Positions 1 to 64,000 of a stretch of 64,000 nt of DNA are shown in pieces. The notes under the pieces are model-generated. The model worked only from the letters and a program-made list of their open reading frames with translations, had not been told where the DNA came from and did no database searches. The translations under genes were made by a program, and so were the position numbers. Positions within the stretch are counted from its first letter, which is position 1; each line of letters begins with the position of its first letter. Source of the DNA: Miscanthus floridulus (Eukaryota > Streptophyta > Magnoliopsida > Poales > Poaceae); assembly GCF_019320115.1 (NCBI RefSeq), contig NC_089591.1, positions 22,608,502-22,672,501 on the forward strand, in the 5' to 3' direction.

Positions 1-1369
1 AAGGGATAGTAGTAAGGAACAAAGTAAGATTGGTAGCACAAGGATATACACAAGTTGAAGGTCTTGACTTCGAAGAAATATATGCCCCAGTTGCTAGATT
101 GGAAGCAATTAGAATCTTATTAGCCTATGCTTGTGCCCACAACATCAAGCTCTATCAAATGGATGTTAAGAGTGCATTTCTCAATGGTTACATCAATGAA
201 GAAGTTTATGTTGAGCAACCTCCTAGTTTTGAAGACAACAAGAAGCCCGACCATGTGTACAAGTTGAAGAAGGCATTGTATGGCTTAAAGCAAGCACCTA
301 GAGCATGGTATGAGAGATTGAGGGACTTCCTACTCTCTAAAGGGTTCATGATGGCTAAGGTTGACACCACTTTTTTCACCAAGAAGATTGGCAAATACTT
401 ATTTGTGTTGCAAATCTATGTTGATGACATCATATTTGGATTAACCAATCAAGACTTTTGTGAAGTATTTAGAAAGATGATGGCTAATGAGTTTGAAATG
501 TCCATGATTGGAGAGTTAAGTTACTTCCTTGGTCTTCAAATCAAGCAATTGAAGAATGGTACATTCGTGAGTCAATGCCAGTACACTAAAGACAAACTCA
601 AAAAGTTTGGCATGAGTGATGGCAAAGCCATTAGCACACCAATGGGGACAAATGGCAATTTGGATACTGATGCAAGTAGCAATATGGTTGATAAAAAATT
701 GTATCGGTCTATGATTGGAAGCATACTCTATGTGACCGTATCAAGGCCGGATGTCATGTTTAGTGTATGCATGTGTGCAAGATTTCAAGCCTCACCAAGA
801 GAAAGTCATTTGAACGCTACAAAGAGAATATTGAGGTACCTGAAGCATGCACAAAATGTTGGTTTGTGGTATCCCAAAGGAGCAAAGTTTGAGCTAGTTG
901 GTTACTCTAACTCGGATTATGCAGGATGCAAGGTTGAAAGGAAGAGCACCTCAGACACATGTCAATTGTTAGGAAGACACTAGTTTCATGGAAATAAAAG
1001 AAGCAAAATAGTGTTGCATTATCAACCGCTGAAGCTGAATACATATCCACCGGTAGTTGTTGTGCACAAATACTTTGGATAAAGGCCACTTTGAGTGACT
1101 TTGGAATCAAGTTCAAGAGAGTGCCATTGCTATGTGACAACGAGAGTGCAATCAAGTTAACCATCAATCCAGTTCAACATGCAAGAACAAAGCACATTAA
1201 TGTCCGCCACCATTTCATAAGAGATCACCAATAAAAAGGGGACATTTGCATTGAGAGTGTAGGCACTGAAGATCAACTTGCCGATATATTCACTAAGCCA
1301 TTAGATGAGAAAAGGTTTTGCAAGCTAAGGAATGAGTTGAACATATTGGATTTCTCAAATATGTGTTGA
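1..1369 (+). pseudogene. Copia (SIRE/Maximus-type) reverse transcriptase-RNase H, unit A copy
   Basis: The 3' part of a Ty1/Copia pol. The first open stretch (30-983) is a Copia RT: the [14 protein letters not shown] block appears as [11 protein letters not shown], followed by [12 protein letters not shown] and the catalytic YVDDIIFG, then the RNase H start with a SDYAGC block. After 983 the RNase H continues in another frame (AEAEYI, LADIFTKPL) to a TGA at 1367-1369, with in-frame stops on the way. Motif style is that of the SIRE/Opie/Ji lineage. It is dead: a frameshift near 977 and extra stops. The identical copy lies at 11677-13045. Confidence 0.9.
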
Positions 1370-2529
1370 TGCACCTCCCCACTTATATGACATGCCTCTC
1401 CTTTGAGCAATCTAAGGTAAAAGTTGATTGGTATGACATACATCCTTGCTAAGGACATGTTTAGTGTATCTAGTCATCTTTCACATTTAATAGGCTCATT
1501 CATGAAAATCAAATGATTTTGATGTTTGTATGGTACCACTATTGCTTCTATGATTAATTTGGTCTAGTGGTAGCATATGACATGTTTGTGGGCTTGTAAA
1601 CCTAGTGTTTATCTAGAAAATGAGCTATAAGTGTTTAACTCAACATGGTACAAGATAACCCTTATTTGGAGGTGTGAAGAAGCTTGTCCTTGGATCAAAC
1701 CGAGTTAAATATCTTTGGCAAATGTTCTAGATTGAACCAAATTTGGGAAAATGGTCCTCACCCCATTGATTGACATTGATAATCTCAACCTATCTACATT
1801 TTGAGCCTTTGTGGTCATTGATGACAAAGGGGAAGAAATAGTGTACAGAGATAGTGAAAAGACAACAAAGGGGGAAAGAAACAAAGATATAAGTGATAGG
1901 AGGAGAATTTGACATAGGGGGAGAGATATTACAAAGGAAGGGGATCAATTAAAATTTTAAGCACATAAGTAGGGGGAGCAAGCTCATGATCTTGTATGGT
2001 GCATTTGAATATGCATTTCATATATTTGCTTACATGGCACAAGTTTTAAATTTCAATATACATGCTTGTGTAGTCTATGCTAGTTGTAGGTTTGAATGAT
2101 GAAATGAAAAACTAGCATGCATAGGTTAAGAAACTAGACTTATGTTCATTTTATGAAAACTAGACCCTTGCTTCTAATGTTGATCTCATGGGGTATTCTA
2201 GTTTTTGTGTATGTCTAGTTACTAATGGTGCTAAGGATGGTATATTGGTGCACTCTGATTGGTATCACCCTTCAAAGGTCCATCTTTTATACCTTAGCAT
2301 CATTTGGTAGACATTGTCTCCTATATTTCCTATCTAAGCATATGTGCAAGCTACAATCCAAACTCTTAGCACATATGTAGGGGAGCAATTGCTACTATAT
2401 GGGGTTCATGAAACTTGTCCATATCCTTTTACACATGGTAAATATGCTTGGGCAAGCAACATGGATTCAAATGAATTTCAATTCATATCTTTGTGAAAGG
2501 GTTGTCATCAATTACCAAAAAGGGAAAAT
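1370..2529 (+). other. SIRE-type 3' spacer between RNase H and 3' LTR (unit A)
   Basis: AT-rich non-coding stretch of about 1.15 kb where SIRE/Maximus elements carry an env-like remnant and several polypurine tracts. Purine-rich AAAGGGG-type runs are visible near 1827, 1868, 1915, 1971, 2380 and 2515; the last (CAAAAAGGGAAAA) lies just before the likely LTR start. I see no open coding frame. The repeat is at 13046-14205. Confidence 0.7.
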
Positions 2530-3528
2530 TCAAAGCTTCTAGTTTGGTTTTGGTGAATTGATGAAACCCTAAGTGCTAACCTAGTTTATCAAAGTGATTA
2601 TGAGATAGGTAGCACTATTCCAAGTGATGAAGCAATAGTGAAGATCATGATGATGGTGATGCTATGGTGATGATCAAGTGCTAGGACATGGAAAAGAAGA
2701 AAGACAAAAACAAAAAGCTTAAGGCAAAGGTGAAATTGATAGGAGCTTTTTGGTTTAGTGATTGAGACACTTAGCGAGTGTGATCACATTTAGGATCGAT
2801 AGTCATACTATTAAGAGGAGTGAAACTCGGATCAAAATGCGGTGATAAAAGTGCCACTAGATGCTCTAACTAACTGTATATGCATTTAGGATCTAGTGGA
2901 GTGCTAACACCCTTGAAAATGTTTGCGAAAATATGCTAACACACATGCACAAAGTGTTACACTTGGTGGTTGGCACATTTGATCAAGGGTGGTGAAGTTT
3001 TGGGTCAAAAGAAGCTATTTTGTATTGACCAGACTCTGCCTTGGGAAGTGACCAGACACAGACACTATGTCCAGTTAGTGGTGCACAGTGAAGGTCGTCG
3101 TCGGTCCTTTGACCGGACGCTGACAAGAAATAGGACCGAACGCGCTAGAGGTGCATTCGGTTAGGCTATGACATACACTGATGCAAGCATCAGAACAAGC
3201 CAATGAGCACAAGACCCTGAGCCATGTTCGGTCACCTATGATCGGACGCATCCGGTCACAATTTTACCTCTCTAGGAGCTCTCTAGAAACGACCGAACTC
3301 TGACGCATGGTGCATCCGGTCAATTGAATAGGAGCATCTGGTCCATGGTTAGTGAGCGCACATGAGTGAGCCATTGCATGCCAATGGATAGTTTCAAACA
3401 GCTAGGACACATGGCGATCAGGCTGCGACTAGATGCAGCGACCAGACACATCCAGTGCACCCGACCTCTGCGTTCGGTCGTCCCGCAGTCAGCCCAATAA
3501 TTGAGCCAATGACTCTATTGTTTGGGGG
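2530..3528 (+). repeat. SIRE-type 3' LTR, left part, interrupted by Tat insertion (unit A)
   Basis: It begins around 2530 just after the last polypurine tract (the terminal TG looks mutated to TC). It contains the CCGGAC/CGGTC-rich segments typical of grass Maximus LTR U3 regions (for example near 3100-3480). It stops abruptly at 3528, where the Tat LTR begins. In the intact arrangement the rest of this LTR lies beyond the Tat element at 27864-28135. Confidence 0.7.
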
Positions 3529-3999
3529 TGTCGATAGAATATCATCGGTAGTCCTTCGAGGGGTATCCCACAAAGGTAGATTGATCGGTAGGGGAGCACG
3601 AGATCAAGAACAAGAAGGCAATAGAGACACATGAGTTAGACAGGTTTAGGCCGTCAGTACGATGTAATACCCTACTCCTGTGGTCTGTTGGTTTGTGTTA
3701 GCTATTGTATGATATGCTGTGATTTTAGAGGGGGTCCTTGCCCACCTTATATAGTCTGAGAGGTAGGGTTACAAGTCGGTTAGATCTAAGAGATAACCGG
3801 AAAGTAATAACTAATTATAGGAATCTTAGGATCATGCATATCCTAACAGATCTCGTAGTATCTTCTGGATGTCTTCCTGATGTCTTGCGAAAGGTGCCGA
3901 GCAGAGTCATGCCTCGCAAGGCTTCTTCTTGTGGGCTAGGCCACCCCTAGGGGCGCAGTCCATGTGGTCTGTCATGGGTATCCGGGGTCGTACACCCCA
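3529..3999 (-). repeat. Tat-lineage Gypsy LTR, unit A copy (3' LTR of minus-strand element)
   Basis: 471 bp, starting TGTCGATAG and ending TACACCCCA on the + strand. It matches 15205-15675 exactly and is about 90% similar by eye to 27468-27863. The internal region to its right codes on the minus strand, so this is the 3' LTR of a reversed element. In unit A the element is cut at 9350 and has no partner LTR. Confidence 0.88.
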
Positions 4000-4120
4000 T
4001 AGCTAGTCCCCAAGCGCCTTGTACCCGTTGTGCAACGTCATTATAAGCTTGTCTGAGCAGGTGCGAACAACACCGAGCAGTCAAGCTCATGGTCCAACCA
4101 CCATGCTGAACTATTGAGCT

Positions 4121-4220
4121 ATGTGAGCCATCGCTAAGTAGTGTGAACCGTTGTCGAGCAGCATAACCTGTCGCCAAGTAGCACGACTTGTTGCCGAGCA
4201 CCGTGAACCATCGCCGAGTA
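4121..4220. repeat. Five tandem 20-bp units (unit A)
   Basis: Units 4121-4140, 4141-4160, 4161-4180, 4181-4200 and 4201-4220 share the pattern GxxxGAACCxTCGCCGAGTA with scattered substitutions. The copy is at 15797-15896. Confidence 0.85.
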
Positions 4221-4378
4221 GAATGACCAAAGTACAGCTTGCCATAAGGGTGTAAGGAGCTCAACTTTATAATTGAAATTTTCTCCACAGTAGACCAAGT
4301 GTGCCCACTTAGAGTCTGAACAAAGTTGTAGGAGTCAATCTTCCTCTATAGGCATCTAGTCTTATAGAAAAAATCCCA

Positions 4379-4620
4379 CACACTCACCGCAAGGTGAAGT
4401 GTGCCCACTTAGTCCCCGAGCCTAACAGCAGATGATGTAGTCATGTGGTGCCAGGGTCAGAAACTTGAAGAATAGTAGAAAACTAGCCAATCAGGTAGCC
4501 AGTCCCTGGTTGTGGCCCAAAAAATAGACAAAACACATTCACCGCAAGGTGAAGTGTGCCCACTTAGTCCTCGAGCCTGACAGTAGGTGGCACAGTCACA
4601 TGGTGCCAGGGTCAAAATAG
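4379..4620. repeat. 155-bp tandem repeat, about 1.5 units (unit A)
   Basis: CACACTCACCGCAAGGTGAA at 4379 recurs as CACATTCACCGCAAGGTGAA at 4534, each followed by the same GTGTGCCCACTTAGTC-CGAGCC and GTGGTGCCAGGGTCA blocks. The copy is at 16055-16296, and a diverged inverted fragment at 56515-56770. Confidence 0.85.
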
Positions 4621-4935
4621 AGAAACAACCAAAAACCAATGGAAAAGACCGCTAGTCTCCGAGCTACAGGTGGAGTTATCAGAGAAATCCAATCATGGAG
4701 GAAAAACTGGAGTAACAGCTGGGCAGCATCAGTTACTTAGCCTCAATAAATGGTGGAGATGTCAGCGATATTTTGGCATGGAGCAACTAAAGGCAGCGAT
4801 AAATGAGCACCATGGGCTGTAGTTGTGCGGAAGCCCAGGTAACGGCCCATTTGCCGCATCGGAGAAATTGCAGCGGCGCAGATCGCGGGAATGGTTCCCA
4901 AAAAACCCTTGAATGCGGAATGGTGGGGAGGATCC

Positions 4936-4943
4936 TATATAAT
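4936..4943 (+). promoter_or_regulatory. TATA box of the antisense ORF (unit A)
   Basis: TATATAAT lies in a GGATCC-flanked context about 118 bp upstream of the ATG at 5061, on the same strand as the aORF and opposite to the element's pol. Its position fits a core promoter for antisense transcription. The copy is at 16612-16619. Confidence 0.5.
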
Positions 4944-5060
4944 AGTACCGCCGCAGTCCTCATTCCCACCTTTTCCACTTCATCTTCCTTCTCACTTCTT
5001 GCATCGCCAAATCCACAACCACAGTTGCCTCTACCGCCGAACCCTAACCAGATCTGAGAG

Positions 5061-8000
5061 ATGGCACCGAAGAGAGGAACTGCAAAATTGAAGAAGACGA
5101 GTCCCAAGAAGGTGGATGCCATGGCCCGACGTGACGAGGAGTGGGTGCCATCACGAACAGGAGAAGCTGAGCTGAACCGATTGGTGGAAGCCGGCGTTCT
5201 CCCCGATCGTGCGACCGCCGGATGGCGGCTAGCTCTCAGTGAGTCCTTTCCCACGCCTCACACTGACGAAGCGGTAGTATTCGAAGACTATTTCTGGTGT
5301 GGGTTAGGGTTTCCTATGCACCCATTTTTGAGGGATCTGTTGGAGCTCTGGGGGGTTACTCTATGCAACCTTCACCCCAACACCATTCTGCACATCTCCA
5401 TCTTCATCCACTTTTGTGAGGCATACCTTGGCATCCTACCCCACTTCAATCTCTTTTGTCACCTATTCTGGCTGAAGAAAAGAGGCAGCGCTAGTTCGAA
5501 GGTGGTCGGTGGGGTGTATCTCTAGCTTTGGGATGGGATGGCGAGTGAATATCTTACCATACCGCTGAACACTCCGCTAAAGGGGTGGAACACCAGATTG
5601 TTCTACATGAGACAAAGCCACCCAGCGGTGCATTGTAACACCGACCACATCCTAGAAAGCCAAAGGAGTTGGTCAGAGCTACCGAGCAAGGATGACATGG
5701 ATCAAGTGAATGAACTCCTCGGCTTGATAAAGGGCATGAAGACCAATGGCGGATTGGTAGTGGCGAGTTCCATAGTGCACCGCATACAACCATGCAAGGA
5801 GAGGGCGCAGCCAGGTTTTGAATTCAAAGGGGAGACCGACGGGACTCGAGAGAGGCCTAAAATACTTTCTAGGAGTGACGTCGAAGAGCGAACTACCGAG
5901 CTATTCGCTTCGCTATCTTCCTTTAGGCTGTCAGGGTACACGAAGCCCTTCAATTACAAGAATCTAACTCCTCGGGTGAATGTCTCTACTTCATGTTTTC
6001 GAGAATTTTATTTATACTGCCAAGCAATAAACTGATCCTACTCATGTGAAGATCCATTCGTAGGACAGGGCAGTGTATTTCTCTAGCGTACCGAGAAACG
6101 ATTGGCCGCCGTCAATGGATGCACGTCGACCTGTTCAAATTGAGGAGAGCTCTGTCGGTGTCTCCTCGGAATCTGGAGGAATGGACACTAGTCAGATGGA
6201 GAGTCCTCCCTCAGTGCCTATAAAAAATATGGGAAAGAGGCCAGCGGAAGATGAGCTGGCATAGAAGAAAAGGAAAATAGCAGTGACTGCTCCACACAAA
6301 CCAGGCGGGATCTCTCTGGATGACGACCAGACTAATCGAACATGAAGAACCATGGTGTTTGATTGGTCTGACGACGACGAGATTCTCACAAACCCTCCCT
6401 CGAGCACAAAAGGGCCTCCGCTCTACCCACGCACAGAGCAACAAACCGGTGTAGGCAAAGAAGTCCTTGAGGCTCCAACAAGGATAGTCCCCGAGCATCG
6501 AGTGGAGGGAATTGCTACATAGTAGACATCGAAAATCCCCACGGAGCGGGCAATGGAGATCCTAGAGCAACAAATGACAGTAGCCCCAGAGCAGCAGGCT
6601 AAAACAAGGCTAGCCAAGGAAGAGCCAAGAATTCCCCCATTGAGCACAGGAGTTGACCCCGCAGCTGCACCTGGAGGCTCTGGACGGCACCGCCGGTTCA
6701 AGAAATTGAACCGTCAGACCAAAGCGTAAGTACTCTTGTGCTGTAGTTAATTTGCTATATTTTCTTTACTTATGTTGTTACTGAATAGCTGATTTGATAT
6801 AGTGCAAGGCGAGCAACAAATCCAGCCCCACCCGCTCAGACTGATCGGCGACTAGGAACTTGCCCTAGAGCGGTGGAGACGACAGCGGACCACATCCTGG
6901 AGTCCCTGAGTGCTCGGGAGCATGCAGGGGAGCCAATTGCTGCCCCTGGTGAGCTTCTTAGCGGCGAGCGACTGCCTACAATGATGAGCGAATCGGCGAC
7001 AGCTCCTTCTATGACGGTGGAAATGGGGGCAGAAAAGCTTTTGGAGTCAAATGAATAGACGGCAGTCCCCGAGTCTCTAGAGGGCATGGTCGGAACTGCT
7101 ATCCGACCACCAAGCCCCAAGGTGGTCCCCCTAGCTATGATGGAAGAGGACGAGGTGGAGGAGATCATGTGCGACAAACCTCAACCTCAAGTAGTCCGGA
7201 TCCTCCAAAAGCGCGGTGAAGAAATAGTTATTGTTGAAGAGGAGGACACCACCAAGGAGTTCAGGAGACTGGAGACTTCCCTTACTGGTGTGATGAAACA
7301 GAAAGGTGAATACTTCGTCTAGAAAAGTCCTAGTCATTTATTGGCATTGGTTAACAATAATGTCATCATATTTGTTGTAGGAAATATCTCGAGTTGCCGA
7401 GCAGCGCCGCCAGTTAATAAAGCGAATGGAGCCCCTTGCAGCGGAGAACGAAAAACTCAAAGAGGACAGAAACCTCATGGAGAAGAATATCCAGCGAGCC
7501 CAATGCAAACGACACCTTACGGAGTCCAATGCGCGGGACCTAGAATACCAAAAGGGGGTCCTTACCAAAAAGCTGGCGGCTGGGTCCAAGCAATGCGGAG
7601 CCAGTCCAAGCAGCTGGCCGCTATCTTCGACCAACTAAAATGTGCTTCCGAGCAGCTGGAGAGGAAAAGCGAATAGCTCAACAGTGTATCCAAACAGAAA
7701 GCAGGTACGGTACATCAACAAATGTACTTTAGTATTGCTGAACAGCCTCATTTCCGTTAACAACTGCTGTGCTTGTAGAGCAAGATGTTGAGCTCGACCA
7801 GATGCGCTAGACCATCGATCAACATCACCAGGAAAAAGCAAAGGAAGCAGAGCGAGCGAACAAACTTGCTGAGGAGCTGAAAGGTGAATTCCTTCTGGTC
7901 GGTATCATTGTTGTAGTAGCTCCGCGTATAACAAGTCATTGTAACTCTCGCATGTTATCGTCATAAAGCCAAAGCACAATTCAACGTGCTGGTGCAGGAG

Positions 8001-8381
8001 GCCAAGGTCCAGAAGGAGAACTTTGATAATATAGTCACCGCAATTAAGCCGGTGCTTGACTGCATTGACCTGAAAATGGCCACTCAGCACAATGGCCGGC
8101 GGCAACACCCTAACACCGTCATTCCGAGGTGCAAGGCAGCATGGGAAAACTTCAGAACCTTCAACCAAGATGCCATTACTACCATTGCTACCCATGTCCT
8201 TGCGGTTGTTCGGTCCCATTATCCGACCACCGACCTTCAGTCCATAGAGGGTGGGTTCGCAGAAGGACTGAGCGACATGGAGACCTAGCAGTTGGAGGAT
8301 GAAGTGGAGGATGCAGCAAAAATGCTGGCCGACGATATAGATCTATTTGGGGAGACAGATGGTGATGGCGGAGCTCATTAA
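5061..8381 (+). pseudogene. Tat-lineage antisense ORF (gypsy-type transposon domain), multi-exon, unit A
   Basis: Same sequence as 16737-20057; see that entry for domains and splice sites. It lies on the strand opposite to the Tat pol, between integrase and the 3' LTR, as in other Tat-lineage elements that carry an aORF. The first exon block (5061-5525) is a 154-residue open frame ending in TAG; coding similarity resumes in the same frame at 5538. Further exon-like blocks run to a TAA at 8379-8381. Several premature stops make it non-functional as read here. Confidence 0.75.
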
Positions 8382-9087
8382 TCTGATTATAGAAGACCAT
8401 CTGTAAAACCTTGACTATGTATTAGAAAATGTGATAGCGCAAGAAACAAGTACTTATCAAATATTTGTCATAAGGTGCTTGTATATGTAATATATGCAGT
8501 TTGCTTATAGTTCGACGAAATAATCTTCAAAGTTTCAAACTTGACGCGGTTATGCGTAGTTCAACTAACATCTAACCAGTTGGTCTGCTACTGGTCCCTA
8601 TGGCCTTGGCCAGCCCATAGTCCATAACGTTGAGCGCGGAGCCTGTGCATGTGTAGGAGTAATAGACATGACCCAGGAACCACAGCCGACCACCCATGAT
8701 GTAGAGCCAGAGCCCATGGCACATGTAGGGAAAAAATTGGTGGCTGAGTCTTTTCCATAAAAAATAGCGCTGAACGTGTTCTGGTCGGTAGCTGTTATAC
8801 GAACTTGGAGATAAAGGCAACACAAGCGGCGTTCGAGCAATGTATTCTATGTTGAACTCTCAGCCTTGGCTGACCCATAATCCATAACATCGAGCGTGGA
8901 GCCCGAGACATGTAGGAAAAATAGGTGTGACCAAAAGACCGCAGCCGACCACCCATAACGCAGAGCGCGTAGCCCGTAGCACGTGTAGGGAGAAATCGGA
9001 GACTGGGTCGTCTCCGAAGAGAACAGAAAAGAAAAAAATGTTGCTCTCTGATCAAAGAATGTTTTCGCAATATGGAAAACATGCTCT
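8382..9087. repeat. Tat spacer with 260-bp tandem repeat (unit A)
   Basis: Non-coding. A block starting CCTTGGCCAGCCCATA at 8604 recurs as CCTTGGCTGACCCATA at 8864 (period 260). Inside each there are two half-units carrying GAGC-CGGAGCCC...ACATGTAGG. Copy at 20058-20763. Confidence 0.7.
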
Positions 9088-9343
9088 GCAATTTGGAGAA
9101 ATTGAGTTTGGCATGGTGGAGAAATCGTGTTCAATATTTTGGAGAAATCGTGTTTGGTAATTTGGAGAAATCGTGTTCGGCGATTTGGAGAAAACGCGTT
9201 CGATGATTTGGAGAAAATGAGTTTGGCGATTTTGAGAAAACAAGTTCGGTGATTTGGAGAAACCGTTTGGCGATTTGGAGAAATTGAGTTCGACACTTTA
9301 GAGAAACCGTTCGGTGATTTGGAGAAATCGAGTTCGGCGCAGT
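9088..9343. repeat. 23-bp minisatellite, about 11 units (unit A)
   Basis: Units of the type GCGATTTGGAGAAATCGAGTTCG run in tandem with substitutions and a few 21-bp variants. The array ends within about 10 bp of the tandem-duplication junction at 9350/9351. Copy at 20764-21019. Confidence 0.9.
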
Positions 9344-9350
9344 TACGGCG

Positions 9351-9765
9351 TGAGCTCACTTGCACCTTAGGCAAAGCCTATGGTGGTGAGGACCGCTTAC
9401 TTATGTGCTTGGGTAGCCAAAGAGCTTCTCTCTACAAAGAGGGATTGGGCTATAACCCCAAGAAAGACAAGGTGGCCTTTGCTCTTCACAAGACTAGCTT
9501 TGTGAAGAACAATGGTTGGTTTTGCACTAGTTGCAAGCAAGTTGGTCATATAGAGCAAAAGTGCATAAACAAGAAGCCACAAGCTAATGTATCCTCAATT
9601 AAGATTAATTCATTCTATGTTCTTACTAAGGGTACAAATGGTATGAACACTAAGTTCATTCGTACACCATGGATGGGCTCAAAGAAGAACGCCATTTGGG
9701 TGCCAAAGAGCTTGGTCACTAACCTTCAAGGACCCAAGCAAGTTTGGGTACCTAAAAAGAATTGA
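9351..9765 (+). pseudogene. Copia gag C-terminal part with CCHC zinc knuckle (unit B, 5' truncated)
   Basis: The open frame entering from 9319 becomes Copia gag exactly after the duplication junction (ELTCTLGKAYGG...). It contains the retroviral-type zinc knuckle CTSCKQVGHIEQKC (CX2CX4HX4C), which binds RNA during packaging. It ends in TGA at 9763-9765. The first 30 bases of the frame are Tat minisatellite, so the apparent Met start is a fusion artefact and the true N-terminal gag is missing here. Confidence 0.88.
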
Positions 9766-9778
9766 TCTTCTTTTGTAG

Positions 9779-10963
9779 GTCAATTACAAAGCCAGAGGAA
9801 GGCATTGGGTTCTTGATAGTGGGTGCACTCAACACATGAACGGTGATGCAAGAATGTTCAACTCAATCAATACCAATGGCAATGATGGTTTTGATCGTAT
9901 CACATTTGGTGACAATGGCAAAGGCAAGGTCAAAGGGCTTGCTAAGATTACAATATCAAATCACATGAACATATCTAATGTGTTGCTAGTTGAGAGCTTG
10001 AACTTTAATTTGCTATCCGTGGCTCAATTGTGTGATCTTGTATTTAAATGTATCTTTGGGATAGATGATGTAGAGATCATAAGTGTTGATGGCTCTAACT
10101 TGATCTTCAAAGGCTTTAGATATAAGAATCTATACTTGGTTGATTTCAATGCTAGAGAAGCTCAATTATCTACATGTTTGTTCACTAAGTCTAGCATGGG
10201 TTGGTTATGGCATAGAAGGCTTGGTCATGTTGGAATGAAACAATTGAATAGATTGGTTAAGCATGACTTGGTTAGAGGATTGAAAGATGTTGTGTTTGAG
10301 AAGGATAAGATTTGTAGCTCTTGTCAAGTTGGCAAATAAGTTGGAAACACCCATCCTAAGAAAAGCATGATGAGCACTAGTAAAGCATTTGAGTTATTAC
10401 ACATGGATTTATTTGGGCCAACACAATACACTAGCATCGGTGGAAACAAATATGGCTTTGTGATAGTGGATGATTATACTAGATACACTTGGGTATTCTT
10501 TCTAGTGGACAAAAGTGATGTGTTTGCAACATTCAAAACATTTGTCAAGGGCATTCACAATGAGCTTGAAACAACCATCAAGAGAGTTAGAAGTGACAAT
10601 GGTAGTGAGTTCAAGAACATTAGAATTGATGAGTTGTGTGATGAATTTGAAATTAGACATCAATTCTCGGCTAAGTACACTGCACAATCAAATGGCCTTG
10701 TTGAGAGGAAGAATAGAAGACTCATTGATATGGCAAGGTCTATGCTTAGTAAGTACAATGTGAGTCAATCTTTTTGGGCCAAAGCTATCAACATGGCTTG
10801 CTATTGTAGCAACCGCCTCTATTGTCACCTATTAAAAGAGAAGACACCATATGAGCTCTTGAATGGTAGAAAGTCCAACATTGCATTTTTTTGGGTCTTT
10901 GGTTGCAAATGCTATATCTTGAAGAAAGGCACTAGATTGGGCAAATTTGACAAGAAAATGTGA
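9779..10963 (+). pseudogene. Copia protease-integrase (SIRE/Maximus type), unit B
   Basis: The frame opens after a TAG at 9776-9778, in a different frame from gag. The protease active site reads VLDSGCTQHM. A GAG-pre-integrase region (LWHRRLGH) and the HHCC finger (ICSSCQVGK) follow. The integrase core has D in HMDLFGPT, D in VRSDNGSEF and E in NGLVERKN, so the catalytic triad is present. Breaks: a CAA-to-TAA type stop at 10337-10339 and a one-base frameshift near 10957. Integrase would insert the cDNA into host DNA; this copy cannot make the full protein. Confidence 0.9.
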
Positions 10964-11621
10964 TGAAGGATTCCTACTTGGATACTCAACTACTAGCAAA
11001 GCATATAGAGTTTGGAATTTAGATAGTGGTACTCTTGAGGAAGTTCATGATGAAACTAAGGGTTCCTAAGATGAGAATGAGAAATTGGAAGATGTTAGAG
11101 GCATTCAACTTTCAAATGCCATGAAGAACATAGATGTTGGTGAATTGAGGCCTAGGCAAGTGAATGATGATGAATATGATCAAGTGCAAGTGCTCTCTAA
11201 CATAAATTTGCAAGGTGATACAAATCAAGCTAGTACAAATCGCTCTCATGACAATGAACAAAATCAAGTGGCTAGTACATCATCTCAACCCAATGATCAA
11301 GCAAGTGCAAGCAATCAAGTTTTAATACTCCAACCAACCAATATTGCAAGGGATCATCCATTGGACACTATCATTGATGATATTTCAAGAGGTGTGCAAA
11401 CTAGATCAAGATTGGCTTCATTTTGTGAGCATTTCTCATTTGTGTCATCCTTTGAACCAAAGAAGATAGATGAAGTATTGAAGGATGTTGATTGGGTGAA
11501 TGCTATGCATGAAGAATTGAATAACTTCACAAGAAATCAAGTATGAGAATTAGTAGAGAGACCAAAGGGACACAATGTGATTGGAACCAAATGGGTCTTT
11601 AGAAACAAGTAAGATCAAGAT
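10964..11621 (+). pseudogene. Copia integrase C-terminus to RT linker (unit B)
   Basis: After the frameshift, coding similarity continues in a shifted frame (GYSTTSKAYRVW) to a TAA at about 11066. A 153-codon open stretch (11085-11546) then covers the Q/N/S-rich linker typical of Copia pol before the RT domain, ending in TGA where a Trp codon is expected. A further TAA lies near 11610. All three stops can be explained by C-to-T or G-to-A transitions. Confidence 0.8.
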
Positions 11622-11735
11622 GGGATAGTAGTAAGGAACAAAGTAAGATTGGTAGCACAAGGATATACACAAGTTGAAGGGATAGTAGTAAGGAACAAAG
11701 TAAGATTGGTAGCACAAGGATATACACAAGTTGAA
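11622..11735 (+). repeat. 57-bp in-frame tandem duplication inside the RT coding region
   Basis: GGGATAGTAGTAAGGAACAA and the 37 bases after it (11622-11678) are repeated at 11679-11735. 57 bp is 19 codons, so the frame is kept and [17 protein letters not shown] is read twice. Unit A also carries AA rather than AT before GGGATAG at position 1-3, the context of the second unit, so the small duplication predates the large one. Confidence 0.92.
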
Positions 11736-13045
11736 GGTCTTGACTTCGAAGAAATATATGCCCCAGTTGCTAGATTGGAAGCAATTAGAATCTTATTAGC
11801 CTATGCTTGTGCCCACAACATCAAGCTCTATCAAATGGATGTTAAGAGTGCATTTCTCAATGGTTACATCAATGAAGAAGTTTATGTTGAGCAACCTCCT
11901 AGTTTTGAAGACAACAAGAAGCCCGACCATGTGTACAAGTTGAAGAAGGCATTGTATGGCTTAAAGCAAGCACCTAGAGCATGGTATGAGAGATTGAGGG
12001 ACTTCCTACTCTCTAAAGGGTTCATGATGGCTAAGGTTGACACCACTTTTTTCACCAAGAAGATTGGCAAATACTTATTTGTGTTGCAAATCTATGTTGA
12101 TGACATCATATTTGGATTAACCAATCAAGACTTTTGTGAAGTATTTAGAAAGATGATGGCTAATGAGTTTGAAATGTCCATGATTGGAGAGTTAAGTTAC
12201 TTCCTTGGTCTTCAAATCAAGCAATTGAAGAATGGTACATTCGTGAGTCAATGCCAGTACACTAAAGACAAACTCAAAAAGTTTGGCATGAGTGATGGCA
12301 AAGCCATTAGCACACCAATGGGGACAAATGGCAATTTGGATACTGATGCAAGTAGCAATATGGTTGATAAAAAATTGTATCGGTCTATGATTGGAAGCAT
12401 ACTCTATGTGACCGTATCAAGGCCGGATGTCATGTTTAGTGTATGCATGTGTGCAAGATTTCAAGCCTCACCAAGAGAAAGTCATTTGAACGCTACAAAG
12501 AGAATATTGAGGTACCTGAAGCATGCACAAAATGTTGGTTTGTGGTATCCCAAAGGAGCAAAGTTTGAGCTAGTTGGTTACTCTAACTCGGATTATGCAG
12601 GATGCAAGGTTGAAAGGAAGAGCACCTCAGACACATGTCAATTGTTAGGAAGACACTAGTTTCATGGAAATAAAAGAAGCAAAATAGTGTTGCATTATCA
12701 ACCGCTGAAGCTGAATACATATCCACCGGTAGTTGTTGTGCACAAATACTTTGGATAAAGGCCACTTTGAGTGACTTTGGAATCAAGTTCAAGAGAGTGC
12801 CATTGCTATGTGACAACGAGAGTGCAATCAAGTTAACCATCAATCCAGTTCAACATGCAAGAACAAAGCACATTAATGTCCGCCACCATTTCATAAGAGA
12901 TCACCAATAAAAAGGGGACATTTGCATTGAGAGTGTAGGCACTGAAGATCAACTTGCCGATATATTCACTAAGCCATTAGATGAGAAAAGGTTTTGCAAG
13001 CTAAGGAATGAGTTGAACATATTGGATTTCTCAAATATGTGTTGA
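11649..13045 (+). pseudogene. Copia reverse transcriptase-RNase H (unit B)
   Basis: The RT block (11649-12659) is open and complete for fingers, palm ([19 protein letters not shown]) and connection. RNase H starts in the same frame (NSDYAGC) and continues in another frame from about 12653 to TGA at 13043-13045 (AEAEYI, LADIFTKPLD). The shift and internal stops (for example TAA at about 12908) inactivate it. It is identical to unit A apart from the visible upstream 57-bp repeat. Confidence 0.9.
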
Positions 13046-14205
13046 TGCACCTCCCCACTTATATGACATGCCTCTCCTTTGAGCAATCTAAGGTAAAAGT
13101 TGATTGGTATGACATACATCCTTGCTAAGGACATGTTTAGTGTATCTAGTCATCTTTCACATTTAATAGGCTCATTCATGAAAATCAAATGATTTTGATG
13201 TTTGTATGGTACCACTATTGCTTCTATGATTAATTTGGTCTAGTGGTAGCATATGACATGTTTGTGGGCTTGTAAACCTAGTGTTTATCTAGAAAATGAG
13301 CTATAAGTGTTTAACTCAACATGGTACAAGATAACCCTTATTTGGAGGTGTGAAGAAGCTTGTCCTTGGATCAAACCGAGTTAAATATCTTTGGCAAATG
13401 TTCTAGATTGAACCAAATTTGGGAAAATGGTCCTCACCCCATTGATTGACATTGATAATCTCAACCTATCTACATTTTGAGCCTTTGTGGTCATTGATGA
13501 CAAAGGGGAAGAAATAGTGTACAGAGATAGTGAAAAGACAACAAAGGGGGAAAGAAACAAAGATATAAGTGATAGGAGGAGAATTTGACATAGGGGGAGA
13601 GATATTACAAAGGAAGGGGATCAATTAAAATTTTAAGCACATAAGTAGGGGGAGCAAGCTCATGATCTTGTATGGTGCATTTGAATATGCATTTCATATA
13701 TTTGCTTACATGGCACAAGTTTTAAATTTCAATATACATGCTTGTGTAGTCTATGCTAGTTGTAGGTTTGAATGATGAAATGAAAAACTAGCATGCATAG
13801 GTTAAGAAACTAGACTTATGTTCATTTTATGAAAACTAGACCCTTGCTTCTAATGTTGATCTCATGGGGTATTCTAGTTTTTGTGTATGTCTAGTTACTA
13901 ATGGTGCTAAGGATGGTATATTGGTGCACTCTGATTGGTATCACCCTTCAAAGGTCCATCTTTTATACCTTAGCATCATTTGGTAGACATTGTCTCCTAT
14001 ATTTCCTATCTAAGCATATGTGCAAGCTACAATCCAAACTCTTAGCACATATGTAGGGGAGCAATTGCTACTATATGGGGTTCATGAAACTTGTCCATAT
14101 CCTTTTACACATGGTAAATATGCTTGGGCAAGCAACATGGATTCAAATGAATTTCAATTCATATCTTTGTGAAAGGGTTGTCATCAATTACCAAAAAGGG
14201 AAAAT
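13046..14205 (+). other. SIRE-type 3' spacer with polypurine tracts (unit B)
   Basis: Same as 1370-2529. AT-rich with several AAAGGGGGA-like purine tracts; no coding frame recognised. Confidence 0.7.
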
Positions 14206-15204
14206 TCAAAGCTTCTAGTTTGGTTTTGGTGAATTGATGAAACCCTAAGTGCTAACCTAGTTTATCAAAGTGATTATGAGATAGGTAGCACTATTCCAAG
14301 TGATGAAGCAATAGTGAAGATCATGATGATGGTGATGCTATGGTGATGATCAAGTGCTAGGACATGGAAAAGAAGAAAGACAAAAACAAAAAGCTTAAGG
14401 CAAAGGTGAAATTGATAGGAGCTTTTTGGTTTAGTGATTGAGACACTTAGCGAGTGTGATCACATTTAGGATCGATAGTCATACTATTAAGAGGAGTGAA
14501 ACTCGGATCAAAATGCGGTGATAAAAGTGCCACTAGATGCTCTAACTAACTGTATATGCATTTAGGATCTAGTGGAGTGCTAACACCCTTGAAAATGTTT
14601 GCGAAAATATGCTAACACACATGCACAAAGTGTTACACTTGGTGGTTGGCACATTTGATCAAGGGTGGTGAAGTTTTGGGTCAAAAGAAGCTATTTTGTA
14701 TTGACCAGACTCTGCCTTGGGAAGTGACCAGACACAGACACTATGTCCAGTTAGTGGTGCACAGTGAAGGTCGTCGTCGGTCCTTTGACCGGACGCTGAC
14801 AAGAAATAGGACCGAACGCGCTAGAGGTGCATTCGGTTAGGCTATGACATACACTGATGCAAGCATCAGAACAAGCCAATGAGCACAAGACCCTGAGCCA
14901 TGTTCGGTCACCTATGATCGGACGCATCCGGTCACAATTTTACCTCTCTAGGAGCTCTCTAGAAACGACCGAACTCTGACGCATGGTGCATCCGGTCAAT
15001 TGAATAGGAGCATCTGGTCCATGGTTAGTGAGCGCACATGAGTGAGCCATTGCATGCCAATGGATAGTTTCAAACAGCTAGGACACATGGCGATCAGGCT
15101 GCGACTAGATGCAGCGACCAGACACATCCAGTGCACCCGACCTCTGCGTTCGGTCGTCCCGCAGTCAGCCCAATAATTGAGCCAATGACTCTATTGTTTG
15201 GGGG
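14206..15204 (+). repeat. SIRE-type 3' LTR, left part (unit B)
   Basis: Same as 2530-3528. Its continuation (promoter TATAAATA, R/U5) lies at 27864-28135 on the other side of the Tat insertion. Confidence 0.72.
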
Positions 15205-15675
15205 TGTCGATAGAATATCATCGGTAGTCCTTCGAGGGGTATCCCACAAAGGTAGATTGATCGGTAGGGGAGCACGAGATCAAGAACAAGAAGGCAATAG
15301 AGACACATGAGTTAGACAGGTTTAGGCCGTCAGTACGATGTAATACCCTACTCCTGTGGTCTGTTGGTTTGTGTTAGCTATTGTATGATATGCTGTGATT
15401 TTAGAGGGGGTCCTTGCCCACCTTATATAGTCTGAGAGGTAGGGTTACAAGTCGGTTAGATCTAAGAGATAACCGGAAAGTAATAACTAATTATAGGAAT
15501 CTTAGGATCATGCATATCCTAACAGATCTCGTAGTATCTTCTGGATGTCTTCCTGATGTCTTGCGAAAGGTGCCGAGCAGAGTCATGCCTCGCAAGGCTT
15601 CTTCTTGTGGGCTAGGCCACCCCTAGGGGCGCAGTCCATGTGGTCTGTCATGGGTATCCGGGGTCGTACACCCCA
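15205..15675 (-). repeat. Tat 3' LTR (unit B), 471 bp
   Basis: TGTCGATAG...TACACCCCA on the + strand. It has 75 bp that the partner LTR lacks (between GGTTACA and GATCTCGTAG). Confidence 0.88.
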
Positions 15676-16606
15676 TAGCTAGTCCCCAAGCGCCTTGTAC
15701 CCGTTGTGCAACGTCATTATAAGCTTGTCTGAGCAGGTGCGAACAACACCGAGCAGTCAAGCTCATGGTCCAACCACCATGCTGAACTATTGAGCTATGT
15801 GAGCCATCGCTAAGTAGTGTGAACCGTTGTCGAGCAGCATAACCTGTCGCCAAGTAGCACGACTTGTTGCCGAGCACCGTGAACCATCGCCGAGTAGAAT
15901 GACCAAAGTACAGCTTGCCATAAGGGTGTAAGGAGCTCAACTTTATAATTGAAATTTTCTCCACAGTAGACCAAGTGTGCCCACTTAGAGTCTGAACAAA
16001 GTTGTAGGAGTCAATCTTCCTCTATAGGCATCTAGTCTTATAGAAAAAATCCCACACACTCACCGCAAGGTGAAGTGTGCCCACTTAGTCCCCGAGCCTA
16101 ACAGCAGATGATGTAGTCATGTGGTGCCAGGGTCAGAAACTTGAAGAATAGTAGAAAACTAGCCAATCAGGTAGCCAGTCCCTGGTTGTGGCCCAAAAAA
16201 TAGACAAAACACATTCACCGCAAGGTGAAGTGTGCCCACTTAGTCCTCGAGCCTGACAGTAGGTGGCACAGTCACATGGTGCCAGGGTCAAAATAGAGAA
16301 ACAACCAAAAACCAATGGAAAAGACCGCTAGTCTCCGAGCTACAGGTGGAGTTATCAGAGAAATCCAATCATGGAGGAAAAACTGGAGTAACAGCTGGGC
16401 AGCATCAGTTACTTAGCCTCAATAAATGGTGGAGATGTCAGCGATATTTTGGCATGGAGCAACTAAAGGCAGCGATAAATGAGCACCATGGGCTGTAGTT
16501 GTGCGGAAGCCCAGGTAACGGCCCATTTGCCGCATCGGAGAAATTGCAGCGGCGCAGATCGCGGGAATGGTTCCCAAAAAACCCTTGAATGCGGAATGGT
16601 GGGGAG
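15676..16606 (-). other. Tat 3' untranslated region with tandem repeats (unit B)
   Basis: Copy of 4000-4930. It contains five 20-bp units (15797-15896) and the 155-bp repeat (16055-16296). No coding region seen. Confidence 0.7.
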
Positions 16607-16611
16607 GATCC

Positions 16612-16619
16612 TATATAAT
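16612..16619 (+). promoter_or_regulatory. TATA box of the antisense ORF (unit B)
   Basis: TATATAAT, 118 bp before the ATG at 16737; same arrangement as in unit A. Confidence 0.5.
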
Positions 16620-16736
16620 AGTACCGCCGCAGTCCTCATTCCCACCTTTTCCACTTCATCTTCCTTCTCACTTCTTGCATCGCCAAATCCACAACCACAG
16701 TTGCCTCTACCGCCGAACCCTAACCAGATCTGAGAG

Positions 16737-19700
16737 ATGGCACCGAAGAGAGGAACTGCAAAATTGAAGAAGACGAGTCCCAAGAAGGTGGATGCCATGG
16801 CCCGACGTGACGAGGAGTGGGTGCCATCACGAACAGGAGAAGCTGAGCTGAACCGATTGGTGGAAGCCGGCGTTCTCCCCGATCGTGCGACCGCCGGATG
16901 GCGGCTAGCTCTCAGTGAGTCCTTTCCCACGCCTCACACTGACGAAGCGGTAGTATTCGAAGACTATTTCTGGTGTGGGTTAGGGTTTCCTATGCACCCA
17001 TTTTTGAGGGATCTGTTGGAGCTCTGGGGGGTTACTCTATGCAACCTTCACCCCAACACCATTCTGCACATCTCCATCTTCATCCACTTTTGTGAGGCAT
17101 ACCTTGGCATCCTACCCCACTTCAATCTCTTTTGTCACCTATTCTGGCTGAAGAAAAGAGGCAGCGCTAGTTCGAAGGTGGTCGGTGGGGTGTATCTCTA
17201 GCTTTGGGATGGGATGGCGAGTGAATATCTTACCATACCGCTGAACACTCCGCTAAAGGGGTGGAACACCAGATTGTTCTACATGAGACAAAGCCACCCA
17301 GCGGTGCATTGTAACACCGACCACATCCTAGAAAGCCAAAGGAGTTGGTCAGAGCTACCGAGCAAGGATGACATGGATCAAGTGAATGAACTCCTCGGCT
17401 TGATAAAGGGCATGAAGACCAATGGCGGATTGGTAGTGGCGAGTTCCATAGTGCACCGCATACAACCATGCAAGGAGAGGGCGCAGCCAGGTTTTGAATT
17501 CAAAGGGGAGACCGACGGGACTCGAGAGAGGCCTAAAATACTTTCTAGGAGTGACGTCGAAGAGCGAACTACCGAGCTATTCGCTTCGCTATCTTCCTTT
17601 AGGCTGTCAGGGTACACGAAGCCCTTCAATTACAAGAATCTAACTCCTCGGGTGAATGTCTCTACTTCATGTTTTCGAGAATTTTATTTATACTGCCAAG
17701 CAATAAACTGATCCTACTCATGTGAAGATCCATTCGTAGGACAGGGCAGTGTATTTCTCTAGCGTACCGAGAAACGATTGGCCGCCGTCAATGGATGCAC
17801 GTCGACCTGTTCAAATTGAGGAGAGCTCTGTCGGTGTCTCCTCGGAATCTGGAGGAATGGACACTAGTCAGATGGAGAGTCCTCCCTCAGTGCCTATAAA
17901 AAATATGGGAAAGAGGCCAGCGGAAGATGAGCTGGCATAGAAGAAAAGGAAAATAGCAGTGACTGCTCCACACAAACCAGGCGGGATCTCTCTGGATGAC
18001 GACCAGACTAATCGAACATGAAGAACCATGGTGTTTGATTGGTCTGACGACGACGAGATTCTCACAAACCCTCCCTCGAGCACAAAAGGGCCTCCGCTCT
18101 ACCCACGCACAGAGCAACAAACCGGTGTAGGCAAAGAAGTCCTTGAGGCTCCAACAAGGATAGTCCCCGAGCATCGAGTGGAGGGAATTGCTACATAGTA
18201 GACATCGAAAATCCCCACGGAGCGGGCAATGGAGATCCTAGAGCAACAAATGACAGTAGCCCCAGAGCAGCAGGCTAAAACAAGGCTAGCCAAGGAAGAG
18301 CCAAGAATTCCCCCATTGAGCACAGGAGTTGACCCCGCAGCTGCACCTGGAGGCTCTGGACGGCACCGCCGGTTCAAGAAATTGAACCGTCAGACCAAAG
18401 CGTAAGTACTCTTGTGCTGTAGTTAATTTGCTATATTTTCTTTACTTATGTTGTTACTGAATAGCTGATTTGATATAGTGCAAGGCGAGCAACAAATCCA
18501 GCCCCACCCGCTCAGACTGATCGGCGACTAGGAACTTGCCCTAGAGCGGTGGAGACGACAGCGGACCACATCCTGGAGTCCCTGAGTGCTCGGGAGCATG
18601 CAGGGGAGCCAATTGCTGCCCCTGGTGAGCTTCTTAGCGGCGAGCGACTGCCTACAATGATGAGCGAATCGGCGACAGCTCCTTCTATGACGGTGGAAAT
18701 GGGGGCAGAAAAGCTTTTGGAGTCAAATGAATAGACGGCAGTCCCCGAGTCTCTAGAGGGCATGGTCGGAACTGCTATCCGACCACCAAGCCCCAAGGTG
18801 GTCCCCCTAGCTATGATGGAAGAGGACGAGGTGGAGGAGATCATGTGCGACAAACCTCAACCTCAAGTAGTCCGGATCCTCCAAAAGCGCGGTGAAGAAA
18901 TAGTTATTGTTGAAGAGGAGGACACCACCAAGGAGTTCAGGAGACTGGAGACTTCCCTTACTGGTGTGATGAAACAGAAAGGTGAATACTTCGTCTAGAA
19001 AAGTCCTAGTCATTTATTGGCATTGGTTAACAATAATGTCATCATATTTGTTGTAGGAAATATCTCGAGTTGCCGAGCAGCGCCGCCAGTTAATAAAGCG
19101 AATGGAGCCCCTTGCAGCGGAGAACGAAAAACTCAAAGAGGACAGAAACCTCATGGAGAAGAATATCCAGCGAGCCCAATGCAAACGACACCTTACGGAG
19201 TCCAATGCGCGGGACCTAGAATACCAAAAGGGGGTCCTTACCAAAAAGCTGGCGGCTGGGTCCAAGCAATGCGGAGCCAGTCCAAGCAGCTGGCCGCTAT
19301 CTTCGACCAACTAAAATGTGCTTCCGAGCAGCTGGAGAGGAAAAGCGAATAGCTCAACAGTGTATCCAAACAGAAAGCAGGTACGGTACATCAACAAATG
19401 TACTTTAGTATTGCTGAACAGCCTCATTTCCGTTAACAACTGCTGTGCTTGTAGAGCAAGATGTTGAGCTCGACCAGATGCGCTAGACCATCGATCAACA
19501 TCACCAGGAAAAAGCAAAGGAAGCAGAGCGAGCGAACAAACTTGCTGAGGAGCTGAAAGGTGAATTCCTTCTGGTCGGTATCATTGTTGTAGTAGCTCCG
19601 CGTATAACAAGTCATTGTAACTCTCGCATGTTATCGTCATAAAGCCAAAGCACAATTCAACGTGCTGGTGCAGGAGGCCAAGGTCCAGAAGGAGAACTTT

Positions 19701-20057
19701 GATAATATAGTCACCGCAATTAAGCCGGTGCTTGACTGCATTGACCTGAAAATGGCCACTCAGCACAATGGCCGGCGGCAACACCCTAACACCGTCATTC
19801 CGAGGTGCAAGGCAGCATGGGAAAACTTCAGAACCTTCAACCAAGATGCCATTACTACCATTGCTACCCATGTCCTTGCGGTTGTTCGGTCCCATTATCC
19901 GACCACCGACCTTCAGTCCATAGAGGGTGGGTTCGCAGAAGGACTGAGCGACATGGAGACCTAGCAGTTGGAGGATGAAGTGGAGGATGCAGCAAAAATG
20001 CTGGCCGACGATATAGATCTATTTGGGGAGACAGATGGTGATGGCGGAGCTCATTAA
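16737..20057 (+). pseudogene. Tat-lineage antisense ORF (aORF), putative gypsy-type transposon domain, about six exons
   Basis: Function is unknown in the family; the domain is annotated in grasses as 'putative gypsy type transposon'. Exon 1 (16737-17650) starts with a basic K/R-rich stretch (MAPKRGTAKLKKTSPKK), then a conserved region (DYFWCGLGFPMHPFLRDLLE; FYMRQSHPAV; NGGLVVASSIVHRIQPCKER), broken by one TAG at 17199. Later exon-like blocks are near 17748-18401, 18490-18982, 19056-19310, 19456-19559 and 19643-20057. They are delimited by donors such as GC|GTAAGT and AAAG|GTGAAT and by acceptors such as TTGTTGTAG. The C-terminal half is Glu/Lys-rich and coiled-coil-like (ENEKLKEDRNLMEKN). 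It is transcribed opposite to pol. Several stops and a frameshift near 19270 mark decay. Exon limits are my estimate. Confidence 0.75.
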
Positions 20058-20763
20058 TCTGATTATAGAAGACCATCTGTAAAACCTTGACTATGTATTA
20101 GAAAATGTGATAGCGCAAGAAACAAGTACTTATCAAATATTTGTCATAAGGTGCTTGTATATGTAATATATGCAGTTTGCTTATAGTTCGACGAAATAAT
20201 CTTCAAAGTTTCAAACTTGACGCGGTTATGCGTAGTTCAACTAACATCTAACCAGTTGGTCTGCTACTGGTCCCTATGGCCTTGGCCAGCCCATAGTCCA
20301 TAACGTTGAGCGCGGAGCCTGTGCATGTGTAGGAGTAATAGACATGACCCAGGAACCACAGCCGACCACCCATGATGTAGAGCCAGAGCCCATGGCACAT
20401 GTAGGGAAAAAATTGGTGGCTGAGTCTTTTCCATAAAAAATAGCGCTGAACGTGTTCTGGTCGGTAGCTGTTATACGAACTTGGAGATAAAGGCAACACA
20501 AGCGGCGTTCGAGCAATGTATTCTATGTTGAACTCTCAGCCTTGGCTGACCCATAATCCATAACATCGAGCGTGGAGCCCGAGACATGTAGGAAAAATAG
20601 GTGTGACCAAAAGACCGCAGCCGACCACCCATAACGCAGAGCGCGTAGCCCGTAGCACGTGTAGGGAGAAATCGGAGACTGGGTCGTCTCCGAAGAGAAC
20701 AGAAAAGAAAAAAATGTTGCTCTCTGATCAAAGAATGTTTTCGCAATATGGAAAACATGCTCT
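20058..20763. repeat. Tat spacer with 260-bp tandem repeat (unit B)
   Basis: Copy of 8382-9087; repeat starts at 20280 and 20540. No coding region. Confidence 0.7.
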
Positions 20764-21019
20764 GCAATTTGGAGAAATTGAGTTTGGCATGGTGGAGAAA
20801 TCGTGTTCAATATTTTGGAGAAATCGTGTTTGGTAATTTGGAGAAATCGTGTTCGGCGATTTGGAGAAAACGCGTTCGATGATTTGGAGAAAATGAGTTT
20901 GGCGATTTTGAGAAAACAAGTTCGGTGATTTGGAGAAACCGTTTGGCGATTTGGAGAAATTGAGTTCGACACTTTAGAGAAACCGTTCGGTGATTTGGAG
21001 AAATCGAGTTCGGCGCAGT
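20764..21019. repeat. 23-bp minisatellite, about 11 units (unit B)
   Basis: Same as 9088-9343. Here it is followed by the undisturbed Tat spacer. Confidence 0.9.
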
Positions 21020-21164
21020 TACGGCGATTACGTACTGGAGTTCGTTATGAAGTAGCATATAGCTCGGCGGCCATAAGTGGTTGTTAATCAACAATAAAGA
21101 CAAAATGGAGACAAGTTATGGAGACCAAAAAACATTATTGAATATAAATTTGTAGGGTATATAT

Positions 21165-22350
21165 CTATAGTGTTTCAAGGATAGAAACGTATAAGGTGTT
21201 CTATGTGCCACGAGTTGGGAACATCGACTCCTTCTAAGTCACTTAGGCGATAAGAACCTGGTCAGGTAACCTCTTGGACGATGTAAGGCCCTTCCCAGGG
21301 GGAAGAGAGCTTGTGCAAACCGCCAGCCTTTTGTTTTCTACGGAGAACGAGATCGCCAACAACAAATGAACGACCTTTGACGTTTTGGTTGTAGTACCTC
21401 CACAAGCCTTCCAGATACTTAGCTATACAAACGCAGGTGATTAGGCGCTCTTCCTTAGCTCTCTCGACATCATCAGACTAGATAGCCTTGGACTGCTCTT
21501 CATCATAGTTTTCCACTCTAGGTGCTCGGAAAGTAACGTCCGCTGGTAATATGGCTTCTGAGTCATAGACCAAAAATTATGGAGTCACACCGGTGCTACA
21601 ACTAGCTTGAGTACGTAGTCCCTAGACTATAGCTGGAAGCTCCTTGAGCCATCTGCCCAGGTGCTTTTCTTCTTTCTGATATAGCCATTTTTTAGGGCGT
21701 CAAGGATCATACCGTTCGCCCATTCGACTTGACCGTTGGCTCTTGGATGGGCAACAAAAACATATTTGACAGAGATGCAATAGTCTTCACAGAAGTCCTA
21801 GAAGTGATGTCCAGTAAACATAGTTCCGAGATCGGTGATGATGCTATTTGGTAGACCAAATCTATGGATGATATCTTCAAAAAGCTCAACTGCCTTCTTT
21901 GCAGTAGCCGAGATGAGTGGTTTGTATTCAATCCACTTGGAGAACTTGTCAATGGCGATATACATGTAACAGAAACCACCTAGTGCTGGCTTGAAAGGCC
22001 CGATCATGTCCAGTCCCCAGCATGCAAAGGGCCAGGAAGCTAGGATGGTTTGCAGCTCTTGCACCGGCACGTGTATTTGCTTAGCGAAGAATTGCCATCT
22101 TTCACAACATCGGACAAGATCTTCTGCATCAGTGATGGCTATGGGCCAATAAAAACCAGCTCGGAAAGCCTTGCCGACCAATGTTCTCGAGGCTACATGG
22201 TTGTTGTAGGAACTAGAGTGAATTTCAAGAAGCAGCTTCGCTCCCTCCTCTTGGGTGATGCATTTCTACAGTATCCCTTCCTTAGCACTTTTCCTCATCA
22301 AGCTGTCATCCACCAGCACGTAAAGCTTGCTCCGATGAACTAGACGTTCA
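21165..22350 (-). pseudogene. Tat integrase
   Basis: Minus-strand integrase. The finger region (CCERWQFFAKQ) is partly degraded. The core carries D in GLDMIGPFKP, D in IITDLGTMF and E in HPRANGQVEWAN. The N of the usual TDNGT motif is replaced by L. A C-terminal domain reads WRYYNQNVKGRSFVVGDLVL and SPWEGPYIV before the frame ends around 21170. The open piece 21798-22181 covers finger to second D; stops and shifts break the rest. Confidence 0.85.
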
Positions 22351-22916
22351 GTTTTAGCCTTGTCTACAGGTACCTCGGTGCTGGTAAGGTACTTGATGAA
22401 TTGCTCCCTCCAATCGACGACCGATGAAGGTACTGCAAGTACCAACTGCTCGGTAGGGGGAACTTCTTCAACTTCCTTATCTTCCTTGATGGATGGCGCC
22501 AGGAGATCTTGAATAAAAAACCCCAGCGGGATCACGGCACGAGAAGAACCGAGCTTGGATAAGTAGTCGGTGAGTTGATTTTGGTCACATACCACATGGT
22601 GATACTCGATACCATAGAATTTTCCTTCAAGCTTTCTGATTTCAGCACAGTAAGCATCCATCTTCTCGCTGGAACAAGACCTATCTTTGTTGAGCTGGTT
22701 GATGACCAATGCGGAGTCCCCGTACACCATTAGGCGTTTGACACCGAGCTCGATGGCTATACGAAGACCATGGAGACATGCTTCGTATTCCATGGTGTTG
22801 CTAGAGGCCGAGAAGTGTATTCGAAGAACATAACATAGCTTATCCTTGGTCGGCATAATGAATAAAATGCCCACACTAGCGCCATTGATGTTAAGGGCGT
22901 CGTCGAAGTACATCAC
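22266..22916 (-). pseudogene. Second (archaeal-type) RNase H of the Tat element
   Basis: A 216-codon open stretch with MYFDDALNINGA (first D), TMEYEACLHGL (E) and VYGDSALVINQ (D), the RNase HI fold of the extra aRH domain that Tat elements carry after their own RNase H. It would remove RNA from the RNA/DNA hybrid. The usual FDG is FDD here. It is followed in frame by a linker (EQFIKYLTSTEVP) leading to integrase. Confidence 0.85.
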
Positions 22917-24350
22917 CTAGTGTTCAAGGCAAGCAGCAGCGATGGGCTCTTGGATCTCGGTCCATTCAGCAACGAAGTCAGCGAGCGCCTATGACTTAAT
23001 GGTAGGTCTGCTTCTGAATTTAATGGAATAGGTGCCGAGCTTGATAACCCATTTAATGATGCGGCCATTGGCCTCTTTGTTGCGAAGAATGTCCCCCAAG
23101 GGGAACTCAGTGACCACGGCAATCTTGTAGTACTCGAAGTAGTGTCAGAGCTTGCGCGACATAATTAGAATTGCATATAACAGCTTTTATACCTGAGGAT
23201 AATGAGTTTTTGGCTCATTAAGTACTTCACTGATAAAAAGACCAGACGTTGCACCTTGTAAGCGTGCCCAGCTTCCTCGCATTCGATGACGATAGCTATG
23301 CTCACAACACGAGAAGTGGCGGCGATGTATATTAGCAGAGTCTCATCTAGCCTTAGCGCTGTCATGATTGGCGGCTTTGTTAAGAACAACTTGAGCTGCT
23401 CAAAAGCTAAGTTTGCCTCCTCCAACCAGGAAAAGTGCTCAAAGGCCTTGAGGAGCTTGAAGAAAGGTAGCACTTTTTGCATAGGCGTGATATGAAGCGG
23501 CTTAAAGCAGCCATGCAACCTGTAAGCTTCTGTATATCCTTGACACATGTTGGTCATTTCATATTGGTGATGGCAGAGACCTTGTCAGGATTAGGCTCAA
23601 TGCCTCGAGCACTGACGATGTAGCCTAGCAGTATACCAGATGGAACTCCAAAGATGTACTTTGAAGGGTTGAGCTTCCATCGGTACTTGTTCAGGTTGGC
23701 AAAGGTTTCTTTGAGGTCAGCGATAAGGTTGTCGGCTATCTTGGTTTTGACGACCACATCATTGATGTAGGCTTTGACATTATGGCCGATCTGCTGGTCG
23801 AGGCACATCTAAATGGCCCTTTGATAGATAGCCCCGGTGTTCTTGAGTCCGAAGGACAAAGTTTTGTAGCAGTATGCACCAAAAGGTGTAATGAACGACG
23901 TCTTTATCTGGTCTTCTTCCTTGAGGGAGATCTAATGATAGCCGAAGTAACAGTCAAGGAAAGAGAGTAGTTCACAGCTGGCAGTAGAGTCTACAACCTC
24001 GTCTATCTAAGGCAAGCCGAAGGGGTCTTTAGGGCAGTGTTTGTTAAGATCCGTATAATCAACGCACATTCTCCATTCTTTATTCTTTTTTTGAATGAGA
24101 ACAGGGTTTGCTAACCAATCTAGATGATACACTTCTTTTATAAACCCGGTAGCTAAGAGTCATTTTATTTCTACCCTAATAGCCTACTTCTTGTCTGGCA
24201 CGAATCAGTGGAGTTTTTGCTTAATCGGTTTGGCGGTCGGTGAGACATTCAAGGAGTGTTCAATCTTCTCCCATGGTACTCCCGGCATGTCTGTAGGTTT
24301 CCAAGAAAACACATCGGCATTGGCACGTAGGAAGGAGACGAGCGTGCTTT
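22917..24350 (-). pseudogene. Tat reverse transcriptase and first RNase H
   Basis: Minus-strand RT with WRMCVDYTDLNKHCPKDPF, ITPFGAYCY, LSFGLKNTGAIYQRA and the active-site block YINDVVVKT. The family normally has YVDD or YIDD, so the first catalytic Asp is changed to Asn. The GIEPNPDKVSAI block follows at 23560-23640. RNase H similarity continues on toward 22920 (for example 23165-23557) through frameshifts. Many stops; non-functional. Confidence 0.82.
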
Positions 24351-26115
24351 CCTATTTGGGGTCAAGGTGAGCCCCAATCTTCACAGTCTTGGAGGCATCA
24401 TCGAGGCCGAGGCCAACCTCCTTGATTTCCTTGGACTTGGCAGAGGCGCGGGGAAGCTCTAGCTCTAGAATCTCCATGTCATCAGCGGGTACTATCTTGG
24501 CTTCGGCGACCATGATAGACTCTCTGTCTCGTAGGCGTAGGCAACGGAAAGGTTGGCCCATAGAGCTAGGACTCCTATAGGTGAAGGCATCTTCAACACC
24601 AGATACACATAGTGTGGTATAGCCATGAATTTGGCCAGAGCTACCTGGCCAAGTATGGCGTGGTAGGCGGTGTCAAAGTTGGTGACATAGAAGTTGATAT
24701 GCTTGACACGGTAGTTGCTTGCCATGCCAAACTAAACTAGTAGGGTGATCTCTCCAAGTGGTCTAGATGCCCTTCCAGGTACCACACCCAGAAGGAGGAG
24801 TCCAAGGGTGTGAGATCTGATATCATGAGGCCCAACTCAGTTAGGGCTCCGACGAAGAGTAGGTTCAAAGCACTGCCACCATCAACAAGGACTTTTCTGA
24901 AGAGCACCTTCTGGATGGTTGCATCGAGGACGAGGGGGAAACACCCTATATATGGTATGTCTGCCCACTAGTCGGCCCTGCTGAAGGTGATGGGGATCTC
25001 GGACCATGGGCGATAACTGGGGTCAGTGGTAGTTTCTTCTGAAGCGACGACAAGCACTCACCGGGCAGCAAGCTTTCGTTCCCTTCGACTCTCAGTGGAG
25101 GCGAGGCCCCCAAAGATGGTGGTGACCACCTTCTCATGGTCCTGAAAGGCGTTGTTGTTGTTCCTAGGTGGTCAACGACCTCCAGCTCTGTCGTTGGCGT
25201 CATCATTGAGCCCCTTGTCCTAGAACTCCCTGGCTAGACCAATGCAGTCCTTCATCTTGTGTTTGGTGTTCTTGTGAAGAGGGCATGGGCTGTCGAGGAT
25301 CTTTTGGTACTGCTTGTCATAGTTATGCTTGGCGCAAGGTTGACTAACAGCGGCGAAGATGTGTTCTGGCCGGCGGCGGTGATTTTGGCTAGGCCTATGT
25401 CCTTCTGTTTGATCATGGCCGCTATCGCGATGATAGCTGCAGTTGTCGGGACGGTGGTCGTTGTGACATCGGTCGTCGGGGCGATTGTTGTATTGGTGAG
25501 GTGGTCACTGAGTGCCTGCATCCTCGTTGAAGCGCACCTTGGCTTCCTCTACATCAGCATACTAGTTGGCGGTGGTTATCATTTTGCCGATACCGGTTGG
25601 TGGCTTACGGTTGAATTTGGAGCGAAGCTCGCGATGGTGGAGTCCTCGGATAAAGGCAGTGATCACTTCAGCTTCTGTGATGTTGGGGAAAGAGTTCCTC
25701 ATCTCAGAGAAACACCAGATGTAGCTGCGGAGGAGCTCGGATGGCTTCTGGTTGATGTGGCTAAGATCATGCTTCGTGTCGGGTCGAGTACACGTGGCCA
25801 TATAGTTGTCGATGAAGACTTTCTTTAACTCTTCCCATTAGTCGATGGAATCCGGTGCAAGGCTGGTGAACTAGCTCATGGCGGGTGGTGTGAGCATGAT
25901 GGGGAGATAATTTGTCATGATGTTGGTGTCTCCTCCCGTAGCACGGACGGCAGTGGTGTAAGCCTGCAGCCACTGAGTTGGGTGCATTCTTCCTTCATAG
26001 GGCTCGACCCCAGTGATCTTAAAACCATGGGGCCATCGAAGCGTTCGGAGTGCCCTTGTGAAAGCCAGAGGCCCCTCAGGGTTGTCGACACCATAGTTTG
26101 TGGCATTATGGTCAA
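24351..26115 (-). pseudogene. Tat gag C-terminal part and protease
   Basis: Gag core block with FSEMRNSFPNITEAEVITAF and FRGL-like text (25562-25801), a DENDQ-rich linker, then a zinc-finger-like CPLHKNTKHKMKDC near 25240-25290, and a protease block with VDGGSALNLLF near 24880. These sit in different frames separated by stops, mostly TAG. The order gag, finger, protease fits a Gypsy polyprotein. Confidence 0.75.
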
Positions 26116-26319
26116 GGATAGGCTTGAGGGCTAAGTCCGAGTTGCCGTACTCCCTTTCATAATCCTGGTGGCGACATACTTCGTCTTCATGGCGACCAAA
26201 GCAACATTGCTTGATACGCCACCACGCATCCCGGAGGTTGCTAAGATGTACTCTAGCATCCTGTTCGACCTCCTAGTCATGTTGGCGATGGTGTTCGGCA
26301 TGATACCCCCGGGTCCCCC

Positions 26320-27445
26320 TTAGAGAGGTAGCGACTGGTCTGCGAAATGGCTTTGACTTGGGCGGCGATTGGACCTCGGCGTAGCTGATCGGTGAATCAT
26401 GCTCATAGAGCACGAAGGTCTCTGATCCTTGTGGATCTCATTGACCTGACAATGAGCCGCTTTAAGCATGGCGGCGATCTTGGCAAGCTTGGGTGTTTGA
26501 GGGAAATGAGTGAGCTTGTTGGCAGCTACTACTAAATTGGTGCTTAGAGTCTTGAAGACGTCGAGGCCATCGACGCAGAGAAATTCTTTGTCAAGGTCAC
26601 GGTAGAGCGGGAGCGGCCTTCCTTGAGAGTCAAGCCAATTATTCCGAGTAGCCTCGGCCCTCGTGATGGCTACCTCATTTTCTCGCTGCTGTGCAGGTTG
26701 GCGTTTTGGTTCTCCCAAGCAACGCGCTCTTCCTCGGTTTCGCCGTTCCGAGGAGGGCTGTCGATGCTAACGTTGAAGATCGCACCACCCCGGAAGGGTG
26801 GAAGGAGAAATTGATTGGAGAAGGTTTCGGTGAGGGTCTCCACAGAGCCCTGAGACTCAGAGCCTGGAGTTTCTTCCGGGATGGTCTGGAGGTGCGCCCT
26901 AGGGCTTCGGCCTAAGTGTAGTGTGTTGACGGCCGGCGGGAGCTGGACGGTGACCTGGTTAGCGAGTTTGCCCCTTAGGGCATGCTGGTAAGCTACGATG
27001 GTGTTGGAGAATCTGAAGGGTAGGGCCATAGCCCCTGCAGTTTCTCGAGCACCCTCTGATAGATCTAGATTGGAGGGTGGTCGGCGCTGAACTAGAGTGT
27101 CTAGTGCCGATTCAGCGACGGAGAGACAATCAGCGAGCTTTAGTCTGACCCGATCAATGGATTTGATCAGATCGTCGTTGTTGATCGGCCTCCTTTGGTA
27201 GCGAGGAAGCAGACGGTGAGTTGTTGCTGAAAGAGACCTTAGAATTGCCTCCGAGATCAGATCTGCAGTTGTAGGTGTAGGGGTGGCCGGCGCAGAACCA
27301 ATCTACTCTAGCTCGAGGAGCTCTCCGACTCCATCAGCGTTGATGACCCACGAGATGGATCCAACCGTGAAGATCTGGCCGGGCTATGGAAGGGATGAAG
27401 AGCCTATAGAAAAAGCCATCTTGTTCGACAAGGAAATAGCACGCA
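26320..27445 (-). pseudogene. Tat gag N-terminal part and leader
   Basis: Open pieces 26320-26718 (ARDL-like LYRDLDKEFLCVDGLDVFKT; ANKLTHFPQTPKL) and 26670-27029 overlap by a frameshift. Upstream, toward the primer site, the sequence keeps gag-leader style (SATTHRLLPRYQRRP, LVQRRPPSNLDL) with stops. The region 26116-26319 between this and the gag core holds more degraded gag. Confidence 0.7.
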
Positions 27446-27447
27446 CA

Positions 27448-27465
27448 CCCCTACCTAGCACGCCA
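27448..27465 (-). other. Primer-binding site of the Tat element
   Basis: Read on the minus strand, TGGCGTGCTAGGTAGGGG begins two bases inside the right LTR. Tat-lineage elements have TGGCGC-type primer sites in this place. It fixes the orientation: the right LTR is the 5' LTR. Confidence 0.7.
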
Positions 27466-27467
27466 AC

Positions 27468-27863
27468 TATCGACAGAATATTGTCGGCAGTCCTCCGAGG
27501 GGTATCCCATGAAGGTAGATTGATCGACAGGGGAGCACGAGATCAAGAACAAGAAGGCAACAGAGACACACGAGTTAGACAGGTTTAGGCCATCAGTACG
27601 ACATAATACCCTACTCCTGTGGTTTGTTGGCTTGTATTAGCTATCGTATGATATGCCGTGATTTTAGAGGGGGTCCCTGCCCGCCTTATATAGTCTGGGA
27701 GGCAGGGTTACAGATCTCATAGTATCTTCTAGATATCTTCCCGATGTCTTGCGAAAGGCGCCGAGCAGAGTCATGCCCCGCAAGGCTTCTTCTTGTGGGC
27801 TGGGCCACCCCTAGGGGCGCAGCCCATGTGGTCTGCCGTGGGTATCTAGGGTCGTACACCCCA
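27468..27863 (-). repeat. Tat 5' LTR, 396 bp
   Basis: Starts TATCGACAG (terminal G changed to A compared with TGTCGATAG) and ends TACACCCCA on the + strand. It is shorter than its partner by a 75-bp deletion between two ACA triplets at about 27715. Substantial divergence from 15205-15675 shows an old insertion. Confidence 0.88.
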
Positions 27864-28135
27864 CAAGGGGTGTCTATAAATATTATTTGACTGGCTCTAG
27901 CTCACTCTCTTGGCCATTTGCATTGACATAGCAACCTTGTGAGCTTAGCCAAATCCCTCCCACTCATCTCCATCATTAATTCATCATCTTTGTGAGATCG
28001 AGAGTGAATCCAAGTGCATTGCTTGAGTGTTTGCATCTAGAGGCACTTGGTGTTCATGTTTCACTGTGAAATTCGCTTGTTACTCTTAGTGGTTGCTGCC
28101 ACCTAGATCACCTGCGTTGGTCATGAATCCAATAA
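27864..28135 (+). repeat. SIRE-type 3' LTR, right part (R/U5 start), truncated
   Basis: Directly after the Tat LTR the sequence reads a TATA-like TCTATAAATATTA and then the conserved grass Maximus LTR block TCTAGAGGCACTTGGTGTTC...TTCGCTTGTTACTCTTAGTGGTTGCTGCCACCTAGA. It continues the LTR broken at 3528/15204. It is lost after about 28135, short of a normal LTR end. Confidence 0.7.
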
Positions 28136-28189
28136 TCAAGCCATGGCCATTTTGAGGTTCAGGAATTGATTTGATTAGCTAGATTTTTC

Positions 28190-29026
28190 TACCTTCAAGC
28201 AAAGGACAAGTTCATATTGGTAGCAACAGATTACTTCACTAAATGGGTTGAGGCAATTCCTTTGAAGACGGTAACCTCAAAGAAAATGATTGATTTTGTT
28301 AGGGAATACATTGTGTACCATTTTGGGATTCCTCAAACTATAACTACCAATCAAGGGACAATGTTCACATTAGAAGAGTTCAGGGATTTTGCTGCCAGTA
28401 TGGGAATTAAGCTATTGAATTCCTCTTCTTACTATGCTTAGGCTAATGGCCAGGCAGAGGTGTCCAACCAGATTATGATTAAGCTGATCAAGAAAAAGAT
28501 TGAGGAACAGCCAAGGAAGTGGCATTCGACACTAAATGAGGCACTGTGGGCCTATAGGATGGCCTGTCATGGATCAATTAAAACATCACCTTATGAACTT
28601 GTGTATGGCCATAATGCAGTTCTTCCTTAGGAAGTTCGAACTGGATCGAGGCGTGTTACACTGCAGAATGATTTGTCAGCCGAAGTCTACAAGAATCTTA
28701 TGATAGACAATTTGGAGGACTTAAGTTGCCTTTGGCTGTGTGCTCTTGAAAATATCGAAGCCAATAAACTGATGGTTGCAAAATATTACTATAAAAAGGT
28801 CAAGATTAAGCAATTCTCTGAAGGAGACTTGGTCTGGAAAGTAAAATTGCCGATCGAGTCAAAGGACAATAAATTCGGCAAATGGTCACCTAACTGGGAA
28901 GGACCTTATCGGATCAAATGTTATGTGCCTGGTAATGCTTATATTTCAGAAACACTAAATAGAGAGGAAGAATTTGGCCGAGTAATCAATGGGAAATATC
29001 TAAAGAAATATTACCCTAGCGTTTAG
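28190..29026 (+). pseudogene. Integrase fragment of a second Tat-like Gypsy element
   Basis: The core begins in the middle (KDKFILVATDYFTKWVEAIPLK) and has IPQTITTNQGTMF (catalytic D changed to N) and NGQAEVSNQIM (E kept). The C-terminal domain FSEGDLVWKV, KWSPNWEGPYRI and INGKYLKKYYPSV closes with TAG at 29024-29026. Two internal TAG stops lie at 28439 and 28628. The part before the core is absent, so the element is 5' truncated at the junction with the SIRE LTR fragment. Confidence 0.85.
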
Positions 29027-31026
29027 ATTAATACTTAATAACCAATTTGTTCAGTCGTCAGCTCTGATAGCCGATATCAGAAAGGTATCGCCTCTAGTGT
29101 AAAAATAAGCCCAAAGAGGTAAAAGTCGATACGATGTGTATCGCCTATAGAAGCAAAGCAAACACTAACAAAGTAATGTGTATGAAGTATGAGACAAAGG
29201 AAAATCACTCAAGACAAAAAAGTTGTTTGCTAAATATCACCTATTACAAGCTACGGGCCAAAAAACACTTTGCTTACTATATCATTGGCCAGGGTGTTGA
29301 AGGCTACAGAGTTGGCAGCGCTAGAAAAGTCCTCTATCAAACACTCATGCTCCCTAGGGTGCGCCTTATCTAGAAAACCGTGTGGAAGAAGACGAAGATT
29401 GTGGCCAGAACGGGCTTGTGCAGCAGCCAATGCCATGGCAGTGCCATGACGAACGCCGTGAAGAGCGACCTCCCTGACATGGTTTAGGATGTCATGCAAG
29501 TGAACCACCAGAATGGTGCCCCTGGCATTGACAAATCCTATCATGTGACCTGTAGCTGATCGAAGGCTTTCCAACTGAGTAGTTAGATCTAAAAAGATTT
29601 AAGGAAAGATTGATCAGAAATCTTGAAGGCAAAATTAAGAAGACAGAAAGATTGTGGTAGATGTCTCACCCATGATTCTGGCTTTAGCTCTGGCCAACCT
29701 TTCCACCACTGGCTGGCCTCAAGGGATGATCGGCCTTGAATCATGGCCAAAGTCGACTCCATAAGGGAAAGGCAGCTAGCTAGGTTCTGGTTAGTCTAAT
29801 CAATGGAAGCCAGAGATCATCATTGCTACCCCTTGGGTAGCGGGGGAGCTGGTGGTGAATTGGTGCTGAAGGTGACCCCAAAGGTTGAACAGAGTCAGCC
29901 CTTTGCTCTGGAACGATGGGAGCAGCCCAAGTTGCACCCTCTTGGCGATGAAGGCGCTAGCACGATGATGCAAATCCATTGAGGGCCTCCTCAGCAGACC
30001 TCTTATTGTTCTCCTTGATCTCAAACCTATGAAAAAAGCAGGAACTATACTAAGGTTGCAGAAGGCTTGAGATGAAGTGGGTTGTTGTTCGATCCATGGC
30101 CGTAGCCCATATATATAGCTTAGGAAGGCGAGAAGATAGATTTCGCCGGGGGTGTAAAATTGGAATCAGAAATGGAAGTGGATCGACACTCTAGGAATTC
30201 AGGGGATGGATAATGAAGAGATAATAGATTCGAACTTATTGCTTCCCCAAATTACAAAATATCATGGGACAGATACCAAGAATTTACATTGACCAAAGAT
30301 CAACCCATCAAGGCTTCTTTGGATTGAAGGGAGTTTGGGTCCCACAAGGCCGAAGGTCATCGTGAACCGAATCAACATTGGCCCATTGATAAAATTGTGC
30401 CAGAGAAGAGGAAAGGTCACCCGCCTAACATATGCTCAGCCGATTTCTCAGTAAATTTTGGAACTATGGGAAAGAAGCCTGTGGCTTTCCCGATGGGCAT
30501 TTGGAGGAGCAAACAAGGGGAAGGTGTCTACACATTTTAGCCCTCGCAAACACTAAAACAACCTTGTGAGCATGGAGAGAAGACTCAGGTGATATCACAA
30601 GAATTCTTCTAACCGCAATAGCTGGTCTTGCTCAACGAGGCGCTAGAATGAGCGACACAATCACACTATGCACAAGAATTCTTCTAACCGCTCGAGATCT
30701 TCATAGCAAAAGGATAGACCATGGAGGGTCTAATAGAATCAAAAGCACTCTAGGGGGAGATAGAAGAGAAACATAGCTAGATTGTTAAGTTGCTCTCGCT
30801 AGGGTCAGATAGACATTTTATAGCTAGCCTAGAAAGATGAATCCAAATGCCCGTGAAGCAATGATACTCTCATGAAAAGTTTTGAAGCATGGGATCATGA
30901 GCTACATAGATGACAACAAACAGTAGACCCCAGATCAAGATTCTCTACACGTGACTGCGGACCTATCGGGGATACAGATGTGATAATTTTAGAATAAAAT
31001 TACTTTTATCCCAAAATTAGGGGGCA
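29027..31026. other. 3' untranslated region of the second Gypsy element, with antisense coding-like remnants
   Basis: About 2 kb between the integrase stop and the 3' LTR. Minus-strand open pieces (29251-29574 and 29800-30024) have coding-like composition and flank an intron-like gap (acceptor-like CAG near 29670). A TATATATA motif near 30110 lies upstream on the minus strand. This is the place where Tat elements carry an antisense ORF, so a decayed aORF is plausible. The stretch 30120-31010 shows nothing clear until the purine run AAAATTAGGGGGCA before the LTR. Confidence 0.45.
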
Positions 31027-31327
31027 TGTATTTACACCAAAATTTGGAAGAGTCGCAGGGACTCGAAAGCTCCCAAGATTATGTCATCAAGGAATTAATT
31101 GCGTGCAGATCAGAATCAGCTGATTCGAATGCAACACTAAAATTGGCTTTCTTCAGGAAGCGCCAGTAGATAACGACAAAGGCTACGATCGGCGCCGAGA
31201 CAAAGCATGTTGGACTCTACAAAAAGGGAAAGATTAGAGTCAAAGTTATCTTAAATTAGGAATGTTTTCTCTAGAGTCAAAGATTATGATGAGTCGTGCT
31301 TAGATAGGAGTCATGCGCAGGTCCTGG

Positions 31328-31337
31328 GTATAAATAT
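31328..31337 (+). promoter_or_regulatory. TATA box in LTR
   Basis: GTATAAATAT about 300 bp into the LTR, followed by GCCCGGC at a distance that fits a transcription start. It would drive the element from the LTR. Confidence 0.45.
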
Positions 31338-31462
31338 CAAAGCCCGGCTATTGTAAAAACACACAATCAATCAAATACTTGTTATTTACTTTTTTGGCTC
31401 TGGCCACCCCTTAGGAGTAGGAGTAGAGTAGATCTCAATAAGTTCTTTAGCAAGTATGACTG

Positions 31463-31650
31463 CATCGATCTGGTCAACCTCAACTGCTTGTCTGTAAGTA
31501 CCGTCTTAGCTTATACCTTTGTTTGTACGGCTGCATCGATCCGGTCGACCTCCACTATGACTCTGGTATAAGTTAGTTATCGACTCTTGTCTAGTTCAAG
31601 TATGGCTGCATCGATCCGGTCGACCTCCACTGCTCGAACTAGATTAAGGT
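31463..31650 (+). repeat. Three direct repeats in LTR (CTGCATCGATC-GGTC block)
   Basis: A 30-bp core with CTGCATCGATCCGGTCGACC is found three times at about 70-bp spacing, each followed by TCCACT or TCAACT and a variable link. Confidence 0.75.
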
Positions 31651-32985
31651 CAAGTTATTGGCTCTATCTAAGGGTGGCGTTCCTTCGGATAGATTCATTA
31701 AGTTACCGATATTGCTTATTGCTTCCATTATTTATTTAATTATAGCAATATCACTTCGCCCGATTAGGATTGATCTAGATCAGCCTTATATCCTTTTTAA
31801 CCCATCATTTGTTAATCTAAACTGATCTAATCTGCACTTTAAACGATGAGTTATGTTTTATCGGCTGTTTTACATCAATCTTGATCGTGCATAGCGTGCG
31901 GTTAAGGCATGTTTGATCTCGAGTAGATCTAGTGGCTAGTGAAAACTGCTCTATGGCTCGTTATCACGGCCTATGTGATTCTACCTCACACCACTGTTAG
32001 CACTATGGAGTGGGGATCGTTATTTGATAGATCTATTCCTGAGAGGACATAACCTTAACTGTGCGCTATGCCTGAATATGCTGTTTTAGCCGATATCGAG
32101 CGCTTTCATGAACAGTTCACATCATGAGATCGTTGAAGTAGGGATAGGTTGAAAGATGTGTTAGCCCCATGATCTTATTTTTGTATTATGGCCTGTATGA
32201 TTCTGCCTCATGCCCCACTAATATTAGTAATGAGTTAGGGTCGTCGAGTCTATTGTTGTTTCTACGGCCAGCATGATTCTGTCTCATGCCCCACTGGTCA
32301 TAGTGATAGATGAGATCTAATATGTTCATTAGATTTATCTCTATTAAATGGTTGAATGATGATGAATTGTTTCTTTCACAAAAAGGGGTTCGGTTACTTA
32401 CAATCATTGGCTTAGCATGAACTAATTATTGTTGATATCGTTTTGCCAGTGACCAATATTTGTCTAAACAATGATATTCATTTAGAATGATAATCAATTC
32501 TTCTTGCATAACCCAATGAGCTTTAACCAATTTATTCTTATGAATATGTTGGAATCGACTATTTAGTCGATCTCCTTTCATATCGGCTCTTAGAGCCGCA
32601 CATTCAGGACTATCTGGCAACACAGGCATGTTCTGCCCTTAATTACTGATAAACTTTCTCTCCTTATCAATTGTAGGGTTAAATTGACTAGCACATCTCG
32701 GGAGGGGTGCGTAGGATCGACCATCCCTGCGTTGAAGCTAGGCGGATCCTCAGCTCCATCGAGTGGACCCTTTTGGCTTGCTCATGTGTCCTTGGCACGG
32801 GATAAAATTCTGTGTCGACAGATGGATGCGGCCCAATCTCAATTCAACCGCATTGATGCAGTAGTTGTTGATCATCCTCCATCTAGTGTTTAGAACTACC
32901 ACAACACATTCCTATACTTAAGTGAAAAAGTTAGTAGTGCGCAACTTCTTTCGCCCCCACTTTGTTGTGACATCAATCCACATGA

Positions 32986-34830
32986 TTGTCACTGCTTCCC
33001 ATGGCATCTGACGAGCCCACCGGCGGCAACATACAACATACGGTGCCAGCAGAGCACAACACTAGCGTTGTCCCTGGTGCCACAGTTGTCGATGCTGATG
33101 GCGCAGCGCTTGCCAATGCTGGTGGCGCCATGGTTGTCGATGCTGATGGCGCCATGGTTGCCAATGAGGATGTCATGCCCATTGCTGCCATCGATTACAG
33201 GCGACCTATGTCGTTTGTCTCTAGGAGGCTGGTATCATGGTTCGGCCATTCCGCTCTGCTGGGCATGCATCAAGGGTCAACCTGTCCGATGGCGCCGATG
33301 ACAACCACTGTGACCAACTTAGCGGTTCACCGGATAATGGAATGCATGGGCTACAGTGCTGGCCATGGCCTTGGACTGCACCACCAAGGGGACACCAACT
33401 TCATCCAGGTGCGACTACGCCACAGGTACTTGAGTCTTAGCATCGACCACACTGACGCCTCCTACATCATCCCTGCAGCTATTAAACCCTCCAACGATTC
33501 AACCTTGTCTGATGATGAGGGCATAAGCAATTTGAGTCCTCATGATGATGAGGTCATGCAACCACCAAGCTTGTAGGAGAGACACACCAAGGTCATCTTG
33601 GATATAGTTATTAGTGAGTTAACAAAGTTGCTGACTAAGTATCCCTCCTATTACTAGGAGATGTCCCTACTAGATACAACACGCAAGATGTTGGTCCCTA
33701 TCATGCTGGAGACATTCAAGCAGTTGACATGGTATGATCCATTGGAGCAGCCAAATAGGAAGATGTAGGTGATGAGCAAGCTCAAGTACATACTCTTGGA
33801 TGATGGGTCTACCTCCTTGTCGTATGTCAGGATTCTCATTGAACTAGTAGTCGACCCCATTATGAAATGGTTGAAGGAGATGTGGACTCCCACCAGTTTC
33901 CTATAGCAAGAATAACTGGTACAGTTCTTGCACAACCTACCACCAGAGTTCCCTCACACTAGGGAATTCTTGCATGATGTAGTGTTGCCCAGACTGTCCG
34001 GTGTCGCTGATAGGTACGATGCTTCCTAGGAGATTATTCCAATTAACATATTTCTACATCTGTTGATGTCGATGATCAACCAGGACTTGCTATAGGCAAT
34101 GCTCACCAAGGTGCTGACCATAGTCTAGAAGTTCCTATTGAAGTGTACTGGTGAAAACACATAAAAAAGTACGACATTGTGTGGCCATGGAAGCAAGCGG
34201 CATGGCCTGATGTTTGGAATGGGTTTATCGATGGTGTCATCATTCCTTACCTAAAGCATGGACATGGAAATGTCTGCAACAAGCCACCATTGAGAGGAAT
34301 GGCAGCTATGGACACGTGGGTTGACCACCTGATGAGGTGGGCATCTAGATTTTGCCCCAAAAAATGCTTGACCTCCTATAGGGTGAGTTCCCTAGAAAAG
34401 ATTAGCAGGGTGCTCTATGTAGGTGGTTCTTCATGGTAGATTGCGACAACAAGATGGTGCTATAGTATGAGCTCGCTTTCGGTGGGACCGATTGGTGGAC
34501 GCCATTCATTGACAAGCTCATTATACAACACTTAGTGTCCTGGTTCATTGCCATTAGTGTCATTCGGCCGAATGAAGGGTACGACATGTTCCACATGCTC
34601 CTTACCAGGTGGAAGCCGGTCATGTCGTCGGAGTCGATGATGAAGAAGGTCCTAAAGCGCTTCATGGAGAAATGGACTGATGGGCTATGCCGCTGGTTGT
34701 TCGATGCGCAACCCACAAAGGAGGAGGACGTGGCCTGGTGCTAGGAGTGGTTGTAGCTCCTAACACTGGATCTTCTTGCCATCGATAGTGAAATGCACAA
34801 TGGCCTCCAACTGATCCATGAAACACATGA
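32986..34830 (+). pseudogene. TFIP11/NTR1 (STIP)-like G-patch protein, degenerate copy
   Basis: The first open stretch (32986-33576) has an Ala/Val/Asp-Gly repeat (VVDADGA) and then a G-patch motif, HRIMECMGYSAGHGLGLHHQG. In the same frame, after stops, comes TWYDPLEQPNRKM and then HDVVLPRLSG, blocks I recognise from the GCFC domain of TFIP11/Ntr1/STIP, the G-patch spliceosome-disassembly factor that activates the Prp43/DHX15 helicase. The WPWKQAAWPDVWNGFIDGVI block (34179 onward) follows in another frame. Stops are mostly TAG, plus frameshifts. No introns are obvious, so a retro-copy or a transposon-captured copy is possible. Identification is by motif memory only. Confidence 0.5.
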
Positions 34831-34848
34831 AATATCATAGGTAACTTA

Positions 34849-35265
34849 GTAACTTATTAGTGTATTTCTATTCTGAATGATTGCATCTACGTTAGGCATT
34901 GTAAATGTTAATCGTTGGCACAATGTGTATTATTCTTTTCTAAATGCACATGCGAGAAAGTCTGATGCTATGCGATTGTGACATGCCAAACAATGGCTGA
35001 ATGCTTTCACCTGCGTCAGTCATTGTATATTAAATGTTAATCGTTGGCACAATGTGTACTATTCTTTTCTGAATGCAAACACGAGAAAGTCTAATACTTT
35101 GTGATTGTAACGTGTCGGACAATGACTGAATGCTTTCACCTATGTCAGGCATTGTATAAATGTTAATTGTTGGCACAATGTGTACTACTCTTTTCTGAAT
35201 GCACATGCGAGAAAGTTCGATACTATATGATTGTAATGTGCTGGACAATATCTATTACTCTTTTT
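34849..35265. repeat. Tandem repeat, about 127-bp period, three units
   Basis: TTGGCACAATGTGTA occurs at 34915, 35044 and 35169, each followed by TTCTTTTCT-AATGCA...GAGAAAGTC and ending GACAATG. A diverged set recurs at 36525-36790. Confidence 0.85.
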
Positions 35266-35339
35266 CTGACTACACCCACTACAACCTATTGCTTGTAAAT
35301 CCACAGCAATTAAATCTGTATTAAATTTGCACAAAACCC

Positions 35340-36300
35340 GAAGAGCCTAGTGTGCCTAGTTTAGCCATAAATCTATGAGAGAGGTAAGAGCGAGGCAACT
35401 GCTCTTCTCTGTCTTCCTATGGTACTCCTTCGCCTTCTCTCTAGCCTCGAGCGCATCTCGTCTTCGGCCAGAGTGATGGACCATGGGAAGTGCCTGGTAG
35501 AGAACCCTTCGGAGGGAAGCGGGCCTCCGTCGCATCTCCGCTTCCAATTATGGTGCCTTGGGTAAGGTGGTCTTGTTCTTAGTTGCTGGAGTCATTCCGT
35601 TCTGATCTCCATAATCTTTTTAGGGCTATTTCTCATGCCGTGACACTAGAGGTTGAGCATATATCCGGCGTCGCCAGCTCTTCAACCACCGGGAAGTCAA
35701 CAAGCCCCTTTGTAATTAGGATGTGGCTCGTGACCCATGATCTGACCCTAGGGGTGAGGTTAGTTGGCTCACGCTCTGCCTCAATGCCGTCTAGACTGCC
35801 CTTGCCACCTCGGAGCAGGAGACTACTGATGCTCGGGCGGCAGTTGCCGATGCTCAGGCTAGGATGATTGGTATAGTTTCCTTCATTAAGAAGCTCTGTC
35901 CAACTATCCATGGCCTTGTTTTGACATTGTTTAGTGTTGTCAGCCCTAGAGGAGGAGTTGGTTGCTCTTCGAGAAGCGGCCCTCATCGCCATCAATGATG
36001 TGAACGTAGGGGGTGTACTGCTTGAGGACCGTCTGTGGGCCATGTCAGCTCGGGTTAGGATGGTGGCCCTTCTCTAGGTGCACCATGGGGCTGCCTTAGC
36101 CCTAGCCATAGCATAGCTTCATTCCAGCCATGATCTCCGCATGCTTGAACCTAGCTTTCTAGTTGCCACTGATGAGGAGGAGAAGGAGGAGCTCACTAGT
36201 GACTTTATCACCACCATGGAGGCCATCCTGGTGGCCATGCATGCGGGAGACATCATCCTAACTGCCTTCTTTGAGCCATAGACTGTATCTAGGGTCATTT
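35340..36300 (+). other. Degenerate coding-like region, unidentified
   Basis: Locally GC-richer text. One + frame reads ATSEQETTDARAAVADAQARMIG (about 35800-35870), coiled-coil-like and similar in flavour to aORF or gag proteins; both strands have 90-136-codon open pieces (35583-35867 +, 35633-36043 -). No domain recognised. Probably the remains of a transposon protein. Confidence 0.3.
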
Positions 36301-36524
36301 CAATCTTAATGAAAGTCTAGTTCATTACTTTAATTCGAAGAGCAACTTATGCGTGTCGCTTTGTCTTTCACAGTGTTTGCTTCTTGTGCTTGGATGTGAA
36401 AGGCTTGTGCGGCCGACATGCTCGAATGAGGTGATTAGGAGGTCATGGGCCAGATCCTGCCTCCCCTCTCGAAAGGAAGTAAGGTTTTAGGGAAGCTTCC
36501 TTCCCTCTTATGAAATACCATAGG

Positions 36525-36790
36525 TTACTTAGTAACTTTGCATATTTCTATTCTAAATGCTTCCACCCGCGTCAGGCATTGTAAATGTTAATCATCGGCA
36601 CAATGTGTATTACTCTTTTCTAAATGCACACATGAGAAAGTCCGACACTATGAGATTGTAACGCGCTAGACAATATCTATTACTCTTTTTCTGAATGTGC
36701 ATGCAAGATTTGATTGCACACAAAAGAAAGTCCCCTACTCTATGATTGTAATGCATTGGACAATAGATTTTGTGTCCGAGCAACTCCTCG
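36525..36790. repeat. Second array of the 127-bp repeat family, diverged
   Basis: GGCACAATGTGTATTACTC at about 36596 and two further GAGAAAGTC/GACAATA-type ends repeat the units at 34849-35265. The two arrays flank the unidentified region 35340-36300. Confidence 0.75.
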
Positions 36791-36919
36791 ACTTGCAATG
36801 GGGTTGTTTGACCCTATAGTTCTCTCTTAAGAGGAATGGCTCAAGTTGCAATGAGGTAGTTAGACAAGATAGATGTTGCTCATATCGCACTTAGATGTTA
36901 GGTTTAGTATACAATGGAA

Positions 36920-37178
36920 AGATAGTGATTAAAATGGTTCAACATGTACATCTTATTATAGAACCATAAAATAGACATTGTGTCCTAAGCAAGACTTCAA
37001 TTATTACATCAAGAATCATTTTAAATCCAAAATTCGATGCCTACATGGCAACATAGTGATAAAAATGGTTCAACATGTACAACTTATTATAGAACCATAA
37101 AATAGACATTTTGTTGTAAGCAAGACTTCAATTATTACATCAAGAATCATTCTAAATCCAAATTTCGATGCCTCTATT
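36920..37178. repeat. 132-bp tandem duplication
   Basis: GGTTCAACATGTACA at 36935 and 37067 starts two near-identical units that run through AACCATAAAATAGACATT and CAAGACTTCAATTATTACAT to TTCGATGCCT. Confidence 0.88.
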
Positions 37179-37455
37179 CCCTCACCTTCTACTGCATCCC
37201 TCCCTTTGACTGTCAAACTATCACCAATCTCTTGTGCGTCCCTTCCTCGGTAGGGAATCAAGGTGACTATGCATCTAAAGGATGTGGCGATGATGATGAA
37301 GTAGGCATCGAAGTCATGATGGTGCTATTGAGGTCAAACTTGCCTGGTGAGTGCATCTCACCTGGTGAGTATGCTAAAATCTCATCGTCCAAATCTGATG
37401 TCTCATTATGCTCAGTGAAGTGGTTACCTAGACAAATGGTGGACTATCCTATCTA

Positions 37456-39046
37456 CTAAACTAAAGTAATAGTGTTAGACCCAAGGGTCGACTCAGCTCT
37501 ATTAATGGTAGGATTAGTAGGCTTAGTGGTCGCATCAGGCTCTATGATTGTTGGAGAAGTCCTAGGAGGCTCTGTATGCACTATTGTGGCATCACACGCT
37601 GAATCTAGCCCCTCAACCTGATTGGGCAGAGAAGGTCGATCAACTGCCTCATGAGCTAAAGCTGAACTCTTCTTATGTTTGACTATAGTAATACTAGCAC
37701 TAGGAGGTTTAGGCATCTCGTTCATTGGAGAAGCCCCGAGAGGCTCTGTATGTGTCCCCATGGCAGCTTGCACCTCGACCTGAGGGGGCGAAGAAGGTGG
37801 ATCACCTGCCTCATCAGAACCTAAAGCTGGCTTAGGTGTCTTGAATGTTGGAGAAGCCATGAGAGACTCTATATGTGCCTCCATGGTGACTTGCACCTTG
37901 ACCTGAGGGGGTGAAGAAGGTGGATCACTACCCTAATCAGGACCTGAAGCTAAACTCTGCTTATGTAGCGTCATCGCAATGGGTAACTCTGTGTGGACAG
38001 TTGTATTATTTGGACTAGTTAGATAACCAGCAATGGGGTTGACCTGACTACCACATTGCAACTGAAGCATCTAAAAGTCAAGGGGCTTAACCCCTATGGC
38101 ACTATATAGTTGATTAAAGCAACCAGTGAACACATTGCAGATCAGATCGATTTTTTGGCCTTGTAAGTTGATGGCCTCACAAAAAGCAGATGATTACTGG
38201 CTCATCTGCTCTTTGAGAAGGACCACACTCTCCATTTGCTTATCAATACTTGCTTTCAAACACCTCTCTTGTCATTCCATATGCTTCTAGTTTTCTTCTT
38301 GGCCGACAACTAGCCTAGCAAGTATCTATCCAAGCTCTGATAGTTGCTGAACGGACACTAGAGGCGGTCCCTACTTGGCTAATGTCTCTGTAGTAGGTGG
38401 AACATCATCCATCTATTTGTTAGCCACACCACTAGAGGATGACCCTCCCTCATCGTGGTCGTCTAACATAGGGTCGCGGTAGTCGCTGTCATTGGAGTCT
38501 AAATCTTGTATTTGTACATTCAAGATTCCTCCAATCTGAGACTGGTGCTCTACCTACCCAAGGGCTACATCCACTATTTCGTGTCTTTCTCTATCCTGTA
38601 TGGGTAATAGCTCTTGAACAAACCTAAGGGCATGCTGTCCACGATGATGATCGTCTAGACTTGCTGACATATAGGTCATAACCTCACTAGTCAACTCATT
38701 GTATAGTGGCCCATTCTTTTCAGAGTCAATCGTGCATAGCAGATAGCTAATGATGTGAGGGGACTCGTGCTGCCATCCAGTACTAATAGCATCAGCTATC
38801 ACATCCTCAATCTTAGATAAGAAAAAGTGTAAGAAGTCAAACTGCTCACCCCTCCATATTGATAGGAGTAGCCACTGTTGTAAGGTGGTCAATGACTCCC
38901 TGTTGCCACCATGAGGCAGGACTGTCTTCCTCAGAGCCATGTGTAGAATGTAAGCCTCTGGATGTAGTCTGTCCAGTGTATGCAATGAGCCATCAGTGAA
39001 GGGGTCCATGAAGAGCGGCTGAATCTCCTAGTCTGTAGGAAAAGTA
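37456..39046 (-). pseudogene. Transposon-type protein, 3' part (interrupted by the Tekay insertion)
   Basis: One minus-strand frame runs from the insertion site down to 37456 with about ten stops, most of them TAG. The first block (LHTLDRLHPEAYILHMALRK, VLPHGGNRESLTTLQQWLLL, FDFLHFFLSKIEDVI) resembles the grass 'putative plant transposon protein' type domain. The rest is a Pro/Ser/Glu-rich tail with two or three copies of a PPSSPPQVEVQ...MEAHIESL-like repeat. The frame is continuous with 53505-54342 if the target duplication is counted once, so the Tekay element split a single coding region. Confidence 0.55.
39042..39046. other. Target-site duplication, left copy (AAGTA)
   Basis: AAGTA immediately before the 5' LTR equals AAGTA at 53505-53509 immediately after the 3' LTR. 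Confidence 0.97.
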
Positions 39047-39559
39047 TGTAACACCCCCGGTGTTATTCTTGCCTAATTGCACTTGCATTTCATATTCATG
39101 AGCATCATTCATCAATTCATGAGCATATGTCACTTGAAACATGTGAAACATGACTTTGAAACAAATGTATCATTTCAAGTGTTTTCATCATTTCAGTACC
39201 TTTAGTGCTTGATTATTGTATGACCAATGTGTGATATAGCTAAATCTATTGTTAAACATCTTAGCTATGCTTAGAAAGTCATTAGGAACAATGTTCAAGT
39301 TGATCATTTTGCCCAATTAAGATTTCAAATCATGGTTTGACTTGTTTTGACCCTAGGACTTTTTGGTTTGACTGTTTAAAAAGTACCACTTGGAATGTTT
39401 GCATGTCTGAGCAACCTAAAGCAAAGTTGTAGGGAATTTAATTCTAAGCAACTTTCATTTTTGGTACATTTTTAAAAGAGGTCATTTTCTTGCTCAAAAT
39501 AATGTATGAAAGATGGCATTTTAAAAATTTCTTAAAAATCAATTGAAAAATTCCATTTC

Positions 39560-40410
39560 TATTTTTCTGGGCCGCCGCCTCGTTTTTGGCCTGCCAGCCG
39601 AAGCCGGCCCAGCGAGCTCCCGCGCGCCCCGCGCCTCGCCTCGCTCGGCCCAGCCCAGCACCGCGCCAGCCCGGCCTGCCTCCGCGCGCCGCGCCTTCTT
39701 CTCCCGCGCGCCGTGCCCGTCGCCGCGCCACGTCCCGAACGCGTCAGGCGACGCCCGCCGCGTGTCCGCCACGCGCCCGGCTAGCCCTGACCGCGCAGCG
39801 CACTGGCGGACTTGAAGAGGAGCGCGCCCTGCTGCCAGCCGCACGCGCTCGGCCTTCACTCCTGCCGCGCTGCCCTTTTGCTCCGCCCTCGCCGAGCGCC
39901 CGAGCTCCGCCCTCGCCGCGAGCCCGAGCTCCGCCGGCGTCAAACTCCCTCACCACCGAGCCATTCTTCAATTCGTCGCGCCCGCAGCTCCGCCCCGCCT
40001 CCCTTTTGCTCACGCTCGCGCTTGCTCCGCCTTCCGAGCCCTGGGTAAGCCTCCCCGCGTCTCGCCGCCGACGGCCATGGCGCCGCTGTGCACGGCCGCC
40101 GTGGAATCCGCCTTCCCTCTCCCCTCCAGCCTCGCCTAGCGACCCTACCGAGCTCTCCTTCTCCTCGCGCGTCTCCTGCGCTCGCTCGCTGGCGCTGCCG
40201 TGGCCGGAGACGGCCGCCGGCCGCTGGCCGAGCCCCGCCGTCGCGCCAGAGCGCGCTCCGGCATGGCGCTCTGCCTCGGCTGGCCAGGCCGAGCCAGGCC
40301 GGGGGCTGACGCCCTGATGGGCCGTCTCCTCTTCCCCGCGCTCGGGCTGCGCAGGCCGGCTGTGGCCGTGGGCCAGTTCCATTCCGCAGGCCGGCCCAGC
40401 AACACTTAAG
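39560..40410 (+). other. GC-rich, CpG-dense island inside the 5' LTR
   Basis: About 850 bp of very GC-rich sequence in an otherwise AT-rich LTR, with abrupt borders. Long overlapping open frames on both strands (for example 39586-40317 +, 39744-40382 -) are side effects of composition: low-complexity Ala/Pro/Arg/Ser. A GG|GTAAGCC donor-like site lies at 40047. It might be a promoter, a 5' UTR or captured host sequence; I cannot tell. Copy at 50125-50975. Confidence 0.7.
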
Positions 40411-41321
40411 CGAATTGTTTTCTATTTATTATTTGTTATTTGAAATCAAGAATAGTTTGAAAAATGTTTGGATGATCAAACTTGTTCCAAATTTGTTGAA
40501 ACAAAATTTGCTAGGTTCCTTATCACCAGATCTACTTGGGAAAAATAATGCATGTCATTTTTGGGATACTTTTCTGTAGAACTTTATTTAATCATGAATA
40601 TTGCTGATAACTTGAAAAATATGTAGAAAAATATATAGGTTTCAGAAAAATATGATTTCAAGTTTGTTAATCTTCTTGTGTCATGTACTCCTTAGGAAAA
40701 ATATATTTCATGCATGTGCTGTGGAAAAATTTTGAGGTGTAGTTCCAGCTCCTTTTATAACTGATTTTTGTTATTTTTGCTAGAGAGCAAACTTTGTATA
40801 AAACATGCATGTGGTAATTTTTGTACAGTCACTATAAGCTATTAAGAACTTAGGAAAAATACTAATTCTGTTGTTTGACACTTTTCATAGTACAAAGTAA
40901 TTTCATGCTCATTTTTATGCTATAGCTTGTCATTTTTGTGTAGGATGGTTTACTTATCCAAATGCCATGAAATTTTTATGGTAGTCTGTTTAGGGTGGTA
41001 GTATGCTACTGCAATTTTCTCAGATTTTTATGAGCATCAGAAATATAGGTTGCTATTCAAACCTGTTATTAACTAGGGTTTAGGCAAGTGTTGCTTTAAG
41101 GGTGATTAAGAAATTAGTAAGCTTTGGTGTATCTTTGAAGCATTTCATAAGATATGTTAACTTAACATATTAGTAGTAGAACAGAATGCAGTAGAGGACA
41201 TGTGCTTATAGTATAGTTTCTTGGATGATGTTGACTACCTTGTGTTTCAACATATCCATTGCATTCATCTCCTTCGATGCACCGTTTGCATAATCACTTA
41301 CGCGCATTGCATCATACAGGA

Positions 41322-41513
41322 TCGCAAACCGAGAACCCAGTCGTCATACCCGAGGAGCCCGAGGAGCAGCTCGAGGTGCAGCAGCAGGAAGTGCCAGAAG
41401 CCGACGAGGAGGACGTTGAGGAACTTCCGGAGTGCCCCGATCACCGTCCGAGCTCCTTCAAGAGAGGCAAGCCCCGGAGCATTTTTCTCCCGGTTTGCAA
41501 ATTAATTAATTAA
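41322..41513 (+). other. Acidic small open frame in the 5' LTR
   Basis: After an acceptor-like CATACAG the frame reads ENPVVIPEEPEEQLEVQQQ, then an E/D-rich stretch and a basic end (SSFKRGKPRSIFLP), stopping at TAA 41511-41513. Codon-like structure and strong charge bias suggest a real exon or its fossil. It is identical in the 3' LTR (51887-52078). Confidence 0.4.
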
Positions 41514-42407
41514 ATGCTTTACTTTAATTGATGCATTACGTTCAGGAGTTGTTTGCAACCGTTGCTGCATTATACCTTGTTTACCTTTGTTATACTATAT
41601 CCTTGTTACCCTGGTATCCGCAGTCGAGTCAATGCTTAGCTGGCTTAGACCGGTAGAAGTCGGGTGATTTCCTGTCACCTGCGAGCTATAGGTGGTTACC
41701 TGGATCTGCTTGGATGACTATGAAGTCATAGTATAACTAAGTGTTAAATGAAGTTGAGACCGGACGGAGACTTGCAGAGTTTTGAACTGTAGTGTTTCCG
41801 TCTGTGTCGATTAAGGACCGACCATTGTTGGGCCTCGAGTCATGTTGAACGCATGCCTTACATTTAGCTGGCCGGATAAAGTACCTTCCGACCGCGAAGC
41901 TGGGAGATTTTTCGGGCCGAGTAGATTGCCCGCAACGCACTGTACCGGAGCAGGTGTGGTAGGACACGGGGGCGGGATGATAAGACCAAAGTGCAGTCGG
42001 TCGGCCCCCGGGTACATGTGGTTCCTGGCAAACTCGAGATTCCTGGAAAGTTGACTCGGTGATCAATATCTCACTTTAGCGGGTGAGTGAGGTTTGTGTA
42101 AGGAATAAATCACCAGCTGGTTAGGAATCGATTCGAATCGCCATCGCTCCTGGATAGTGAGCACTTGACTTGAGTTACTTCATCGTAGTAAATGCTATGG
42201 AACACTTGGACGGTTATAGTGAATATGACAGTATGGAAATTGTTTAATGATCATTGGTTATCATTCTCTGCTTAATCACATGTTTACTCTAGCATAGGTG
42301 CAAATCTAGTTGACAGGTTAATAATAATTAACTTGGCAATAATGCTTTTAGACAGGTTCTTGAATTGCTAAAAATGCTTCTTTTTGCAAATGAGTCAGCT
42401 ACCCTAC

Positions 42408-42413
42408 TATAAA
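42408..42413 (+). promoter_or_regulatory. TATA box in the 5' LTR
   Basis: CTACTATAAAGCCC. Transcription from here would leave about 500 bp of R/U5 before the primer site. The GC island and the acidic frame would then lie in U3, upstream of the start. Copy at 52973-52978. Confidence 0.5.
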
Positions 42414-42941
42414 GCCCTTCATAATCCTTGGTGTCATTATTTTCGGTTATGTCGGGTAAGTCTGGCTGAGTACATTCTCGTACTCAGGGTTTTATTCCCA
42501 CTTGTTGCAGATGGGCAGATGTACTATGGCTACTGTATCAACTGCCTGTATCCTGCGATGGGTGATGCTTAGGACCATGGGCATGGTCATTCCTTACGTC
42601 TCATCTGATGCTTTTGTTGGAGATGATCATTAGCTGGCACTATATTTGAACTCCGTGTGAGTGTGTGTGGTTTTAAGCAAATGACTTCCGCTACTTTTTA
42701 TTCGAACTTGTTTTGTAATAACTATGTTTAAACTCTGATGTATCTGTTATGCAAACTTTTATGTAATATGTGATTGGTGACCGCTAAACTTAGTACGATC
42801 ATGGCTGGGACATGAGTTGGTTTGAAATCCTTCGTGATTTCACGGACTACCGGGTTATACGGGCTTAAGTTTGCTAAAGCGTCTGCGCTGGCGGATGATT
42901 TTCTTACTTAATTTCGTATAATTGGTCGGTTCTGTCACAGC

Positions 42942-42953
42942 TGGTATCAGAGC
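42942..42953 (+). other. Primer-binding site, initiator tRNA-Met
   Basis: TGGTATCAGAGC, two bases after the LTR end. It is complementary to the 3' end of plant initiator tRNA-Met, the usual primer of Tekay and many other plant Gypsy elements. Confidence 0.95.
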
Positions 42954-43200
42954 ATGGTTTAGCGTGTTACTGTTCACAAGTGTATTTAAAACAAAAAGGC
43001 ATTGGAAAACGTGATTTTAAAACTATAAAGTGTGCCAGTGATCATATCCTTTATGCCCAGTTAAGGACTTTAGGTGGCTTAATTAAGTACTGACTGGGGT
43101 TCTTGCATCATATTTCTCTTTCGTCGCTCATACGGCGTGCTATTGTATGAGTGCCACTTGTTTGAGTGGTAATGAATGGATCAATTGCCTCTACGCCTCG

Positions 43201-43206
43201 GTAAGT
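43201..43206 (+). promoter_or_regulatory. Candidate 5' splice site in the leader
   Basis: CTCG|GTAAGTGT is a near-consensus plant donor in the untranslated leader; a second, weaker one (TGCAG|GTACAT) is at 43475. With the acceptor-like sites at 43726 and 45077 they could give separate mRNAs for the two ORFs. Confidence 0.4.
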
Positions 43207-43715
43207 GTGAGTTGTGAGAGCATGATCGGATACACCGCCGATCTAGGGTGAATGCTTATATGATGCTGGAGTAATTACATGTTCTACGCATGTTTTACAA
43301 AGGTATCTCATGTATGGGTCTTCCGTCTGTGGAGGCGATGCCATCAATAGGACGATGGTTCGGGTAGTTACTACCGTTGTACACGTATCTGGGGATTCGT
43401 GTAGAGCGTGTAGATAAAAATTTTACTGCTTTTATGCATTCATTGGGAATTGGGCTGAAATGAATCTTCTGCAGGTACATAACAACGCTATCGTGTAGAA
43501 CGTATTAGCTACGTATTGAGAGAACGTTGTATGCCACCGAATTCGTCGTTAGAAATTATTTATTTCCTAAGTTTGTGAGAACGTACGACCGTACATACAT
43601 CATGTTACTTGTGCATCTCATTCATCTCATGCATACCTCCCCTTATAAATTGATTATCTCATTTTGATAAAAGTTGCATCACCTAAAATATGTTTCCCCG
43701 AAGTAATAAGAGAAC

Positions 43716-43726
43716 TTTTGCTACAG
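43716..43726 (+). promoter_or_regulatory. Acceptor-like site directly before the H3-tail ORF
   Basis: TTTTGCTACAG abuts ATGG. A polypyrimidine-CAG right at the start codon suggests that splicing removes the upstream in-frame ATG. Not proven by sequence alone. Confidence 0.4.
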
Positions 43727-44716
43727 ATGGCCCGCACGAAGCAGACCGCCCGTAAGTCCACCGGAGGAAGAGCACCCCGACGTCCGTTGGCCCTGAGGGA
43801 GCACCGCACCACGGACACCTTCTTGAGCGAGTTTGGCATGCCAACTTTGCTTTGGAGAGTGCTCCATGATGTGGGGTACCCAGAGGGTCAAGAGCCGGTG
43901 TACTCTTGGAATGAGAGCCAGTTAGCAGATGATGGACTTGCAGTGGTGGAGATCATGGTTCCTGCTCTCGGTGATGCTCCAGATTGGGATGGTTGGCATT
44001 TGGAGTTTGAGGGTCGCACTCCAGTTGAGGGTGCAGAGGGAGCAGCCTTCCGTGTCATCAGGGACATTATGAGCAGATTTCCCAGTGAGCTTGCAGCAGC
44101 TTTAGCTGGTACTTTTCCTAGGTATGATCCCCGCGATGCCATTTGGGTTCAGCCTGAAGGAAGCGCATTGGTCAGGGGTCCAGCTGAGGGACAGGCTAGC
44201 GACAACCAGGCAATGAGTGCTATGTTCGCCGCCATCAGGGCGTATGAGGGTCTTGAGAGTACCTACTGGACTTTGACTGGCTTGCGTAGTGAGGATAAGC
44301 TCAAAGGGAAGAAGCAGAAGAAGAGACAGGCACGAGCTATAGCTAGTTTGCAGGAGCAGTTGGCTGATATGAACTTACAGCGAGATCAGGCGGTTGAAAG
44401 AGGTGATAGAGCTATGCAGCAAGTGCATACGTTGACTCAAGCCAACAACAATGCAGACCGCATGATTGGACAGTTGGTTCAGGAAAGGAATGAAGCCTGG
44501 AACGCAAGAAACCTTCTGTTGCAGAGAGTCGATGAGCTAGAGGAATACAACGGCTACTTGCACGAGGAGTTTCACGCGCTCTACAATGGGGTTGGCCCAT
44601 ATGCTCCACCAAATGCCGCTGGCATGGACATCGACGACGACAACCAGAACGAGCCTGTAGTTTCACCTGGAGGCGATGGTGACGTCTCCGATCCCGACGA
44701 TGGTCCCGAGGAGTAG
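43727..44716 (+). CDS. Extra ORF of the Tekay element with a histone H3-tail N-terminus
   Basis: 329 codons. From the ATG at 43727 the protein reads MARTKQTARKSTGG, identical to the histone H3 N-terminus through G13, then R14 (for K), APR, R18 (for K), P19 (for Q), L, A. K4, R8, K9, S10 and R17, the sites of the best-known H3 tail marks, are kept. After residue 22 there is no histone fold. A region of about 170 residues follows (FLSEFGMPTLLWRVLHDVGY; VVEIMVPALGDAPDWDGWHLE), then a K/R patch (KGKKQKKRQAR), a coiled coil (about residues 200-285) and an acidic tail (MDIDDDNQN...DPDDGPEE). The frame is also open upstream to an ATG at 43664. I chose 43727 because it gives the free tail and is preceded directly by an acceptor-like TTTTGCTACAG. 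The function is unknown; a role in chromatin or in evading silencing is inference. Confidence 0.85.
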   Translation: MARTKQTARKSTGGRAPRRPLALREHRTTDTFLSEFGMPTLLWRVLHDVGYPEGQEPVYSWNESQLADDGLAVVEIMVPALGDAPDWDGWHLEFEGRTPVEGAEGAAFRVIRDIMSRFPSELAAALAGTFPRYDPRDAIWVQPEGSALVRGPAEGQASDNQAMSAMFAAIRAYEGLESTYWTLTGLRSEDKLKGKKQKKRQARAIASLQEQLADMNLQRDQAVERGDRAMQQVHTLTQANNNADRMIGQLVQERNEAWNARNLLLQRVDELEEYNGYLHEEFHALYNGVGPYAPPNAAGMDIDDDNQNEPVVSPGGDGDVSDPDDGPEE

Positions 44717-45061
44717 GCTAGTTGCCTTGCGCTAGTAACTAGGTCTTGTCGCGATGACCTTTCTTTTGTTGGCATGTAATCTATCGTATGTTGCTTCGAA
44801 CGTATGAGAATTGGCATGTGTTTGGAACTTGATTTTCGAATGCGATATCTGAACGCATAAAAAGTCCAGTGTATGTATGCTGGCAATGTGATTGTATGGA
44901 CGCGATGTTTGCCGTTTAAGTAACTCGATTAAGTGCTGTTGTTTTAATTGGAATTGCGATTGTTGTGCCTCTGTTTTTCTTGTATGAATTTATTCTCTCC
45001 AGTAAATTCAGTATGGCATAATTTTTCCCTCACTCGCAATTATTACAGCTTCACTCAATCA

Positions 45062-45077
45062 TACTTGTTGCTGAAAT
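45062..45077 (+). promoter_or_regulatory. Acceptor-like site directly before gag-pol
   Basis: TACTTGTTGCTGAAATATGCAG abuts the ATG of gag, the same layout as at the upstream ORF. Confidence 0.35.
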
Positions 45078-48000
45078 ATGCAGATGACAAACACTCGCCG
45101 AACCACGTATGAGGCCGCTGAGCCCGGTGCCAACGGTGCAGGGACCGGTGGTGGTGGTGGTGGTGGTGGAAACCACAGCAACAACAATGAACCTCCTCAT
45201 GAACCGCATTTGCCACCTCCTCCCCCGTTTACCCCCGAAATGTTCCTCGCACAGCTACTCGGGAGTCAGCGCAACACAGAACAATCTCAGAAGAACATGG
45301 AGGATCTTCTCAGAACCATCGCCAACAACGTTCAACGTGGTAACAATCAAGGTGGTGGCATGGGAGTGAACCAATATAGCAGCTTCAAAGATTTCATGGA
45401 CACCAGGCCACCAGTCTTCAAGGAAGCAACAGAGCCACTTGATGCTGAGGAATGGATCAACACGATGGAAGATAAATTCCGTGTGTTGAGAATGACTGAG
45501 GTGCTAAAAACGGAGTATGCTGCACTTCAATTGCAAGGACCGGCGGGAATGTGGTGGAAGCACCATCGCACCACCTTCCCTCCAAATGCTCAGATTTCTT
45601 GGAGAGAGTTTGCTGAGGCCTTCCGCGGAGTCTATATTCCACCCGGGCTGACAGAGATGAAGTTGGGAGAGTTTCTGGCATTGAACCAGGGTACCAAAAC
45701 CGTGACGCAATACCTGCATGCTTTCAACAACTTATGTCGCTATGCTCCCGACATGGTTGACTCAGATGCTAAGAGAATAGCCAGTTTTAAGAGGGGTCTC
45801 AATCCAAAAATGATGAAGCATGTTGGTACCAACAACCACGTCAGATTCAACGATTTCATCAGTGACTGTCTGAAGCAGGAGAAGAATAACAACGCCAGCA
45901 CCGCAGCCAAGACACGCAAGAGAGCCTTCGAAGGTGGGCCGTCTCAAGCTAGAGCACCTATGGGAGGTCGTCCTCCTTATCGCCCATCGGCACCTGGCGC
46001 TAGATTCAGGCCACCTCAGCCAAGAAGTCAGAATTTCCGTGGACCTCAAAAGCCGTACAAGATGGCAGTACAGCCCAACAAAGCAGCCGCAACTGCGGTA
46101 CAAGGCAGTTCCAAGGGAGCTGTGGGATCTGCCGGGACAGTGAGAGGACCCTGCTATAACTGCGATCAACCCGGTCATTTCTCGAGGTTTTGTCCATACC
46201 CGCCCAAGAAGAAGCAGCAGACTTATAATGCTAGAGTGCACAGTACAACAGTGGATGAAATTCCAGAGGGAGAGCCCGTCACTGCTGGTAAGTTTACTGT
46301 CAATGAAAACCCTGCAGTTGTTCTATTTGATTCTGGATCATCGCATTCTTTTATGAGTCAAGCATTTGCACAGAAACATGAACAACTATGCACAGAATTG
46401 GGCTATGGTTACCGTATAAGTTCAGCAGGGGCTGATGTTTTGACCAACCGGATGGTTCGAGGGGCAACCCTTGAATTAGGTAGCAGGAAGTTCCGAGTGA
46501 ACTTGATAGTTATGCCTGGGTTAGTCTTGGATGTCATTATAGGGATGAATTGGATGAAGGATTGGGGAGCAGTCATAGATACTGGAGGTCGAGTACTTAC
46601 CCTTAAGGATCCCCTGGGTGAGGGTACTTTCCAAGTACCATTGCCTCGAAGAACAGACCTTATAAGTGTTACATGCGCTACGGCAGTCACTCCTATTCAT
46701 CAGATTCCGGTAGTGTGTGAATTCCCAGACGTATTCCCGGATGAGCTACCTGGTCTTCCGCCAGATAGAGAGATTGAGTTTGGAATTGAGTTAGTCCCCG
46801 GAACAGCTCCGATTTCAAGGAGGCCCTATCGGATGCCTCCCGACGAGTTAGCTGAGCTAAAGAAGCAATTAGAAGATTTGTCAAAGAAGGGGTTTATTCG
46901 GCCAAGCAAGTCTGAATGGGGATGTCCAGCTTTGTTTGTGAAGAAAAAGAAAGAGGGCACGTTGAGAATGTGCGTAGATTATAGGCCACTCAATGCTGTG
47001 ACCGTCAAAAATAAGTATCCCTTGCCACATATTGATGTCCTGTTTGACCAATTATCCAAGGCCAAGGTGTTCTCAAAAATAGATTTGAGATCCGATTATC
47101 ATCAGATCAAGATTAGGCCACAGGATATACCAAAAACTGCATTTTCCACCAGATACGGGTTGTATGAGTATCTTGTCATGTCTTTTGGCTTGACAAATGC
47201 TCCCGCATATTTTATGTTCTTGATGAATACAGTTTTCATGCCAGAATTGGATAAGTTTGTGGTAGTATTCATCGATGACATTCTGGTGTACTCCGAGAAT
47301 GAGAAAGATCACGAAGAGCATCTGAGAACTGTCTTGACCAGACTTAGAGATCATCAACTGTATGCTAAGTTTAGCAAATGCGAATTCTGGTTGAAGGAAG
47401 TTCCTTTCCTTGGTCACATTCTGTCAGAGAATGGAGTTTCAGTCGATCCAAGTAAGGTGCAAGAAGTTATGAATTGGAAAACACCGACCTCAGTTCCTGA
47501 GATTAGAAGTTTCTTAGGACTAGCGGGTTATTACCGTCGCTTTATACCAGATTTCTCAAAGATCGCCAAACCGATGACGAGTCTCCTACAGAAGGATCAC
47601 AAGTTTTTGTGGACAGAGGAGTGTGAAGCAGCTTTCCACACTTTGCGGAAACTGTTGACCACTGCTCCTGTTCTAGCACAACCGGATATAGAGAAGCCAT
47701 TTGATGTGTTTTGCGACGCATCAAAGACTGGATTGGGTTGTGTTCTTATGCAAGAAAGGAGAGTCATAGCTTATGCATCACGTCAATTGAGAAAGCACGA
47801 GGTCAACTATCCAACACATGATCTTGAACTTGCTGCAGTTGTGCACGCCCTAAAAATTTGGAGACATTATCTACTTGGTAATGTGTGCAATGTTTTCACG
47901 GATCACAAGAGTCTTAAGTATATCTTTACCCAACCAGAGCTAAACATGAGACAACGTAGATGGTTGGAATTGATCAAAGATTACAACCTGAATGTGCAAT

Positions 48001-49616
48001 ATCATCCTGGTAAAGCCAATGTAGTGGCAGATGCTTTGAGCAGAAAGTCACATTACTTGAATGTGCAGCCATTACTTGAAGATGGATTCGATCTAATGCA
48101 TCCTGCTGTGTTAAATAGTATTCAGATTAGTTGCTCTTTGGAGAGTAAGATAATAGAAGGTCAGAAAACTGACAAGGGGATATTCCACATCAAAGAGAAA
48201 ATAAAAGACAAGCCGTCTCAACACTTTAAAGTGGATGAACAGGGTGTGTTGTGGTTTAACAACCGTCTTGTGGTTCCCAAGGATCGAGAGCTTAGGAATA
48301 AACTCATGGATGAAGCTCACCTGTCTAAGCTATCTATCCATCCTGGAAGTAGTAAGATGTATCAAGAACTAAGATCTCGCTATTGGTGGACCAAAATGAA
48401 GAAAGAAATTACAGCATATGTTGTCAGATGTGACACATGTTGTCGAGTGAAAGCCATTCACATGAAACCTGCTGGTATGTTGCAACCTTTATCAGTCCCT
48501 AGTTGGAAGTGGGACGATATCAGTATGGATTTTATCACGGGTTTGCCCACTACTCAAAAAGGACATGATTCGATTTGGGTAATTGTGGACCGTCTTACCA
48601 AGACCGCTCATTTCTTGCCTGTCAAAACAGATTATCGACCACCTCAATATGCCGAGAAGTATATCGCAGAAATTGTGAGGTTGCATGGTATACCCAAGAC
48701 CATAATATCTGATAGAGGCTCATAGTTCACGGCTCATTTTTGGGAACATTTACACAAAGGCTTAGGAACTAGTTTAATTCGCAGTACCGCTTATCATCCT
48801 CAGACAGATGGTCAGACTGAACGAGTAAATGCTGTTTTGGAGGATATGTTGAGAGCCTGTGTATTGTCTTCCAAGGGATCATGGGAGTCATGGTTACCGT
48901 TAGCTGAGTTTTCTTATAATAATAGCTATCAAGAAAGCATCAAGATGGCCCCATTCGAAGCTTTATATGGTAGAAAATGTAGAACACCATTGAATTGGAT
49001 CGAGCCTGGTGATAGAAGGTATTATGGCATTGACTTTGTAGAAGAAGCCGAGAAGAAAGTTCATATTATTCAGCAGAATATGAAAGCTGCCCAATCACGT
49101 CAGAAAAGCTATGCAGACAAAAGAAGGAGACCCCTTGTGTTTGAAGTTGGTGATTATGTTTATCTGAAAGTCACACCAATGAAGAAGAAAAGGTTTGGAA
49201 TCCGAAGAAAGCTTGCCGCAAGATTCGTAGGACCATACAAGATCTTGGAACGAAGAGGCCCGGTAGCCTACAAGTTAGAGTTACCTGAGACAATGAGTAC
49301 CGTTTTCCCAGTTTTCCATGTATCACACCTCAAGAAATGTTTGCGTGTTCCGGAGGAAAGAATAGAACCTCGAGGTATCCAACTCAAATCAGATTTGGTG
49401 TATCGTGAACAACCAGTCCGAGTGTTAGACACTAAGGAACGTGCTACTCGGAATAGTGTGGTAAAAACTTACAAGATACAGTGGGATCATCATGATGAGG
49501 GAGATGCAACTTGGGAAACAGGAGAGTATCTACAAAAAGCTTATGAAGAATTTTATAACAAATGGTTCGTAACCCAAATCTCGGGACGAGATTTTTATAA
49601 GGAGGGAGGGCTGTAA
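45078..49616 (+). pseudogene. Tekay gag-pol polyprotein with chromodomain, one nonsense codon
   Basis: A single frame of 1,512 codons broken once, by TAG at 48723-48725 (codon 1216), where the integrase motif DRGSQ has Gln. Order: gag with Gly-rich and Pro-rich start and capsid-like block (about 85-260); zinc knuckle [14 protein letters not shown] (359-372); protease DSGSS (D418); RT with FIDDIL (DD 733-734); RNase H FCDAS (D880); integrase HHCC finger (H1081, C1118, C1121) and DDE triad D1151, D1212, E1248 with the 35-residue D-E spacing; GPY/F-like end; chromodomain (about 1445-1500, VLDTKERATRN...YKIQWDHH...ATWE). The stop TAA lies inside the 3' LTR. RT has DLRSDYHQ where DLRSGYHQ is usual. 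Without readthrough, the product ends before the last catalytic residue. Confidence 0.95.
49599..49610 (+). other. Polypurine tract of the Tekay element
   Basis: AAGGAGGGAGGG, one base before the 3' LTR. It primes plus-strand synthesis and at the same time codes for the last residues of pol. Confidence 0.93.
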
Positions 49617-52600
49617 CACCCCCGGTGTTATTCTTGCCTAATTGCACTTGCATTTCATATTCATGAGCATCATTCATCAATTCATGAGCATATGTCACTT
49701 GAAACATGTGAAACATGACTTTGAAACAAATGTATCATTTCAAGTGTTTTCATCATTTCAGTACCTTTAGTGCTTGATTATTGTATGACCAATGTGTGAT
49801 ATAGCTAAATCTATTGTTAAACATCTTAGCTATGCTTAGAAAGTCATTAGGAACAATGTTCAAGTTGATCATTTTGCCCAATTAAGATTTCAAATCATGG
49901 TTTGACTTGTTTTGACCCTAGGACTTTTTGGTTTGACTGTTTAAAAAGTACCACTTGGAATGTTTGCATGTCTGAGCAACCTAAAGCAAAGTTGTAGGGA
50001 ATTTAATTCTAAGCAACTTTCATTTTTGGTACATTTTTAAAAGAGGTCATTTTCTTGCTCAAAATAATGTATGAAAGATGGCATTTTAAAAATTTCTTAA
50101 AAATCAATTGAAAAATTCCATTTCTATTTTTCTGGGCCGCCGCCTCGTTTTTGGCCTGCCAGCCGAAGCCGGCCCAGCGAGCTCCCGCGCGCCCCGCGCC
50201 TCGCCTCGCTCGGCCCAGCCCAGCACCGCGCCAGCCCGGCCTGCCTCCGCGCGCCGCGCCTTCTTCTCCCGCGCGCCGTGCCCGTCGCCGCGCCACGTCC
50301 CGAACGCGTCAGGCGACGCCCGCCGCGTGTCCGCCACGCGCCCGGCTAGCCCTGACCGCGCAGCGCACTGGCGGACTTGAAGAGGAGCGCGCCCTGCTGC
50401 CAGCCGCACGCGCTCGGCCTTCACTCCTGCCGCGCTGCCCTTTTGCTCCGCCCTCGCCGAGCGCCCGAGCTCCGCCCTCGCCGCGAGCCCGAGCTCCGCC
50501 GGCGTCAAACTCCCTCACCACCGAGCCATTCTTCAATTCGTCGCGCCCGCAGCTCCGCCCCGCCTCCCTTTTGCTCACGCTCGCGCTTGCTCCGCCTTCC
50601 GAGCCCTGGGTAAGCCTCCCCGCGTCTCGCCGCCGACGGCCATGGCGCCGCTGTGCACGGCCGCCGTGGAATCCGCCTTCCCTCTCCCCTCCAGCCTCGC
50701 CTAGCGACCCTACCGAGCTCTCCTTCTCCTCGCGCGTCTCCTGCGCTCGCTCGCTGGCGCTGCCGTGGCCGGAGACGGCCGCCGGCCGCTGGCCGAGCCC
50801 CGCCGTCGCGCCAGAGCGCGCTCCGGCATGGCGCTCTGCCTCGGCTGGCCAGGCCGAGCCAGGCCGGGGGCTGACGCCCTGATGGGCCGTCTCCTCTTCC
50901 CCGCGCTCGGGCCGCGCAGGCCGGCTGTGGCCGTGGGCCAGTTCCATTCCGCAGGCCGGCCCAGCAACACTTAAGCGAATTGTTTTCTATTTATTATTTG
51001 TTATTTGAAATCAAGAATAGTTTGAAAAATGTTTGGATGATCAAACTTGTTCCAAATTTGTTGAAACAAAATTTGCTAGGTTCCTTATCACCAGATCTAC
51101 TTGGGAAAAATAATGCATGTCATTTTTGGGATACTTTTCTGTAGAACTTTATTTAATCATGAATATTGCTGATAACTTGAAAAATATGTAGAAAAATATA
51201 TAGGTTTCAGAAAAATATGATTTCAAGTTTGTTAATCTTCTTGTGTCATGTACTCCTTAGGAAAAATATATTTCATGCATGTGCTGTGGAAAAATTTTGA
51301 GGTGTAGTTCCAGCTCCTTTTATAACTGATTTTTGTTATTTTTGCTAGAGAGCAAACTTTGTATAAAACATGCATGTGGTAATTTTTGTACAGTCACTAT
51401 AAGCTATTAAGAACTTAGGAAAAATACTAATTCTGTTGTTTGACACTTTTCATAGTACAAAGTAATTTCATGCTCATTTTTATGCTATAGCTTGTCATTT
51501 TTGTGTAGGATGGTTTACTTATCCAAATGCCATGAAATTTTTATGGTAGTCTGTTTAGGGTGGTAGTATGCTACTGCAATTTTCTCAGATTTTTATGAGC
51601 ATCAGAAATATAGGTTGCTATTCAAACCTGTTATTAACTAGGGTTTAGGCAAGTGTTGCTTTAAGGGTGATTAAGAAATTAGTAAGCTTTGGTGTATCTT
51701 TGAAGCATTTCATAAGATATGTTAACTTAACATATTAGTAGTAGAACAGAATGCAGTAGAGGACATGTGCTTATAGTATAGTTTCTTGGATGATGTTGAC
51801 TACCTTGTGTTTCAACATATCCATTGCATTCATCTCCTTCGATGCACCGTTTGCATAATCACTTACGCGCATTGCATCATACAGGATCGCAAACCGAGAA
51901 CCCAGTCGTCATACCCGAGGAGCCCGAGGAGCAGCTCGAGGTGCAGCAGCAGGAAGTGCCAGAAGCCGACGAGGAGGACGTTGAGGAACTTCCGGAGTGC
52001 CCCGATCACCGTCCGAGCTCCTTCAAGAGAGGCAAGCCCCGGAGCATTTTTCTCCCGGTTTGCAAATTAATTAATTAAATGCTTTACTTTAATTGATGCA
52101 TTACGTTCAGGAGTTGTTTGCAACTGTTGCTGCATTATACCTTGTTTACCTTTGTTATACTATATCCTTGTTACCCTGGTATCCGCAGTCGAGTCAATGC
52201 TTAGCTGGCTTAGACCGGTAGAAGTCGGGTGATTTCCTGTCACCTGCGAGCTATAGGTGGTTACCTGGATCTGCTTGGATGACTATGAAGTCATAGTATA
52301 ACTAAGTGTTAAATGAAGTTGAGACCGGACGGAGACTTGCAGAGTTTTGAACTGTAGTGTTTCCGTCTGTGTCGATTAAGGACCGACCGTTGTTGGGCCT
52401 CGAGTCATGTTGAACGCATGCCTTACATTTAGCTGGCCGGATAAAGTACCTTCCGACCGCGAAGCTGGGAGATTTTTCGGGCCGAGTAGATTGCCCGCAA
52501 CGCACTGTACCGGAGCAGGTGTGGTAGGACACGGGGGCGGGATGATAAGACCAAAGTGCAGTCGGTCGGCCCCCGGGTACATGTGGTTCCTGGCAAACTC

Positions 52601-53504
52601 GAGATTCCTGGAAAGTTGACTCGGTGATCAATATCTCACTTTAGCGGGTGAGTGAGGTTTGTGTAAGGAATAAATCACCAGCTGGTTAGGAATCGATTCG
52701 AATCGCCATCGCTCCTGGATAGTGAGCACTTGACTTGAGTTACTTCATCGTAGTAAATGCTATGGAACACTTGGACGGTTATAGTGAATATGACAGTATG
52801 GAAATTGTTTAATGATCATTGGTTATCATTCTCTGCTTAATCACATGTTTACTCTAGCATAGGTGCAAATCTAGTTGACAGGTTAATAATAATTAACTTG
52901 GCAATAATGCTTTTAGACAGGTTCTTGAATTGCTAAAAATGCTTCTTTTTGCAAATGAGTCAGCTACCCTACTATAAAGCCCTTCATAATCCTTGGTGTC
53001 ATTATTTTCGGTTATGTCGGGTAAGTCTGGCTGAGTACATTCTCGTACTCAGGGTTTTATTCCCACTTGTTGCAGATGGGCAGATGTACTATGGCTACTG
53101 TATCAACTGCCTGTATCCTGCGATGGGTGATGCTTAGGACCATGGGCATGGTCATTCCTTACGTCTCATCTGATGCTTTTGTTGGAGATGATCATTAGCT
53201 GGCACTATATTTGAACTCCGTGTGAGTGTGTGTGGTTTTAAGCAAATGACTTCCGCTACTTTTTATTCGAACTTGTTTTGTAATAACTATGTTTAAACTC
53301 TGATGTATCTGTTATGCAAACTTTTATGTAATATGTGATTGGTGACCGCTAAACTTAGTACGATCATGGCTGGGACATGAGTTGGTTTGAAATCCTTCGT
53401 GATTTCACGGACTACCGGGTTATACGGGCTTAAGTTTGCTAAAGCGTCTGCGCTGGCGGATGATTTTCTTACTTAATTTCGTATAATTGGTCGGTTCTGT
53501 CACA
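49612..53504 (+). repeat. 3' LTR of the Tekay element
   Basis: 3,893 bp, the same length as the 5' LTR. It contains a GC island (50125-50975), the acidic frame (51887-52078) and TATAAA (52973-52978). Three differences seen from the 5' LTR (50913, 52125, 52389), all transitions. Confidence 0.97.
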
Positions 53505-53509
53505 AAGTA
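53505..53509. other. Target-site duplication, right copy (AAGTA)
   Basis: Matches 39042-39046. Confidence 0.97.
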
Positions 53510-54640
53510 CCTCTAGCCTTGCTGTGACGTAGAGGAAGACCATCTCCATAGACTATCTAGTGGAGCTTCTTGTTTGAAGTGTCACCCCTGAGGAGTTGTT
53601 CTAGGTGGTTATAGGATATTCGCTCTGGCCGACCATCGAGCATAAAGCCAATGAAGTCATGCTTTGGATGAATCCACACTATTGCATAGAATTGACGCAC
53701 CTAGCTTATCACAATTTGATCAGCCTCACTGAAATGGAGAACAAAGTCTGGGAACCGCTCAAAGAGGGGCCAGATGGGTATACCAGCTGCTCTCTCAAGC
53801 TCATCCCAACCAAGTATCCTTTGGTCAACTAGTGTCATCCCACTAGCATGGTAGCTCCTGAAGAAACTCTCCTGAGTCACAGTTTAGAACTATGATTTTG
53901 TGCTAGGCTCTTTGAGGAGTGGAAACCAGAACTCAATATCACAGAACCTGATGCTCCATATCTTCTTTGAATTGTAATACTAAAAGTCATAGAACTAAAC
54001 CACCACTTTCTTTCTCACAATATTACTTCTCCTCATAGCACCATTGGCATACACCAAACCTCCTCGACTGCTCCTTGTACCACCATTGGCAGACATCAAA
54101 TTACCTCCACGACTGCTCCTCGTACCACCAATTATGGCACACATCAAATTACCTCCTCGACTGCTCCTAGTACCACCAATTGTGGCACACATCGAACCTC
54201 CACGAGTGCGAGCACCTACGCCCCCATGAGTAGCTATAGATTTGATCCAAGAAGGTGCAAAGTGACTAGTCTGGTTTTTGGAGCGAAACTCAGTCATTTG
54301 CTGTAGTTGTTCCTTAGTGAGCTCCTCCTCCCTAAGTTTCATTTCAGCACTCTCCTCACACTGCTACTATCGACGGGCCATTTGAGTCCGCCTATGAGAA
54401 TTCCTGGACTCCAAGGCTAGCATAGCTTTGGTTGCTTCTTCCTCGGCCTCTTGGATACTATCTGCCTTCCTCTGCCTGTTCCTAGGCTGTGGTGGTGCTT
54501 GTTCCTCTGCTTCAGGGACACTGCGAACCTTCCTCTGGCTCTTTCTGGGCTGTGGGGGTGCTTATTCCTCTACTTCTCGAAGAATGGTTGCCTGCCTCTG
54601 GCTCTTTCTAGGATGTGGTAGTTCTACCTGCTTTGATTTA
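53505..54640 (-). pseudogene. Transposon-type protein, 5' part (interrupted by the Tekay insertion)
   Basis: Minus strand. The start is uncertain. An N-terminal Arg/Lys/Glu-rich region contains two QRKRRK-like repeats (PRKSQRKVRSVPEAEEQAP) around 54430-54600. Then KLREEELTKEQLQQMTEFR, a GGTRSSRGGNLM repeat in about four copies (54040-54200), and a conserved block with WDELERAAGIPIWPLFERF and FYAIVWIHPKHDFIGFML lead to the insertion site. Stops are mostly TAG. The frame crosses the Tekay insertion without a shift and continues at 39041. A TE-associated function is likely; the exact family is not certain. Confidence 0.55.
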
Positions 54641-54772
54641 ACTCAGGCCACATACAACAATCAGAAAAAATTACACATGCATTTTATCAAACACCATAAA
54701 TTCACGAAGAAAAAAGAGATCATGGACGGCCTCACCATGTCGAGGCAAGAAGGCAATCTCGATCAACTTGTG

Positions 54773-55943
54773 TAACAACCTAGGTTTTTGTGCAACCAAA
54801 AATATGAATTTTTTAAAAATTTTCCTACAATGTGTGAAGCATGTAGTCGCTAGGTCAAACCTGAGTTAAACCTAGGAGAGATCACCAATAAATAGATGCA
54901 TTCATATAGGTTTGATTGTAGGAGTATACCCTGTTCTTGAGTTAACTTTGAGTTGAGTCTTGTTTGGAGTTTGGAGTGCACAAAGCCATAGCAAATTCAT
55001 CTCAAATCCTTTTGGATTCCTCTCAATTCTCTAATCATAAAAGGAAAAATCCTTTTTTCCTTAATAACTTCTCATCTAGCCCAAGTCAGCCCACTCCCTT
55101 TCTCTCCCTTCCCTCACCCGCCAGCCTAGCCGGCCTCTTAGCCCAACAGCACCATAGGCCCATCTCACCTTCCCCTTCTACCGTTGGCCCATCCCACGCC
55201 TGAGGCCCACTCCGCGACCACCAGTCCTAGCCAGCCTCTCTACTCAGGCATGGCCCACCTGACCTAGCCGTGCGCCTCTACACCTAAACCCTATGGAGCG
55301 GATGCGCTCCCTAGGTGCCGCCGCTGCCGCCTAGAAATGGTGCCCCCACTCTACTAACATGGTGTCCCACCATTGGCCGGTCAAACCACATCATGGATCA
55401 ATGAATTGGCCTACCAGGTGTGTTTTCTCCACACCTATGACATCCTGGCCCCACCCCCATGTCAGCGCACCCATTGGCTGGGCCAGGAATCGGAAGCCAC
55501 ATCCACGTTTGGGGAAGCTGACCCCGGTGCCACCAGCCTACCTCAGCATCCATACCTGGGCACCAAGGATGCACGCCGTGTGCTCGAAGCACAAAAGCCA
55601 AGGATCCTCGCCGTCCAATAGTGCCTAGGCACACCTCCGAACCCTAGCCGCGTGCTATTTAAGCCATGGCCACTGCTCCTCCCGTTCCTTTCCCAACTAG
55701 CCACCACCGCTCCTGTGCCCCCCTTCCTCGACCTTTGGCTTTCAGCCACGCTGCAGCTAAGCGCCACCGTGCCATAGCCGCCCACGGCCGCACCGTGCCC
55801 ACCTCTACCACCGACGGCCGCAGCCGTGATGTCATAGCCGTCCACGCAGCATGCCCACCTATCTATGTCTTGCTCAACTACGATGTCCCCCATGGTCGAG
55901 CCTCCTCTACGATGCCGCGCTCCGCCTCGACCCTGCCTAGAAC
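54773..55943 (+). repeat. Truncated LTR-like fragment starting TGTAACA
   Basis: It starts TGTAACAACCTAGG and copies the layout of the Tekay LTR (AT-rich 300 bp, then a GC-rich Pro/Ala/Arg-coding-like island at about 55080-55930), but the sequence is diverged. It has no LTR end and is followed by a second TGTAACACC start. Open frames inside are compositional. Confidence 0.45.
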
Positions 55944-56259
55944 TGTAACACCCTAAAATATCATTTACAAATTAGTAATTTATTTTGAGCATTTATTTAA
56001 TTTTATATGTATTTTTAACCTAGGCTAAATAATAAATTTTGGTTAAATAAAATTAACTATAAGCTTTAAAAACATGTTTGTTGCATTCATGCCGAAGCAT
56101 ACTATTTTTGGTTGAGTGTAGGGCTAGATGGTTTGAGGTTGAATTCAAATTTCATTTGAATTTGATCAAATTTCAAAGATATAGAAATAGAAAAGGATTT
56201 GATTTTGAAAAAAAAACTCTCTTTTGTCTCTTCTAGCCCAACCCTAGGCGCTTATAACC
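55944..56259 (+). repeat. Second truncated LTR-like fragment
   Basis: TGTAACACCCTAAAATATC opens an AT-rich stretch of the type seen at the start of Tekay-like LTRs; it ends within about 310 bp. Confidence 0.4.
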
Positions 56260-56511
56260 ACACCATCAGGAGAAAGAATTTAGTATGAGGGTATTCAACC
56301 TTCACCTGGGGAATATGACAATGGGAATGATCTATTAGAAGGTGTGAACACTAAGGATAGTAAAGTGGACTATGAGTTTCTAGATGATGGTGTAGAGGAA
56401 CAAACACCCTTGGAGGAGCTCTATTCGACAGATGATTATACTTATGAAGATTATCCGGTTAGGATCTTAGAAATACGACTTGATCCTCACCACGCGGGGG
56501 ACTTCTTCTGA
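56260..56511 (+). pseudogene. Acidic coding fragment, probably retrotransposon
   Basis: Open without a clear start: GEYDNGNDLLEGVN...LDDGVEEQTPLEELYSTDDY and YEDYPVRILEIR, ending in TGA about 56509. The last part has the flavour of the segment before a chromodomain in Gypsy pol, but it is too short to place. Confidence 0.3.
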
Positions 56512-56514
56512 TGA

Positions 56515-56770
56515 CTGTTGTTTCTGACCCTGGCACCACGTGACTACGTCACCTACTGTTAGTCTCAGTGACTAAGTGGGCACACTTCACCTTGCGGTGA
56601 ATGTGTTTTTTCTCATTTCGGGGCTACACCCAGGGACTGACTGCCTGCTCGGCTGGTCTTCTACTTTTCTCCTACTTTGGACCCTGGCACCACGTGACTA
56701 TGTCACCTACTGACAGGCTCGGGGACTAAGTGGGCACACTTCACCTTGCGGTGAGTGTGTTTGCTTTAAT
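56515..56770 (+). repeat. Inverted fragment of the Tat 155-bp repeat
   Basis: GACCCTGGCACCACGTGACTA...CTAAGTGGGCACACTTCACCTTGCGGTGA occurs twice (about 56527 and 56689). It is the reverse complement of the units at 4379-4620 and 16055-16296. Confidence 0.75.
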
Positions 56771-56819
56771 CTAGAAGACTCCGCATCTCTTGGAGCTAAA
56801 GACGACTATCTCCATTTCT

Positions 56820-57530
56820 CGTGGTCAGACGCATATTTTGTAACCAAAAACGACGCAAAAACGTTGCAATAAGCCCCATTTGGTTGCAAAAGGTAGATGT
56901 TGTAACCAAATCACGTTCGTTGCCAATGGTTGCAAAAAGTCATGTTGCAATAAGGTATTACAACTGTTGCTAGTTTGGCATTGCAACTATTGGGGTTTCT
57001 TGCAACCTTAGAGGTTCGCTGCCAATCATGGCAATAGAACGTTGTTGCAACATTCAAGATCATGGCAACATAAACAATTGCCACGCGCGCCTCTGTTGCA
57101 AGAGGTTGTACATGCAATGACCAATAGCGTAGCAATAGAGACATTTGCCACGAACAACTTCATGGTAATAGTCTGTATTGCCACACCATAGTTTTGTTGC
57201 CAAAGGTGCTTTTGCCACGACAGTCATGGCGTGGCAATAGTACTATTTGCCACGCAATTTTATTCGTTGCCGGAGATTATATTGCCACACAAGTGAGCTT
57301 GTTGCAATAAGTTTTCTGGCCACCAATATAGCTCCATTGCAATCTATTGTTATGGCAACAAAACATTTTAAGTTGCAAATACCATTTTTAGCAACCATGG
57401 ATTGTGCTGACAAATGATGAAATAACAACTCAACTCAACCGTTGCAATAAGGATTTATTGCAACAAGATTTTGTCACGACACATATAGCATTTGATACGT
57501 GGCGATAAATCTTTGTTACAAAAGAATTAG
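56820..57530. repeat. CACTA-like subterminal repeat block
   Basis: More than fifteen short motifs GTTGCAAYA, ATTGCCACA and TTTGCCACG, in both orientations, in 700 bp. Such clusters of 9-12-bp motifs are typical of the ends of grass CACTA (En/Spm) transposons, where the transposon-encoded binding protein attaches. I found no CACTA terminal repeat, so the end may be lost or the class may be different. Confidence 0.45.
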
Positions 57531-59270
57531 AACATATTAGAATCGATTCCACACCCATATTAATTCAAATCAACCATTTATTAAATAGACAACCGGTGAA
57601 ATACATTATTCTGACAAACATAATTAAAATTTTCGCTACTGCTGCTAGAATTACATATAAATCTCCAAACTTCTAAAAACTCTTCAACTAATAACAAGAA
57701 AAGTACTATCGCTTGCGTAGTATTGGTCCTTGCTTGTTTGGCATGTAGAATTTCTTGACTTGACCATAATGCCCTGAGTCTGTTCTTTGATCATATTGTA
57801 TCTTCCTGCTAGATAAAAGCATCAAGTTTAGCTCAAATTCTATCAGCCTGCTCAATGAAAGCAGGAACATTGGCATATGTATCAGCATCTCGGTAAAATA
57901 GGGGAGATGAAATAAACAAAGCAACATACAAGGAAAAATTGTCTTATTTAAATTAAATCTAACGCCAACCAATTTGCAGTGGTCATGTCACATGAATTAA
58001 CTTATTAAGTATGACCATGAATAAATGGCAAACAGAATGGTGATTATGGCATGACCTTATAGTTTATTAATTACTATGTCCTTGTGTCTTTAGATAGAGG
58101 TTATACATGATCAGTATGGAATGACCAGCAGTGAGCCTGTGGTGTCTGTCATGTTATACATGCCAGTAGGAACTATAAAACATTAAAATTTAATGGAAAT
58201 AAGGATATCATTATTAGGTACATGTAGAGAAGCATTGTTGGTACATAATTTCTGAAAGTAGTGATTTCAGTTCAGTGAGCTTGTTCTCCATTGCATTCGC
58301 AAGTTCTTAAGAAATGGAAGCAAATTTTTCTCCCTGTAGTAAAAAGATAATATCCACTCAAGGAAAGGAAAGGGGAAATTGCACGGTTGCTGTTACTTCC
58401 AAAGTAAAAAAAAAAAAAAAAAAAAAAACTTCTGAAAAAAAAAAGGATTTATAGGATGACTTCACCTCTAACTTGCCTCTGCATCAGCTTACCTTTCATA
58501 TGAGCAGCAATTGCTTTCACATGCTACAGTGGACCTATAGTTAGCTTCAACGCACAGGAAAACCATGATGAATGCCATATTGATGAGGTTACCTTACCAA
58601 AATTGTAGTATTTTGTGAAAAAAAAAAATCTGTAGAGTTCTTGGTTTATTCACATTAGTGGAACCTCCAAATAGCTTCACTCTCATTTGTTCTACTGCAA
58701 AAGCAACCATACACATACAGGTTAAGCATGTATATATCCTGGAAAACACAAACAAATATATACCCAATCTGTTGCTTTCTTGTTTCCATGGAATATAGAT
58801 GATTGTTCTGGGGCTGGGGCTAGTTTATCATTGTCAATCTCAGCTATCTCCATTGAAATACTATCAGGTTACTAGGCAGCACTCTGAGTAGGGTCCACAA
58901 AAATTCCTTAAACAAGCTAGAAAGTGGAGTAGATGAATACCAATGTCTGCCTTAATAAAGAAATAAGAATTTAGTGAGGTAATAATATGTTCATGTGCTT
59001 TACAGAGGTAGATAGCTACGCCTCATGAAATCATTAAGCTGAAATATTTAGATATTTTTTACATTATATATGCCACAAGCACCTTCGGACTACATTTGGA
59101 ATGGCTCCACATTGATTAGTTATGATCGCTTCGCAGAAAATTCAAATAACCATTTGCCAGACTTATCATCTAATTTGAAGGTGTAAGGTTGCATGAACTA
59201 CTAACAACCCAAACTAGGTGCTAAAATCATCAAAGTTGGACTATCACTATTTATTCGACCCTTCCAGACA
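57531..59270 (-). other. AT-rich region with possible minus-strand exons
   Basis: Short coding-like blocks on the minus strand separated by intron-like AT-rich sequence: SGHYGQVKKFYMPNKQGPILRKR ending at 57706; ANAMENKLTELKSLLSEIMY near 58270; KAIAAHMKG near 58500; VEQMRVKLFGGSTNV near 58660; ISMEIAEIDNDKLAPAPEQS near 58830. They could be exons of a CACTA-type accessory (TNP1-like) gene beside the subterminal block. This is a weak inference. Confidence 0.3.
58407..58431. repeat. Poly(A) run
   Basis: About 25 A in a row, followed by a second short run at 58436-58444; simple sequence. Confidence 0.9.
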
Positions 59271-59820
59271 GTCCTAGAATGTCCGCAATGGATCACCAGC
59301 AAAGTACAAGACGGGATTGGGAGTCATCGAGTCGGGATTGGCGGCCGGAAGGACAGGATGGAATGTGGGTTCACCTGGGGGCTGGGATAGATGCGCTGCT
59401 ACTGGGAAGGAGACCTTGCCGTGGAAAAGGGAAGCGTCGTCGCCGGGGAGGGACACGCCGCTTGCACCTTCGGGTGCCGCGCGGGGATGTTGGCCCTGCG
59501 GGATGCATCGCGTCAAGGCCTCCGAGCGACCGATTCGCACTGCCGCCTACAAGATGCGACACCGGCTCCGCGTGGCCCGCATGTTGCCCGTGGTTTGCGA
59601 CCGGCGGCCCTCCGCGCCGGCTGCCGCCTGAGCACTGGTGGCCCTCCACGCCGGGTGCTGCCTGAGGAAGAAACAAGATCGGCCCTCCGTGCCGGCTGTC
59701 GGGGTGGGAACTGGGAAGGAGGGGCGCGGCGGGGTAGCCGGACTGCGTGCGTCTGAGCACACTGCCCAGAGAAGAGGGGCGGTGGCTGGGAGAGGGAAGA
59801 GCGGAGAGGGTGAGGAGATT
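59271..59820. other. GC-rich stretch, no gene identified
   Basis: Open frames on both strands (for example 59279-59665 +, 59371-59859 -) are low-complexity Gly/Arg/Pro/Ser. The minus frame could be a first exon of the region 57531-59270, but nothing proves it. Confidence 0.35.
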
Positions 59821-60496
59821 AAAGATGGCAACGGGCCCCATACCCCATAGGTATTTCATCCATCAGAGCACGGAGATTAAATTATATTTTTACCTGTTGG
59901 TATTTAAATAAACAAGAATCTATTCTCAACAGGTATAGCGGGTACGGAAACGTTCTCTGTTTACCCGTCTCCATTACCCGTTGGGGAACCCGACTATTTG
60001 AGCTGTCATGCGAATATTAGACCTAAAAAAATTCAATATAGGTATTTTGGCCCAAATCTGAACAATCATATACATAGTTTGTGTGTTCTAAGAACCCTAG
60101 TTTAATTTTTCTTTACCATCTCCACCAGCAGCACAAGCACGTCTGCCTCACGAGCGCTCGTGCCCCTCGCTTCCTCAGTTCGGTCTCTCTGCCACCTTTG
60201 CTCGTCCTCCTTGCAACCTCGCTCCTTCTCCTCGGCCATCTCCAAGACTCCGACACTTATACCCGGATGAAGAAGAAACGTCTCCGATTGTAAAGCTGCG
60301 ACCCCAAGTGTCCTTGTTTATCGGGTATACAGTACCCGTCGGGTATTTGTTACCCGACCGATGTCCGATGGGTACGAAAATGGGCAAGAATCTATACCCG
60401 AGACAGTTAACGGGGATAGAGACGGGATGAATTCTTCGTAGCGAGGAAGAGAAAGTTCCGACGATACCCGACGAGTACATCTCCGTTACCATCCTT
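59821..60496. mobile_element. hAT-like non-autonomous DNA transposon, 676 bp
   Basis: Ends AAAGATGGCAACGG and CCGTTACCATCCTT form a terminal inverted repeat (12 of 14 match). The flanks repeat TGAGGAGATT (59811-59820 and 60497-60506), of which 8 bp would be the hAT-type target duplication. Subterminal ACCCG/CGGGTA motifs occur in both orientations. It has no transposase; the small frames inside are not convincing. Confidence 0.75.
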
Positions 60497-60506
60497 TGAG
60501 GAGATT

Positions 60507-61235
60507 GGGCATTTATATACTACTTGGTTTTTTAATGGGCCAGTTGGGCACTTGGGCTGGTATATTCTGGGTCTATTTGCTAAAACGTTTTTTATTCGGA
60601 TAAAACGAGGGTTCAAAACTGGTTAACTGAGCAAAATTCGGCTAGTTAAAGGTTAGAACCGAATTGCATAAAAAAAGTTAGAACCGAATTCTAACTTCTT
60701 TTTTAAAAAGTTAGAACCAAATTAGTGTCCGAAATTTTGGTTTTCAATTTTGGTTCTGACTTTTAAATATTTACATTACAACTGTTGAGGTCCAGATTTG
60801 AAGTGCATTGCGTTTGATTCACATGTTTGTAACGTTATTCGATTATACATGGGTGATAGATCACATTAAATCATATTTGCTTTAGTGCAGCCATAATCGG
60901 ATCACGATGGGAACTGATATTAGTCTATTCAAACTTCTTACCGCTCGCACTCAAGTGTGAAACATCATCAAGCAGCTGTCATCTTCTCGGCAGTCATCTT
61001 CTTGTTTGTTGTTCCACATTTTCAGACCTGAACTCTGTGCTTCGTTGGCATCCTCCGATCCATTGTGTTCCACACATATGTTCCTTCCCCACCTACTTCA
61101 TTCCTCTCTGCCGCTTGCTATTACCATGGTTCTTTGCTTCTCACGTGCACGTGGGAGGTGCATAGAGATGTAGGGTTTTGGAGAAGGGGATGTAACTTAA
61201 CATGTATAACTTGGGGTGTATCTTAGTCCATCTTA
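60507..61235. other. AT-rich region without recognised gene
   Basis: Contains GTTAGAACCGAATT three times within 60650-60725; otherwise I see nothing. Confidence 0.5.
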
Positions 61236-61588
61236 GGCCCTGTTTGGTTGGGCTTTTGGCTTTGGCTTTTGGCCCCAAAAGCTAAAAGCCCAACCAAAGG
61301 GGCTGCTTTTGGATGGTGCTTTTTCAGAAGCAGCTGCTTTTCCGTAGTTCATTTTTGAAAGCTGGTTTGACCCTGCTTCTGGCTTTTGGCTTTCTGCTTT
61401 TCGAAATTGGTGGAATAAAAAGCTCATTCATAATTGTTTCAAGAGAGATAAAGATAAAAGATATATTTTATACTTGTTTAACCAAACAGCTTTTAGCTTT
61501 TCTACAGCTCACAGCCCACAACAGCTTTTCCACAGCTCATAGCCCACAACAGCTTTTTCCCACAGCCACAGCTCAACCAAACAGGGCC
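61236..61588. mobile_element. Tourist-like (PIF/Harbinger) MITE, 353 bp
   Basis: Inverted ends GGCCCTGTTTGGTTGGGCT and CTCAACCAAACAGGGCC, flanked by TTA on both sides (61233-61235 and 61589-61591), the target preference of PIF/Harbinger. Inner AGCTTTTGGCTTT motifs repeat. No coding capacity. Confidence 0.88.
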
Positions 61589-61591
61589 TTA

Positions 61592-62274
61592 AACTTACAA
61601 CTAGAGGTGACACGGTTCAACATGGCGTGAGACAAACCAAATGCGCTAGATGCGTGAATATGATGAGTTACCGATCGGGTGCTCCCCACCCTCGTTATAT
61701 GGTTCAGGGGTATGGTTGCAGATAGAGTCTCGATTGGTTTACATGTGAGTTTTCTAGTTTATTACAAGAAAATCAACCGGATAGAGTTGGTTTTCTAAGT
61801 ATAACTTGCGATGCGTTTTCCAAGTAGACGATATACCCATCTTGGTTGGGACTTCCCGTGTAGCCTACTTGATGTACCTCATCCCATTTAGATTATTGTC
61901 CATACGGTGAGGTATCCTAGGTATCTATGACAAGTGTCATGCGTAAGTGAACTTAAGACAAGCAATTAAACATATAAAATTCATATTCTTATATGTTTAA
62001 ATGAAAAACAAGAAGTGTGATGTGTACATTTGGCTTAAGTATAGAAATAATTTATGCATTTGTTATATGAATTCAGCATTAGCCTAAGTTACATCACATA
62101 CCAAAATATTTGACTTCGATACATATGTAATGTTCCTGGAGTATATGTCTGATGTTCTCTAATATAGTTTGGGATGTTCATATAGTATAAATGAGATGTT
62201 GTATGATTATTGTTGAGTATTCATATATAACATGTGAGATGTTTTATAGTATATTTTAAGTTATTCAAATAATC
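61592..62274. other. AT-rich region without recognised gene
   Basis: Intergenic-type sequence with several TGAGATGTT/GGGATGTTC words at 62140-62240. No gene seen. Confidence 0.5.
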
Positions 62275-62276
62275 AC

Positions 62277-62394
62277 CCTGTTTGCTTGTTGGTTTCAGCC
62301 AGCCCAAACCAGCCAGTCAACAGTGTTTTCCTCTTACAACAAACCAGCACCAGCCAACCCAAATCAGCCCAGAAACCAACCCGCGAACAGGCCG
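62277..62394. mobile_element. Small MITE, about 118 bp
   Basis: CCTGTTTGCTTGTTGGTTTC at the left and GAAACCAACCCGCGAACAGG at the right are inverted. The CTGTTCG-type ends are common in grass hAT-like MITEs. Target duplication not clear. Confidence 0.6.
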
Positions 62395-62592
62395 AATGTT
62401 CATATGACGTTCTTTTTAATTTTCCTTTATTCAAATATTTTAGTCTAGTTAAGTAATTCAATGTTATATAACTGAAAAGAATAAACTAAAATTAATTGTT
62501 CTTGCAAAAAAAATGTATATTAAATTTTTGAGGAAATATTTTTTGTTGTCGCAATAAGGCATTTGGCCAATTTCTAGTAACTCATAACAACC

Positions 62593-62712
62593 TGTTCGTT
62601 TGAACTTATCAGCTTGGCTTATCAGTTATGGTATAGTATTTTTGTCTCACAATAAATCAGCAAATATTACATTTTAGTTTGGCTTTTCAGCGAAGCAAAC
62701 AGTGCGGACAGT
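62593..62712. mobile_element. Small MITE, about 120 bp, diverged
   Basis: Left ACCTGTTCGTTTGAACTTATCAG and right TTTTCAGCGAAGCAAACAGT are imperfect inverted ends of the same hAT-like type. Confidence 0.45.
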
Positions 62713-62871
62713 CATTCGAAGAAAATCGCATTTTGTTAATAGAATAATCTTTAACCAGTTTTGATCAAATCTAGACATCACCGACCACACATCGATTTAA
62801 TATTTTAAATTCTTAGATAAATTATGTATAAAATTAGACTAATTTTATGAAAATGCTGTGTCTAATGACTT

Positions 62872-63549
62872 GTGATGCGTTTGGTGGCTTGTCGCGAGCG
62901 CGGCGACATTTGGGGGCAAAAATCAGCGAGTGGGAAAAAAAGCGCGCGTGTAGGATGGGAGCGCGAGCGCGAAACAGAGCCAAATCCCAGGGCATGTAAA
63001 ACCCGTCGATTAGGGTCGTCCGCCAGTCGGATGCAGCAGCAACGGCAAGGCAGCCGCCCCCCACCCCCTTCGGTCGCGGCAACGGCCAGGCGGTGGCGGA
63101 CCCATCCCCCATCGGCCGCGTCCACGTCCCAGCGGCGGCGGCATCCATGCATGTCGGTTGCGGCGATAGCCCGGCGGCGGCAGCTCTGCATCTTCGAGCG
63201 CCCTCACAAAGTCGCCGGTCGCCTCGGCACCGTCATTGTCGCGGGCGACCGCTTTGAGGCCGGGGGCTCCATCATCCAACCCCGCAACCTCCACGTACGC
63301 TGCTTTGCCGACCTCCTGGGCCTCGCCGTCAAGGCCGGGGGCTCCATCATCCAACTTTTGTCTTCTAGACGCTCCGCCCATCGCCGCTCGGCAGCCGGCA
63401 GCTCCTGGTGGCGTCGCAAGCTGCACCTCCTCAACTCGCTGCTGCTGCTCAGGCGATATGGCCTTTCCCTGCTCAAGATGGACAGATTCGTCCAAGTTAA
63501 TTCCTTCCCCCCTGTCATGTCTTGGATGCACAGATTTGCACTTGTTTAA
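62872..63549 (+). CDS. Possible first exon of an unidentified gene
   Basis: A GC-rich island begins sharply at about 62870, with a 225-codon + frame: basic/Arg-rich, with AGGSIIQ read twice (a 24-bp direct repeat at 63259 and 63332). A donor-like CCAA|GTTAATT is near 63497. Minus-strand frames of similar length overlap (63010-63531), so coding is not proven. The island and its MITE-rich flank look like the 5' end of a grass gene running off the right edge. Confidence 0.3.
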   Translation: MMRLVACRERGDIWGQKSASGKKSARVGWERERETEPNPRACKTRRLGSSASRMQQQRQGSRPPPPSVAATARRWRTHPPSAASTSQRRRHPCMSVAAIARRRQLCIFERPHKVAGRLGTVIVAGDRFEAGGSIIQPRNLHVRCFADLLGLAVKAGGSIIQLLSSRRSAHRRSAAGSSWWRRKLHLLNSLLLLRRYGLSLLKMDRFVQVNSFPPVMSWMHRFALV

Positions 63550-64000
63550 CCTGGTGCGGTGTGCTGATCAATTAGTTAAATACTGAATGCAGGAACTGAG
63601 TTTGCCAATTTTCCATGTGAGTTATATGTGAAATTACTTAGTGAATGCTATGCTTGTCTTGCATGACCTGTATATATGCAGTTCCTGTATTTTTGAAGTT
63701 TCAGTTGTAATATTTTCTAGAAAAATATCATTATAGTATGATGATGGCTCATTACCTATCTAGCGTGATACTATCTATCTGTGGGACCAGTTGCTATTGT
63801 TTTGTGACACCAGTTGCAATTGTCAGGTGGTTTCAGTTTCTTTATTCTCAGTGATAAGAGCCTTTTTTTCCTGAATTTAGGACTGTTAATTGAAACTGAG
63901 CTTGAACTTGATTAGTTCTAGGAACAAGTAGTTAATCTATTGCATCTATGTATGTCATGGAAAAAGATTTCAGGCTGTTGATGTGAAGGTTCAGTATATG
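63550..64000. other. AT-rich, intron-like sequence to the window end
   Basis: No open frame. Possible acceptors (TATATGCAG near 63681, GGTTTCAG near 63838). It would fit an intron of the gene suggested just upstream. Confidence 0.3.

Follow-up and report, generated by a model that had tools for sequence, protein, structure and literature searches.

The window, a 64,000-nt stretch of DNA, contains an LTR retrotransposon whose extra open reading frame (ORF0) opens like the tail of histone H3. The questions raised by this locus are where the tail came from, whether it has been kept as protein, and what a retrotransposon might gain from it. ORF0 begins with MARTKQTARKSTGG, which is identical to H3 residues 1-13 (13/13 from A1, no mismatch), and after the ATG at 43727, the first of its frame, it reads MARTKQTARKSTGGRAPRRPLALR, with R in place of K14, K18 and K23 and P in place of Q19. 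H3 residues 1-13 followed by K14R, K18R and Q19P had been given in a preliminary description of this DNA and were read in the sequence as described there. Using phmmer against PDB sequences, histone H3 was matched over ORF0 residues 1-23 (E 3e-5), and the ORF0 DNA was matched to the host H3 locus L079 over 43 nt at 95.3% identity (E 1e-14, computed against 11 fetched host loci). Chance resemblance to H3 was ruled out by these two matches. The histone fold core was looked for in ORF0, and no histone Pfam match was obtained at E up to 1.

Layout of the element and of the ORF0 protein

The features are listed below with their coordinates in the window, strand (where assigned) and basis.

39047-53504: LTR retrotransposon, 14.5 kb, from its LTRs and target-site duplication
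39042-39046 and 53505-53509: target-site duplication AAGTA (5 bp), ends read directly
39047..42939, +: 5' LTR, 3893 bp, from LTR-vs-LTR blastn with ends read directly
42942..42959, +: primer-binding site TGGTATCAGAGC..., presumably of the initiator-Met tRNA type, from the sequence adjoining the LTR end
43201..43211, +: predicted 5' splice site CCTCG/GTAAGTGTGAG (slash at the junction), 526 nt before ORF0, from its motif
43718..43726, +: predicted 3' splice site TTGCTACAG, adjoining the ORF0 ATG
43727..44716, +: ORF0, 329 aa and stop, before gag-pol
43727..43798, +: H3-tail segment, Met and H3 residues 1-23 (24 codons), matching the first coding exon of intron-bearing host H3 genes
43838..44110, +: dsRBD-like domain, residues 38-128, from predicted structure
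44201..44590, +: long single helix or coiled coil, residues 159-288, predicted helix
44591..44713, +: acidic C-terminal tail, residues 289-329, from composition (12 D/E, no K/R)
45074..45083, +: predicted second 3' splice site AAATATGCAG, adjoining the gag ATG at 45084
45084..49616, +: gag-pol frame (gag, zinc knuckle, protease, RT, RNase H, integrase), from Pfam matches
48723-48725, +: in-frame TAG in pol, read from the sequence
49416..49562, +: chromodomain at the end of integrase, PF00385 match below the Pfam cut-off, cage residues largely missing by eye
49612..53504, +: 3' LTR

The two LTRs differ at 3 positions in 3893 bp (blastn). These differences and the AAGTA duplication on both sides indicate a young element, as had been claimed, and at a substitution rate of 1.3e-8 changes per site and year they correspond to roughly 30,000 years. 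The element had also been called complete, which holds for its layout; the in-frame TAG at 48723 means that this copy is not intact. Pfam also matched the integrase zinc domain, and the chromodomain match to PF00385 (E 9.8e-4) scored 19.4 bits with the Pfam cut-off at 25.1. The element appears to be Tekay-type, a label assigned on layout, and it has the Retrosat2/RIRE-group traits of LTRs >3 kb (3893 bp) and an ORF0 upstream of gag-pol. Its LTR begins TGTAACACCC, which agrees at 9/10 positions with the terminus of Retrosat2 and RIRE8, and ends GGTTCTGTCACA, which differs from theirs; the LTR termini of both are given as TGTCACACCC...GGGCGTGACA in the accessible text of PMC3485330. Elsewhere in the window, a tandem repeat array with 69/23-bp units occurs twice, at 9088-9337 and 20764-21013, about 11.7 kb apart, and the two arrays possibly mark the two LTRs of another element. 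Further tandem arrays (units of 48 and 63 bp) were found at 54025-54193 and 54463-54618, no more than 1.2 kb past the 3' LTR.

The ORF0 protein behind the tail was modeled from 49 homologous sequences (pTM 0.42); this model replaced a poor single-sequence model with a mean pLDDT of 53. In the predicted model, residues 38-128 take up an a-b-b-b-a fold resembling a double-stranded RNA-binding domain (dsRBD), and the helix behind it has a pLDDT of 94-98 over residues 191-280 and lower values before. The best Foldseek match of the model had an E of 0.035, and a viral structure library gave nothing at E 0.001 or better. No dsRBD Pfam match was obtained with ORF0 at E up to 1, or with the 49 homologues at E up to 0.1 among 25 of the 38 families listed, and the profile of the 49 homologues against PDB sequences gave four weak matches at E up to 1, with no dsRBD among their names. 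In dsRBDs, RNA binding depends on lysines of the KKxAK type where helix 2 begins. At this position, the window protein has TPVEGAEGAA, where the RNA-binding lysines are missing by eye, and the third position of the stretch varies among homologues (V/K/R/F/W/E). The dsRBD likeness is structural only, with the predicted look of a protein-binding rather than an RNA-binding domain. The preliminary description of this part as non-histone, with a coiled coil and an acidic end, stands, and its "unknown domain" is now replaced by the predicted dsRBD-like fold at residues 38-128. In the homologue P0136, an H3-like tail is followed almost at once by the coiled coil, the dsRBD-like domain being absent, and the homologue P0016 is fused upstream to unrelated-looking sequence. 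For the homologue P0061, the database lists Pfam PF27921.1, which may be a newer Pfam family for ORF0; the Pfam version used here gave no such match.

Origin and spread of the tail

The limits of the H3 likeness were compared with the exons of host H3 genes, which include both intronless and intron-bearing genes. Eight intron-bearing genes were read, and in each of them codon 24 (K23) is the last of the first coding exon, with the junction AAG/GT; the next H3 match begins at residue 17-24. In ORF0, too, the likeness to H3 extends no further than codon 24, at which all four subfamilies defined below most often have R23. Because the likeness ends where host exon 1 ends, the capture of a single exon is likely. 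At S10 and G12, ORF0 most often uses TCC and GGA, the codons of 8/8 intron-bearing genes, whereas the three intronless genes read have TCG and GGC. Immediately in front of its ATG, ORF0 has a CAG resembling a splice acceptor, as have two of the eight intron-bearing genes. As judged from these exon limits and codons, the tail is likely one exon captured from a host H3.3-type gene. Homology of the ORF0 leader to sequence upstream of host H3 genes was ruled out using blastn, in which the likeness to H3 genes starts only 1 to 3 nt before the ATG, with one additional 12-nt match at E 0.54.

The tail is found well beyond this copy. With the tail as the query against the genome, the best 150 of 4007 candidates were all 22/22 identical, and with the full ORF0 as the query, the best 122 of 12733 candidates all spanned residues 1 to 327-329. 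The distant homologue P0015, 41% identical to ORF0 and with a recognizable tail, was searched against its own genome (best 123 of 12811 candidates), which yielded three further subfamilies, B, C and D; these were separated from the subfamily of the window (W) by eye on the residues behind the tail. The 60 loci read (W 30, B 24, C 4 and D 2) are best matches of these two tail-including full-length queries (30 of 122 and 30 of 123) and carry a mild bias for that reason. The tail is present in 30/30 fetched B/C/D loci, decayed to a varying degree, and is common to at least four ORF0 subfamilies in this genome. The mild bias was checked with an independent sample of 20 places, which were matched by the tail-less query P0020 and absent from the list of the tail-bearing query; at least seven more such places exist. 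Seventeen of the 20 carry the tail, all with K9, and tail loss in the other three is read as deletion or rearrangement. In the public protein set, 12 of 136 homologous proteins have the tail, two of them without the PTLLW landmark, and all homologues with 35 or more residues upstream of that landmark (10/10) have it. A further 29 of the 43 PTLLW-bearing homologues start exactly at the internal Met38 and are uninformative on the tail rather than tail-less. The tail in other family copies, for which the preliminary description had asked, was found in at least 150 places with the identical 22 residues, in four subfamilies and in 17/20 independent places, and a single-copy accident was ruled out by the many copies and the four subfamilies.

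The predicted splice sites around ORF0 are likewise widespread. The 5' splice-site motif, with its listed variants, is present in 53/60 loci across the four subfamilies, and an exact TTGCTACAG directly precedes the ORF0 ATG in 53/60 loci; the independent sample has it in 13 of its 17 tail-bearing places. The donor list and the gag junction were examined in 13 of the 60 loci, of which 10 have ATATGCAG before the gag ATG and three had none that was found. If spliced as predicted, the single donor and the two acceptors would yield one message for ORF0 and another for gag-pol. The leader contains 21 ATGs, of which the predicted splice would skip 16 and leave an in-frame ATG at 43147 that adds 18 residues before the tail, so it is possible that the tail is buried behind these residues in the product of a spliced RNA. 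Recognition of K9 would be expected to survive such burial better than recognition of K4. An 18-residue leader kept as a peptide was rejected by eye on the comparison of L009 with L054, in which all four differing codons of the 18-codon stretch change the amino acid, the DNA of the stretch being well kept. The leader at 43080-43211, also found in L039-L068, is far better kept between subfamilies by eye than the silent sites of ORF0, though noncoding, and may hold an RNA signal, e.g., for packaging.

Residues kept and selection on the tail

Conservation was counted across the 12 tail-bearing homologous proteins. A1, A7, K9, S10, P16 and L20 are kept in 12/12; R2, G12 and G13 in 11/12; T6, T11 and R17 in 10/12; R8 in 9/12; K4 in 7/12; and Q5 in 4/12. 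K4 is R or W in five of the homologues and Q5 is altered in eight. Lysine is found at positions 14, 18 and 23 in none of the 12, with R, C or Q at position 14 and H or R at 18. At the locus level, K9 and S10 are kept in 60/60 and lysine at 14 occurs in one, although the AAG codon is less exposed to methylation-driven change, which makes the count across lineages better evidence than the 60 loci. K at 14 was read in single old copies such as L063 and L081, and the independent sample includes one tail, out of 17, with Y at position 10. From these counts, the tail looks like an H3K9 substrate that is not acetylatable at 14, 18 and 23 and in which K4 is optional. Retention of K9 with loss of K14 and K18, as originally proposed, extends to the homologues and to position 23. 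A role focused on H3K4 is not supported, with K4 replaced in 5/12 and Q5 in 8/12 as opposed to K9 kept in 12/12.

For the selection tests, the 60 loci were codon-aligned over ORF0, and L001-L008, which had been picked by tail identity, were excluded. Between W and B, the tail (H3 1-17) gave a pS of 0.51 and a pN of 0.04 (ratio 0.08), and the pN/pS elsewhere in ORF0 was 0.43 in the dsRBD-like part and 0.49 in the coil. Per-site medians, which set aside the private decay of single copies, were pN 0.00 and pS 0.48 over the 17 codons of the tail and pN 0.31-0.35 in the rest of ORF0. The amino acids of the tail are fixed between W and B while its silent sites differ, which sets it apart from the neutral rate that the preliminary description had raised as the test of its idea. 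Non-overlapping 17-codon windows with a pN as low as that of the tail numbered 0/304 for W-B, 0/293 for W-C and 1/295 for W-D. In the B-C, B-D and C-D contrasts, windows as low as the tail or lower numbered 62/290, 48/295 and 71/281, and the tail is not singled out as the most conserved window, which may be due in part to the decay of these copies and to the CGN-rich tail. Within subfamily B, the tail has a dN/dS of 1.24, as expected for dead copies, and this value likely reflects decay after insertion and not the descent of active copies. Constraint on the tail between W and the other subfamilies is well supported by these alignments, and the contrasts among B, C and D do not single it out. 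Since the silent sites of the tail differ between subfamilies, the constraint is not on the RNA, and RNA-level rather than protein-level constraint was ruled out.

Possible functions and known systems

Old copies carry a mutation pattern that bears on the host pathway involved. CHG methylation by CMT3 is driven by H3K9me2, and the C in CAG is a CHG site. The 30 old B/C/D loci (L039-L068) hold 118 in-frame stops; TAG accounts for 102 of them, and at 82 of the 102 TAG positions CAG is the most frequent codon in sister copies. Just one stop, a TAA, stands at a CAA position, in a background of 57 CAA and 398 CAG codons in the 24 B loci. This pattern is likely the footprint of CHG-methylation mutation on old copies, and TAG stops at CAG positions suggest that the elements have likely been under the same H3K9me2/CMT3 system that the tail resembles.

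Taken with the residue counts, the ORF0 protein, which begins with an altered and likely exon-captured H3 tail (1-23), is tentatively read as a many-armed H3K9 decoy that weakens silencing, a reading that we place somewhat short of an even chance. Several copies of the tail would be bundled by the 130-residue coiled coil, SUVH-type enzymes would methylate K9 in these bundles, and the methylated tails would hold CMT3, SUVH or other K9-methyl readers off chromatin. Since positions 14, 18 and 23 hold R or H, the tail would not be acetylatable there. The decoy reading would account for the core around H3K9 and the missing acetylation sites, as well as for the coiled coil and the pathway targeted; we infer all of its functional steps. 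The dispersed, not centromere-bound, distribution of elements of this type (accessible text of PMC3485330) counts in its favor. Docking on Dicer or DRB proteins is a further possibility for the dsRBD-like part. The fuller proposal, in which a K9-methylatable, non-acetylatable, exon-captured tail in bundles and a Dicer/DRB-docking domain let one protein jam both the H3K9me2-CMT3 loop and the small-RNA pathway, is considered unlikely, if worth stating.

The preliminary description had also suggested that the tail is bound within the element's own machinery. Reading by the element's own chromodomain was rejected by eye, as W is the sole one of the HP1 cage residues (Y24, W45 and Y48) found there; a lack of Y24, and usually of Y48, is described for the group II chromodomains found in plant elements (accessible text of PMC3350952). 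The same missing cage lends some weight to a tether, in which a K9-methylated tail bound by host heterochromatin readers carries the particle or integration complex to chromatin in place of the cage-less chromodomain. Conservation of the tail and of K9 and the single cage W kept in the window chromodomain (PMC3350952, in part) agree with a tether, but elements of this type are described as dispersed and not centromeric (PMC3485330, in part), and among sunflower elements, the Tekay group that has a 5' extra ORF inserts in chromosome arms, with a pericentromere bias in groups that have none (PMC11728184, in part). The sunflower extra ORF has no sequence similarity to the grass ones according to the same source, which tempers the arm-insertion point. 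The tether ranks second after the decoy and is itself judged rather improbable. Use of the H3 tail as an importin-binding signal for the ORF0 protein or a Gag complex is in keeping with 8 K/R among the 24 residues of the segment and with the predicted nuclear location of other grass 5' extra ORFs (PMC11728184, in part); a basic signal would need no constraint on A7, K9-S10 or G12-G13, and the basic residues behind vary, which leaves nuclear import a poor candidate.

Mimicry aimed at H3K4 readers, with A1-R2-T3-K4 binding PAF1 or CHD1-type proteins in the manner of influenza NS1 (PMC7958646, in part), finds A1 kept in 12/12 and R2 in 11/12 homologues, but the replacements at K4 and Q5 in those homologues go against it, as does its need for a free N-terminus when the predicted splicing could add 18 residues; we regard it as quite improbable. 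That the tail is a passive relic, an H3 exon captured by accident and without function of its own, would suit the exon-shaped segment, the neutral-like dN/dS of 1.24 within B and the unremarkable tail in the B-C, B-D and C-D contrasts. The nil median amino-acid change over 17 codons between W and B at a pS of 0.48, and a tail still recognizable in P0015 at just 41% identity to ORF0, make such a relic very unlikely. Least credence of all is given to an Aurora-kinase substrate, in which S10 beside R8-K9 would be the key residue and link the protein to mitotic chromatin. S10 is invariant in 12/12 homologues and 60/60 loci, but the conservation of G12, G13 and P16 would go unexplained and Y stands at position 10 in 1/17 tails of the independent sample.

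If the decoy reading is true, the conserved H3 tail gives ORF0 a concrete and testable target, the host H3K9 methylation system. The element would hold a rare long copy of a histone tail in a plant transposable element, likely obtained by exon capture and not a four-residue look-alike, and the tail, with K14, K18 and K23 replaced and K9 kept, would be a natural ligand for working out the residue needs of plant H3K9 enzymes.

Among known systems, VANC proteins bind DNA and belong to a DNA transposon, and influenza NS1 also binds dsRNA. ORF0 itself is already published, without an established function, and was described in rice elements. Grass elements with an ORF0 or 5' additional ORF include Retrosat2, RIRE3, RIRE8, FRetro3, ZmSat2 and SorSat2 (PMC3485330 and PMC11728184), and as far as the accessible text of PMC3485330 goes, no plant other than grasses was found to have the ORF0 known from rice, so that the element type points to a grass as the source of the window. 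Like the window element, grass Tekay-type elements have an extra ORF before gag-pol and LTRs >3 kb (PMC3485330 and PMC11728184, in part), and the extra-ORF proteins of maize and sorghum show a weak structural likeness to a DRBM protein (PMC11728184, in part), comparable to the dsRBD-like fold predicted in the window. Compared by description only, the published grass ORF0s differ, since their descriptions mention neither an H3 tail nor exon-like limits or conservation of one (PMC3485330 and PMC11728184). The word "histone" is absent from the main texts of PMC3485330, PMC11728184, PMC7264820 and PMC13317346, and the ORF0 H3 tail was not reported in the literature searched, which covered titles and abstract starts of the best-ranked papers, with a minority of subscription papers included.

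Host gene pieces in a plant LTR element are shared with Bs1 and other gene-capturing LTR retrotransposons; Bs1 holds pieces of ATPase, xylan endohydrolase and glucanase genes (PMC13317346, in part), whereas the window ORF0 holds one exon in a high-copy family with several subfamilies. The orchid Ty3/gypsy elements with an AlkB RNA demethylase are a further case of an extra ORF acting on a host modification system, AlkB (PMC12786077, in part) being an enzyme domain and the window tail a putative substrate mimic. With the VANC proteins of Arabidopsis VANDAL transposons, ORF0 would share the proposed class of a transposon protein that counters epigenetic silencing, although VANCs are described as sequence-specific and a histone-like part is unmentioned in the abstract starts (PMC5735166 and PMC10398659). 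Influenza A NS1 is, like ORF0, a parasite protein with an H3-tail motif, formed by four residues (ARSK) near the C-terminus in NS1 (PMC7958646, in part) and by about 23 H3 residues at the start of ORF0. The ORF0 tail further differs from NS1 in its likely capture as an exon and in a conserved core around K9 and not K4. Judged by its motif, an H3-like stretch in a non-histone parasite protein, ORF0 is a candidate for the class of histone mimics.
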